From a virus: DNA of 40,660 nucleotides. The stretch's first letter is position 1; each line of letters begins with the position of its first letter. The stretch spans positions 1-40,660 of the IMG/VR virus record IMGVR_UViG_3300037316_000054, one strand, 5' to 3'. Shown piece after piece: positions 1 through 40,660 of this stretch. The notes under the pieces were generated by a model that worked only from the letters and a program-made list of their open reading frames with translations, was not told the origin of the DNA and searched no databases. The position numbers were made by a program, and so were the translations under genes.

Positions 1-919
1 GTATTTGATCGACTGTGAAGGTTCTCTTGTCCGGCTCAAGATTGAACAAACAGCGATAATCACCTAGCTGAGCACGGCAGTACAATCCGTAAGCTTCTAT
101 GTTGATGTAGATGGTGTTGGTAAACAGCCCAATGATGCTTATTTCCACCTTACCTAAATCGTCATATTTGATTTCACCTATTTGTCCGCCAAATATGATG
201 ATAGCTCCATTATCAGGATTTTCGTAATCGCATATCTTAAGACGACTGACTGCCTGATCAAAGTATCCTCCGTCAATACGATCTGCGGTGATTTCTCCGC
301 CCAATGTGGTACTGATAGTCACGCCTTGCGTGAGTGAGTTTGCTGCCGAAACGACTGCCGACGCGCTGAAGCCGATCTCATTGCCATAGCGATTAGGAGC
401 GCCACCACCGGTCAAGGTTGAGTGATCCCAGGTGGCACCGGTACCCGAACTAACCGTTATTCCGTTTCCGCCTACGCCGCCAACAATAGCTGTAACTACC
501 ATCACAGTAGCCGCGCCCGGTATGGCGGATGATTGTTCTGAGGCAACAACGTCTGCGTTTTTAACCGTACCAGCACCGAATGTCATGATCCCAGGCTGGG
601 CTCCCGAGGCATTGATAGCGTTAATCAGATTATGACGACTTCCACCGATATTTGATGTAGCATAAACCTTGTCAGGCGCATCGGCCTTGTCAGTGGTGAA
701 TGTGTAGGTATGCCCGTTAATTGTCACAGTTTCCGTATTTTTCGGAGGGTTTTTGAACGTAAGAATCGCCTCTGCATTTTGATCGTTGAAGATGATAGCA
801 TTATCCGCATCAGTAAATCGGATTATAGTTCCACCAACCGGTGCGATTGACCACAATCGAGCAAAGGTTCCTACTTCGTTAGGGAGCGTAGCATTGATTC
901 CAGTGTCACCGGCTCTCAT
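1..919 (-). CDS. GTA-like tail protein, DUF2163 (phage BR0599-type), C-terminus cut by window edge
   Basis: Reading the minus strand from ATG at 919 gives an open frame to the window edge (about 306 aa), so the 3' end is missing. The flanks look like DUF2163: N-terminal RLWSIAPVGG and RFTDADN, then SASAVVSAANSLT, ITADRIDGGYFDQA, GGQIGEIKYDDLG and CRAQLGDYRC. In gene transfer agents and related siphophages this is a distal-tail or baseplate-hub component next to DUF2460. Residues about 58-172 do not belong to the family; they are one copy of the module (VTINGHTYTF ... NLINAINA ... WDHSTLTGG) found three times in the neighbouring DUF2460 protein. The start lies 7 bp after the stop of the upstream mini-gene, with GGAAGGGA nearby as ribosome site. 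Family assignment is fairly sure; the role is inferred from GTA synteny. Confidence 0.82.
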   Translation of the reverse strand, partial: MRAGDTGINATLPNEVGTFARLWSIAPVGGTIIRFTDADNAIIFNDQNAEAILTFKNPPKNTETVTINGHTYTFTTDKADAPDKVYATSNIGGSRHNLINAINASGAQPGIMTFGAGTVKNADVVASEQSSAIPGAATVMVVTAIVGGVGGNGITVSSGTGATWDHSTLTGGGAPNRYGNEIGFSASAVVSAANSLTQGVTISTTLGGEITADRIDGGYFDQAVSRLKICDYENPDNGAIIIFGGQIGEIKYDDLGKVEISIIGLFTNTIYINIEAYGLYCRAQLGDYRCLFNLEPDKRTFTVDQI

Positions 920-925
920 TTCCAG

Positions 926-1081
926 TTATCCCTTCCACTTCATCCCTTTTGGTAATTTCATGTTCATTCTTTTCCTCCCCTTGGGAGCTTTGAATGCCAA
1001 AGTTCCCTTTGATCTTGTGCCAGTGGTGCTTTTTTTCGACGACTTGAATGTTATTGGCGTCGCGCTTTTAGATGATCTCAT
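926..1081 (-). CDS. small Lys/Arg-rich basic protein, 51 aa
   Basis: The ATG overlaps the stop of the DUF2460 gene (TAATG), and the TAA lies 6 bp before the DUF2163 start. The three genes are therefore translationally chained. The peptide begins MRSSKSATPI and ends KLPKGMKWKG; about a third of its residues are Lys or Arg, and there is no hydrophobic segment. Position between two baseplate genes suggests a small virion or assembly factor, or simply a coupling peptide. No family recognised. Confidence 0.6.
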   Translation of the reverse strand: MRSSKSATPITFKSSKKSTTGTRSKGTLAFKAPKGRKRMNMKLPKGMKWKG

Positions 1082-2838
1082 TATACATCCTCCCCCTCAC
1101 GCAGCTCTCGAACGATGATAGAATCGACCGCGCCGGCATCTACCCAATCCAGAACAAGTGTTATCTTATCAGCATCAAAACGCGCTGGAATGTCGTACTC
1201 GAAATCAGCGGTTATGATATGGGTAGCTAACGGAACGTGTCCTGTGTTAAATGCCACAATACCAGTCGTGTAGTCTACGGCGTAAGTCGCAGGATCAATA
1301 GGTGTTGCATTGTCGTACAGAACGACCGTACCAGTAACCGGACGAGTGATCTTTCGAACAAACGGTAAGATGGCATCAGCATAAACCTTAGTCAACTGAA
1401 ACGGGTTGAGACCGCTTCCTGCGTCGCCCGCGTTTGCACCACCGGTAAGTGTCGCGTGATCCCAAGTCCCGACGAGCGAAGCAAGAGTCAGAGCGTTGCC
1501 AGCGACGCCAGCAGTTCTAGCCGTCGCTATGAAATTGGTAGTCGTGGTCGTTGAGGCAGATATTGTCGGATGCACGACTGTTCCGACACCGTATGTTGTA
1601 ACACCAGGAGTTCCGGTAGCGTTGACGGCATCAATGAGGTTTTGTATCGTCGCTACTGTTGTACCGGCGATGTGAACCGCGTATGGAACACTGGCACTTC
1701 CTGCAACGAATGTATAAACCTGTCCATTGAGAGTGACAGTGTTCGTATCAACGATTGGTCCAGCGGAGCCTCCTGAAAGGGGTGAGTGATCCCAGGAGCC
1801 ATCGATCGTTTTACTTACCGCGATTGAGTTGCCAGCGACACCAGCTGTCTTAGCTGTAGCCACCATTGTATTTCCTGGTCCGACCGATCCAGCGACAGTC
1901 GGATGTACAACTGTTCCTGTCCCATATGTTAAGAGTCCCGGAGTTCCAGTACCATTTATTGCGTCAATCAAATTCTGTCTAGTTGATGGTATGTCACCGC
2001 CAATAACGTGAACTTCGTAGGCAGCGGTCGTATTCCCAACTACGAACTCATACGCCTGTCCGTCGATCGTGACGGTAGTTCCATCAGCCGGTTCATCCAC
2101 ACCACCGGTAAGCGTTGAGTGATTCCAAGAACCAGCTCCACCAATGTTCGTAGTCGTAGTTATTGCATTGCCCGAGACACCAGCTATTATAGCCGTTGCA
2201 ACGATAGTGCTTCCAGCTCCGGCTGAAGCAGATACGGTCGGATGTGCAATTGTCCCAACACCATATGTCGTTAAACCCGGAGTCGCCGTCGCGTTTATTG
2301 CGTTGATAAGATTGTCAATTGTTATTGCAGCGCTAACACCAATTTTGACTTTATACGCCGCATCAGCATTGCCGGTAGTAAATGTATAAATTGACCCGTC
2401 GATCACTACCGTCTTTGAATTGGCTGGATTAGAATCAATTTCTAGGACGGCTGTTGCGGCTACAGACGGTATAAAAGTCAAAGACGCCGTTGCCGAACCA
2501 CCGGGAGCATAGGTGAGAGTTCCTACTGCCGCTTTTGAAACTGCGGTTCCAGTTCCAAGCACTTGCCCAACGGCAGTGTAATCTGACCAATCCTTGAAGC
2601 GAAAACCAAACGCGCGTCCACTGCGTGCATAGAAGAAGCTGAGTACCAGTTGATAGTCCTCTTGATCTCGAATGCCGTACATAATGTCCCAGGTCGCACG
2701 TGGAAGCGCCCAACGCTTGTTGCGCTGCTCTCGACCGGAAGTCATCATGATAACCGTCGTATTGAACTCTGGTCCGCCTTTCGAACCAGCTTCAATATAT
2801 TCCGGCAATCGAGTGTCGTGGAACTGAGAAGTAACCAT
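1081..2838 (-). CDS. GTA-like tail protein, DUF2460, with three inserted repeat modules
   Basis: 585 aa. The N-terminus is classic DUF2460: the start through residue 90 carries LPEYIEAGSKGGPEFNTTV, RNKRWALPRATWDI, a DYQLVLSFFYARSGRAFGFR stretch and FKDWSDYTA. The C-terminus (about 474-585) also fits: NPFQLTKVYA, KITRPVTGTV, VDYTTGIVAFNTG and FDADKITLVLDW. DUF2460 is normally about 200 aa, so roughly 330 residues are extra. They are three tandem modules (about 141-246, 252-357 and 364-467), each with a VTIDG/YTF start, NLIDAINA centre, GVAGN turn and WDHxxLTGG end. It acts in the distal tail or hub. Start ATG overlaps the tape-measure stop (TAATG), with AAGG upstream. The insert probably decorates the tail tip; its ligand is unknown. 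Confidence 0.88.
   Translation of the reverse strand: MVTSQFHDTRLPEYIEAGSKGGPEFNTTVIMMTSGREQRNKRWALPRATWDIMYGIRDQEDYQLVLSFFYARSGRAFGFRFKDWSDYTAVGQVLGTGTAVSKAAVGTLTYAPGGSATASLTFIPSVAATAVLEIDSNPANSKTVVIDGSIYTFTTGNADAAYKVKIGVSAAITIDNLINAINATATPGLTTYGVGTIAHPTVSASAGAGSTIVATAIIAGVSGNAITTTTNIGGAGSWNHSTLTGGVDEPADGTTVTIDGQAYEFVVGNTTAAYEVHVIGGDIPSTRQNLIDAINGTGTPGLLTYGTGTVVHPTVAGSVGPGNTMVATAKTAGVAGNSIAVSKTIDGSWDHSPLSGGSAGPIVDTNTVTLNGQVYTFVAGSASVPYAVHIAGTTVATIQNLIDAVNATGTPGVTTYGVGTVVHPTISASTTTTTNFIATARTAGVAGNALTLASLVGTWDHATLTGGANAGDAGSGLNPFQLTKVYADAILPFVRKITRPVTGTVVLYDNATPIDPATYAVDYTTGIVAFNTGHVPLATHIITADFEYDIPARFDADKITLVLDWVDAGAVDSIIVRELREGEDV
1438..2418 (-). repeat. three tandem ~105-codon modules inside the DUF2460 gene
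   Basis: Three diverged direct repeats of about 105 codons, spaced 111-112 codons apart, recognisable in protein by TTYG-G-HPT, GVAGN and WDH-x-x-LTGG. They are diverged at the DNA level (different codons), so the expansion is not recent or has been under diversifying drift. A fourth copy sits in the DUF2163 gene (about 404-748), and looser relatives occur in the tail tube and a head protein. Confidence 0.8.
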
Positions 2839-5800
2839 TATTGCGCCTTTGCAGCGTTTGAAACGGCCTTCGCAAGACGAGCCATTATCTGCTTTTCAGA
2901 ACGACGGAACGAATTAGCATCAGTTACGCCATTGATATGCATGACGATGCCTCCTCCACCGCCACCACCACCGCCACCACCGTCGCCATAGCGGACGTTT
3001 GACGGACGACTGACGTTAACTCTCTCGCCCGGTGACGCACGGAAGTTGACCAACTGAGAATCGGGTCCACCGAAACCACCAACGTCGAACGCACCGCCAG
3101 TTGCGTAACCCAGTGGTGAGTTGTAATTTACGTTACCCACACCAGTGTTAACGTCTATATACGGAACTGGATTCTGCGGACTATAGTTATAATTCGTTGA
3201 ATACGAACCAGTCCCGTACGACCCGCCATTAGCAAGTGGGCTACCATCACCGGCAGTGCTACCATTACTATTGCTGCTACCACCACCGCCGGACGGTAAA
3301 AAACCAGACCCGTTGCCACTGACCGGAGTATTACCAAGATCGGTAACTGTAAAGCCAGGAGAGTCCGGTATGTTAAAACCGTACATCATATTTTGAGGTA
3401 CAATATGACCGTCGACCAGCTCGTACTGATAATCCGCGCTCGTGTTGGTCTTGCTGTTCCACCAACTACTTTGTCCAATAGTTTTCCCTCCTGTTAGTTG
3501 GTTAATTTGGGCTGGCGTCAGTGACATACCACTGAGCCATTGGTCATAAGTCAGCGTAGCCGTTAGTTTTTCAACTACACGCCCAAGAGAATCCAATGTG
3601 TATGTATATTCGTTCTGATATGGAGCACTTGGATCAGGTTTAACTTGATTTCCTGTGCTTGGATCAAAACCACCCAACCCACTATCTATCGGAGAATCAA
3701 CAATCGCAAAACCAAGCTTTTTAATAGTGGCTAAAATCAACGGGTCTACATTCGTTACCAGCGAACTGGTATCAGCCGCTTGTGCAGTTGCAACCGCATT
3801 ACTGAACGGACCCTTGATATCGCTATCCAGAGCTGAGCCATAAACCGCAGCAATAAATGATTCAGCCCAAGGATACAAGTTCTCTAAGCTGCGAACATTT
3901 TCAAAGTACGGATAGAGCCCATTAGACTTTGCAGCTATACCTACCTGTCCAGACGGGCCTTTTGTTTTATATTCGCTCCAATCCATCGAACCCATCTTCA
4001 AAATAGCATTGACCAATGTCACCTGATCGGTTGTCATCTGTCCGGCTTTCACCGCTGCCGCAAGAGTTGGCTGATATGCATCAGCATATGTCTGAATTGT
4101 TGTATCGTAAGCCTTTGGAAAATCAGCGCTCGGAGGAGGAAGAATTGCCATGTCATTCTTCGTAGCCGCTACTCCCGCAGAAGTAGGACCTAGTTGATAT
4201 CCGCCTCTCTGATAACCGAACTGACTGCCGGATGAATTAGGCATAAAACCTTCAACGCCAGCCTCTCCGACCAGAGTCGGTGTTCCAGCCGGGACAGCGC
4301 CGCCAGTAGCACGATGTAGCATTGCATTCGTCTGAGAGTTGTTGAAAACATAGCCGGGCTGGCTCGTGACGATAATTTCTGGTCCTTGCTCTCCGACAAG
4401 GACCGGTCCTGGTGAAGTAAACCCGCCTGAAGCTTTCGCCGGGATTGCTCCTGTGCCACTAGGCAGAGAACCGGCAGGAAGACCAGCATCGCTCATGACC
4501 TTGGCGAGTTCTTTCGTCTTGTCAATAATAGCTTGAAGGTCTTTTATCGCCGCCGATGAATAGTTATCCATTGTCGACGTAGCTTTGTCAAGGGTTACGC
4601 CGTCGAGATTTTTAATCTCTGTTTCTGCGTCCTTTGTGTCTGGTGTGACTGCTCCTTTGAATTTGTCATCTGTTGCCTGAGCCAGTAAGTCAACAGCGGT
4701 AGTAAGAGGGGCAAAATTGATACCAGTTGCCATATTTTTCAAAGCGTCAGAAGTTTGTACTATCGGGTCCTTAACTGCTTTCGCCTTGTCGCCCATTTCC
4801 CCCAACGACTTCACATTGCCGTCGAGAGCACCTTGGAAGCCAGTAGAAAACTTCGAAGCATCAGTCATGTCGTTAGTGAAATCTTGAAGATTTTTAGTTG
4901 GTTGCGCACCGGCAGCTGCTATTGCATCAAACGCCTGCTTAATAATGTCTTTCGTCTTTGTAGCATCACCACCTGCGGCGGCTATCTTGTCTTTGAATGT
5001 TTGTGCAAACGTGTCAACCCCATCCGCCGCATCTTTCATGCTCGCCGCCATCGCACTGCTGACCTGTTTACCAGCTGGTACGGCTGCTTGCAAATCTTCG
5101 ATAAGTTTACCCTTTAGCGCGGCAGACATCTTATCGATCGAACTGGTGGCGTCATCCATGCGAATACTGTTAACGTCCTTGCCTCCCGCTACCATTGCCT
5201 TCGCAGCGTCGGCACCGGCATACAGAGCGTCCTTAAGCAACTTCACATTATCGATCCACTTAGGGTCAACGGGATCGGCACCAGCGGATGTATCGGTTGC
5301 TGCTGGCGCACTCTTTGCTGCTTGCTTATCTTCCTTTGCCTGTAGCTTGTCGCGTATCGATTGGATTTTGTCATCTTTCTTCTGCTCGTCATCAACTGCT
5401 TTGTTTGCAGCTTTTTGACTGTTCGCAGCCGACTTGTCATATGCCGCGTTTTCCCTCGCAGTTTTAGCATCGAGCGCTTTAGCAGCTACATCGTATCCCT
5501 TCGTTTCTGCATCAGCTTTCTTTTGTGCAGCCTCAGACGACTTTGCAACAGATTGATCGTCTGCTAATTTTTGTTTATCTGCCGCCTTCTGAGCTGCTGA
5601 AACACTTTTACCACCAGCAGTATCCGCCGCAACAGCTGCCTTATCAGCTGCTATTTGTGCAGCATCACCACGCTTCTTATACCCTTCAGAAATTTTTGCG
5701 GTCGCATTATCGTGAGCGATTACTTCTGCATCCGAAGCGGCACGAGCCTTAGCAGCCATTGTGTCATGCATTTTCGTATTAGCATCGAGTTGTTTCGCGT

Positions 5801-8528
5801 ATGCTTTTGCTGCATTGTCGGCTGTTTTGTTGTCTATTGCTTGTATCTGGTCGCTAGCCTTCTGAGCCGCAGCCACTATTTTCGCTTGAGCCTTGTCCAT
5901 GACAGATGAAGCGACAGTGATGGAATTGTTTCCATTGTCCGTAACCGAAGCACCCCCGGCGCTAGTTGGGGTTGATCCGCTTTGCTCTTGCACAGTTTTT
6001 TCGTCTTGCAATGCTTTCGATAGCTTTTGAACGGAACTGGCAGCGGCATCGCTAGAATCAACTATCGTCTTGTTTCCTTTAGCAGCATCCTCCGCAGCCG
6101 TATTGTAACCAAGAAGCTCTGTGCGGATGTACTTGATGGCATCACCGATAAGCGGAATCTTTTCGATCCAGGTCAATGCCGTGTCGAAGATAATACGCAT
6201 TCCCTGCCAGAAATCGCTCCAAGACTTTCCGGTAGCCAATAGTACAGCCTGAACGCCAATAAAGAAAACGACGAGAGGCATACGAATGACGGAACTAACG
6301 AGAGTAATCAGTCCTCTCATGGCAACCATAAGACCGCCTGTAATCGCGGAACCGATCGCCTTAAATACACCAGAAAGTCCTTCGACTGCGTAAAGCTCGC
6401 GCAAGGCAATTGCAGCTGCTTTGGAGGTTGTAGCCAAATTACTAAAAGCGTTCGCGATATTTGTAATGGTTGACGCAACATTTGCGGCAACCATATCCCA
6501 CAATGCTTTAGCCGCAGTGCTAATCATCTTTGCAGCGCCATCAGCATTGGTTGCAAGTGTCCATACTCCCTTAGCTATATTGGTGATGACATCTACGACC
6601 GAACCAACGGCGAGACCAGCAATCGCACCTGCGGTTTTTGTTACTGCCGGTGCAACCTGAACAAACGCCAGAGTAAAATCTTTGACATAGCTAATGACAC
6701 TACCGAACGACTGAGCAATAGCTAGGATTGCTTTTGCGCCTTTTATAGCAAGATAGGCTTCGAGAACATCTGCAAGGACTTTAGCATTGTCACCGATGAA
6801 CATGAAAACTGACTTCGCACCGTCGAACAACGTCTTCAATGCACTACCAATGTTATCGGCAATCTTTTGCCACTTTTCGCTCAGTACAGGCAGACCAGAA
6901 GCTTGATCTATTACGTATTTTTGATCTTTTCCAACTACCAGCATGTCATTGGCTAGAGCAGTTAAATCTTGTCCAAGAGCCTTCATAGGACCAGAACCAC
7001 CAGTACCAATGGTTTCTAGCATAACCTGCCAAGCTGCTTGTAGTTTTCCCACGCCTACCGACGCGCGATCAAGAGCCGCAGGTAGGCCGCTTCCGTATTC
7101 AGCAGCTAATCCTTTAGCAAATCCGATAAGTGTGTTTGCTCCAACTTCATTGTTCTTAACCATCTCCGCCAATTTATCTGTGCTTACACCAAGAGACTTA
7201 GCATAAATAGCGATAGCGCCAGGAAGTTCAGTTGCCATCTGGCGACGTAGCTGTTGACCGCTGACGTAGCCACGGTTCATAACCTGCTCAAAAGAATTCC
7301 AAACGTTTTCTGCTTGACGACTGTTTAGACCAAGAACTACCAAGCTATCTGATAAGTCTTTGACCATGCCGTTAATATTTTCGATTGATATGTTATTTTC
7401 TTTGGCAGAGGCATAAAATCTCGCCATTGAATCTTGAGATTCATTAGTTGCCAAGCCGAGTCGAAGAATAGTATTCTCCATAACTCCCATTTCAGTCGTA
7501 GCTTCTTGACTGTCTTTTGAAACTGCATGCATAACGGCGGAAAAATGCTGAAATTGATTAGCTGCGTTGTAGATGCCTTCGCCGATCTTCAGGACACCCT
7601 CACCGGTCAAGACAGCGAAGAAGGCTTTAACCATTGGAATATTGGCGCTCATTGTTGAGCCGAGCGTGCCTACCTCGGTGCTTGCACCTTTAATGCCATT
7701 GGAAAGAGCACCAGCACCACCAGCGCCTCCTACCGCAGCCAGTTCAGTGCCTAGAGCCTTTGCTTCATCAGCGGTTAGAGCCATCTGAGTCTGCAAAGCC
7801 TTAAGCTCACCAGTAATACCAGCGAATCCGGAACCACTTGCAGAACCAACGGTACCAAGCTCAGTGCCGAGAATCTTTGCTTCATCAACGGTTGCAACCA
7901 TCTTAGCCTGCAAAGTGGTAAGCTCGCCAGTAATACCAGCAAGACCCTTGCCGCTCGTAGAACCAATGGTATTTAGCTCAGTGCCGAGTACCTTGCCGGC
8001 ATCAGCGGTTGCAGTCATTTTTCCTTGTAAAGTGGTAAGTTCGCCGCTCAAACCGGCAAGTCGAGAACCGCCCGCAGAACCAATGGTATTTAACTCAGTG
8101 CCAAGTACCTTACCGGCATCAGCGGTTGCAGTCATTTTTCCTTGCAAGGTAGAAAGTTCGGTACTCAAACCGGAAAGTTTAGAGCCACTTGATGTACCAA
8201 TGGTATTCAGTTCAGTGGCGAGCACCTTAGCAGCATCCGCTACCGCAGTCATCTTTGCAGATAGTGCAGTTAGTTCACTGGTAATGGCGGAAAAACTTGG
8301 AGCCTTCAAAGATTCGAGCGCAGCGTTGAGCGCTTCGATTTGAGAAATCGCCGTCTTTACGCCTGGAAGGTTGAAGGCAGTATTGACGGTTTGCATTGAC
8401 TTTTCAGCAGAACCGCTTAGCCCTGATAGAGCTGACTGTATAGAGGCAATAGCAGAGGATATCTCGGATGCGCCAGTCTTAGCGCCCGAAGCATCAATTG
8501 TAAAACTAACGCCCGCTGAAGTTGCCAT
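2838..8528 (-). CDS. tail tape measure protein
   Basis: 1896 aa, the longest gene, placed between the chaperone pair and the distal tail genes as expected. Residues about 325-510 match the tape-measure N-terminal domain (TIGR02675 type: MENTILRLGLATNESQD, GYVSGQQLRRQMATELPGA, ...KLAEMVKNNEVG). A hydrophobic stretch follows (GGLMVAMRGLITLVSSVIRM, MPLVVFFIGVQAVLL), then a long Ala/Lys/Asp helical region (AQKAADKQKLADDQS and similar). The C-terminus has an 11-Gly run (about 1850-1860), then HINGVTDANSFRRSEKQIMA, the end motif of GTA/lambda-type tape measures. The N-terminus carries five 39-aa repeats. It sets tail length and is probably ejected with DNA. The ATG overlaps the upstream stop (TAATG). 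Confidence 0.95.
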   Translation of the reverse strand: MATSAGVSFTIDASGAKTGASEISSAIASIQSALSGLSGSAEKSMQTVNTAFNLPGVKTAISQIEALNAALESLKAPSFSAITSELTALSAKMTAVADAAKVLATELNTIGTSSGSKLSGLSTELSTLQGKMTATADAGKVLGTELNTIGSAGGSRLAGLSGELTTLQGKMTATADAGKVLGTELNTIGSTSGKGLAGITGELTTLQAKMVATVDEAKILGTELGTVGSASGSGFAGITGELKALQTQMALTADEAKALGTELAAVGGAGGAGALSNGIKGASTEVGTLGSTMSANIPMVKAFFAVLTGEGVLKIGEGIYNAANQFQHFSAVMHAVSKDSQEATTEMGVMENTILRLGLATNESQDSMARFYASAKENNISIENINGMVKDLSDSLVVLGLNSRQAENVWNSFEQVMNRGYVSGQQLRRQMATELPGAIAIYAKSLGVSTDKLAEMVKNNEVGANTLIGFAKGLAAEYGSGLPAALDRASVGVGKLQAAWQVMLETIGTGGSGPMKALGQDLTALANDMLVVGKDQKYVIDQASGLPVLSEKWQKIADNIGSALKTLFDGAKSVFMFIGDNAKVLADVLEAYLAIKGAKAILAIAQSFGSVISYVKDFTLAFVQVAPAVTKTAGAIAGLAVGSVVDVITNIAKGVWTLATNADGAAKMISTAAKALWDMVAANVASTITNIANAFSNLATTSKAAAIALRELYAVEGLSGVFKAIGSAITGGLMVAMRGLITLVSSVIRMPLVVFFIGVQAVLLATGKSWSDFWQGMRIIFDTALTWIEKIPLIGDAIKYIRTELLGYNTAAEDAAKGNKTIVDSSDAAASSVQKLSKALQDEKTVQEQSGSTPTSAGGASVTDNGNNSITVASSVMDKAQAKIVAAAQKASDQIQAIDNKTADNAAKAYAKQLDANTKMHDTMAAKARAASDAEVIAHDNATAKISEGYKKRGDAAQIAADKAAVAADTAGGKSVSAAQKAADKQKLADDQSVAKSSEAAQKKADAETKGYDVAAKALDAKTARENAAYDKSAANSQKAANKAVDDEQKKDDKIQSIRDKLQAKEDKQAAKSAPAATDTSAGADPVDPKWIDNVKLLKDALYAGADAAKAMVAGGKDVNSIRMDDATSSIDKMSAALKGKLIEDLQAAVPAGKQVSSAMAASMKDAADGVDTFAQTFKDKIAAAGGDATKTKDIIKQAFDAIAAAGAQPTKNLQDFTNDMTDASKFSTGFQGALDGNVKSLGEMGDKAKAVKDPIVQTSDALKNMATGINFAPLTTAVDLLAQATDDKFKGAVTPDTKDAETEIKNLDGVTLDKATSTMDNYSSAAIKDLQAIIDKTKELAKVMSDAGLPAGSLPSGTGAIPAKASGGFTSPGPVLVGEQGPEIIVTSQPGYVFNNSQTNAMLHRATGGAVPAGTPTLVGEAGVEGFMPNSSGSQFGYQRGGYQLGPTSAGVAATKNDMAILPPPSADFPKAYDTTIQTYADAYQPTLAAAVKAGQMTTDQVTLVNAILKMGSMDWSEYKTKGPSGQVGIAAKSNGLYPYFENVRSLENLYPWAESFIAAVYGSALDSDIKGPFSNAVATAQAADTSSLVTNVDPLILATIKKLGFAIVDSPIDSGLGGFDPSTGNQVKPDPSAPYQNEYTYTLDSLGRVVEKLTATLTYDQWLSGMSLTPAQINQLTGGKTIGQSSWWNSKTNTSADYQYELVDGHIVPQNMMYGFNIPDSPGFTVTDLGNTPVSGNGSGFLPSGGGGSSNSNGSTAGDGSPLANGGSYGTGSYSTNYNYSPQNPVPYIDVNTGVGNVNYNSPLGYATGGAFDVGGFGGPDSQLVNFRASPGERVNVSRPSNVRYGDGGGGGGGGGGGIVMHINGVTDANSFRRSEKQIMARLAKAVSNAAKAQ
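7701..8285 (-). repeat. five 39-aa (117-bp) tandem repeats in the tape measure N-terminus
   Basis: Residues about 82-276 repeat with a 39-residue period: GELTTLQGKMTATADAGKVL followed by GTELNTIGS and a short Gly/Ser linker. The central copies are nearly identical at the DNA level; the outer ones are diverged. Heptad-like spacing suggests helical segments. Copy number could alter tail length by whole repeats. Confidence 0.85.
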
Positions 8529-8890
8529 TATTTTCCACGATTACGTTTCGAGTCTTCGATTTTACGCTTTGCAAAAGCGTCCTCTATCAACACGTCGTCG
8601 AGAGTTATTACAGTCTGAAGAAGTAACTCGATATCATCTTCATTGGATATACGACGTAGCTGACAAAAAGCAAGAATCTCGGAAATAGTTGTGCTTTCCG
8701 GGAGACCATTAGATGAAAATTGTCGGGCAGAAGAAAGAATGTTGTAGGCATCCCACAGCCAAACAACATCCTCATACATCTCCGGAGCCGGAGCCATTCT
8801 CTTGGACTTGATGCCTTTTTCCTCAAGTGACTTGAACCACTCTCTGTCCTTCTTAGAGTATTTCAAATGGTACTTAAGGAATTCGGTTAG
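8528..8890 (-). CDS. tail assembly chaperone, -1 frameshift extension (gpGT-like C-terminal part)
   Basis: About 120 codons in the -1 frame of the preceding chaperone, open from the slippery site to TAA at 8528. Used alone it would need the weak TTG at 8866 and has no Shine-Dalgarno sequence. It is therefore best read as the second half of a fusion of about 259 aa (139 + 120). Sequence includes WLWDAYNILSSARQF and EILAFCQLRRIS, similar in layout to small proteins lying just before tape-measure genes. By analogy with lambda gpGT, the fusion would bind both tape measure and tail tube during assembly. Stop and tape-measure ATG overlap as TAATG. Function rests on position and the frameshift, not on strong sequence similarity. 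Confidence 0.75.
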   Translation of the reverse strand, partial: LTEFLKYHLKYSKKDREWFKSLEEKGIKSKRMAPAPEMYEDVVWLWDAYNILSSARQFSSNGLPESTTISEILAFCQLRRISNEDDIELLLQTVITLDDVLIEDAFAKRKIEDSKRNRGK

Positions 8891-9306
8891 TTTTTTAAGC
8901 CTTCCTCGTCCTGCTCAGGCTTGAACGTCTCGATCTCGATCGCAAGAGAAAAGATCGTATCGCGAAGCTCGGGAAGAGCCGTAAGTAGCTCTACCTTGTT
9001 ATCGTAGGTGCAAGGAAGCTCGTTGTCGCCGGCCTTAACACCCTTCCAATCGACAATGACGCCCTTCGCCATTTGCTTGATAAGGATTTCCAGGCTGGTA
9101 GCGTCAGGTAGTTCCTGTCCGCGACGAGTGAGGCCGATATACGGCTTCATGAATTCAGTGCGAGCCTTCTGGCTGACTACACTCTTGAAGCGACGAAGCT
9201 TGACGGAGATTTCTTTGGTGAGCGGGAACCAAGTTCCATTTTCCGCCTTGTCTTCGTCGATAGCGAACGCAGTAGCGATGTTGAGAGTCGATAGATCGAG
9301 TGACAT
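8887..9306 (-). CDS. tail assembly chaperone (gpG-like)
   Basis: 139 aa between tail tube and tape measure. It begins MSLDLSTLNIATAFAIDED and contains the layout of phage tail-assembly chaperones: a short beta-rich start, a Lys/Arg helix, DWKGVKAGDNELPCTYDN and a C-terminal acidic helix (PELRDTIFSLAIEIETF). It ends GLKN-stop with the slippery run A AAA AAC directly before TAA. Start ATG follows AGAAGAG about 7 bases upstream. It should be made in excess over the frameshifted fusion and coat the tape measure before tube polymerisation. Confidence 0.8.
   Translation of the reverse strand: MSLDLSTLNIATAFAIDEDKAENGTWFPLTKEISVKLRRFKSVVSQKARTEFMKPYIGLTRRGQELPDATSLEILIKQMAKGVIVDWKGVKAGDNELPCTYDNKVELLTALPELRDTIFSLAIEIETFKPEQDEEGLKN
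8890..8896 (-). other. programmed -1 ribosomal frameshift site (A AAA AAC, then TAA)
   Basis: On the minus strand the zero-frame codons TTA AAA AAC TAA contain the heptamer A AAA AAC in the right phase, immediately before the stop. After a -1 slip the reading continues CTA ACC GAA TTC and runs open for 120 codons into the next ORF. This matches the G/GT arrangement conserved between tail tube and tape measure in many siphophages. Confidence 0.8.
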
Positions 9307-9483
9307 TTTTTACTCTTCTAGTTGGTTGTTGTCGAGCACGCCGGGTGGAGTGCAAGGTAGCCGAAGAGGATTATGAACTACACCAGCTCTTCGGGTCTGG
9401 CGTCTTGAAATGATATCAGGGAGATTTGTCAGGCGAGGGAGAACTATCTGTTCTCTTACCTACACCTATTGGACAAGTTTTCA

Positions 9484-9553
9484 TGTCGGGTAACACTGTT
9501 AGAGAAAGGAGCGAAGCGACTAAGTGACCCGACAACACTTAGCACGCTTCGCT
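9484..9553 (-). other. stem-loop with possible H-type pseudoknot after the tail tube gene
   Basis: Arms 9510-9526 and 9536-9553 pair over about 17 bp (AGCGAAGCG...CTAAGTG with CACTTAG...CGCTTCGCT), leaving a 9-nt loop. The loop holds TGTCGGGT, and the exact complement ACCCGACA lies 18 nt downstream on the minus strand (9491-9484). A smaller 6-bp hairpin (9555-9571) sits between it and the tail tube stop. There is no clear U-tract, so it may be an RNA-stability or attenuation element rather than a standard terminator. The 270-bp gap has no gene I can support. Confidence 0.6.
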
Positions 9554-9576
9554 GATCCCGTCAAGCGGGATTTTAG

Positions 9577-11697
9577 TTATACTGCGCTCAAAGAACTGAA
9601 TCGATCGATCTGAAGCATGCAGGCGGTATCCGGGTCGCGGAAACCGTTCCATGTCATCTTTTCGACGATATCTTGATCTATGCCGCCAGGACCTATTGGA
9701 TCGGTAAGCAACTTGATCGCTGGAACCGTGAAGACGTAGGAGTTCTTCTCGATATCAACGAAATTCCACTCAAGCGATACTGTATCGTGGTTGAGGAAGT
9801 TCGTCCAGAAGTCCAGGTCCTCGAAGTAAGCGTCGAGCAAGCCTGTCAAGGCGAAACGACCGGTACCAATACCGTGTGGGAACTTCGAAGAAACTGCCAT
9901 CTGGTTACGAAGAGTTGCGGCACCCTTGATCTGAATCTGCTGAATTGCAGTTGTGAGGGTAACACCGTTCTTCTTGATGGCGCCAACGTTGGTCGTTGCG
10001 TTCATGACTTCTGTAACTGTCGAAGCCAGCTGAACGTAAGGCGCAGCGCCGAGAATTGCCGTTGGTCCGCCAACAGTAGCCTTACCCTTGAAAGCCATTG
10101 TACCAGTGACGATAGCTCCCGAGTTGATGGTAAGATCGAACGTGTCAACGCGAAGACCATCAGCAGTCATGTACTGACCGATATCGTTGTACGCCGTCTC
10201 GATACTGAAACTCTGCGGAATGATATTGGCGATATTGCCAGGGTTACGAAGCATCGAACCCTTGACTGTGACACCGATCGTCGAATTGTTGTTCGTGCTC
10301 GGAGCTGGCGTGACATAGATTTCGTCGTTCGAAACCTGAGTAACCTTGAACACGCCGCGCTGAGAAGCGTCACCACCAGAGAAGTTCGTGACGGTGAAGT
10401 TTGCGTCCAAGCTGAAGTTGACGACGGTTGCGACAGCACCGGTGTCAGTCGTCTTGACGATCGTTGGTGCTACACCTGCCGCCTTGAGCGTCAGGATGGC
10501 AGCTGCGCCGCTTACGGTCACATTGAGCGCCGATGCGTTGATGGCGTTCTGGATCGCAGCCTTGAGGTTCTGTGCCGTCGCGGTAGCCGTGATGCCAGGA
10601 ACGAACTGATACGGAGTAGGAGCCGAGGCAACGCAGGTAAATGCGATGGTGTTGACGCCATCGAAGATGGTTTCAACGTCACCGGCAGTGGCGATACCGC
10701 TGAAGGTGATAGTGCCGGTCTCTTCGACATCGCTAGTTGCGACGATCGAACCGCCAGCCGAATTCAGGTCCTTGAGTGTAACAGTTGCGGTTGCGACCGA
10801 AGCGCTAACGTTCAGATGACCAAGCAGACGAGCTGCATTGACAGCTGCCGCGAAGTTGACTGCTGAATCAGCTGCAACGGCGCCGACTGCAAAATCGGTT
10901 CCGGCCGTAAGTTTGACTGTGCTTACACCATCAAAGACGGAGATCGCATCGCCAACTTCTGCAACCTTGTTGAACAGAACGGTGCCGGACTCGAAGCCAA
11001 GACCCTCGAAGAAAAGGTTCTGACCAACGGAAATCTGTCCAGCCGCAATCGCCGAAGCAAATGCGTTCGTAGTGTTGGAATCGAACGAAGAATGTCCGCC
11101 TGTACCGGAACGAATCGCGACATTCTTGAGGATCATGACATCGTTGGCGTCCATGACCTTCGTTGTGGAAGAGCCGGCTTCCACGACGAACGGAGTGCCA
11201 GTGACGGTGATCAGCGTATCAGAGCCGCTGAGGGACGTGCCGGAGATTGACCAGTAACCGTTATTGACAGGGTTGATGAAGCCATCGGTCTTGATGTAAC
11301 GATTGGCGGTCAGATAGGCGCGAACGTCTTGACCGAGAATCTTGATGGTGTTGTTGGCAGTGATCGATACAATGGCGCCAATCCAACGATCGAAAGTCAT
11401 TGGACGCGTCCAAGTGCCGAGCATGAATGCCTGCATGAAATCGTCGTAAGAGCCCGCCGACCACTCGAAGTTGACAGTACCGTCCGACATTGCATCGGTT
11501 TCGATAATGGATGAAACCATACGATCAGCACGAATTTCGCTACTGACTTTGGTTCCCTTCGTTACAGCGATCGAAGAGTTGGTTAGACGCATCTCACGGA
11601 CGTTACCGCCCGCCGGTATTACGCCCCAGGCGGAAACAGACTCAGGAATGTATCGAAGAGATACGCGGTTGGAGTCCGCAAAAAGCTTGACAGCCAT
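9577..11697 (-). CDS. major tail tube protein with inserted modules
   Basis: 706 aa. The N-terminal 120 residues (MAVKLFADSNRVSLRYIPES, GNVREMRLTNSSI, TKGTKVSSEIRADRM, MSDGTVNFEWSAGSYDDFMQ) and the C-terminal third (FSIETAYNDIGQYMTADGLR, GAIVTGTMAFKGKATVGG, ATLRNQMAVSSKFPHGIGTG, FLNHDTVSLEWNFVDIEKN) are typical of large siphophage tail tube proteins. Residues about 239-332 and 329-443 are extra beta-rich modules (FDGVNTIAF ... AQNLKAAIQNAIN ... FTVTNFSGGD) resembling those of the 497-aa head protein. These would be exposed on the tube surface. It has its own promoter 50-75 bp upstream, fitting the need for many copies. Confidence 0.9.
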   Translation of the reverse strand: MAVKLFADSNRVSLRYIPESVSAWGVIPAGGNVREMRLTNSSIAVTKGTKVSSEIRADRMVSSIIETDAMSDGTVNFEWSAGSYDDFMQAFMLGTWTRPMTFDRWIGAIVSITANNTIKILGQDVRAYLTANRYIKTDGFINPVNNGYWSISGTSLSGSDTLITVTGTPFVVEAGSSTTKVMDANDVMILKNVAIRSGTGGHSSFDSNTTNAFASAIAAGQISVGQNLFFEGLGFESGTVLFNKVAEVGDAISVFDGVSTVKLTAGTDFAVGAVAADSAVNFAAAVNAARLLGHLNVSASVATATVTLKDLNSAGGSIVATSDVEETGTITFSGIATAGDVETIFDGVNTIAFTCVASAPTPYQFVPGITATATAQNLKAAIQNAINASALNVTVSGAAAILTLKAAGVAPTIVKTTDTGAVATVVNFSLDANFTVTNFSGGDASQRGVFKVTQVSNDEIYVTPAPSTNNNSTIGVTVKGSMLRNPGNIANIIPQSFSIETAYNDIGQYMTADGLRVDTFDLTINSGAIVTGTMAFKGKATVGGPTAILGAAPYVQLASTVTEVMNATTNVGAIKKNGVTLTTAIQQIQIKGAATLRNQMAVSSKFPHGIGTGRFALTGLLDAYFEDLDFWTNFLNHDTVSLEWNFVDIEKNSYVFTVPAIKLLTDPIGPGGIDQDIVEKMTWNGFRDPDTACMLQIDRFSSLSAV

Positions 11698-11744
11698 GAT
11701 AAAAACCTTCGCTTGGGTTAGGTTAAACAGGATTCGGCATTTAG

Positions 11745-11793
11745 AGAATAGAGAGAAATACTCGATGTGTCAATGATTTTGGTGAACGGGTCA
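11745..11793 (-). promoter_or_regulatory. promoter of the tail tube gene with TGACCCG upstream box
   Basis: Minus strand: TTGACA (11773-11768), 17-bp spacer, TATTCT (11750-11745). Thirteen bases upstream of the -35 is TGACCCG (11793-11787), a box shared with the promoters near 19250, 19630 and 24125. Strong sigma70-like hexamers; the box probably binds a phage or host activator. Confidence 0.82.
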
Positions 11794-11799
11794 GAATTA

Positions 11800-12234
11800 T
11801 TATTGTCCTGGAAGAGCAGGTGCTTCGTCACGGTAAAAACTAATGCTTACAGAATTTCTTGCCCAGCCTTCCAACTGACCCAAATATTTGTCATCTGCGG
11901 TTCTACAAATGACACGAGCGCCATCGGGTAGCATGAACGATTTACGCTCAAAGACTTTGCCAACGAAATCAACTAGCCGATTCAATAACGTAGAGGTTGT
12001 ATCTTCCGAGACCAAGCAATCAATCTGGATTACCCCAGGATGACGAACAACCGCGCTCTCCTTAAGTTCTGTCTGCTTAGATGACCCGGCAAGGATGTGA
12101 AGAGAAACGTAAGCATCGTGAGGTTGATTAAAACGAACGTTCTCGAACTGTATTGGTACATTAAGGTCGCCAGCACCAGATAAAGCAAAAAGAAGCATTC
12201 CTCCGATTGTTTGTTCTAACGTAGTTTTTGACAT
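11800..12234 (-). CDS. tail terminator / completion protein, DUF4128-like
   Basis: 144 aa. Order and pattern (MSKTTLEQTIGGMLLFALSG, PIQFENVRFNQPHDAYVSLH, HPGVIQIDCLVSEDTTST, FERKSFMLPDGARVIC, SVSISFYRDEA) resemble DUF4128 proteins, thought to be the tail terminators of siphophages. They cap the tube and join it to the head. Its ATG overlaps the upstream stop. Family call is moderate. Confidence 0.72.
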   Translation of the reverse strand: MSKTTLEQTIGGMLLFALSGAGDLNVPIQFENVRFNQPHDAYVSLHILAGSSKQTELKESAVVRHPGVIQIDCLVSEDTTSTLLNRLVDFVGKVFERKSFMLPDGARVICRTADDKYLGQLEGWARNSVSISFYRDEAPALPGQ

Positions 12235-12725
12235 TAAAGAAGCCCTATCATTGCCTGCACTTCAGATTCCGTTATGCGGATCATACCGCCTGGACTGCGC
12301 GAGCGCTTGCTTGTTGGAAGTTCACCGTATTCTAACATCTCTGTGCGAGGATTATCGTTCGATAGAACGTATTCATGAAATGGATCGGCTGGATTCACTA
12401 AATTACTTACCTCGGCGTCAACTGCGGCAGTTGCTTGAGCGCGCATTGGCTCTGAACCGAGTGCAGCTCCTCCGGTATGACCAAAAGTAGCAATCTGTTC
12501 TTTCGAATATTTTTGCTCAGCCGCAGCACCCTCACCACCACCAACACCGTCCGAAGACCAGTGCCATGCGCTTATAGATTCGCCGGACCAAACAGGATGT
12601 CGACTCAAGACACCTTTATGTACCTGATTGACAACTTGTCTCACCTTTACGGAAAAGGTTGCGATAAATTCAACCTGTGCAGCTGTGAGCGCAGCAATTG
12701 CTGCTTCTATGCCTAAGACCGGCAT
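12234..12725 (-). CDS. neck / tail completion protein (HK97 gp10-like position)
   Basis: 163 aa. It has the composition of gp10-like neck proteins: an N-terminal helix (IATFSVKVRQVVNQVHKGVL), a HPVWSGESISAWHWSSDG segment, and a C-terminal YGELPTSKRSRSPGGMIRIT segment in the usual place of the family's final Gly-Met turn. Lies between the head-closure and tail-terminator genes, with TAATG-type overlaps on both sides. Likely part of the head-tail joining ring. Assignment rests mostly on synteny. Confidence 0.65.
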   Translation of the reverse strand: MPVLGIEAAIAALTAAQVEFIATFSVKVRQVVNQVHKGVLSRHPVWSGESISAWHWSSDGVGGGEGAAAEQKYSKEQIATFGHTGGAALGSEPMRAQATAAVDAEVSNLVNPADPFHEYVLSNDNPRTEMLEYGELPTSKRSRSPGGMIRITESEVQAMIGLL

Positions 12726-13087
12726 TATTTTTCTCTTACGTGCAAGATATTCAGCAAACCATCTGGCGCCGAAAGATTTCTCATTAAGTTCCAGCTCTGT
12801 CCATTAAAATCCAATGTGTCCGTCAAAACTGGAACCAAACCTAGAACATCTCCCGGAAAAATGACCTTGCAATCATTGTACTTGACAACATCGTTATCGA
12901 TCTCTTTCAAGTCAAAAGCAACTATTGCTGCTTTTGGAATTATTATTGAACCATCCGAACCGCTGTAGGTCCCGGTGGTAGGATTATAGGTTGTTGACTT
13001 GGTATGATAAGTAACAACGGTAGTAAGATCGCCAATAATGCCAAAAGCCGATGTAATTGCTCTTGAAAGAGTGTTGCGCAAACCCAT
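12725..13087 (-). CDS. head closure protein
   Basis: 120 aa. The start MGLRNTLSRAITSAFGIIGD, then VVTYHTKSTTYNPTTGTYSG and a late FPGDVLGLVPVLTDTLDFNG match the pattern of siphophage head-closure (Hc1) proteins: a beta barrel with a Tyr-x-Pro-x-x-Gly hairpin. It would seal the portal-adaptor complex after DNA packaging. Sits 2 bp after the adaptor gene. Confidence 0.68.
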   Translation of the reverse strand: MGLRNTLSRAITSAFGIIGDLTTVVTYHTKSTTYNPTTGTYSGSDGSIIIPKAAIVAFDLKEIDNDVVKYNDCKVIFPGDVLGLVPVLTDTLDFNGQSWNLMRNLSAPDGLLNILHVREK

Positions 13088-13089
13088 GA

Positions 13090-13611
13090 TTATGCCGCAC
13101 GAATTCTGCCGAAGCTACCAGTTCCGCCACGAAGGAAGCCAAGACCTTCGATAAGAAAGCGGAGAGCCATCGGAATTTGAGGAAGACGATACGTTGCTTC
13201 GAACCCGAGTTCGATCACGTCAACTTTCAAACGGATAAGTCCATCGGTCGTGCGCTCGACGGTGCGATCCTCAATCATGAGGAACCGAGCCAGTTCAGCG
13301 GTCGCCTGGACGAGCTGAAGCGGAATGGTGTTATTCCCTATCGGGTTGCCATCAGCATCGTTCACGCCCGTTCTAGGCCAGCGCAAAGGGCTAGTGGCGA
13401 GCGTTTTCGATCCATTCCAAAATGCGTGCTGATCTAGGTAGCGTGTGCTCCATACGACAAGCGCAGCCTGATCGTCTGGCGACAAAGCAGCCCACACTGG
13501 ATTGACAATGATGTTGGCGGAAATATAGGCATCAGCGTCAGCCACTGATATGTAGCTATTCGCCGTTGGATCAAGTCCACTGCCTGTTTCAACTACTACA
13601 GTTACGCTCAA
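13090..13611 (-). CDS. head-tail adaptor (DnaT_2-like connector)
   Basis: 173 aa. GLDPTANSYISVADADAYIS, PDDQAALVVWSTRYLDQHAF and PLRWPRTGVNDADGNPIGNN are typical of phage proteins annotated as putative DnaT-like ssDNA binding, now regarded as head-tail adaptors under the portal. It overlaps the end of phoH by 23 bp. Confidence 0.82.
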   Translation of the reverse strand: MSVTVVVETGSGLDPTANSYISVADADAYISANIIVNPVWAALSPDDQAALVVWSTRYLDQHAFWNGSKTLATSPLRWPRTGVNDADGNPIGNNTIPLQLVQATAELARFLMIEDRTVERTTDGLIRLKVDVIELGFEATYRLPQIPMALRFLIEGLGFLRGGTGSFGRIRAA

Positions 13612-14305
13612 AGGCTTTCACCCATTCTTTTGCTGTCTTAGATCGAACAACGTCTTCGGAAGTGAATTCGATGATATCGGCGTCGATATCGTACTTCTCA
13701 ATCATGTCGATGACAGTTGTCAGACCAGGATTATCGATATCGCACTGATCCATATCACCGCAAACGATAAGCTTGGAATTCTCACCAATTCGAGTGAGAA
13801 ACGTGCGAAGGTCCAACAAAGTACAGTTCTGAGCTTCGTCCAAGATCACGATTGCGTCATCGAAGGTCCGACCGCGAATGTGTTCGAAAGCAACAATTTC
13901 AATGCGACCTTGATGCTTAAGCTGATCGATCGTCGACACTTGAGCCTCAGCTGCAAACGCATCCCAAATTGGGCGCATCCACGGCTCTAGCTTGTCGTTC
14001 GCATCGCCGGGTAGGAAACCAAGTTTGTGATGAAGTTGAGAAACTGTTGGTCTCGCAACTATAACACGGTAGAAGGCGTTATCCAGCACCTTGCGGATCG
14101 CAAAGCGCCCGGCTACGTAAGTCTTACCAGTTCCAGCGCCGCCTACTGCGAAAATTTGATCAGCTTCATTCAGACTGTCCAGGTAATCTTTCTGATTTTC
14201 AGTCTTAGGAATCAGGGTGCTTTGCTGCTTCACTCTAGCTCTTTTCACAGCCTTGCGCGAGGCTCGACGTTGAGCCTTCTCAGAGACAAGATCGGGTGCA
14301 GTCAT
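13589..14305 (-). CDS. phoH: PhoH-like P-loop ATPase
   Basis: 238 aa. After a basic N-terminus (RRASRKAVKRARVKQQ) it has Walker A GGAGTGKTYVAG (about 54-65), VIVARPTVSQ, a Walker B DDAIVILDEAQN, LRTFLTRIGENSKLIVCGD and a C-terminal EFTSEDVVRSK. All are PhoH family landmarks. PhoH proteins are common in phages and have been linked to RNA processing; their role here, amid head-connector genes, is unknown. Ends inside the adaptor gene and starts 1 bp after the 90-aa gene. Confidence 0.93.
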   Translation of the reverse strand: MTAPDLVSEKAQRRASRKAVKRARVKQQSTLIPKTENQKDYLDSLNEADQIFAVGGAGTGKTYVAGRFAIRKVLDNAFYRVIVARPTVSQLHHKLGFLPGDANDKLEPWMRPIWDAFAAEAQVSTIDQLKHQGRIEIVAFEHIRGRTFDDAIVILDEAQNCTLLDLRTFLTRIGENSKLIVCGDMDQCDIDNPGLTTVIDMIEKYDIDADIIEFTSEDVVRSKTAKEWVKAFERNCSS

Positions 14306-14306
14306 G

Positions 14307-14579
14307 TTAGACAGCCTTGTCGGCTACCTTTGGCTTCACGAGTGTTGTTTCTGCCGGAGCCTTCGGCGGCAGGAACGTTGTGGTTTTGCCCGGAACGGTG
14401 TCATGAAGCTTCTTCAGCTCAGCCTCTGGCTTCATATGCGTCGCCAAAGGTGATTCTGGCTTGAACAGAGGAGCTGGCTTGGCGGAGAAAGTCCAGCCAT
14501 CTTGCAAAGTAAGCTTCTTTGCGAGTTCTGGCGTGACTTCGAACATATCACCCTTTGGATCAAAAACTTTCATCAACAT
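14307..14579 (-). CDS. hypothetical protein, 90 aa, Lys/Pro-rich tail
   Basis: Begins MLMKVFDPKGDMFEVTPELA; the N-terminal half looks like a small folded domain and the C-terminal half is Lys/Pro/Thr-rich and probably disordered. It lies directly before phoH, 1 bp away, and downstream of the capsid-block terminator. It resembles in layout short proteins found after capsid genes in other phages. No family recognised. Confidence 0.65.
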   Translation of the reverse strand: MLMKVFDPKGDMFEVTPELAKKLTLQDGWTFSAKPAPLFKPESPLATHMKPEAELKKLHDTVPGKTTTFLPPKAPAETTLVKPKVADKAV

Positions 14580-14703
14580 GGTATCACCACTACGTGAGAG
14601 GAAAAGAAGGGGCTTGCTTTCAGTATTTTGTTATCGTTAGCCCCAATATTGTGATAATAGCGTAAGCGTAAATAAAGTCCAGCAAATTTATCGAACAGGT
14701 CAA

Positions 14704-14732
14704 CAAAAAACCCGGCAAGTTACCTCGCCGGG
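14704..14732 (-). terminator. rho-independent terminator after the capsid block
   Basis: Minus strand: CCCGGC stem (14732-14727), loop of about 10 nt, GCCGGG (14716-14711), then TTTTTT (14710-14705). Lies 28 bp after the stop of the 149-aa gene, so it should separate the abundant capsid transcripts from phoH and the connectors, probably with read-through. The gap 14580-14759 holds no supported gene. Confidence 0.85.
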
Positions 14733-14759
14733 CTGAATATATCATTCGTGCTGAAACCG

Positions 14760-15209
14760 TTATCCCAGGTTGTCGACCAACTTGGAGAGTTCGAGAGCCA
14801 GGGTCATCTGTGCCTTGCGACCGTCGAGCTTCGTCGAATAGTGGTCCTCAGCGTACTTCAGAATGTCGTCCTTGGACATATTGGAAGCATCGAATGTTGG
14901 AGCGTCCGAGCCGCCGGAAAAGTCCGGAACTTCTGCGTCCGCTTGACTGTTGTCGTCGCCTTCGTCACCTTCAGCATCATCGACCGGAGCCGCAGCTGAC
15001 TTGACAACTACTGTCGTTGTGCCATCGCCTTGATCGTCTGACTCTGGCGCGGCCTCCATTGCCGGCTTGTCGCGATAGACGACAACTGGTGGACTACGTG
15101 TCCACTTCAGATGCTGAACCATGTCACGCGCGTTGAGGAGCGGCATGACATGCTCTTTGCCTGTAAGGTCATAGACCTTTTCGTGCGTTGCTGGAATCTT
15201 CTTTGCCAT
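14760..15209 (-). CDS. hypothetical head-region protein with acidic linker and HeH/LEM-like C-terminus
   Basis: 149 aa. N-terminal basic domain (KIPATHEKVYDLTGKEHVMP), a strongly acidic linker (residues about 75-105, DDAEGDEGDDN) and a C-terminal SKDDILKYAEDHYSTKLDGR segment that looks like the short helix-extension-helix fold found in phage head and termination proteins. Follows the head proteins with good spacing and precedes the terminator. Possibly a minor head component; function not established. Confidence 0.65.
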   Translation of the reverse strand: MAKKIPATHEKVYDLTGKEHVMPLLNARDMVQHLKWTRSPPVVVYRDKPAMEAAPESDDQGDGTTTVVVKSAAAPVDDAEGDEGDDNSQADAEVPDFSGGSDAPTFDASNMSKDDILKYAEDHYSTKLDGRKAQMTLALELSKLVDNLG

Positions 15210-15239
15210 TTTCGTTTTCCTTGTGTTGTCGGGTTAGGT

Positions 15240-16733
15240 TTAGTGTCCGGAGACCGGAGCTGCGTAAGCCCAAAAGGCTAGGCCGGCAGTCTGTGCAGCA
15301 ACAGCCGTAACTGTTGCGACGTTACCAGAGTCAGTGTGCTCTGTGATCGATCCGTTCGTGGAGCCGAGCGCACCGTTGCGATTGACAAAGCCAACCTCAG
15401 TTGCATTCAGTTCGAAAGCCAACCACGCGTTCTTCGTTGGGTCACTGATAAGTCGATCTCCCCAAACGTGAGAAGGGTTGTTGACCGCCAGGACAAGATT
15501 GGACGCTGTGTCAGATGCACTTACACCGGTTGCAACACCAGCTACGCCGCCGGTGAAGTCAGTGACGGTGAGATAGGTGTTCGCGTCTACTTGCTTGGTG
15601 ATTGTCGCACCAGCTGCATGTAGAACGTTGAAACCGACGTTGTTCGCGAGATTGGTGATCGTAAGCGTAGCGCCGGCACCGGAGACGCCAACCGAAAGAT
15701 TGCCAAGGGCAACTTCGTTGAGAATGACCGCCTTCAGGTTCTGTGCGGAATCAGTTTGCGATGCGCCAACTCCTACCGAGTACGGAAGATAGAACAGCGG
15801 CGTGCTGGCATAGACAAACTGGACCGCCGGATGAATACCGTCATTGATCGTGAGTTCATCACCAGGAGACATGGCGCCAGTAGCAAATACAAGCGTAGCC
15901 GCGTCATTGGTTCCGAACAGAATGTCTGTTACCATAGCCGCCATCGCCACGCGAGTCATTGCTGCGCCGACGTTGGTTGTTACCGTTAGCGAATCTGAAC
16001 CCGAGTGGAGAGAGTAGATCGACACGACGTTGGCGAGAGCAACAGCCTTCACACCGACGAGCGCGCCAGGAGTGCCGTTGACAAATGCTGCAAAGTTCGC
16101 AGCTGCGGTCGGACCATCGGTTCCAAGTGGAACCTGCGTGCCCGGCGTAGTGCCGAAAGTGAACGCAACCGAATGTGCGGCTGAGTCAACAATCGTAACC
16201 ACGTCGTTTTGGATTGGAGCACCAGAGAAAGTGACTGTACCGACATCATGCGTGGTGTCGGTCAGGTAGATTTCGTCGCCGGCAGCTGCTGCGCCAATGA
16301 AGGTATCATAGGCGACCGGATAACCGCCAGCCATGGTGACGTAAAGGCCGAAGAATTCATCGGTTGTCGCTGCGTACTGTTGAATCTGTTCGCGCGAAAC
16401 TACAACGCGAGCAACTTCCGACTGTCCATTGGCGGGAGCAGGAAATGATTCAGTTAGGATGGTGTGCGGAGAAATGGAGAGATCAGCTTGAGCGGCACTG
16501 ACTACGGCAATGGTGTAAACCTCGCCATAGTGTCCCGGCAGCACGCCGAGATTGAACCAGATGCTGAATTCCTGAAGTGTGGCAACATCGCCCGGCACAT
16601 TCCAGTATGCGTCAAGATCGTCTATCGGCAAAGAGCTGGAATAGAAAGCGGTAGCGATATTGGCTTGCCCGACAGCATACAACGCTGATGCTGCATCAGG
16701 TGTAAACTTGGAGCGCGATGCGTTTGCAGTCAT
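15240..16733 (-). CDS. head or decoration protein, paralog of the next gene with two inserted modules
   Basis: 497 aa from ATG at 16733 (GGAAG 9 bp upstream; a TTG five codons earlier is less likely). The first ~145 residues (MTANASRSKF, DAYWNVPGD, EFSIWFNLGVLPGH, EFFGLYVTMAGG) and the last 15 (LAFWAYAAPVSGH) match both ends of the 155-aa protein encoded upstream. In between are two beta-rich modules (about 166-262 and 278-395) of the kind in the tail tube: FSGAPIQNDVVTIVD, AQNLKAVILNEVALGN, LTVTDFTGG. Location beside the major capsid gene suggests a head decoration protein or head fibre base. Exact function not known. Confidence 0.72.
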   Translation of the reverse strand: MTANASRSKFTPDAASALYAVGQANIATAFYSSSLPIDDLDAYWNVPGDVATLQEFSIWFNLGVLPGHYGEVYTIAVVSAAQADLSISPHTILTESFPAPANGQSEVARVVVSREQIQQYAATTDEFFGLYVTMAGGYPVAYDTFIGAAAAGDEIYLTDTTHDVGTVTFSGAPIQNDVVTIVDSAAHSVAFTFGTTPGTQVPLGTDGPTAAANFAAFVNGTPGALVGVKAVALANVVSIYSLHSGSDSLTVTTNVGAAMTRVAMAAMVTDILFGTNDAATLVFATGAMSPGDELTINDGIHPAVQFVYASTPLFYLPYSVGVGASQTDSAQNLKAVILNEVALGNLSVGVSGAGATLTITNLANNVGFNVLHAAGATITKQVDANTYLTVTDFTGGVAGVATGVSASDTASNLVLAVNNPSHVWGDRLISDPTKNAWLAFELNATEVGFVNRNGALGSTNGSITEHTDSGNVATVTAVAAQTAGLAFWAYAAPVSGH

Positions 16734-16778
16734 GGTGAGCACTTCCAAAAAAGCGAGGAAAAGGGTGTAAACCCAACA

Positions 16779-16800
16779 ACGGACGCTGTTAGGCGTCCGT
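16779..16800 (-). other. hairpin between the two paralogous head genes
   Basis: ACGGACGC / GCGTCCGT, 8-bp perfect stem with a 6-nt loop, followed on the minus strand by TTGTTGGGTTT. Could reduce transcription or stabilise the upstream mRNA end, so that the 155-aa protein is made in larger amounts than the 497-aa one. Confidence 0.5.
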
Positions 16801-16822
16801 CGTGTTTGATTAGGCGCCGGTA

Positions 16823-17290
16823 TTAGCCGAGACGACCGCCGCTGTCGGGGAACGGTGCAGCGAAAGCGTAGAACAGGAACGACTTCGTTCCGGAGCCACC
16901 GATCGTGACATACACGTCCATGAATGCGGGATCAGCTTCACCGACTTCCGCAAGCAGTTCGCGTGCGATCGGGATGTAGTAGATACCCGGAGCTGTGATT
17001 GCCGGCATCGTGAAGACGGTGCTGGCGTTGTCCATTGCAACTTCTTCGTCGGTACGGACTGTAACGACGTAGGATTGCGAGGAGTCGTGGAGCGATGCGC
17101 CGACGACGAGAACAATCATGAACTCTTGATTGATCGCGTATTCGCCAGGACCGTTCCAGTAAGCCTTCAGCTTCTGAAGGTTGAGCTGAGCGACGGAAGC
17201 GCCAGACGCTGTAAGAGCTGCCTGACCACTGTCCTGAAGAATCAGGGCACTGTCAAGAGCAAAGCGGACGCGAGATGCATTGGCAGTCAT
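16823..17290 (-). CDS. head or decoration protein, 155 aa, short form of the paralog pair
   Basis: Starts MTANASRVRFALDSA, contains LKAYWNGPGEYAINQEFMIV, AGIYYIPI-like (GIYYIPIARELLAEVG) and ends SFLFYAFAAPFPDSG. It aligns end to end with the outer parts of the 497-aa protein, so it is the uninserted version of the same fold. Placed directly after the major capsid gene, where decoration proteins usually lie. Family name not recognised. Confidence 0.7.
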   Translation of the reverse strand: MTANASRVRFALDSALILQDSGQAALTASGASVAQLNLQKLKAYWNGPGEYAINQEFMIVLVVGASLHDSSQSYVVTVRTDEEVAMDNASTVFTMPAITAPGIYYIPIARELLAEVGEADPAFMDVYVTIGGSGTKSFLFYAFAAPFPDSGGRLG

Positions 17291-17318
17291 GTTTTTGTTT
17301 CCTCTTAAAGAGTTGTTG

Positions 17319-17335
17319 TTACGGCAGAACCGTAA
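17319..17335 (-). other. short hairpin just after the capsid stop
   Basis: TTACGG / CCGTAA with a 5-nt loop, 4 bp after the major capsid stop codon. Without a U-tract it is at most a weak attenuator or mRNA end protector. Confidence 0.3.
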
Positions 17336-17338
17336 ACG

Positions 17339-18271
17339 TTACGCCGTGACTGCCGCGTCAGTGATGCCCCATACGCGAGCCGCAGCGCGACCGTGCATGA
17401 TTGCGAGACCAACGAGCCATTCAACGCGAGTACGAAGGACCGGCTTTGCGTTGATTTCACCGAGATCGGTGACTTCCATGGCGCCGTTCTGTAGGCCCGA
17501 CACCATACCGTCGCCAAAGTTGACAACGTAGATGGAAGTGGAGACAGCGGAACCAGCAGGACCGGCTTCGTTGTAGTCGATGATACGAGCACCGGTGTCA
17601 TCGTAGTCAGCGATCAGGATAGGTAGATCGTTGTACATCGTGACGCGGCGACCGAACTCGTCTTCAGCGAAATCGATATCACCACCGACTGCGATGGTAC
17701 GTGCAGCTGCGGTGAGGCGACGACGCATAGCCTTCGACATGACCAGGGCGTTCGGGCTATCGACTAGATCGATTGCCTTGTCCAGAGCCGAAAGAGAAAG
17801 CGGCGAGTTGTTGGACGGAGAAACGAGGTTTGCCGGGATGATCTGGTTGCCGACGATGCGGACACGAAGACCATCGAACTGACGCGGGTCAATAGTGGAG
17901 TCACCGTTGATGACCTTGCCAGCAAGGTAAAGACTCATCGCCTTGACCTTCATGCCCTCATGCTGTGTGCGGACAGCCGGACCACGGGTCTTGATCAATG
18001 CCTTGTCGACATCGAGATCGCCACCAGCGATACGAAGCACTTCAGTCTGCGGGTTCAGCACGCCGACGCTTTCCGGATAGGCTTCATTGAAACCACGGAA
18101 TGCGACGCCAGGAAGAGTACCTTCCTGATTGTAGCTGAATGAGCCACCGATAATGTCCTCGAACGGCAGAACACGGAGAACATCCGAATTTGCCGCGAAC
18201 ATTTCGATAATAGCAGCGCGCTTAACGTCGCCGCTGTTGATCTTGCTCGCTTCAAGTAGAGTGACAGCCAT
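17339..18271 (-). CDS. major capsid protein (HK97-fold type)
   Basis: 310 aa. N-terminus MAVTLLEASKINSGDVKRAA, IGGSFSYNQEGTLPGVAFRG, NEAYPESVGVLNPQTEVLRI, GGDLDVDKALIKTR; middle PNALVMSKAMRRRLTAAART; C-terminus GAMEVTDLGEINAKPVLRTR, EWLVGLAIMHGRAAARVWGI. These match a widespread class of short HK97-like capsid proteins that lack a long delta domain. Preceded by a separate scaffold gene, consistent with a capsid using an independent scaffold. Shine-Dalgarno AGGAGAA lies upstream of the ATG. Confidence 0.93.
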   Translation of the reverse strand: MAVTLLEASKINSGDVKRAAIIEMFAANSDVLRVLPFEDIIGGSFSYNQEGTLPGVAFRGFNEAYPESVGVLNPQTEVLRIAGGDLDVDKALIKTRGPAVRTQHEGMKVKAMSLYLAGKVINGDSTIDPRQFDGLRVRIVGNQIIPANLVSPSNNSPLSLSALDKAIDLVDSPNALVMSKAMRRRLTAAARTIAVGGDIDFAEDEFGRRVTMYNDLPILIADYDDTGARIIDYNEAGPAGSAVSTSIYVVNFGDGMVSGLQNGAMEVTDLGEINAKPVLRTRVEWLVGLAIMHGRAAARVWGITDAAVTA

Positions 18272-18360
18272 TTTCTTCTCCTGTGCCGTTAGCCGGCATC
18301 TTTTTCGTTCTCTGACATTATCCCGGTCAGCTCAGGTCTACGAAGCGAGCAAGATATTGG

Positions 18361-19158
18361 TTAAGCGTTCTTAACCTTACCTTCGTTCGCCATTCCGAGG
18401 CGGGTAAGTGCGGGAAGTCTGTTGAACTCCTCGCGCGTCATGCCGTTGTAGTCTGTCTTGCCCTTGTTCCCGGCAGCGCCGCCACCAGAAGAGCCCTTGA
18501 AGAAGTGCGGTGCGCGCTCCTTAAGCGTCTGAATCCATTCAAACGCCGTCATTGGAGTTGTACCGTCCGCGCCGTAGATAACTGCGGATTCGCCATCCCG
18601 AGGGACAACATTCCCGTTTTCTTCGACGTGGAAAACACCGTAAGCACGGTTGAGAATATCAGGTAGAGCTTGTGTCTCTACTCCGCTCTTCTCACTGAGA
18701 ACTGCGTCTGTGATACAACGATCAACCAAGCTTTGATTGAACTTGCGGTCAGACTCAGATGCCCGAACTTCGGCTGAGGCACGCTTTTTCGCCTCTTCGG
18801 CGAGCTGGCTATCGTACCCAACCTTCATTTGTTGTGTACGCTTTGTTACCTCAGCTTCGATATCCTCAGTGGTCTTCAGCTTGCCATCTGCAACCTTCTG
18901 GTTGGTGGCACGAAGTTCGTCGATCTCTGCAAGCAGGTCTTCGAACTTCTTATCCTTTGGGATAAGCGGAACAACCTTGTCCCATTGAGCCTTCAAAGTG
19001 TCGCGTTCCTTGGAAAGTGCGATGTTGTTATCGCGGAACTCGACCAACTTTGCTTCCGGGACCACCTTGACAACGAACTTACCAAGATCGTTTTTCGTCT
19101 GCGTTCCCTTCAAGCCCTCTGGAATAGAGGCTTCGTCGTCATAAAGAATATCAGGCAT
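18361..19158 (-). CDS. capsid scaffolding protein
   Basis: 265 aa immediately upstream of the capsid gene. A long charged coiled coil (about 35-165: KLVEFRDNNIALSKERDTLK, FEDLLAEIDELRATNQKVAD) is followed by a globular part (FHVEENGNVVPRDGES) and a Gly-rich linker to a C-terminal basic segment (FNRLPALTRLGMANEGKVK), the usual capsid-binding end of phage scaffolds. Start ATG has GGGGAGAT upstream. Promoter lies about 90 bp before it. Confidence 0.85.
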   Translation of the reverse strand: MPDILYDDEASIPEGLKGTQTKNDLGKFVVKVVPEAKLVEFRDNNIALSKERDTLKAQWDKVVPLIPKDKKFEDLLAEIDELRATNQKVADGKLKTTEDIEAEVTKRTQQMKVGYDSQLAEEAKKRASAEVRASESDRKFNQSLVDRCITDAVLSEKSGVETQALPDILNRAYGVFHVEENGNVVPRDGESAVIYGADGTTPMTAFEWIQTLKERAPHFFKGSSGGGAAGNKGKTDYNGMTREEFNRLPALTRLGMANEGKVKNA

Positions 19159-19246
19159 TTTGATCTCCCCGAGACCTTAGTGTTAGCACCGTTCTTCTAC
19201 CAGAAGTACAGCGGCAATTCGACCCGAATTGCTTTTTACTTTTATG

Positions 19247-19296
19247 ATAATGCGCAGAAAGTTAAAATAAGTCAAGTTATCAATGCGAACGGGTCA
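19247..19296 (-). promoter_or_regulatory. promoter of the scaffold-capsid operon with TGACCCG box
   Basis: Minus strand TTGACT (19275-19270), 17 bp, CATTAT (19252-19247). TGACCCG (19296-19290) lies 14 bp upstream of the -35, as in the other virion promoters. Confidence 0.8.
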
Positions 19297-19320
19297 TTTT
19301 CTTTTCGATTTTTTCTTCAG

Positions 19321-19602
19321 TTACCCTTTCAGAGCATTACCGATCTTGATCAAATCCGGCAGAATCTCAAAGAATTTCTGAATTCCGCCGACCTTATCAA
19401 TGAGATCAGCAACATCTGCGCTGTTGTTAGCAATGAGAGACAGAACCTGATCCATCATCGATTTGGTCTCAGGCGGCGGGATCATCGACAGAATCTTGTT
19501 AACGATAGCGAGTGCTTGGCTATCGTTCAATTTTGGACCGGTCGTGGACGCAAGCATCGTTTGAATTGCAACTACGCCAGCGGTCTTGTTAAAATCAACC
19601 AT
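19321..19602 (-). CDS. hypothetical small helical protein, 93 aa
   Basis: Begins MVDFNKTAGVVAIQTMLAST; the rest is predicted mostly helical (QALAIVNKILSMIPPP, QVLSLIANNSADVADLIDKV). First gene of the virion transcript with its own promoter and the ribosome site ACGGAGTAATCAAT-ATG. Own promoter suggests high expression. No family recognised. Confidence 0.75.
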   Translation of the reverse strand: MVDFNKTAGVVAIQTMLASTTGPKLNDSQALAIVNKILSMIPPPETKSMMDQVLSLIANNSADVADLIDKVGGIQKFFEILPDLIKIGNALKG

Positions 19603-19627
19603 ATTGATTACTCCGTTTCATTTTTGC

Positions 19628-19675
19628 ATTATGATCAGTTTGCTTAAAAAATCAAGGAAAACACGAACCGGGTCA
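19628..19675 (-). promoter_or_regulatory. leftmost-reading virion promoter with TGACCCG box
   Basis: Minus strand TTGATT (19655-19650), 16 bp, CATAAT (19633-19628); TGACCCG (19675-19669) is 13 bp upstream of the -35. The box sits only 9 bp from the -35 of the divergent plus-strand promoter, so one bound protein could affect both. Confidence 0.78.
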
Positions 19676-19683
19676 TTTTTTAC

Positions 19684-19712
19684 TTGACAAAACCAAAATT
19701 ATTGGCAAGATG
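19684..19712 (+). promoter_or_regulatory. divergent promoter of the plus-strand operon
   Basis: TTGACA (19684-19689) then CAAGAT/AAGATG at 16-17 bp. About 60 bp upstream of the first gene's ATG. Good -35, mediocre -10. Confidence 0.6.
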
Positions 19713-19773
19713 GCGAAAATTCCGAGTTGGTTGGCATTTCACAATTCCGCCATATTTTAGGAGCAAAGAGCTA

Positions 19774-20010
19774 ATGGGTAACGGGTCACACCAGTCCTAT
19801 AATCAAGGATATCGTGGGTATTTCAGCTCAGCTGACTTAGACGAAAATCCATACGACTACGGGACACCTGAGTTCATAGCCTGGGAAAAAGGCTGGAAAG
19901 AAGCCGAAGATGATGACAGCGCCGCAGCCGATTTCGACGGATTTGAGGAACCCGGCCTCGATTATCTCCACTATGAGCGTTGGGGAGGAGACGGAGATGA
20001 CGACGATTGA
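19774..20010 (+). CDS. Rmf/CrpP-like small protein with acidic tail
   Basis: 78 aa from ATG with AGGAG 10 bp upstream (an earlier TTG at 19684 is the -35 box, not a start). The core ENPYDYGTPEFIAWEKGWKE resembles the NPY-x-GT-x-x-x-x-x-W-x-x-GW pattern of the ribosome modulation factor / CrpP family, many members of which are phage or plasmid encoded. The C-terminus is very acidic (DDDSAAADFDGFEE and a final DGDDDD). First gene of an eight-gene overlapping operon. If the family is right it may touch ribosomes or nucleic acid, but the acidic tail is unusual. Confidence 0.7.
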   Translation: MGNGSHQSYNQGYRGYFSSADLDENPYDYGTPEFIAWEKGWKEAEDDDSAAADFDGFEEPGLDYLHYERWGGDGDDDD

Positions 20011-20242
20011 AATCGAGGATACTGTCCGCGAACGAATCAAGGAAATCGAAAGGCTTCGCAAGAAGCCGCAGATTCCTTTGGGCGAGGACGGTAGGCCGAT
20101 TCCTGTGCCAGTCCTGCCTCCAAAACCGGTCGAACCGCTGCCGATCGTGGCTGACGCGAAAGCCGAGGAACATCCGGATCACGAAGTCCTCAAGCTCGCC
20201 GACGACGGCTGTCCGCATGTCGACGATACCGAGAGTTCTTAA
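19997..20242 (+). CDS. hypothetical Pro-rich protein, 81 aa
   Basis: Starts at the ATG preceded by GGGGAGGAGACGGAG, inside the end of the previous gene (14-bp overlap). MTTIEIEDTVRERIKEIERL is a helical start, followed by a Pro-rich middle (PIPVPVLPPKPVEPLPIV) and an acidic end. Looks like an adaptor with a flexible arm. No family recognised. Confidence 0.65.
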   Translation: MTTIEIEDTVRERIKEIERLRKKPQIPLGEDGRPIPVPVLPPKPVEPLPIVADAKAEEHPDHEVLKLADDGCPHVDDTESS

Positions 20243-20498
20243 CCGACACGACGTAGGCGTTCCTCAAGGAGCAGTCTACTGCGGTCGCGGCGGACGCGGG
20301 TTGCCCCGATCTCCATACTGCAACCCGTTTTCGATGCGTGGTGACACTCTCGCTGAGCGCAATCGGGTCTGCGATCTCTTCGAACGGCACATCCTGCCAA
20401 CTCTCGACGTGAGTGATCTTCGTGGAAAAGATTTGGTGTGCTATTGCGCGCCGCAACGCTGTCATTGTGACGGTATTTTAAGGAAAGCCAATGCTTGA
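20217..20498 (+). CDS. DUF4326 family protein
   Basis: 93 aa from ATG at 20217, overlapping the previous gene by 26 bp. Shows the DUF4326 pattern: GAVYCGRGGRGLPRSPYCNP (the family's Y-IGRG-x-WGNPF), a helical middle (ERNRVCDLFERHILP), and LRGKDLVCYCAPQRCHCDGI, the LxGKxLxCWCxPxxCHG end that probably binds metal. Common in phages and plasmids; biochemical function not known. Confidence 0.85.
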   Translation: MSTIPRVLNRHDVGVPQGAVYCGRGGRGLPRSPYCNPFSMRGDTLAERNRVCDLFERHILPTLDVSDLRGKDLVCYCAPQRCHCDGILRKANA

Positions 20499-20736
20499 AT
20501 CTCGGATTGTCTCGTGCAGGAAACTAGAACAGGTAGAAGACTTTCCTGGTCTCTATATTTCCGAAGACGAAATGCTTATTCTCTTCGAAGCTCCTTCCCG
20601 TGGACAGGTCATCTATCCAGGGAGTAGCACATACAAAATAGGGCACTATGCTCATAATTGGGCGATGCCTCAATTCAGACGCTTCGAAGGCGAAGTAACT
20701 ATCAAGCAAGCACCGAAATGGCTGGATCGCAAATGA
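20491..20736 (+). CDS. hypothetical protein, 81 aa
   Basis: Start MLESRIVSCRKLEQVEDFPG with TAAGGAAAG 5 bp upstream, overlapping the DUF4326 stop by 8 bp. Beta-rich with GLYISEDEMLILFEAPSRGQ and ends APKWLDRK. The stop overlaps the next ATG (ATGA), so expression is coupled. No family recognised. Confidence 0.7.
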   Translation: MLESRIVSCRKLEQVEDFPGLYISEDEMLILFEAPSRGQVIYPGSSTYKIGHYAHNWAMPQFRRFEGEVTIKQAPKWLDRK

Positions 20737-20960
20737 TTACACTGAAAATCGGCATCGAATACATCAACGGTGTCATCGCCTACGGCACGGAAGTGCCAAC
20801 GACCGAAGCAAAGGCCGACGAGCTGGTGAAGCTTTTCATCGTTACTTGGTTCCCAGGCGCCAAGAACGACACTGGCTGGATCAAGCGTGACGGCTTGACT
20901 CTCCGCTCATGGGAATTGAACCCGAGCTTCAAGGTCGTTTTCTGGAAGAAGAAAATATGA
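20733..20960 (+). CDS. hypothetical protein, 75 aa
   Basis: Start chosen at the ATGA overlap with the preceding gene (MITLKIGIEYINGVIAYGTE); an in-frame ATG at 20718 is possible. Alternating beta pattern, TEAKADELVKLF helix, ends FKVVFWKKKI. Small single-domain alpha/beta protein of unknown role. Confidence 0.68.
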   Translation: MITLKIGIEYINGVIAYGTEVPTTEAKADELVKLFIVTWFPGAKNDTGWIKRDGLTLRSWELNPSFKVVFWKKKI

Positions 20961-21157
20961 GAAAGGCAGACGCACAGGTTCTGATAAATCGTCAGCGCTT
21001 CGTCAATAGACTCGCAGAGATGGAAATGACTCTGCGCAGCATGGCGCGCGTGTCAAATTTTTCGAAAGACATGTGCAAAGATTTCGAAAGCCTTGCCGAT
21101 CACATGCAGTCGACGATCGCGAAAACCAGAAAGCATATTGAGGAGTGCGTAACATGA
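20957..21157 (+). CDS. hypothetical helical protein, 66 aa
   Basis: Start MRKADAQVLINRQRFVNRLA at an ATGA overlap, with GGAAGAAG just upstream. Almost entirely charged helix (SLADHMQSTIAKTRKHIEEC), likely a coiled coil. Ends in ATGA with the next gene. Confidence 0.68.
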   Translation: MRKADAQVLINRQRFVNRLAEMEMTLRSMARVSNFSKDMCKDFESLADHMQSTIAKTRKHIEECVT

Positions 21158-21354
21158 CCTTCAGCGAATGGAAGACGATGATCGATATCGTCGAAAAGTT
21201 TCATCCAGGCGAACGCCTATTTGATGGCGTCGAGCACGATATCGCCTATATAAACCTTACCGAAGATAATGTTTCCGAAGACTCTGAGGACGGTAAGAAG
21301 CTGGTAGCGTTCGGCTTTTTCGTCGAAGACGACGGCTGGGCAAGATACGTATGA
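21154..21354 (+). CDS. hypothetical protein, 66 aa
   Basis: MTFSEWKTMIDIVEKFHPGE start with AGGAG 9 bp upstream, coupled by ATGA to both neighbours. Acidic (NLTEDNVSEDSEDGKK), ends VEDDGWARYV. No family recognised. Confidence 0.68.
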   Translation: MTFSEWKTMIDIVEKFHPGERLFDGVEHDIAYINLTEDNVSEDSEDGKKLVAFGFFVEDDGWARYV

Positions 21355-21527
21355 AACTGAAACTTTGGCTATACTGGCACCTGCGCGATCTCGCGTTTCC
21401 TGTCTATGATTGCGAAGATTGTATAGGCATGATTCAGCACGGTTGCCAGTGCGCCTATTATGGCGCACCAGCGCCGGGTGTCAAACCAGAACGCTGGCGT
21501 GCTTGGCTTCAGGCTCGATTGAGTTAG
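21351..21527 (+). CDS. small Cys-containing protein, 58 aa
   Basis: MKLKLWLYWHLRDLAFPVYD then CEDC and GCQCAYYGAP, four cysteines as C-x2-C and C-x-C that could hold a metal, then a basic Trp-rich end (WRAWLQARLS). Last gene of the plus operon; its stop overlaps the convergent stop of the minus-strand gene by 4 bp. Confidence 0.65.
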   Translation: MKLKLWLYWHLRDLAFPVYDCEDCIGMIQHGCQCAYYGAPAPGVKPERWRAWLQARLS

Positions 21528-21727
21528 AGCCAGATAGCTTGCTGGATGCGTATCAGTCTACCTGATGGCGGTGGTGGAGTTACGCCTACTTCGGTGTAAT
21601 AACCGGTGGCAAAATATCCAGAGCGCCAATATTGCCCGCCAAAATATCGACGAGCAAACGTTACACCGATATCCGTAAATACAGTGAAATACTTATCGGC
21701 AAAATATCGAGAGCCAAAGTATCTCAT
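21524..21727 (-). CDS. aromatic repeat protein, 67 aa (RYFG/RYFADKYF type)
   Basis: Made of short aromatic repeats: MRYFGSRYFADKYFTVF, FARRYFGGQYWRSGYFATGY, then a Pro run. DNA shows CAAAATATC (plus strand) four times in about 100 bp. Similar RYF repeats occur in small proteins near fibre genes of alphaproteobacterial phages. Starts 5 bp after the fibre gene stop. Probably a virion-associated fibre partner. Confidence 0.7.
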   Translation of the reverse strand: MRYFGSRYFADKYFTVFTDIGVTFARRYFGGQYWRSGYFATGYYTEVGVTPPPPSGRLIRIQQAIWL

Positions 21728-21732
21728 TGGAT

Positions 21733-23514
21733 TTACGTCAAGTCAGATACAATAGCAGTTCTGTTGCCTGATCCATCAACAGTTGCAGTTACACGAGTCT
21801 TGCTATCCTGTACTGCATTTCTGAAGACTTCCGTTCCGGTTCCAGCTCCGGAAAGCTTACCACCAAGAACAGACATTGCAAAGCGCCATGCTTGACGCAT
21901 TGTCAATCCAGTCTCAAGTGCATTCGCGCGATCCAGAAGCCCATCAGCATTCTGAATTGCTGTCGGAACTGCGTCAACGTCGGTCTTAACCGCCGCGATA
22001 TCAGCACTGACGCTTGCACCAGCCGGCGCTCCCAGGCGAGACATGATAGCATTAGTTGCACCAATGATAAGAGTCTCGTCAGCGGGTGCGGCTGTCAGGT
22101 TATCCGTCTTTACCTTGATCGCAGCAATGTCGGAATTATCCGGCGCAGTGTAGCCCGACGTGGCAAGACGAGACGAGACAGCGGCATCGAGATCGGCGAG
22201 GCGAGCATCTCCGAGCGCCGTGAGGCCAGCACCAGCGTCTCCGATCGTTGCCTTAATGGCCGCGATATCGCTATTGTCCGGCGCGGTATAGCCGGACGTG
22301 GCGAGACGAGACGAGACAGCTGCGTCGAGTTCAGCGAGGCGAGTGTCGCCAAGCGCCGTGAGACCGGCGCCGGCAGCTCCGATTGTCGTGTTAGTGTCTT
22401 TTTCAAGCTTGCCAAAGGTTCCTGCCGTAACATGTGCGGCGGTCGTAGCATCCCAAACCGCTGCCGCGATCGTTGCTGCACTAGCTGGCGCAGCGATGGC
22501 GTCAGTTTCAGCTGCAATCTCGGCAAGGTCCAGAGAGATGGAAGCGAGAACCGGCGCTCCCAGGCGCGCGAACGCGTCGCCAGTCATTGCCGGCGCTGTC
22601 GCAGATTTCCAACCGAGGACGTTCGAATCTACTTGGTTTGTTACGGTGAACGAAAATTTATTGGTGACGACCTTGATTGCTGCCGTATCGACCTTCGCTG
22701 CTGCCACGTCAGCCGAAACCGAAGCGCCAGCGGGGGCACCAATACGCGCATAGGTTAATGACTCTTTGGCGTCAAGATTGTCACCGAATGAACCGGCAAT
22801 GGTATGACGTGACTTCGGTTCATCCCAAATCTGCTTCACAGTCGGTGCTGTAACCCTCCAACTAGAACCACCGGTTTGATTTGTAGCTGCCTGGATGTCA
22901 GCACTAATACTTGCGCCCTGTGGCGCTCCTAAGCGAGTGAATATGGCAGATGTTTGAGTATATGTCAGTGATGCTTTGGCATCAAGGAAAGAGCCAAATG
23001 AACCAGTGACATTATGAGCTGACTTTAATTCATCCCAAACTCCCGCCACGATTTGCGCCGTTGGCTGCGGGTCCCATGCCTCGAACATGAATCCGCCCCA
23101 GGCGTCTGCACCTGAAGCATCGTTTGGTCCGCCATATTTGATGTTGGTTGAAGCAACAAGAACTTGCACGGCATAGGCCGCATCGAAATTAGCTGCTCCG
23201 GCAGTAAGTCCGGTGGCAATAAATTCTGCTTCAAGCGAATAAGATATAGTAGCACCACTTCCTGTCATCGGATTGTATTTTGGAACAACACGACCAATGA
23301 CAGTAGCTCCCTTCAAAACACCAAACAAAAGCGATGGCGTCGTGGTTGCTCCGGTAAGAGCACAACGAAGCTTGAAAAGGACCTTACCGTGAGCTGGAAC
23401 GACCACGCTAATTCGAAGATTCGTGGTGTCAAACGCCGTCAGCGCCAGAAGCGAGGATGTTGCCTTGCTAGCTGCCGACGCTGGATCGTACAATTTTGAA
23501 GAAAGTAGATTCAC
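21733..23514 (-). CDS. repeat-rich fibre protein (head or tail fibre)
   Basis: 593 aa starting from GTG at 23514, one base after the previous stop; the longer upstream extension overlaps that gene and is unlikely. The first ~190 residues form a beta domain (LRISVVVPAHGKVLFKLRCA). Next come three VWDE/IWDE...AH...GSFG...LDA segments and two near-identical 42-residue repeats (GAGLTALGD-RLA-LDAAVSS then GYTAPDNSDIAAIK). The C-terminus has MRQAWRFAMSVLGGKLSGAG and a TEVFRNAVQDSKTRVTATVD hairpin seen in phage fibre ends. Likely elongated trimer on head or tail. Receptor unknown. Confidence 0.75.
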   Translation of the reverse strand: MNLLSSKLYDPASAASKATSSLLALTAFDTTNLRISVVVPAHGKVLFKLRCALTGATTTPSLLFGVLKGATVIGRVVPKYNPMTGSGATISYSLEAEFIATGLTAGAANFDAAYAVQVLVASTNIKYGGPNDASGADAWGGFMFEAWDPQPTAQIVAGVWDELKSAHNVTGSFGSFLDAKASLTYTQTSAIFTRLGAPQGASISADIQAATNQTGGSSWRVTAPTVKQIWDEPKSRHTIAGSFGDNLDAKESLTYARIGAPAGASVSADVAAAKVDTAAIKVVTNKFSFTVTNQVDSNVLGWKSATAPAMTGDAFARLGAPVLASISLDLAEIAAETDAIAAPASAATIAAAVWDATTAAHVTAGTFGKLEKDTNTTIGAAGAGLTALGDTRLAELDAAVSSRLATSGYTAPDNSDIAAIKATIGDAGAGLTALGDARLADLDAAVSSRLATSGYTAPDNSDIAAIKVKTDNLTAAPADETLIIGATNAIMSRLGAPAGASVSADIAAVKTDVDAVPTAIQNADGLLDRANALETGLTMRQAWRFAMSVLGGKLSGAGTGTEVFRNAVQDSKTRVTATVDGSGNRTAIVSDLT

Positions 23515-23515
23515 G

Positions 23516-23968
23516 TTAGACCTTACTTCCCTTGAACGTAAATGATAGACCAGACAACGTGCTATCAACGACTGATGGAGCTACAAGCGTAAATACATCA
23601 CCTGGATTGAAGGTAACATCGGCGGCGAAAACGAAGTCTGCTATTGAATCCACATCGAATGTTGCAGTACCGACTTCAACGGCGTTTTGCTGTATCGAAA
23701 ACACCGGTGAGCCGGTTGCGGCTAAAATTGACTGTCCCAAACTTCCGACCAAACCGCTTGGAAACGTGACCGCCGTCGCGACGAGATATTGAATGAGGAT
23801 TTCCAAAGAGCCCGGCTTGCCAGAGGCAAAGCAGGACAGATCGAACTCCACCACGCCGCTACCGTCGCCACCACCACCAGGGACGCCGGCAGGACCGCGA
23901 GCGCCACGTCGAACGGCAGACGCAGGGATCAACGATCGACGCTTGATCGGGACAATGCGAGGCTTCAC
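23516..23968 (-). CDS. fibre-associated structural protein with GPAG linker
   Basis: 150 aa from GTG at 23968. Basic start (KPRIVPIKRRSLIP), a short collagen-like GARGPAGVPGGGGDGSG linker (about 22-38), then a beta-sandwich-like domain (FPSGLVGSLGQSILAATGSP, VFAADVTFNPGDVFTLVAP). This type of small domain occurs with phage fibres as an accessory or head-bound unit. Directly upstream of the fibre gene. Confidence 0.65.
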   Translation of the reverse strand: MKPRIVPIKRRSLIPASAVRRGARGPAGVPGGGGDGSGVVEFDLSCFASGKPGSLEILIQYLVATAVTFPSGLVGSLGQSILAATGSPVFSIQQNAVEVGTATFDVDSIADFVFAADVTFNPGDVFTLVAPSVVDSTLSGLSFTFKGSKV

Positions 23969-23974
23969 GTTCCA

Positions 23975-24115
23975 TTACTTTTTCTGAAACCCAGGATTCG
24001 AGCGGGCAGCATGCGGCTGTTTCTTCAATTTGAGCCAGTTTGGCTCAAGTTTCGGACCAGTCACCTGACGGCTCGACGGCTGTGTTTTGGATTTTGTTTT
24101 GACAATCTTGACCAT
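23975..24115 (-). CDS. small Lys-rich protein, 46 aa
   Basis: MVKIVKTKSKTQPSSRQVTG ... GPKLEPNWLKLKKQPH, ending NPGFQKK. Very basic, no membrane segment. First gene behind the TGACCCG-box promoter and 6 bp before the next start. It is one of three short Lys-rich proteins in the window. Confidence 0.6.
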   Translation of the reverse strand: MVKIVKTKSKTQPSSRQVTGPKLEPNWLKLKKQPHAARSNPGFQKK

Positions 24116-24122
24116 TTTGAAA

Positions 24123-24171
24123 CAGTTGCATAAATGGCGAAGAAAGTAAAGAATTATGGCAATCGGGTCAA
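24123..24171 (-). promoter_or_regulatory. fibre-operon promoter candidate with TGACCCG box
   Basis: TGACCCG (24171-24165) is followed 13 bp later by TTTACT (24151-24146), the same spacing as three better promoters. The expected -10 position reads AACTGT, which is poor. It may need activation from the box. Confidence 0.5.
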
Positions 24172-24172
24172 T

Positions 24173-24418
24173 TCAAGGAAACGGTGAATATCTCGGCACA
24201 CCGTCCAGTAGACCGAAGAAACATTCAACTGACCGAGAAAATTTTATCGGATAGATGATTGACAAAGATTTGTACTGAACGTGCCAAATGTCCTTGTCAC
24301 AATTCCAGATAAAGTCTAATATCTCGTAAGCTGTCTGTCTTACGCAATGTACCCACTTTGTTCCGATCAAATCAGGGTCAGGGACGTAGCCATTGCTATC
24401 GGGCGATAGGTAGTCCAT
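24173..24418 (-). CDS. hypothetical protein, 81 aa, last gene of the ice-binding-protein cassette
   Basis: MDYLSPDSNGYVPDPDLIGT start overlaps the upstream stop (TAATG). Contains YEILDFIWNCDKDIWHVQYK and ends GVPRYSPFP. No signal peptide. Its stop lies at the TGACCCG box of the next promoter. No family recognised. Confidence 0.65.
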   Translation of the reverse strand: MDYLSPDSNGYVPDPDLIGTKWVHCVRQTAYEILDFIWNCDKDIWHVQYKSLSIIYPIKFSRSVECFFGLLDGVPRYSPFP

Positions 24419-24492
24419 TATGCCCTACTACCGATAACAATACCGATGAAAAACGCCATCAAAACGAGAAGAAAAAAAGGATCAGGCATCAT
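24418..24492 (-). CDS. 24-aa single-helix membrane peptide
   Basis: MMPDPFFLLVLMAFFIGIVI plus GSRA: one membrane helix and almost nothing else. ATGA overlap with the gene before and TAATG overlap with the gene after make accidental occurrence unlikely. Could be a holin-like accessory, a membrane anchor, or a coupling peptide. Confidence 0.6.
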   Translation of the reverse strand: MMPDPFFLLVLMAFFIGIVIGSRA

Positions 24493-24641
24493 TTCACCGG
24501 CTTCCTGTTACGAACCCGAAAGATTTTCGGGATAGGACTTCCAGGAAATATGTCGATTTGCTTGGAAGAGATCATCTTCTTGTGATAATCGATCAGAGGA
24601 CTCTTCTCAATCTTGCTAGGTTTTCTCTTTATCGTTGTCAT
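24489..24641 (-). CDS. small basic protein, 50 aa
   Basis: MTTIKRKPSKIEKSPLIDYH ... IFPGSPIPKIFRVRNRKPVK, net strongly positive, with a Pro-rich middle. ATG overlaps the ice-binding protein stop (ATGA). A longer upstream start would overlap that gene. Unknown function. Confidence 0.62.
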   Translation of the reverse strand: MTTIKRKPSKIEKSPLIDYHKKMISSKQIDIFPGSPIPKIFRVRNRKPVK

Positions 24642-25321
24642 GGTTGACAAACCGAAATCTTGTTGGTGTCCAGCGTCACCGCACCAATCATAGCCATCGC
24701 CGAGCCACATTGGAGTGCAGCGCCGGTCGTTAGCGTGATGCTGGCTTCAGCCATAATGTTGCCGACGAAAACAGTGCCAGTCCCGAGTGTTGCCGAGCTT
24801 TGAACCAACCAGTAGACGTTAGCTCCCTTGGCACCATTGATCAGCTTGACTGAGGACTTGCTGGCTGTAGTGAGAGCACTGCCGATGTCGAAAATGAAGA
24901 CAGCATTCGGATCGTTCTTGGCGTCCAACGTCAAAACACCGGTCAGCTGAGCTGAGCTGTCAAACTTGTACATACCGGTATGAAGAGTCATTCCGCCGAG
25001 ATTCTTGCCGGTCAGATCACCAGTAGGCGCATGAGTGACGACCATGTTGTGAAAAGTTGCAAGGTCCTTCTTGACCTGAACCGCAACCGTATCGTCAACG
25101 TGCCCGACGCCGGCAATATGCCCCGGAGGAAAACCAGTAATCGCACTGCCAGGACTGAGCCCGACGTTCCCAGTGATGACACTGTTGCCTGTATTGGTGA
25201 TAGTTGATCCGGCGATGACGCCGAAACCGAACAAGTTCGCAAACGTCATGTCTTGAGCTTGTACGGCGGTTGCCAGAAGCAACGAAGCCGCCAAAACGGC
25301 GGCAAGTAGTTTGGATTTCAT
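24638..25321 (-). CDS. secreted DUF3494 ice-binding-like protein
   Basis: 227 aa. Signal peptide MKSKLLAAVLAASLLLATAV with AQAQ-like cleavage site (about residue 22). The whole mature part is one DUF3494 domain: NLFGFGVIAGSTITNTGNSV, GNVGLSPGSAITGFPPGHI, LGGMTLHTGMYKFDSSAQLT, LTLDAKNDPNAVFIFDIGSA, VYWLVQSSATLGTGTVFVGN, ASITLTTGAALQCGSA. DUF3494 is a beta-solenoid best known from ice-binding and ice-adhesion proteins of polar microbes, though not every member binds ice. Ribosome site AGGAAA is 7 bp upstream. It leads a four-gene overlapping cassette. Whether it is secreted by the infected cell or displayed is unknown. Confidence 0.92.
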   Translation of the reverse strand: MKSKLLAAVLAASLLLATAVQAQDMTFANLFGFGVIAGSTITNTGNSVITGNVGLSPGSAITGFPPGHIAGVGHVDDTVAVQVKKDLATFHNMVVTHAPTGDLTGKNLGGMTLHTGMYKFDSSAQLTGVLTLDAKNDPNAVFIFDIGSALTTASKSSVKLINGAKGANVYWLVQSSATLGTGTVFVGNIMAEASITLTTGAALQCGSAMAMIGAVTLDTNKISVCQP

Positions 25322-25430
25322 CGGGATTTCCTATATTGTTGAAAGGCCAGGGGTGATGGATATGAACCACCATATCTCAGCATTCCTGCCGAGCGCTCTG
25401 CTTGAGCTAACCCCCGAGTGCCAACGAAAC

Positions 25431-25643
25431 TTATATCTCGCCAACGCCTTTGACGAGAACGCCACCATCGAACCCGAGACCACTGTCTCCTTCAATGATC
25501 AGCGTGCCACCATCGAGATCAAGACCGCTGTCTCCTTCGAAACCAAGCGTATCTTCGCCAGTGATCACGTCGCCGACGCCTTTGGACTTCGGTCCAGCGC
25601 CGAACCAGCCTTCATTGAGTGTCTTTGTCATTGGATTCACCAT
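25431..25643 (-). CDS. doubtful Gly/Asp-rich ORF, 70 aa
   Basis: The region 25322-25719 has only this minus ORF (MVNPMTKTLNEGWFGAGPKS, then two copies of EGDSGL-x-x-DGG). No good ribosome site and low complexity. An opposite-strand ORF from 25356 is equally open. Reported because the gap otherwise holds nothing recognised and the neighbours read this way. Confidence 0.3.
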   Translation of the reverse strand: MVNPMTKTLNEGWFGAGPKSKGVGDVITGEDTLGFEGDSGLDLDGGTLIIEGDSGLGFDGGVLVKGVGEI

Positions 25644-25719
25644 TGGTGTTATTATGAAATTGTCGGCTCTAATTCTCTTGAATTCAGGCTAGAGCCAATC
25701 AGAACTTTGGAAGCCGGCG

Positions 25720-25917
25720 TTAGCCGGTTACGGTAACGACAGGAGGCGCTGCCACGAGACCACCGATGTGGAAATAGCTCCAGAAAGCGGTGAAAACGGC
25801 GACGATAGAGGCGCCGATTGTCTGCGTGTTAACGACACCTGTGAAGATCGGTAGAGCGCCAGCGCCGGAAACAAACGCGATTCCGATACGCAGGACTCCA
25901 AGGATTTGAGCCCACAT
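25720..25917 (-). CDS. holin-like small membrane protein
   Basis: 65 aa with two hydrophobic segments (ILGVLRIGIAFVSGAGALPI and IGASIVAVFTAFWSYFHIGG). The pattern of an N-terminal LR-G start and a central VGA...WS helix resembles small phage holins of the Pam3-gp28 type. No endolysin is visible next to it, so the lysis role is inferred. Weak ribosome site. Confidence 0.6.
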   Translation of the reverse strand: MWAQILGVLRIGIAFVSGAGALPIFTGVVNTQTIGASIVAVFTAFWSYFHIGGLVAAPPVVTVTG

Positions 25918-25940
25918 GTGTGTTGTCTTTTCTGTGAAGT

Positions 25941-25967
25941 GCGGGAGCTTGCTTCCGGTGCTCCCGC
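25941..25967 (-). other. 8-bp hairpin in the holin leader
   Basis: GCGGGAGC / GCTCCCGC with an 11-nt loop, 25 bp upstream of the holin-like start. No U-tract. Might modulate translation or protect the transcript. The stretch 25968-26096 otherwise shows only the GTGTGAAAAACAC inverted repeat. Confidence 0.4.
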
Positions 25968-26096
25968 GAAACCGGTATTTCCCTCAATAGCCGGCGACCA
26001 ACTCCGGCAACAGGTCATTCTCTCTATATAACGTGTTTTTCACACTACCCCCGATGCATTTTTCACAATCACCCTCGGGAGAACAGGGGTTCGTTG

Positions 26097-26198
26097 TTAC
26101 TTCTTCTTCGGCGGAGCCTTCTTTGCAGCTGGCTTCTTGCCGGAATTCTTCTTCGCCATATACGCTTTCAGCGCTGGCGGTAAACCCTTCTTTACCAT
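26097..26198 (-). CDS. 33-aa Lys/Ala/Pro mini-protein
   Basis: MVKKGLPPALKAYMAKKNSG then a histone-H1-like KKPAAKKAPPKKK tail. Good ribosome site (GAAAGGAAC 4 bp before ATG). The GLPPALKAYMAKK start recalls short proteins seen in alphaproteobacterial phages. Lies right after the tmRNA and may share its transcript. Confidence 0.68.
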   Translation of the reverse strand: MVKKGLPPALKAYMAKKNSGKKPAAKKAPPKKK

Positions 26199-26219
26199 TT
26201 CAGTTCCTTTCGAGAGGAA

Positions 26220-26535
26220 AGCGAAGCCGAGAGAGCTTCACAGACATAAGCGTCTCCACTCTTCTCGGCCTTGACGCACTGGAAGTACGTCGTGCTAATT
26301 GTTGCCGGATTCTGTTTCTAGGTTCCGGCGGACCCAACTCACGTTAGGAGCTTACGCTGCCATCGCGAGAGGAAGTGCATTGTCATTGGCTGCATTTATT
26401 TAGCCACAGTATCGACACCGTAAGTCCCTACACAATCAGTCGATCCTATTTCAGCCCCATAAGGTTTGGTGGAGCTGTCGGGTACTGCCCCCGAGTGCTC
26501 GATTGTTTCGAAAACCACAGCTTTCGTTCGTCGAT
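26220..26535 (-). ncRNA. ssrA: circularly permuted (two-piece) tmRNA
   Basis: On the minus strand the acceptor piece comes first. It ends with TCGGGGGCAGTACCCGA (the GGCAG-type T arm of alphaproteobacterial tmRNA), then CAGCTCC-ACCA (CCA at 26469-26467). After an 8-nt spacer AACCTTAT the coding piece starts GGGGCTGAAATAGGATCGAC (26458), whose GGGGCTG pairs with CAGCTCC. Helix P2 is TGATTGT with ACAATCG. The tag reading frame (26390-26352) encodes ANDNALPLAMAA-stop, entered at GCC after AAATAAATGCA. Downstream GCCGGA/TCCGGC and GACGTAC/GTGCGTC stems fit the pseudoknot region. The tmRNA rescues stalled ribosomes and tags the product for proteolysis. Outer ends are approximate. Confidence 0.93.
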
Positions 26536-26541
26536 TATTTG

Positions 26542-26570
26542 ACTGTAAACTTCTTGGAACTGTATGTCAA
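26542..26570 (-). promoter_or_regulatory. tmRNA promoter
   Basis: TTGACA (26570-26565), 17-bp spacer, TACAGT (26547-26542). Start would fall near 26535, just before the acceptor piece. No TGACCCG box, so not of the virion class. Confidence 0.8.
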
Positions 26571-26579
26571 GCAAAAAGT

Positions 26580-26792
26580 TTAGAGATGACCGAAATAACC
26601 GCCGCTATAGCCGCCGAACAAGGCTAATAGGACGATGATGATGATGATGATCCAGAGGAGATTGCCTCCACCGTAACCTGGACCGGGACCGCCGCCAGCA
26701 ACGACTGGTCCGCGATTGTAGTTGGTGTGCCAATAGTATCCGCCGCCTCCGACGCCGAACACGAGAACCAAGATGATGATGACGAGAAGCAT
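26580..26792 (-). CDS. two-helix membrane protein with Gly-rich loop, 70 aa
   Basis: ATG at 26792 with GGAAAG 9 bp upstream (the in-frame TTG at 26816 is less likely). First helix MLLVIIILVLVFGVGGGGYY, loop NRGPVVAGGGPGPGYGGGN, second helix LLWIIIIIIVLLALFGGYSG. Similar in style to DUF3309-type mini membrane proteins but with a longer loop. Has its own strong promoter. Function unknown. Confidence 0.75.
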   Translation of the reverse strand: MLLVIIILVLVFGVGGGGYYWHTNYNRGPVVAGGGPGPGYGGGNLLWIIIIIIVLLALFGGYSGGYFGHL

Positions 26793-26836
26793 GGTGAAAT
26801 GTCTTTCCAGTTTCAAAGGAAGTTTTTTCGCTTTTG

Positions 26837-26865
26837 ATCTTAGTCAGAAATTGTCTTTTTGTCAA
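26837..26865 (-). promoter_or_regulatory. promoter of the two-helix membrane protein
   Basis: TTGACA (26865-26860), 17 bp, TAAGAT (26842-26837). Overlaps the end of the DUF4031 gene. No TGACCCG box at the usual distance. Confidence 0.8.
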
Positions 26866-27151
26866 GCATAGGGTCAATTCCAGTAATTTTGGCGTAAACG
26901 CTAGGTTTTGCTATCTGAATCATCCTGAGACGCCCGGCAAACATGGCTCCGCGCCTGAGAGCGATGAATTGTTGCTCGGGTGTAATGTCGTAGTGAGGCC
27001 AACGCTTATTGTCAAACCACTGACGCTTCAAGTGAAGCCTATCGATCGCGAACTTGTGCAGTTCGGATAGATCAACGGAGTCCGTGAACAAGTGGCACCA
27101 ACGCTTGCCGCGCTTCTTGTACTTCCTCGGATTATCCACGAAAACGGTCAT
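26840..27151 (-). CDS. DUF4031 family protein
   Basis: 103 aa from ATG at 27151 (the longer frame overlaps the previous gene). MTVFVDNPRKYKKRGKRWCH, LFTDSVDLSELHKFAIDRLH, HYDITPEQQFIALRRGA are the DUF4031 landmarks: MTVYVD start, RWCHL, DELHxFA and HYDVT. The family is small and widespread in phages and actinobacteria; no biochemical role is known to me. Last gene of the accessory block. Confidence 0.88.
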   Translation of the reverse strand: MTVFVDNPRKYKKRGKRWCHLFTDSVDLSELHKFAIDRLHLKRQWFDNKRWPHYDITPEQQFIALRRGAMFAGRLRMIQIAKPSVYAKITGIDPMLDKKTISD

Positions 27152-27539
27152 GTAACTCTCTGCCCACTTCGTATTCGAACTCGCCCATGGTATAGGAAGG
27201 CGGCATATCCCAGGCCAGAAAGCCAAAGCGACCCGGCGGCTCATGACGATACTTCACCGTTCCGTGAAGAATGCGGGCGTCAAGCCGGTATAAGGTTCCG
27301 ACCGGGAAATCACAGGCGCCGCAGCTGTCGAACATGAACAGATAGTCAATATCGTTTCTGAGGACCACGCCGTAAGTCAGAAGATCATCTTCCGTAGGAT
27401 CGATGTGAAACTCGACCGGACCATCCGAAATCCAGATATCGTTGTCCATCTGCGTCACCGGGTCGCCGATTGGAAAACTACCTACCAGATCAAAGAGCGG
27501 GCGCGGGACGTGAATGGCGCGTTCAAACACTGTTATCAT
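27132..27539 (-). CDS. hypothetical protein with cupin/2OG-oxygenase-like pattern, 135 aa
   Basis: Start MITVFERAIHVPRPLFDLVG. Contains GPVEFHIDPTEDDLLTYGVV, then LYRLDARILHGTVKYRHE and FGFLAWDMPP: an H-x-D ... H-x(n)-R arrangement reminiscent of 2-oxoglutarate/Fe(II) enzymes. Metal ligands would be the HID pair and the later H of ARILHG. Overlaps the next start by 20 bp. The fold call is tentative. Confidence 0.6.
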   Translation of the reverse strand: MITVFERAIHVPRPLFDLVGSFPIGDPVTQMDNDIWISDGPVEFHIDPTEDDLLTYGVVLRNDIDYLFMFDSCGACDFPVGTLYRLDARILHGTVKYRHEPPGRFGFLAWDMPPSYTMGEFEYEVGRELHDRFRG

Positions 27540-27544
27540 TGCAC

Positions 27545-27814
27545 TCACCAACGGATATCCGACGAAAGTACGTCGCGCTCGACAGTCTTCCATCTATCAC
27601 TGATCTGCCCGCTGGCAATCGCCACGCCTTTTGCATCGCGGCGATTGACAAAGCGTCCTAGAGATGTAACAAAACCTTCGACATCCCCAGGTTTGGCGAT
27701 TGAATGATCATGAAGTTCTGGATTGAGCGCCTGACGAAGCTCATAATGCGATCTGAAGCCACGACTGATCACTTCGTGATCGCGAATAATTGCTACCGCT
27801 ACTATACACTCCAT
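27545..27814 (-). CDS. conserved phage protein of unknown function, 89 aa
   Basis: ATG at 27814 with GGAGGAAG upstream. Layout MECIVAVAIIRD ... HYELRQ ... VEGFVTSLGRFVNRRDAKGV, AIASGQI and final VLSSDIRW matches a small protein common in diverse phages (GFVTS-x-GRFV-x-R-x-x-A-x-x-IA and S-x-DLW end). Role unknown. Confidence 0.75.
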   Translation of the reverse strand: MECIVAVAIIRDHEVISRGFRSHYELRQALNPELHDHSIAKPGDVEGFVTSLGRFVNRRDAKGVAIASGQISDRWKTVERDVLSSDIRW

Positions 27815-28095
27815 GTCTTCCTCCAAAATTTACGCTCTTCATCGTTGTCCTGCCCTAGAAAAGTGCAAAGCATCTGATCCAAGCGCTGCACTCGCATTTC
27901 CTTCAGGTTGGCAATCTCGATCAAATTTGGGATCAGGATCATCGTGCCACGCCAGCGCTCCCATGTGTTCGACTTGCACATTGGCGATAGGATCGTGCCG
28001 GCGATCGTCGACCGACCATCGTCGCGGCTGCAAGCAATCGCTCCAAAAGGTGCTTGAACGGCGCGGTCGCCCCACAGCTCTCCGAGCACGCTCAT
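27802..28095 (-). CDS. hypothetical protein, 97 aa
   Basis: ATG overlaps the upstream stop (ATGA) and its end overlaps the next start. MSVLGELWGDRAVQAPFGAI start, MILIPNLIEIANLKEMRVQR helix, and Lys/Arg/Trp end. No family recognised. Confidence 0.62.
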   Translation of the reverse strand: MSVLGELWGDRAVQAPFGAIACSRDDGRSTIAGTILSPMCKSNTWERWRGTMILIPNLIEIANLKEMRVQRLDQMLCTFLGQDNDEERKFWRKTWSV

Positions 28096-28283
28096 TTCAG
28101 TTTCTCGACGTTGAAGCTATCCAAGGTTTTCAACGGAATGAACATCTGGTCGCTCGGATTCGGCCCCCACCGAACGAACGCAGTGATGTGACTAAGCCCA
28201 ATCACTTCCGCGTCGTGGTGAGGACCGCCGGGCGGCTCCTGGAAGCGAATCTTGTCGTGCAGCTGAAGATCATCAGGTTTCAT
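28092..28283 (-). CDS. hypothetical small beta-rich protein, 63 aa
   Basis: ATG at 28283 with GGAGGA 6 bp upstream, ATGA overlap with the previous stop. MKPDDLQLHDKIRFQEPPGG, VIGLSHITAFVRWGP: short strands typical of a KOW/SH3-like barrel that sits behind a Pro-Gly turn. Unknown function. Confidence 0.68.
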   Translation of the reverse strand: MKPDDLQLHDKIRFQEPPGGPHHDAEVIGLSHITAFVRWGPNPSDQMFIPLKTLDSFNVEKLK

Positions 28284-28570
28284 CGAAATCCTCCATGATA
28301 GGGGCACGGTGCTCCAATGCCCCAAGGTACCAATATGAAGTCAGCCATTCCCAACTGTTGCTGATGGCAGGATTGAGCCTTCATGACGTAGAAGAAGGTT
28401 CCGTCAGTCGAGCATCGCGCCAGTTCCTGTGCCTTCCTGGTAGCCGCTTTCCTGGTCTTGAACTTAGCCGCGTTTCCGATAATCGGATCAGACGGACATG
28501 CAGTGCGCTCCGTGAAGACAGTATTGGTTATTGGATTCCAGACGATCCAAAAAGGTGCTTCGGCTGTCAT
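28280..28570 (-). CDS. hypothetical protein, 96 aa
   Basis: APFWIVWNPITNTVFTERTA and RKAATRKAQELARCSTDGTF, FYVMKA resemble small phage proteins where a strand pair is followed by a positively charged helix (a WxVxNP ... A-x-x-A-x-x-LA pattern). C-terminus holds two Cys and GAPCPYHGGF. Coupled by ATGA on both sides. Confidence 0.66.
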   Translation of the reverse strand: MTAEAPFWIVWNPITNTVFTERTACPSDPIIGNAAKFKTRKAATRKAQELARCSTDGTFFYVMKAQSCHQQQLGMADFILVPWGIGAPCPYHGGFR

Positions 28571-29145
28571 ATGATGATCCCCAATATCAGCCCGATCTTT
28601 CGAGCGGTTTCGAACTCCATGCGACGAACGTTGATGGTGCTGGGCAGATTGCGCTGTGCTAAAGCTGTCGCGATACGACCTCTACTGAGAGTGACCGCTT
28701 CACGCACTTGATTTAGCAAGGTATCGCCTTGCATCAAATCAACGATCTCTTTGTCTGTGTAACTGGTGAAATCACGGCAACGCTTCTCTTCCAAATCAAG
28801 CAGCTCTTGCTCTATTTCTTCTTGGAATGCAATTTCCGACCATTTTTGTATAAGCTGTAAGCTATTAACATCGGCAGGTTTTATAAGGCATATCTTATTA
28901 CCATCATACCCTACTGTTTCCTCTGTAAACCTGAAATGCACCACGTCGTGATTGAACTCAACGGCTGCATCCGGGTTTGCCAATATAGGAACGGCCTGCG
29001 GCAGCATGATCGCAATTATCGGAGATGCGTCCGGTCGATAGGTGATCCATTCCTTTGCATGGTGAACCAGCATCTCCTCATAGCGCCTGACAAAGCGCCT
29101 TGGCAGCTGCTTAGAAAAGTGGATTTCCGTCATCGTCAAAACCAT
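28567..29145 (-). CDS. hypothetical protein, 192 aa
   Basis: Start at ATG 29145 or 29133 (MTEIHFSKQLPRRFVRRYEE). Acidic, helical; QEEIEQELLDLEEKRCRDF and LSRGRIATALAQRNLPST (helix-turn-helix-like) near the end. Overlaps the upstream gene by about 35 bp. No family recognised. Confidence 0.68.
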   Translation of the reverse strand: MVLTMTEIHFSKQLPRRFVRRYEEMLVHHAKEWITYRPDASPIIAIMLPQAVPILANPDAAVEFNHDVVHFRFTEETVGYDGNKICLIKPADVNSLQLIQKWSEIAFQEEIEQELLDLEEKRCRDFTSYTDKEIVDLMQGDTLLNQVREAVTLSRGRIATALAQRNLPSTINVRRMEFETARKIGLILGIII

Positions 29146-29359
29146 TGCTCAAGTTGTTGTCTCTTTCCATTGCTTCTCTGATCCCGCAATCACATGCCTC
29201 GCCACAGTAAGCGAGGCACATTTTTTCCGGACGCGGAGCACGCTCGAAAAGCTTGTCGAGCAAATCAGCCGGTGATCCTGGAATGTTCTGTATGTTTGGA
29301 CCACTTTTCCTTTCCAGCCGACCTGTTACGGTTTCAAGCGGCTTGTCTTTGTTCGGCAC
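29111..29359 (-). CDS. hypothetical Cys-rich protein, 82 aa
   Basis: Probably starts at GTG 29359, with AGGAG about 10 bp upstream. A RKSGPNIQNIPGSPADLLDK segment recalls the tail of PolA-type sequences by chance composition only. MCLAYCGEACDCGIREAM has four Cys in 12 residues, a likely metal site. Unknown. Confidence 0.55.
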   Translation of the reverse strand: MPNKDKPLETVTGRLERKSGPNIQNIPGSPADLLDKLFERAPRPEKMCLAYCGEACDCGIREAMERDNNLSNGFDDDGNPLF

Positions 29360-29636
29360 GACGTTCAAGCTCCTTCTGACGTGCAACAGAGTGCATATAG
29401 AGATGCCGACGCTGTTCGGGAACCCTGACAGGTGCGATGGCGGCTCGACGAAGCAGACGCAGCGCCCGACGCTCGGGGCTCGACACCGCTAGACGGCGAC
29501 CAGGACCCTTCTTGGTGAAGCTCAGACTGAAGTTGTCCTTCTTTTTTGCCGGCGGCTCAGCCTGATCGAACAACAGCGGGTCTTCGCCTTCAGGAAATGG
29601 CGTGCGGAACTCGTCAACTTCAATTTCCGTGTTCAT
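29334..29636 (-). CDS. hypothetical Arg-rich protein, 100 aa
   Basis: Start at ATG 29636 with GAGAGG 10 bp upstream (ATG 29645 is nearer). Acidic first 30 residues, then KKKDNFSLSFTKKGPGRRLA and a strongly basic helix (ERRALRLLRRAAIAPVRVPE). May bind nucleic acid. No family recognised. Confidence 0.62.
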   Translation of the reverse strand: MNTEIEVDEFRTPFPEGEDPLLFDQAEPPAKKKDNFSLSFTKKGPGRRLAVSSPERRALRLLRRAAIAPVRVPEQRRHLYMHSVARQKELERRAEQRQAA

Positions 29637-29874
29637 TGTCGTCATACCTCTCTATACGGTACCTGATACCGTTTCTCTCAACCCGAAGATGGGTGACATC
29701 TTCGTCAAGCTCGATTTCCTCAGCTTCACGAAGCCGCTTAACAAGGCTCTCGAAAGAGATGAAGCCGTAGTCACCGCTCGGTGAATTTTCCTCAACCACT
29801 TTGTGATTAAGTAAATCGTAGAGCATCACCTGCTTAGCTCTCACGAGCGGCTTGACTTCGACGACCGTTGTCAT
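29620..29874 (-). CDS. hypothetical protein, paralog of the next gene upstream, 84 aa
   Basis: MLYDLLNHKVVEENSPSGDY, GFISFESLVKRLREAEEIEL, VERNGIRYRIER align along the whole length with the gene at 29871-30053. Adds a 15-residue N-terminal extension (MTTVVEVKPLVRAKQ). ATGA overlap with its paralog. Tandem duplication, now diverged. Function unknown. Confidence 0.72.
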   Translation of the reverse strand: MTTVVEVKPLVRAKQVMLYDLLNHKVVEENSPSGDYGFISFESLVKRLREAEEIELDEDVTHLRVERNGIRYRIERYDDNEHGN

Positions 29875-30053
29875 TTTCGCTCCAAGCGGAAGGTGATTCC
29901 GCGTTTGTCAATTTCAAAAAATGTAACGACTTCATCGTCGTGAAACTCACGAGCCACACGAAGCTGTTCGACAAGCCGCTCGAAAGAGATGAAGCCGCTG
30001 AGTCCGCTCCGACTCTCTTCGACCACTTTGTGATGGATAAGATCGTAGATCAT
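29871..30053 (-). CDS. hypothetical protein, paralog of the gene downstream, 60 aa
   Basis: MIYDLIHHKVVEESRSGLSG, FISFERLVEQLRVAREFHDD, IDKRGITFRLERK. Same order of strands and helices as the 84-aa protein. Start chosen at ATG 30053, which overlaps the upstream stop (ATGA). Confidence 0.7.
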   Translation of the reverse strand: MIYDLIHHKVVEESRSGLSGFISFERLVEQLRVAREFHDDEVVTFFEIDKRGITFRLERK

Positions 30054-30268
30054 GGTGTCCACTTTTCTTTAGCAAGGATCGCCGTAAGGACGACACTCGA
30101 AAAACCTTCGACACTCGACTGAAGCCACGTAACCGAAACTTGATTGGTTTCCTTCTGAAGTGCATCAATGCGTTGATTAACACGCTTGCGGAATTTTGCT
30201 ATATCATCCTTAGCAACGTCGCTGCCACTTGTCATGAGACGTGCAGTGAGGATATCGAGAATCATCAT
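30050..30268 (-). CDS. hypothetical helical protein, 72 aa
   Basis: Start at ATG 30268 with GGAG 7 bp upstream. MMILDILTARLMTSGSDVAK, then KFRKRVNQRIDALQKETNQV coiled coil, and a partly hydrophobic end (VEGFSSVVLTAILAKEKW). Overlaps both neighbours by 3-4 bp. Confidence 0.66.
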   Translation of the reverse strand: MMILDILTARLMTSGSDVAKDDIAKFRKRVNQRIDALQKETNQVSVTWLQSSVEGFSSVVLTAILAKEKWTP

Positions 30269-30375
30269 GCTGGACTCCAATGATCAGGCGTGCTGCCGCC
30301 TCCTCCTCTAAAGATGATCGCGAACAGTGCCGCTGCAACGATGACGCAAGTCAGTGCTCCGAGATCATACCACAT
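30265..30375 (-). CDS. 36-aa single-helix membrane protein
   Basis: MWYDLGALTCVIVAAALFAI followed by IFRGGGGSTPDHWSPA. ATG overlaps the DUF7768-like stop (TAATG) and its TGA overlaps the next ATG. One transmembrane helix, short charged tail. Confidence 0.65.
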   Translation of the reverse strand: MWYDLGALTCVIVAAALFAIIFRGGGGSTPDHWSPA

Positions 30376-30848
30376 TACGCCGCTACCGGTACCGTCACCG
30401 GCTCGCCATGCAATAAATCGTGATAGTAGTGGCGGCTGGAAAAGATGCGGCGATATTCGACTGGAATGCCTTGCTCATGAGCGCGCTTGATCCCATATTC
30501 CATTCCTCTCGATATGCCGCGATCGACGTAAACAACGCTGGCGTCCGCCACGTCGCGCCATGCGAGGCCGGCGTCGATCCCGAGCTGGCGTTCTGTCGGG
30601 ATCGTGTCGTCCAGAATGCCCGGTTGGGTGTAAAGGATATGACTCGCAATCGGCGCTTCTCCCCTCAAAAGGGAGTCACGCACGGCATCGCGTGCATATT
30701 CGACGTTGGCTTCGATCGTCGCTGCGTCGCCCGCGTATGGCGATTCGACAATGACGAGACGCTTGTTGGTGAGAGTTGACGGAATATTGACCATATTTCC
30801 GAGTACGAGATTGCCAGCGTGAAGATCGCCGCCTACATTGAGTTCCAT
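30375..30848 (-). CDS. DUF7768-like (nucleoside deoxyribosyltransferase-like fold) protein
   Basis: 157 aa from ATG 30848 (GTG 30857 possible). RLVIVESPYAGDAATIEANV, YARDAVRDSLLRGEAPIASH, LYTQPGILDDTIPTERQLGI, GLAWRDVADASVVYVDRGIS, GMEYGIKRAHEQGIPVEYR: the E-S-P-Y-A-G start and D-x-G-x-S-x-GM motif mark a Rossmann-like domain common in phages, related in pattern to nucleoside 2-deoxyribosyltransferase / DUF1937 proteins. Possibly nucleotide metabolism or signalling. First gene of the minus accessory block. Confidence 0.78.
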   Translation of the reverse strand: MELNVGGDLHAGNLVLGNMVNIPSTLTNKRLVIVESPYAGDAATIEANVEYARDAVRDSLLRGEAPIASHILYTQPGILDDTIPTERQLGIDAGLAWRDVADASVVYVDRGISRGMEYGIKRAHEQGIPVEYRRIFSSRHYYHDLLHGEPVTVPVAA

Positions 30849-30884
30849 CAGATTCACTGCCTGTTAACCATGAATGACTTGCCT

Positions 30885-30958
30885 TTCATTGACACAGATC
30901 GAAGCGAATGTCAACTATATTCTGAAACCTTGACAAACTCGGAAATTTGTGCCACCTA
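30885..30958. promoter_or_regulatory. divergent promoter region with three TTGACA boxes
   Basis: Minus strand TTGACA at 30914-30909 and plus strand TTGACA at 30888-30893 and 30930-30935, but none has a convincing -10 at 16-18 bp. The region must drive both the minus block (from 30848) and plus block (from 30990). Probably regulated or phage-specific. Confidence 0.45.
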
Positions 30959-30989
30959 GTAAAAAAGCAGAAGCAAATTGGAGGCTCAG

Positions 30990-31421
30990 ATGGACGACAG
31001 TGAAGGCCCTGATCCGGCAGTAGATGCGATCAAGCTATTGAACGATCGTGGATATTTCGTCACCAAGCGTGAGAATCGCTACGATCGAAAAGACATGGTG
31101 AAGCGCTGCGGCATGCTCCGTGCCGGTGCGCTACTGATCGCCGGCTACAAAGTCCGCGATCCCGAGACCGACGCGTGGAGCAAGCTCCAAATTCACATGA
31201 CCTATGACAACACCGTCATGGCTGTCATGGAAGAAGAAAGCGCCAAACTGTTCACCCGCTTCGTTCAAGACAACATAATGCCAACCGAAGCCGAGCTAAA
31301 GGCAGCAAGAATCAAGGCGGCGAAAGACCTGCGCGATTGGTTCCGCGCTGGCGACGACCCGCATGCCAAGACTCTGGCAGAGATGCTGGACGCTAGTCTT
31401 CAAAAGACAGGAGTTCTCTGA
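30990..31421 (+). CDS. hypothetical protein, 143 aa
   Basis: ATG with TTGGAGG 9 bp upstream. MDDSEGPDPAVDAIKLLNDR, MVKRCGMLRAGALLIAGYKV, QIHMTYDNTVMAVMEEESAK, then a helical acidic end. Opens the second plus-strand accessory operon. Alpha/beta, soluble; no family recognised. Stop overlaps the next start (TGATG). Confidence 0.72.
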   Translation: MDDSEGPDPAVDAIKLLNDRGYFVTKRENRYDRKDMVKRCGMLRAGALLIAGYKVRDPETDAWSKLQIHMTYDNTVMAVMEEESAKLFTRFVQDNIMPTEAELKAARIKAAKDLRDWFRAGDDPHAKTLAEMLDASLQKTGVL

Positions 31422-31585
31422 TGTGGCGCTGTGAATATGTCGGCGAAGACCCTCTGTTGTTCGGCCGCGAAGGCTGGGCAGATGTCGGTGACAGTGATGA
31501 AACTGTCAGGGTCAAGTTCGACGGCGAGACCGAATGGGGCTTGTTTCAGCGCAGCGAGATCGACGATATCGAGCATGGCAGATAA
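31421..31585 (+). CDS. hypothetical acidic protein, 54 aa
   Basis: MWRCEYVGEDPLLFGREGWA, DSDETVRVKFDGETEWGLFQ and a final helix. SH3-like strand pattern. Coupled to the gene before (TGATG) and 2 bp before the next. Confidence 0.65.
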   Translation: MWRCEYVGEDPLLFGREGWADVGDSDETVRVKFDGETEWGLFQRSEIDDIEHGR

Positions 31586-31587
31586 TA

Positions 31588-31959
31588 ATGAACCCGTTTC
31601 GTGAAATCTACGATCTTCTCTCCGGTCGCGCCATGCGCGAACCGCAAATCGATCTCGATCGCAGCTACATTCCTTACTTCAAGGATCAAAACGAAAAGAT
31701 CAAGGCGCTGACACGCGCGTTTGTCCTGGGCGTCGAGTGCAACGGCTGCATGGCATCCGATCACGTCCTCAAGTGGATCGGACAGGTGATCGGCTTTGGG
31801 GAAATGCCGAACAACCACGGCACCTATGCAGAAATACGCATTCTGAAGAAAGATGCCAGCGGCGACATTCGCGACGAAGATATCGGTCGACTCTTCGAAG
31901 CTGTTGCCGACAGTAGTCTTCAGTTCATCGTACCTGGATTGTTCATAAGGTATTACTGA
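31588..31959 (+). CDS. hypothetical protein, 123 aa
   Basis: MNPFREIYDLLSGRAMREPQ start. FVLGVECNGCMASDHVLKWI has a C-x2-C pair; VIGFGEMPNNHGTYAEIRIL follows. Weak ribosome site, so coupled translation is likely. No family recognised. Confidence 0.66.
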   Translation: MNPFREIYDLLSGRAMREPQIDLDRSYIPYFKDQNEKIKALTRAFVLGVECNGCMASDHVLKWIGQVIGFGEMPNNHGTYAEIRILKKDASGDIRDEDIGRLFEAVADSSLQFIVPGLFIRYY

Positions 31960-31987
31960 TGTACGGCATCTTTTGGTTTTTCTTCGC

Positions 31988-32179
31988 ATGACCACCAACA
32001 AAGAACGCCTATGCCGCCGCATGCAAAGTGCGTACGACTACCAGGAAGGCTACGACCTGGATAGTTTAGAGGTTGGAATCGTGAAGTGGGCACTCCTCGA
32101 TTCGATCGAGCTTGACGAACTGAAGAAGCAACGTGACGAAGCAGCTCAAATTGAGCGTAACAAGAAAGCGATGGGATAA
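31988..32179 (+). CDS. hypothetical small protein, 63 aa
   Basis: MTTNKERLCRRMQSAYDYQE, DLDSLEVGIVKWALLDSIEL, Lys/Arg-rich helical end. No ribosome site of its own. Between the previous stop (TGATG at 31957-31961) and this ATG lies a 10-codon frame MYGIFWFFFA whose stop overlaps this start (ATGA), which may relay ribosomes. Confidence 0.6.
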   Translation: MTTNKERLCRRMQSAYDYQEGYDLDSLEVGIVKWALLDSIELDELKKQRDEAAQIERNKKAMG

Positions 32180-32180
32180 A

Positions 32181-32366
32181 GTGACACACAACGGAGTAAA
32201 AAAGGTCGCGGCAGTAGAAGCACGCGACATGGTAAAGCAGGCTGGCGAAATTCGCCTAAAGAAAGAAGAAGCCGCCAGAATGCTACAGGAGAAGACCGAG
32301 CGCATGCAGGCCAAGCGCTTCTACGAGCATGAGCTGGATCGAACGATCCGCGCAATCCGAATTTGA
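32181..32366 (+). CDS. hypothetical coiled-coil protein, 61 aa
   Basis: Starts at GTG 32181. MTHNGVKKVAAVEARDMVKQ then KKEEAARMLQEKTERMQAKR, nearly all charged helix. Overlaps the next start by 4 bp. Confidence 0.58.
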   Translation: MTHNGVKKVAAVEARDMVKQAGEIRLKKEEAARMLQEKTERMQAKRFYEHELDRTIRAIRI

Positions 32367-32566
32367 AAGACAACCTCGAAGCGATTCGGCTCAAGACTCC
32401 TGGCAAGGTGATCTGGATACTGCCGCAGGACGCGACCGCGCGCGCGATCGTCATCAGCGTCGCCACAAGGCACGGAGACGCAACTGTCGGTTTCGTCGCC
32501 GGCAGCGATCACGTCCATCCAAAGTCGTACGGAGAGCTGGCAGCTTCAATCAGAAGGCTGAAATGA
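32363..32566 (+). CDS. hypothetical protein, 67 aa
   Basis: TTG start at a TTGA overlap. KDNLEAIRLKTPGKVIWILP, ATARAIVISVATRHGDATVG: small alpha/beta fold. ATGA overlap with the HNH gene. TTG start lowers confidence. Confidence 0.55.
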   Translation: MKDNLEAIRLKTPGKVIWILPQDATARAIVISVATRHGDATVGFVAGSDHVHPKSYGELAASIRRLK

Positions 32567-32973
32567 GCGCACTGTCACGACCACACCATTATGCTACTCG
32601 AAAAGCCGAGGCTCTTGAATATCTCGGCGGAGTTTGCGTCGAATGCGGAACGACCAAGAGTTTGGAGTTTCACCACAAAGACACAAACGAGAAAGAGTTT
32701 AATGTTACCAAAATACTAGATACCAGCTCATTCGAAACACTCAAAAAAGAACTTGATAAGTGTGAGCTTCGTTGCCATAAACACCACAGACAGGTTCATA
32801 TACCTGAACCTAAGCATGGAACATACAGCTGCTATATGCGTCGCAAATGTAGATGCGAATTATGTAGAGCTGCCAATGCAAAACACTCGCGCGATTGCAG
32901 AGCAAAACAAAACGCTCGCCGAGGGACGAGCGTTTTGAGCCAAACCGGTCGAAAAGATGGAGAAGATATGTGA
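32563..32973 (+). CDS. HNH endonuclease (free-standing, homing-like)
   Basis: 136 aa. CVECGTTKSLEFHHKDTNEK and later LDKCELRCHKHHRQVH supply the two Cys pairs and the HH...N...H catalytic core; a second Cys cluster (KCRCELCRAANAKHSRDC) follows. More AT-rich than its neighbours, suggesting recent arrival. A strong hairpin terminator lies inside its last codons. It may be a mobile gene and may also nick at nearby sites. Confidence 0.82.
   Translation: MSALSRPHHYATRKAEALEYLGGVCVECGTTKSLEFHHKDTNEKEFNVTKILDTSSFETLKKELDKCELRCHKHHRQVHIPEPKHGTYSCYMRRKCRCELCRAANAKHSRDCRAKQNARRGTSVLSQTGRKDGEDM
32909..32936. terminator. bidirectional terminator AAAACGCTCG / CGAGCGTTTT
   Basis: Ten-bp perfect stem with an 8-nt loop. 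On the minus strand it is followed by GTTTTGC, making CGTTTTGTTTTG, so it best ends the minus-strand noncoding transcript. On the plus strand the tail is the TTTT of the stem, ending the plus operon. It lies within the HNH frame. Confidence 0.82.
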
Positions 32974-33342
32974 ACCGTTAGCCCTCAAACAACCAAGGAC
33001 ACTTCAGGTTAGCAGCACGGTTCCACGCGCTTTTCGCTTCCAGTTTCCTGGTTGCTTAGCTGACCCTACACCTTGCACTCGCCATCCCGCGTACGCCCGT
33101 GAGGGTAGTACATTGCTTTCGGAAAGGTCTATGCTAGTTCGTCAAATTTCTGCTCCGTAAGCTACCAAGCAACCGGTAACACTTCAGACAGTCGGCACGG
33201 AGCCACGCGGAGTTAATCTACGTTACCGCAGACCCTAGACTATCCTACTTCCAGCACTCGCCATTTCAGGAACACCATTTCTGGCTTTCATTGCTTCTGA
33301 TAAGGTCTGTGCTAATTCAAGTCCGCCGCCTCTCTGTTTCGA
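32937..33342 (-). ncRNA. tandem pair of a structured noncoding RNA (~185 nt units)
   Basis: Read on the minus strand, two units (about 33354-33170 and 33169-32980) share TAGCTT, AGCA-x-AGACCTT, GAA-GCAATG, GGCGAGTGC, AGGGTC, GCGTGG-x-x-CCGTGC and CTGAAGTGT in the same order. Helix evidence: GACCTT pairs with AGGGTC (one U-G pair on the minus RNA, which would be an A-C mismatch on the plus RNA). A second stem is CGGTAAC/GTTACCG in unit 1 and AACCAGGA/TCCTTGGTT in unit 2, a compensatory change. There is no matching ORF. A promoter precedes it and a terminator ends it. No known RNA family recognised. Confidence 0.7.
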
Positions 33343-33348
33343 TGTCCC

Positions 33349-33376
33349 AAGCTACCACACCCCAAACGCCTGTCAA
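33349..33376 (-). promoter_or_regulatory. promoter of the tandem noncoding RNA
   Basis: TTGACA (33376-33371), 16-bp spacer, TAGCTT (33354-33349). TAGCTT recurs at the start of the second unit, but without a TTGACA, so the second unit is probably made by processing of one transcript. Confidence 0.6.
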
Positions 33377-33452
33377 CAGAAAAAGCGAGAAAAAAGTGAG
33401 AAAAAAAATTAGCCAGCTAACTCAACACGATAGCGTAGGCAGGCTGGCGCAG

Positions 33453-33596
33453 ATGCAGCAGGACGGCAGGACCGGCGACCTGATTTTTGGTGTCAGCGTC
33501 ACCACTTTCTGCATCGCCGGCTATGTTGCCATGTACCTGTTTTTCGCCCATATGACGCATATCGCAGCGATGGGAGTCTCGCATGCCGGACTATGA
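33453..33596 (+). CDS. small membrane protein, 47 aa (longer form possible)
   Basis: MQQDGRTGDLIFGVSVTTFC, then IAGYVAMYLFFAHMTHIAAM: one membrane helix. Start chosen at ATG 33453 (AGGC upstream). The frame is open from ATG 33342, which would add a Lys-rich cytoplasmic part but overlap the ncRNA promoter. Confidence 0.5.
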   Translation: MQQDGRTGDLIFGVSVTTFCIAGYVAMYLFFAHMTHIAAMGVSHAGL

Positions 33597-33810
33597 CGAA
33601 GACCTAAGATCGGGGCTCGCTCCTACTTTATCTGCATGGCGTGATGCGTCTGTCGTCGGCTCGAATTTCGAGCAACAGATAGAGCTGAGCACCGGTAGAT
33701 GGCGCCACCGCCCGCGCATGACGTTTGCCATGCCTGGATGGGAACCGTTCCATGAATCAATCCACCAGCACCCCGACGACGGTTGGCGTTATGGACCAGC
33801 ACCAAAGTGA
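33583..33810 (+). CDS. hypothetical protein, 75 aa
   Basis: MPDYDEDLRSGLAPTLSAWR start with GGGAG 9 bp upstream, overlapping the membrane gene. Trp/Pro-rich end (MPGWEPFHESIHQHPDDGWR). No family recognised. Confidence 0.62.
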   Translation: MPDYDEDLRSGLAPTLSAWRDASVVGSNFEQQIELSTGRWRHRPRMTFAMPGWEPFHESIHQHPDDGWRYGPAPK

Positions 33811-34000
33811 CGACGAGCTTGTCGAGCTGTTAGCTCGTACAATCTCGCCGTACGGCTGGCGTGACGAATGGTGGAGCACGCCACCGCGCGCCGGGCAGTA
33901 TCCACGCAATCAGTTGCATGTAAAAGAAAATGCTCGCGCTTGCGCTCGGGACGTTATCAAGGTACTATCGGAGCGCGGCATTCTGCCGCTGAAAAGGTAA
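33752..34000 (+). CDS. hypothetical protein, 82 aa
   Basis: Start at ATG 33752 (GGGAAC upstream) or 33791. MDQHQSDDELVELLARTISP, EWWSTPPRAGQYPRNQLHVK, ACARDVIKVLSERGILPLKR. The D-x-x-VELLAR...A...VIKVLSERG pattern is seen in small phage proteins carried near early genes. Role unknown. Confidence 0.65.
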   Translation: MNQSTSTPTTVGVMDQHQSDDELVELLARTISPYGWRDEWWSTPPRAGQYPRNQLHVKENARACARDVIKVLSERGILPLKR

Positions 34001-34006
34001 GCCAAA

Positions 34007-34210
34007 ATGAGCAAGGAATGGAATGGTCACGCCGTGACCGACGTTCGTCCGGCAGTGAAGGGCGACTCTGGCTTCGATCCCAACAAGAAGCAAGTCGTCG
34101 TTGTCCTGCCCAACGGCGCGAACAAGACCGTCCTGGAGTCCGAGGTCACGGACAAGGTTGACGATAAGCCAGCAGCCGCTGGCAAGGAGGGTGCAGCCAA
34201 AACGATGTAG
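34007..34210 (+). CDS. hypothetical small protein, 67 aa
   Basis: MSKEWNGHAVTDVRPAVKGD with AAAAGGTAAG upstream. KKQVVVVLPNGANKTVLESE strand pair, then Ala/Lys-rich tail. Last gene before the terminator and tRNA array. Confidence 0.65.
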   Translation: MSKEWNGHAVTDVRPAVKGDSGFDPNKKQVVVVLPNGANKTVLESEVTDKVDDKPAAAGKEGAAKTM

Positions 34211-34218
34211 TCTAACAT

Positions 34219-34258
34219 ACAAACGCCCGCCCTATGAGATTGGCGGGCGGGCGTTTGT
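34219..34258. terminator. long hairpin terminator between plus operon and tRNA array
   Basis: ACAAACGCCCGCC / GGCGGGCGTTTGT, 13-bp stem with a 14-nt loop, 9 bp after the last plus gene. It should stop both the plus operon and the leftward tRNA transcript. Confidence 0.8.
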
Positions 34259-34306
34259 ATAGCTGAGGTACGGAGCTAATCCGGTTTGCAACTCTCAACT
34301 ATAAAA

Positions 34307-34382
34307 TGGCGGGAGAGGCAGGACTCGAACCTGCGAATTACGATTTTGGAGATCGTTGCTGTAGCCGCTGAGCCACACTCCC
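34307..34382 (-). tRNA. tRNA-Trp(CCA)
   Basis: Anticodon arm ACGAT-CTCCAAA-ATCGT, T arm GCAGG-TTCGAGT-CCTGC, CCA encoded. Acceptor GGGAGTG/CTCTCCC has one T-T mismatch at pair 6-67. Confidence 0.9.
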
Positions 34383-34411
34383 AAAGTGTTGATTGTCCAG
34401 ATTTCAGTAAA

Positions 34412-34487
34412 TGGTACCGCCTGTAGGTATCGAACCTAGCTATTCCGGGGCCACAACCCGACGTGTATCCATAAACACTTAGGCGGC
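34412..34487 (-). tRNA. tRNA-His(GTG)
   Basis: Acceptor GCCGCCT/AGGCGGT, anticodon loop TTGTGGC, T loop TTCGATA, CCA encoded. Confidence 0.9.
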
Positions 34488-34493
34488 ATGAAT

Positions 34494-34571
34494 TGGTCGC
34501 GGAAGGTAGGATCGAACTACCGGCTGACGGTGCTTATGAGACACCCGCTCTACCGACTGAGCTATTCCGCG
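34494..34571 (-). tRNA. tRNA-Met(CAT)
   Basis: Acceptor CGCGGAA/TTCCGCG, anticodon loop CTCATAA, CCA encoded. C1-G72 is paired and the anticodon stem lacks three G-C pairs, so it looks like an elongator Met or possibly Ile(CAT) rather than initiator. Confidence 0.85.
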
Positions 34572-34577
34572 TTAAAG

Positions 34578-34649
34578 TGGTAGCGGTCCTCAGTTTCGAT
34601 CTGAGCACGAAAAGCTTCAAAGGCTTTTCTACCAGCCATGGCGACCGCA
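34578..34649 (-). tRNA. tRNA-Gln(TTG)
   Basis: Anticodon arm AAAGC-CTTTGAA-GCTTT, T arm CTCAG-ATCGAAA-CTGAG, CCA encoded. Short (72 nt), with a weak D arm and an unpaired first base. Confidence 0.8.
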
Positions 34650-34807
34650 TTATTCGTTTGCATTCGACGCCGGCTTCCGCTAGCGTCCTGTTGTCAGTCG
34701 CCACCGCGTGACCCGTCGCCCACGGTGCTAGGCTCTGCCATTGCCTAGCTTCGTCCTCGCGAGCACTGACATGGGAGAAGTGACAGCCAGCGAAGTTCGC
34801 TGGCTGT
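34650..34807 (+). terminator. spacer with a plus-strand terminator (34783-34807) and inner hairpin
   Basis: ACAGCCAGCG-AAGTT-CGCTGGCTGT followed by TGCTTTTT reads as a terminator on the plus strand, opposite to the tRNAs. Upstream is a second hairpin GCTAGGC/GCCTAGC (34727-34749). No convincing ORF in 34650-34782. Could be a small plus-strand RNA. Confidence 0.55.
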
Positions 34808-34814
34808 TGCTTTT

Positions 34815-34888
34815 TGGAGCTGTGTACGGGTATCGATCCCGTCTTTCCAGAGTGAGAGTCTAGTGTCCTTCCAATAGACGAACACAGC
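34815..34888 (-). tRNA. tRNA-Glu(CTC)
   Basis: Acceptor GCTGTGT/ACACAGC, anticodon loop CTCTCAC, T arm ACGGG-ATCGATA-CCCGT, CCA encoded. Sister of the Glu(TTC) gene at 36890. Confidence 0.9.
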
Positions 34889-34961
34889 GATAGTATGCCA
34901 GGGAACAATCGACAGGGCTTCATTTGGCCGAAGTACCCCTAGTCTTCACCACTGGCAGTAT

Positions 34962-35036
34962 TGGAGCGGGATGTGAGACTCGAACTCACTTAGAATGCCT
35001 TGGAAGGGCATCGATCAACCTATGACCCAATCCCGC
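34962..35036 (-). tRNA. tRNA-Gly(TCC)
   Basis: Acceptor GCGGGAT/ATCCCGC, anticodon arm ATGCC-CTTCCAA-GGCAT, T loop TTCGAGT, CCA encoded. Confidence 0.92.
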
Positions 35037-35072
35037 ACAAAACAAAGGAGAGCCCTTTGTATTGTGTATATT

Positions 35073-35162
35073 TGGCGGATGGTGTGAGATTTGAACTCAC
35101 GGAAGGCTTTCACCTTCGCCACCTTAGCAGGGTGGTACCTTAAACCACTCGGTCAACCATCC
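35073..35162 (-). tRNA. tRNA-Ser(GCT)
   Basis: Class II with variable arm (AAGGTGAAAGCCTT), anticodon arm CCACC-CTGCTAA-GGTGG, acceptor GGATGGT/ACCATCC, CCA encoded. Confidence 0.92.
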
Positions 35163-35165
35163 AAT

Positions 35166-35241
35166 TGGTGATCTCGGCGCGATTCGAACGCGCGTCTACC
35201 TGCTTAGGAGGCAGGCGATCTATCCTTTGATCTACGAGACC
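35166..35241 (-). tRNA. tRNA-Arg(CCT)
   Basis: Anticodon arm CCTGC-CTCCTAA-GCAGG, T arm GCGCG-TTCGAAT-CGCGC, CCA encoded. Its first 10 nt overlap the end of the 59-aa ORF. Confidence 0.92.
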
Positions 35242-35411
35242 TTGAGCTTTTCGACAGGAATCTCGCTGATGAACTTGATCAGTTCTTCCTCTGCTTGTTC
35301 GAGCGAGTATTCCTTACTCTGCTTGAACAGTGTAGCCGGAAGGATTGCTGCATCACGGCGCTCACCTGCCTCTTTGATGTAGCGAACGAAAGAAAGAAAG
35401 TGCGGGTTCAT
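35232..35411 (-). CDS. small protein within the tRNA array, 59 aa
   Basis: ATG at 35411 with GGAG 6 bp upstream. MNPHFLSFVRYIKEAGERRD, LFKQSKEYSLEQAEEELIKF; resembles a short winged-helix-like or helical fold. Its TAG stop is formed by tRNA-Arg(CCT) nucleotides (CGTAG), so gene and tRNA overlap. No family recognised. Confidence 0.6.
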   Translation of the reverse strand: MNPHFLSFVRYIKEAGERRDAAILPATLFKQSKEYSLEQAEEELIKFISEIPVEKLKVS

Positions 35412-35431
35412 TTCAAACTCCATAGTAGTAG

Positions 35432-35507
35432 TGGTGATCCCGGCTGGATTCAAACCAGCGACACATAGGGTAGAAGCCTATTGCTCTGTTCGCTGAGCTA
35501 CGGGACC
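35432..35507 (-). tRNA. tRNA-Arg(TCT)
   Basis: Acceptor GGTCCCG/CGGGATC, anticodon arm ATAGG-CTTCTAC-CCTAT, T arm GCTGG-TTTGAAT-CCAGC, CCA encoded. Confidence 0.92.
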
Positions 35508-35518
35508 GTGAAAGAAGC

Positions 35519-35550
35519 GAGGACGCTCTAACCAACTGAGCTACACACAG
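35519..35550 (-). tRNA. tRNA 5' half (acceptor, D arm, 5' anticodon stem)
   Basis: CTGTGTG-TA-GCTC-AGTTGGTTA-GAGC-G-TCCTC, then unrelated spacer to the next tRNA. The acceptor and anticodon strands match the 3' half at 35587-35621, which lies upstream on this strand, so the halves are in permuted order. Confidence 0.7.
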
Positions 35551-35586
35551 TTCATATCACGTGGTCGACGACACGCGGTTCTGTTA

Positions 35587-35621
35587 ACTATGTGACTGGA
35601 TTCGAACCAGCGACCTTCCTC
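35587..35621 (-). tRNA. tRNA 3' half (3' anticodon stem, variable loop, T arm, acceptor)
   Basis: GAGGA-AGGTC-GCTGG-TTCGAAT-CCAGT-CACATAG-T, no CCA. GAGGA pairs perfectly with TCCTC, and CACATAG with CTGTGTG (one G-U), of the half at 35519-35550. A 7-bp hairpin ACATCGC/GCGATGT lies close to its broken end. Confidence 0.7.
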
Positions 35622-35762
35622 TACCTGTTTGACATCGCTTACGCGATGTGTTTAACTGTCATTGTTCCTAGTCCGAAATCCTTCCTGGCAGAGGATTCGC
35701 CTACAGTTGCCTCACCCCGATCTTCAGCTGACGGGTGCCACCGGGAAAGTACGACTTCGAAC

Positions 35763-35800
35763 AAGGCGCTCCGAAAGCAACCGCTCGGGGCGCCTTTTTA
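35763..35800 (+). terminator. plus-strand terminator in the tRNA array
   Basis: AAGGCGCTCCGA / TCGGGGCGCCTT with a 10-nt loop and TTTTTATTT following on the plus strand. The one non-Watson-Crick pair is U-G on plus RNA but A-C on minus RNA, so plus is favoured. The spacer 35630-35762 has no convincing gene. Confidence 0.6.
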
Positions 35801-35809
35801 TTTGGATAG

Positions 35810-35883
35810 TGGAGGCGTGAGCCGGTAACGATCCGACCTAAGTAGAGTTGCAGTCTACTGCATATCCTATCTGCCATCACGCC
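35810..35883 (-). tRNA. tRNA-Cys(GCA)
   Basis: Acceptor GGCGTGA/TCACGCC, anticodon arm GTAGA-CTGCAAC-TCTAC, T arm GTCGG-ATCGTTA-CCGGC, CCA encoded. Confidence 0.92.
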
Positions 35884-35893
35884 GAAGAAAAGT

Positions 35894-35915
35894 GCGCCGG
35901 GGGACTACCCGGCGC
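35894..35915 (-). terminator. terminator or attenuator before tRNA-Cys
   Basis: GCGCCGGG / CCCGGCGC 8-bp G-C stem; on the minus strand followed by ACTTTTCTTC. It lies downstream of both the secreted-protein gene and a promoter at 35940-35968, so it may attenuate tRNA transcription. Confidence 0.6.
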
Positions 35916-35939
35916 CAAGTAAACTCTTAGGGACTGACA

Positions 35940-35968
35940 GGCTTAGCACAGCTGTGCTGGCATGTCAA
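35940..35968 (-). promoter_or_regulatory. promoter with palindromic operator in its spacer
   Basis: TTGACA (35968-35963), 17 bp, TAAGCC (35945-35940). The spacer contains the perfect palindrome AGCACAGCTGTGCT (35945-35958), a likely operator. Drives tRNA-Cys and the genes to its left. Confidence 0.6.
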
Positions 35969-36214
35969 TCAGTTTGACGGCTTCGGCGGCGGCACCGGCG
36001 GTATGCAGGTGGCTTTCGTCAGCACGTCAGTACGCTTGGCTTCGATTGCAGCCGTGTCCTTCTCGAACTTGGCCTTCAGATCGGCGAGCGCGCTGTCCGA
36101 CTTGGCATTGATGCCGGCTTTGATAGCCGCCGTGCATTCGGTCGGCGCGGCTGTCGCTGCCATGACAGGCATCGAAACACAGCACAGTAAAGCGATTGCA
36201 AATAGGCGCGTCAT
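35969..36214 (-). CDS. small secreted protein, 81 aa
   Basis: Signal peptide MTRLFAIALLCCVSMPVMAA (cleavage near residue 20), then a short Cys-helix-Cys domain (TECTAAIKAGINAKSDSALA, ...TKATCIPP) and Pro-rich end. GGAGAATGAGAG precedes the ATG. Sits within the tRNA array. A periplasmic or exported protein of unknown role. Confidence 0.75.
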   Translation of the reverse strand: MTRLFAIALLCCVSMPVMAATAAPTECTAAIKAGINAKSDSALADLKAKFEKDTAAIEAKRTDVLTKATCIPPVPPPKPSN

Positions 36215-36251
36215 CTCTCATTCTCCATGGTTAGAGACGAGCGCACTTTAT

Positions 36252-36324
36252 TGGATGCCCGGCAGAGAGTCAAACTCTGGTCTCGACGTTCAGAGCGTCG
36301 TGTCCTATCGTTGAACGAACGGGC
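36252..36324 (-). tRNA. tRNA-Gln(CTG)
   Basis: Anticodon arm CGACG-CTCTGAA-CGTCG, T arm CAGAG-TTTGACT-CTCTG, CCA encoded; acceptor GCCCG pairs, last two pairs weak. Confidence 0.85.
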
Positions 36325-36340
36325 GTTAACAACCTAGAAT

Positions 36341-36417
36341 TGGTCTGAGTGGCTGGATTCGAACCAGCGATCTCCTCCTTCCAAGGGAGGCAGAATACCA
36401 GACTTTCCCACACTCAG
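36341..36417 (-). tRNA. tRNA-Pro(TGG)
   Basis: Acceptor CTGAGTG/CACTCAG, anticodon arm CCTCC-CTTGGAA-GGAGG, T arm GCTGG-TTCGAAT-CCAGC, CCA encoded. Confidence 0.92.
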
Positions 36418-36420
36418 TTA

Positions 36421-36495
36421 AGTATCGAAGCTGGACCACACGCTACCCACCAGGATTTTCACCTGCCTAAGCCTTGTCCGTCCGCCGTCGATACT
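36421..36495 (-). other. tRNA-sized element closed by an 8-bp stem
   Basis: Exactly 75 nt from AGTATCGA to TCGATACT, in a slot between two tRNAs. Inner hairpin CAGG-TGAAAAT-CCTG sits where an anticodon arm would be, but position 33 is not U and no normal T loop is seen. Degenerate tRNA or tRNA mimic. Confidence 0.5.
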
Positions 36496-36499
36496 GAAT

Positions 36500-36576
36500 T
36501 GGTACTCCCGGCGCGACTCGAACGCGCGTCCTTCACCTTCGCAGGGTGACGATCTAATCCACTGAGCTACGGGAGT
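36500..36576 (-). tRNA. tRNA-Arg(GCG)
   Basis: Acceptor ACTCCCG/CGGGAGT, anticodon arm TCACC-CTGCGAA-GGTGA, T arm GCGCG-TTCGAGT-CGCGC, CCA encoded. GCG is an unusual Arg anticodon in bacteria, where ACG (deaminated to ICG) is the rule. Confidence 0.92.
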
Positions 36577-36761
36577 GTACTGTACGTTTCTTTTTTAGCG
36601 AAGTGACGAATCGACAAGCGATCTTTTGCAGCCTCAATTTCCTGTCTGATGCGTTCGGGTTTACCGACCTTCGCGCGCGAGCGACGCTCGGCTATCAGGC
36701 GATCTGCTTCCTCATTCGTGATCATCGGCGGACCAACAAGCTTCAGAAGCTGACGACGCAT
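36567..36761 (-). CDS. small protein within the tRNA array, 64 aa
   Basis: MRRQLLKLVGPPMITNEEAD, RLIAERRSRAKVGKPERIRQ, a charged helix. Directly follows the membrane mini-gene (TAA then ATG). Its TAG stop is inside the first 10 nt of tRNA-Arg(GCG). Unknown function. Confidence 0.58.
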   Translation of the reverse strand: MRRQLLKLVGPPMITNEEADRLIAERRSRAKVGKPERIRQEIEAAKDRLSIRHFAKKETYSTLP

Positions 36762-36866
36762 TTACCAATGCCCTTTGAAGTACCAAATGATGTAGCCGAA
36801 CGTTCCGACGACGCCAATCACGGCGCCGACAACGAAGGTTAGTAAATAAGGAAGCCAAGCGGGCAT
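36762..36866 (-). CDS. 34-aa single-helix membrane protein
   Basis: MPAWLPYLLTFVVGAVIGVV then GTFGYIIWYFKGHW. One long membrane helix. Stop is immediately followed by the ATG of the 64-aa gene. Confidence 0.6.
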   Translation of the reverse strand: MPAWLPYLLTFVVGAVIGVVGTFGYIIWYFKGHW

Positions 36867-36889
36867 GTGAATTCCAATCGAATTATTAT

Positions 36890-36964
36890 TGGAGCTGTGT
36901 ACGGGTATCGATCCCGTTTTGGCACCTTGAAAGGGTGTGGTCCTAGCCAGTAGACGAACACAGC
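36890..36964 (-). tRNA. tRNA-Glu(TTC)
   Basis: Same acceptor and T arm as Glu(CTC) at 34815; anticodon loop CTTTCAA. CCA encoded. Confidence 0.92.
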
Positions 36965-36974
36965 AGAGTTGTTG

Positions 36975-37034
36975 TTAGCCGATGCCACCGATAAGAATGA
37001 TGATAACGACAACAAGCAAAATGGTCCAAAGCAT
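36975..37034 (-). CDS. 19-aa hydrophobic peptide
   Basis: MLWTILLVVVIIILIGGIG, entirely a membrane helix, with AAAAGGAA 7 bp before the ATG. Like the start of DUF3309-type mini-proteins. Its tiny size leaves doubt. Confidence 0.45.
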   Translation of the reverse strand: MLWTILLVVVIIILIGGIG

Positions 37035-37100
37035 GTGCGTATTCCTTTTCTTTTTTTGTTGTTAGTTATACGCAGTCTGCACAGTGCGTATAAGTGACTC

Positions 37101-37187
37101 TGCTCTCGGCACTGGATTCGAACCAGTAATGCTTTCGCATGCTTACGGTTAACAGCCGTACACTTTGCCGTTCAGTCAACCGAGAGC
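37101..37187 (-). tRNA. tRNA-Asn(GTT) with class II variable arm
   Basis: Acceptor GCTCTCG/CGAGAGC, anticodon arm TACGG-CTGTTAA-CCGTA, variable arm ATGC-GAAA-GCAT, T arm ACTGG-TTCGAAT-CCAGT, no CCA. Flanking AAGTGACT/AGTCACTT extend the acceptor helix. A long variable arm is normal for Leu, Ser and Tyr, not Asn. Confidence 0.85.
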
Positions 37188-37203
37188 AAAGTCACTTAGT
37201 AAA

Positions 37204-37279
37204 TGGTGGACCGCCGGAAGAATCGAACTCCGATTTTCGCGGTGCAAGCGCGACGTGTTCCCGTTATCACTAGCAGCCC
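37204..37279 (-). tRNA. tRNA-Ala(TGC)
   Basis: Acceptor GGGCTGC/GCGGTCC (two wobble pairs), anticodon arm TCGCG-CTTGCAC-CGCGA, CCA encoded. T arm slightly irregular. Confidence 0.85.
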
Positions 37280-37355
37280 ATTGTTCCTTAAGTCCCACAA
37301 GTGTGCGCTCAAAGCAGCACTAAGTGTGATAATGTTGCGTTGAGGCAACATGAAA

Positions 37356-37431
37356 TGGTGCTCGGGGTTGGTTACGATCCAACTTAGCCGGCTTTTCAGA
37401 CCGGTGCATTGACCACAGTTGCTTCCCGAGC
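37356..37431 (-). tRNA. tRNA-Phe(GAA)
   Basis: Acceptor GCTCGGG/CCCGAGC, anticodon arm CCGGT-CTGAAAA-GCCGG, T arm GTTGG-ATCGTAA-CCAAC, CCA encoded. Confidence 0.92.
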
Positions 37432-37631
37432 CGCGCGCTTTTTCACTGACTGACTTTACAGCCACTCGGTCTAGCCGAGAGGGTTGCTTTCGCCGGAAGG
37501 CTAAGCTAGCGCACCCTAGCCAGTATAAAGAATCTGGCGCACACTACCCTTTCGGGTAATTCTTCCCAGGCATTTGACAGACTAGCGAGTTGTGCTAGTC
37601 ACCTATTCTCAGGAGGTTCCTGGGCACCTAT
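37432..37631. other. 200-bp spacer rich in hairpins, no gene seen
   Basis: Contains CTCGG-TCTAG-CCGAG, ACCC-TTTC-GGGT and GACTAGC/GCTAGTC (7 bp). No ORF or tRNA fits. Vaguely similar to the tandem ncRNA (TTGCTTTCG...GGAAGG...GCTAG), but too weak to call. Confidence 0.4.
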
Positions 37632-37706
37632 TGGAGCGGGCGAAGAGGATCGAACTCTCGACTTTTACCTTGGCAAGGTAACACTCTACCGCTGAGTTAC
37701 GCCCGC
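37632..37706 (-). tRNA. tRNA-Gly(GCC)
   Basis: Acceptor GCGGGCG/CGCCCGC, anticodon arm TTACC-TTGCCAA-GGTAA, T loop TTCGATC, CCA encoded. Confidence 0.92.
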
Positions 37707-37714
37707 ATGTTATC

Positions 37715-37804
37715 TGGTCTCGAAGAGAGGAATCGAACCCCGTGCCTATAAGGAACAGATTTACAGTCTGTCGTCAGCCCATGCCGACCTTACTTGTCTT
37801 CGAG
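37715..37804 (-). tRNA. tRNA-Tyr(GTA)
   Basis: Acceptor CTCGAAG/CTTCGAG, anticodon arm ACAGA-CTGTAAA-TCTGT, class II variable arm, CCA encoded. First 15 nt overlap the end of the 33-aa ORF. Confidence 0.92.
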
Positions 37805-37891
37805 GAATCTACTGGCGAATGTCGCTGCCGTACAAAACAAAACAACGACCACCGTCAGCGCGATAATAGCAACGAACACTTGAAAGACCAT
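37790..37891 (-). CDS. 33-aa single-helix membrane protein overlapping tRNA-Tyr
   Basis: MVFQVFVAIIALTVVVVLFC then TAATFASRFLEDK; one membrane helix. Weak ribosome site. The last codons and TAA lie in the 5' end of tRNA-Tyr. Confidence 0.5.
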   Translation of the reverse strand: MVFQVFVAIIALTVVVVLFCTAATFASRFLEDK

Positions 37892-37910
37892 TGCTATACT
37901 CGCTTTGTTG

Positions 37911-37984
37911 GGAGCGGGAGTTGGATTCGAACCAACGGTTTCCAGGTTATGAGCCTAGCGAGATGTCCATCTTCTCTACCCCGC
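37911..37984 (-). tRNA. tRNA-Met(CAT), second gene
   Basis: Anticodon arm CTAGG-CTCATAA-CCTGG, T arm GTTGG-TTCGAAT-CCAAC, acceptor GCGGGG with CTCCCGC. Downstream reads TCCCA, so CCA is not cleanly encoded. Elongator-like. Confidence 0.85.
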
Positions 37985-38230
37985 AACTCGTACGCCTTTC
38001 GGCGAAATCACATATGCCTCTTCTCCGACCAATGCGCATAGTCGAAACGACAAGGCTTTATTGAGAGCTATCTTTTCGGACACGTGAGAAACCAGCTTGG
38101 CAGCTGGCGCCGTTACTCGCATCCTAGACTGAGCCACCAGTCAGGGCTAACTCTCTGGTTACTGTTTTCAGTTCGCGACGATACTCGATATCGTCGAGCT
38201 TGTCAAGCTATTTTAAGTAAACAGTTCAAA
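37985..38230 (-). other. spacer with a tRNA-sized stem element (38090-38160), no gene seen
   Basis: AACCAG / CTGGTT close a 71-nt segment holding CCAGC-TGCCAA-GCTGG and a GGCTCAGTCTAGGATGCGAG stretch reminiscent of a D arm, but parts are misplaced for a tRNA. Lies between a promoter and tRNA-Met, so it is probably a leader or decayed tRNA. Confidence 0.4.
38176..38206 (-). promoter_or_regulatory. tRNA-array promoter with inverted repeat in the spacer
   Basis: TTGACA (38206-38201), 17 bp, TATCGT (38183-38178). Inverted repeat CGACGATA-CTCGA-TATCGTCG (38176-38196) spans spacer and -10, like an operator. Confidence 0.65.
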
Positions 38231-38320
38231 TGGCGGCTGGTGTAGGGTTCGAACCCACGAGACGCTTTCACGTCTGCTCGCTTTCAAGGCGAGTGCATTA
38301 GACCACTCTGCCAACCAGCC
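38231..38320 (-). tRNA. tRNA-Ser(TGA)
   Basis: Class II; acceptor GGCTGGT/ACCAGCC, anticodon arm CTCGC-CTTGAAA-GCGAG, variable arm GACG-TGAAAG-CGTC, CCA encoded. Confidence 0.92.
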
Positions 38321-38326
38321 TTGTAT

Positions 38327-38414
38327 TGGCGGATAGTGTAGAATTCGAATCTACGAGCCCTTGCGGACTGCCTGCTTTCGAAACAGGTGGATTAAGCCTC
38401 TCTCCCAACTATCC
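38327..38414 (-). tRNA. tRNA-Ser(CGA)
   Basis: Class II; acceptor GGATAGT/ACTATCC, anticodon arm CCTGT-TTCGAAA-GCAGG, T loop TTCGAAT, CCA encoded. Confidence 0.9.
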
Positions 38415-38417
38415 AAA

Positions 38418-38509
38418 TGGCGGAGGGTGTGAGATTCGAACTCACGAGCCGAGATGAATCGGTTGTTCGCTTTCCAAGCGAGTGGGATAAGCCTCTCCCC
38501 CAACCCTCC
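38418..38509 (-). tRNA. tRNA-Ser(GGA)
   Basis: Class II; acceptor GGAGGGT/ACCCTCC, anticodon loop TTGGAAA, T arm GTGAG-TTCGAAT-CTCAC, CCA encoded. The HNH frame runs through it. Confidence 0.9.
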
Positions 38510-38918
38510 TTTTGTCTCTTCTTGACGTATTCACCTTATCCGTTTTCAATGTCTTTTTATTTCCGCCTTTATAGGTTTCAGTTTGACTGTGACAATTCGG
38601 ACAAAGTAAACGACAATTTGACAGACGGCTATTATCTGGATTGCCGTCTATGTGATCAAGCTGCAAAGTAAGTGGTTTATCCTGCCACTCTTCGATACCA
38701 CACTCAAAGCAAGCAGGTGATTTTTCTAGCAGGTATCTTTTAATTGCATCCTTAAAAAGTTGTTGATCAGTTTCAATCAGTTTCTTCTTTTCTGTCCACT
38801 GAAAATCAGCAAAGCACTGATTTGAACAAAACGTCTTACTCTTACTTGTAAAACAAGGATGGAACAGCTCACCGCAACTCAAACAGTTAGTTACAGATTT
38901 TTGTCGAACAGCTGGCAT
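38442..38918 (-). CDS. HNH endonuclease in the tRNA array
   Basis: 158 aa from ATG 38918 (AAGAGA upstream). N-terminal CLSCGELFHPCF and FCSNQC form a zinc finger; CFECGIEEWQDKPLTLQLDH, IDGNPDNSRLSNCRLLCPNC, HSQTETYKGG give the HNH core (H-x-D-x-x-N ... C-x2-C-H). AT-rich relative to neighbours. Its last ~23 codons lie inside tRNA-Ser(GGA). Likely a mobile homing-type gene inserted between tRNAs. Confidence 0.82.
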   Translation of the reverse strand: MPAVRQKSVTNCLSCGELFHPCFTSKSKTFCSNQCFADFQWTEKKKLIETDQQLFKDAIKRYLLEKSPACFECGIEEWQDKPLTLQLDHIDGNPDNSRLSNCRLLCPNCHSQTETYKGGNKKTLKTDKVNTSRRDKRRVGGEAYPTRLESEQPIHLGS

Positions 38919-38933
38919 TATATTTCTCTTAAA

Positions 38934-39009
38934 TGGTGATCCCGGCTGGATTCGAACCAGCACCTTAGCGTTCGAAGCGCTATCGTCTATCCATTAACTG
39001 TACGGGACC
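38934..39009 (-). tRNA. tRNA-Arg(TCG)
   Basis: Acceptor GGTCCCG/CGGGATC, anticodon arm TAGCG-CTTCGAA-CGCTA, T arm GCTGG-TTCGAAT-CCAGC, CCA encoded. Shares acceptor and T arm with Arg(TCT) at 35432. Confidence 0.92.
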
Positions 39010-39014
39010 TAAAT

Positions 39015-39136
39015 CTTCATTCACAGCTTGCGAAAACAGCTCCACGTTCTGTTTAGACGGCGTAGTTCCGCTCGCTTCAACGCTGCCTTATCGGGTAGAT
39101 ACAGAACAAACTCCCTATCGCAAGCTCTGAATGAAG
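39015..39136. ncRNA. candidate structured RNA, 122 nt, closed by an 18-bp stem
   Basis: CTTCATTCACAGCTTGCG (39015-39032) pairs with CGCAAGCTCTGAATGAAG (39119-39136), 17 of 18. Inside is GTTCTGT/ACAGAAC and a further GCGT/ACGC. No ORF. It lies next to the last tRNA and may be processed with it. Strand uncertain. Confidence 0.6.
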
Positions 39137-39140
39137 ACTT

Positions 39141-39169
39141 ACTTTCCCGTACTTGAAGTACGGGAAAGT
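39141..39169 (-). terminator. strong hairpin after the membrane mini-gene
   Basis: ACTTTCCCGTACTT / AAGTACGGGAAAGT, a near-perfect palindrome of about 14 bp adjoining the stop at 39169. No U-tract on the minus side, so efficiency is unsure. Confidence 0.5.
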
Positions 39170-39336
39170 TAGAAGATTTGGACTACCTCCAATGCACGTA
39201 AAGCTACGAACAATATGAAAGTCACTCCCACGAAAGCCAAGGCTCGAACCAAACCTCGAAAACTCCTTGACGATACAGCTTGTAGAATGCCAGAGATCAC
39301 TACCGCCTCTGCTAAGCTTCTGAAAGGTTCTTCCAT
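39169..39336 (-). CDS. small membrane protein, 55 aa
   Basis: MEEPFRSLAEAVVISGILQA then VRALAFVGVTFILFVALRAL, one or two membrane segments. ATG overlaps the HNH stop (TAATG). Confidence 0.62.
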   Translation of the reverse strand: MEEPFRSLAEAVVISGILQAVSSRSFRGLVRALAFVGVTFILFVALRALEVVQIF

Positions 39337-39881
39337 TACTTTGCCTCTAGCTCCGAATCCCAATATAGGTAGTCAATCCAGGATTCGTGAAGGTAGTTCG
39401 GAGGAAACGAAAGCTTGTTATGCTCCAACTCCTTGAAGGTTGGCTCGTAGGGCATCCGCTTTGGCTTCATATCACGTCTGCGATCCTTTAGGGTATTGCA
39501 GTCGTTACATGCGGCGACGACATTCTCCCAGGTAGTTAGTCCACCGTCGCACTGCGGGATAACATGATCATACGTCAGGTGACGCATATCCTTCTCGCCG
39601 CAATACTGACATCTGAACTTATCACGCAGGAAGACGTTGAACCGATTGAAGCTGACGTGCTCGGGCCTTTTTATGTATCTTTTTAAGGCCACGACGCTCG
39701 GCAGGTTCATACTAACGGAGGGACTGTGAACCACCTTGTCATAGTCGGCGACGCGAACGTGCGTGCCTTCGTAGATGCCTTTGAGAGCGCGATCCTGGGG
39801 GATCGTCTTAAGCGGAAAGGTTTCAAGTGGTCTGTAGTCGCCGTTCAGCAGAAGAACGGGATACTTGTTTATGTCGAACAT
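39336..39881 (-). CDS. HNH endonuclease (PVLLLNGDYRPLE type)
   Basis: 181 aa. N-terminus YPVLLLNGDYRPLETFPLKT and IKRPEHVSFNRFNVFLRDKF, then RCQYCGEKDMRHLTYDHVIP, GGLTTWENVVAACNDCNTLK: C-x2-C, DH, N and C-x2-C of a full HNH centre. This subtype is widespread in bacteria and phages, often as a single-copy gene, and is not obviously mobile. Ribosome site GAGG about 10 bp upstream. Confidence 0.9.
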   Translation of the reverse strand: MFDINKYPVLLLNGDYRPLETFPLKTIPQDRALKGIYEGTHVRVADYDKVVHSPSVSMNLPSVVALKRYIKRPEHVSFNRFNVFLRDKFRCQYCGEKDMRHLTYDHVIPQCDGGLTTWENVVAACNDCNTLKDRRRDMKPKRMPYEPTFKELEHNKLSFPPNYLHESWIDYLYWDSELEAK

Positions 39882-39969
39882 TTTCCCATTCCTCAGTTGG
39901 TTGCCCGCCTCAGTGTTGATCTGAACACAGCAACCTTATAAGAGTCGCTTAAGCACCGGCTCGCGGGCG

Positions 39970-40167
39970 TTATAGCATTGCATCAAGTTTATCAAACACA
40001 TCGTCTGGTTTGTGTGCGCTGTCGAAGTCTTGCTCTACCTGCCAGATGGCGTGCCTGAGCTTGGCGATCATTTCCGGACTGTTGCCGAACTGACGAATCA
40101 ATGAATCCACTGTTGTTGACACCGCGATAATCATGGTCGTCAAGTCTTTGTCTTCGATGTCAGCCAT
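39970..40167 (-). CDS. hypothetical helical protein, 65 aa
   Basis: MADIEDKDLTTMIIAVSTTV, DSLIRQFGNSPEMIAKLRHA, WQVEQDFDSAHKPDDVFDKL. Overlaps the cupin stop by 8 bp. All helical; unknown. Confidence 0.66.
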   Translation of the reverse strand: MADIEDKDLTTMIIAVSTTVDSLIRQFGNSPEMIAKLRHAIWQVEQDFDSAHKPDDVFDKLDAML

Positions 40168-40630
40168 GAACCGTGTCCATCTTCTTGCTACGCTCTACCC
40201 AGGCATCGTCTAGCTCGGGGAGCATGACGACGCTCTCTTGTTCGTTCGGATCGGTGCGAGAGATGACCGCGAAGCAAGGCGTATCGCCTTCGTTTGCTGG
40301 AAGATGCGGAACGCCTGGGGGAATAAAAAAGAAACTGCCCGCCTTAACCACGACGAAGTTTTCAAGGTTGTCGCCGTACCAAGTGTAAGCTTCACCGGCG
40401 ACGACGTAGATCGCGGTTTCATGTGCCTCATGCTTGTGCGCGAAGCCGCGCACGTGTGGAGGAATGATCAGCGTGTGCATACAAAGCGCTGTCGCGCCAG
40501 TTGTTTCGGCGCTAATACCTTCACGGTAGGTGAGACCCTGCTTGCCGGTAAAAAGTTCGAGACTTTGTATCAGCTTGCACCCACGTACGCCGGTATAGTC
40601 ATCACTACTTCCAGCTCTGTGCGCTTTCAT
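40160..40630 (-). CDS. cupin-domain protein
   Basis: 156 aa. IIPPHVRGFAHKHEAHETAI, YVVAGEAYTWYGDNLENFVV, AGSFFFIPPGVPHLPANEGD: cupin motif 1 (H-K-H-x-x-H-E-T) and motif 2 (P-x-G-V-P-H), with likely metal ligands His, His, Glu and His. Single-domain cupins bind a small acid or sugar; substrate not known. GGAG 7 bp upstream of ATG. Confidence 0.88.
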   Translation of the reverse strand: MKAHRAGSSDDYTGVRGCKLIQSLELFTGKQGLTYREGISAETTGATALCMHTLIIPPHVRGFAHKHEAHETAIYVVAGEAYTWYGDNLENFVVVKAGSFFFIPPGVPHLPANEGDTPCFAVISRTDPNEQESVVMLPELDDAWVERSKKMDTVHG

Positions 40631-40660
40631 CGATCACTCCATATTGGTCAGGGTAGCAGG

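Follow-up and report, generated by a model that had tools for sequence, protein, structure and literature searches.

A probable new structured RNA gene of two tandem units near the tRNA genes of a phiCbK-like phage

We identified a probable new structured RNA gene, an orphan represented so far by a single case, in a stretch of phage DNA (hereafter the window: a complete IMG/VR virus record, IMGVR_UViG_3300037316_000054, analysed over its full 40,660 bases). The gene consists of two tandem units, which are listed here with the features that surround them:

33150 to 33318, minus strand: RNA unit A, 169 nt, defined by unit-to-unit alignment, shared blocks and consensus pairing
32970 to 33140, minus strand: RNA unit B, 171 nt, defined in the same way
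33349 to 33376, minus strand: promoter-like site TTGACA-N16-TAGCTT, with TTGACA at 33376–33371 and TGG before the −10; overlaps the start of a possible plus-strand ORF (33342)
32908 to 32937, minus strand: intrinsic-terminator-like hairpin of 13 bp followed by TTTTG, from the terminator scan
32566 to 32973, plus strand: HNH endonuclease gene (135 aa, phrog_4234), convergent with the RNA gene, its 3′ end overlapping the RNA terminator

The two units, spaced about 178 nt from start to start, are truly homologous: their local alignment scored 45, with 13.7 ± 2.5 for dinucleotide shuffles (z = 12.4), and none of 2000 shuffles reached this score, the best of them scoring 26. Conservation takes the form of short blocks with variable stretches between them, the colinear blocks common to both units being GAAYTAGCAYAGACCTT, AAGCAATG, ATGGCGAGTGC, TAGGGTC, CGCGTGGnnCCGTGC, CTGAAGTGT, GGTTGYTTG and GCTnACGG. 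The longest of these, ATGGCGAGTGC, sits in differing frames in A and B, and gap lengths are not divisible by 3; on this sequence comparison we read the units as non-coding. A short ORF running from a conserved ATG to the conserved TAGGGTC (18 and 15 codons in the two units) was rejected because the common blocks fall in different frames. A first-pass annotation of this DNA had described two tandem copies with shared blocks in one order and no reading frame, and both points were borne out.

Single-sequence folding energy was ordinary, with z-scores of 0.74 (minus strand) and 0.03 (plus strand) for the whole region and of −0.37 and −0.41 for the units, and therefore the argument for an RNA comes from the comparison of the two units and not from stability by itself. 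Using a plain MAFFT alignment, RNAalifold gave −30.9 kcal/mol on the minus strand versus −18.3 ± 3.7 for column-shuffled alignments (P = 0.0025), and the ungapped 3′ half by itself gave P = 0.002; the plus strand reached −20.35 (P = 0.0075), which is about 10 kcal/mol weaker. Pairs changed on both sides made up 10 of the 35 predicted by RNAalifold and 8 of the 34 in a hand-built model (P1, P1b, P1d, P4, P5 and PK5), all of this covariation being between two paralogues in one genome. Every one of the 34 hand-built pairs is standard in both units and sliding the partners by 1–3 columns left pairing at only 32–44%, a control which is lenient because the model was built, partly by eye, on the two sequences it is tested on. 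Counting helices over all column pairs gave weaker support for doubly changed helices (P = 0.13–0.33) and P = 0.027 for helices of at least 6 pairs. These alignment-based predictions indicate that A and B share foldable structure beyond chance, with the following elements:

33251 to 33315, minus strand: P1 domain of unit A, with P1 at 33315–33309/33257–33251 and inner helices P1b and P1d
33302 to 33308, minus strand: AGACCUU of unit A, the 5′ strand of PK2; 3′ strand AGGGUCU at 33236–33230, duplex −8.5 kcal/mol
33290 to 33296, minus strand: AAGCAAU of unit A, predicted to pair with the P5 loop GUUGCUU at 33173–33167 (PK5)
33152 to 33203, minus strand: P4-P5 domain of unit A, with P4 at 33203–33197/33158–33152 and P5 at 33180–33173/33168–33161
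33062 to 33137, minus strand: 5′ domain of unit B, with P1 at 33137–33131/33078–33072, PK2 GACCUU at 33129–33124 and AGGGUC at 33067–33062, and AAGCAAU at 33118–33112
32972 to 33023, minus strand: P4-P5 domain of unit B, with P4 at 33023–33017/32978–32972, P5 at 33000–32993/32988–32981 and loop GUUGUUU at 32993–32987

Two tertiary contacts are predicted. In A and B alike, pairing is possible between the conserved AAGCAAU and the P5 loop GUUGYUU, and PK2 (GACCUU/AGGGUC) is present in both units; PK2 is invariant and therefore speaks neither for nor against the fold. Its U-G pair forms on the minus strand and fails on the plus strand, in agreement with what the first-pass annotation had noted. 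That annotation had also pointed to a stem which changes sequence between the units while keeping its pairing. This stem, P3, does exist in both (CGGUAAC/GUUACCG in A and AACCAGGA/UCCUUGGUU in B), but it is not the best pairing available: as a linker complement it reached P = 0.25 in A and P = 0.024 in B, and its 3′ strand is better paired with a downstream strand to form P5, with P4 enclosing. P3 may be an alternative conformation which competes with P5 for one strand. A core composed of the P3 stem and a P4 “pseudoknot” was dropped; RNAalifold gives a nested P4-around-P5 domain which uses the 3′ strand of P3.

The minus strand appears to be the RNA strand, as had been proposed, and this call rests on 14 G-U cells: 74 of 76 pairing cells are standard on the minus strand (14 G-U, no A-C) versus 60 of 76 on the plus strand, a comparison biased toward the minus strand since its helices were picked there. 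The genes on either side of the RNA are on the plus strand, so that the antisense arrangement that had been reported also stood. The promoter and terminator said to bracket the units were found in part as described: the TTGACA and the 13-bp hairpin are present, but the −10 (TAGCTT) is a weak match, the promoter-like site is absent from the output of the consensus promoter scan and the hairpin lies just outside the range first given. Terminator-like sites occur in this region at chance level; the hairpin at 32937–32908 has the longest stem among those listed and is correctly placed. Transcription from the one to the other and the ends of the RNA are putative. No credible same-strand gene is found within about 2 kb downstream, which argues against a cis-regulator; the nearest, at 30375–30857 on the minus strand, encodes a DUF7768/nucleoside 2-deoxyribosyltransferase-like protein, close relatives of which occur across many unrelated phages.

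The major capsid protein of the window (17339–18271, minus strand) is nearest to that of Microcystis phage Mwe-JY26 (70%) and then to those of Mesorhizobium phage Cp1R7A-A1 and the phiCbK-like Caulobacter and Brevundimonas phages (about 62%). The window also carries about 20 tRNA genes and one tmRNA gene, every one on the minus strand. From this capsid affinity and tRNA/tmRNA content we therefore read the window as a fragment of a phiCbK-like siphovirus, the host of which is probably alphaproteobacterial. Mwe-JY26 (PP438418; loci L049 and L180) has a stated cyanobacterial host, yet its capsid gene is of the alphaproteobacterial phiCbK-like type. The position of the RNA beside an HNH gene and close to the tRNAs was as originally described, with tRNA-Trp at 34307 and the array about 1 kb from the units. 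A domain search found no second domain in the HNH protein. Two more HNH endonuclease genes lie in or beside the tRNA array (38442–38963 and 39336–39881, both minus strand).

We searched widely for relatives of the units. Rfam at its own thresholds returned nothing at this site, and cmscan of 32900–33420 against all 4227 Rfam families at E values up to 10 gave nothing credible, the sole match being a chance one to HOTAIR_2. Distant blastn against 50,697 named phage records yielded only short chance matches, and neither a plasmid search nor nhmmer over all fetched loci found a relative. Covariance models run over about 70 phage records were equally negative. Of these, model R1 found nothing in 43 IMG/VR records related by major capsid protein and 16 named relatives (including Lacusarx, Cp1R7A-A1, phiCbK, CcrColossus and Ruegeria phage V10), nor, when run unfiltered, in parts of the nearest records; model R2, with an improved structure, found nothing in about half of the records of R1. 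Five pattern scans with the conserved blocks, which demand exact blocks, gave only chance matches among those listed. Many of the IMG/VR records are fragments. No copy of the unit was found in the surroundings of relatives of the HNH gene, and a neighbouring 192-aa protein had no relatives that we could find.

Individual pattern matches were also rejected. Loci L002 and L003 are chance matches inside coding genes, L203 and L204 both belong to a single small-protein gene, and L200 falls within a 167-aa open frame. Weak matches at 8947 and 9599 of L211, beside a phage tmRNA, fall either within genes or within that tmRNA. The model confirmed none of three Bacillota loci from the genome pattern scan and none of the 17 loci from the AAGCAATG/TGGCGAGTGC scan; the AGACCTT/AAGCAATG scan gave at least 120 loci, with no model confirmation among the matches listed. 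With no match to a known family and no counterpart found in another genome, the RNA makes a good candidate new phage RNA, but it is a single case. The first-pass annotation was right that it is unrecognised, and neither a coding homologue nor an Rfam match, which it had named as evidence against its claim, came to light. Its suggestion of a new family is not supported as put, since the searches turned up no homologue beyond this contig and the covariation is that of two paralogues.

The RNA bears some resemblance to known phage RNAs. GOLLD and ROOL are phage RNAs found by tRNA islands; both form cages of RNA alone, the function of which is unknown (PMC12286853). In mycobacteria GOLLD, together with an HNH gene, is frequently found at tRNA clusters (PMC9569102). 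Like GOLLD, a large structured non-coding RNA of phages and tRNA clusters, our RNA adjoins an HNH gene and a tRNA cluster; however, it has no match to the GOLLD covariance model even at an E value of 10, and it is about 430 nt long with two homologous units, where many GOLLD RNAs are longer than 800 nt and have a single conserved 3′ region (PMC12286853). ROOL is likewise often near tRNA islands in phages, with several pseudoknots and no known protein partner or function (PMC12286853), but its covariance model does not match here either and the ROOL studied is 659 nt long and forms a nanocage (PMC12286853). The parallel is thus one of setting and the RNA, on these comparisons, appears to be neither. 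Phage tmRNA is also pseudoknotted, lies in the same genome region and is carried by this phage and its relatives, but the units match no tmRNA model (Rfam, ARAGORN), display neither the tRNA-like domain nor the tag reading frame of a tmRNA, and have no sequence similarity to the tmRNA of the window (z = 1.5 and 0.6). Tandem riboswitches or attenuators share the two tandem copies and one strand with alternative pairings (P3 versus P5); in contrast, the present RNA ends in a terminator with no same-strand gene behind it and has no U-run after P5. HEARO/IscB omega RNA is encoded next to an IscB-type RuvC-HNH nuclease, but here the adjacent HNH protein has 135 aa and no further domain was found in it; this RNA too has no Rfam match at the units.

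We slightly favour reading the locus as a stand-alone gene that encodes a two-copy structured non-coding RNA, most likely acting in trans in a translation-takeover region. A minus-strand transcript of about 430 nt would extend between the TTGACA site (33376) and the terminator (32908). In each copy P1-P1b-P1d would form a hairpin domain at the 5′ end and P4 around P5 a domain at the 3′ end, the two tied together by GACCUU/AGGGUC and by docking of AAGCAAU on the P5 loop GUUGYUU. As a structural RNA acting in trans among the tRNAs and tmRNA, it would offer two copies of the motifs AUGGCGA, CUGAAGUGU and CGCGUGG, unpaired in the model, to a partner which may be the ribosome, a host RNA-binding protein or further copies of itself. 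This role is suggested by the putative terminated stand-alone transcript and the duplicated compact fold among tRNAs and tmRNA, that is, by position and by duplication of the whole module; in phage Lacusarx, tRNAs, tmRNA, tadA, rtcB and a sigma factor are grouped in one takeover-type module (PMC5648845, in agreement with the Lacusarx annotation). A complete fold duplicated in tandem, with conserved motifs that the model leaves unpaired, in a tRNA-rich phage, would also suit a decoy or sponge for protein or RNA binding, titrating a host factor such as a defence nuclease or translation regulator; no known decoy motif was recognised and we think this unlikely. Less likely still is an antisense regulator of the HNH gene or the possible plus-strand ORF (33342), acting by base pairing or transcriptional collision with the units merely stabilising it. 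The geometry is convergent and the tail covers the last ~65 nt of the HNH gene, whose 3′ end the terminator overlaps, but the overlap takes in no more than the terminator hairpin and the ends of the RNA. Since the conserved blocks are situated outside the HNH gene, this reading leaves the unit-to-unit conservation unexplained.

The near-zero MFE z-scores and the putative nature of the transcript leave a small chance that the units act as DNA, for example as a duplicated origin, packaging or recombination region, elements in which imperfect tandem copies are common; against this, pairs are compensated on both sides, the 14 G-U cells are strand-specific and a terminator and promoter-like site flank the units. 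We consider it very improbable that they are a structured element of a plus-strand operon between the HNH gene and the next plus-strand ORFs: neighbouring genes have this orientation and the plus-strand consensus fold beats shuffles (P = 0.0075), but that strand loses 14 pairing cells, its consensus energy is weaker by 10 kcal/mol and GACCUU/AGGGUC fails on it. There is an equally slight chance that the orphan units, for which no homologues were found, are degenerate remnants of two copies of some gene or mobile element and no longer have a function; their conservation is blockwise with compensated pairs and not uniform. Returning to the trans-acting RNA, a rather improbable extension would be that it belongs to a new class of phage RNA whose units each carry a loop-receptor pair, AAGCAAU/GUUGYUU, which can also act between units or molecules, so that the transcripts build RNA-only multimers. 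Such multimers would resemble the assemblies of GOLLD and ROOL, large structured RNAs by phage tRNA islands which are among the least understood in bacteria, but with unrelated folds. A smaller, twin-unit RNA with another fold in the same niche would suggest repeated recruitment by tRNA-rich phages, and would give a more tractable system for asking what such RNAs do.

Several other elements of the window were observed. Just upstream of tRNA-Arg, at 39015–39170 on the minus strand, lies an unannotated and very stable rod-like RNA (folding z = −7.2; 0 of 200 shuffles as good), with a closing stem of 18 bp, an inner helix GUUCUGU/ACAGAAC and a 13-bp hairpin before it; it had no credible match in Rfam and none among named phages. 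Repeats at 29722–29826 and 29952–30053 (58 nt and 38 nt, at 78–79%, spacing ~230) are probably duplicated small minus-strand genes. The tmRNA gene of the window (26301–26581, minus strand) is of the alpha type, as are those in the phiCbK-like relatives Cp1R7A-A1 and CcrColossus and in two IMG/VR records (loci L181, L182, L187 and L188). The Cp1R7A-A1 tmRNA (58677–59062) falls within an unannotated gap of the public record, and the predicted tmRNA tags vary among these phages (AANDNALPLAMAA, VAANDNHFEARALAA and ANDNEALLLAA).
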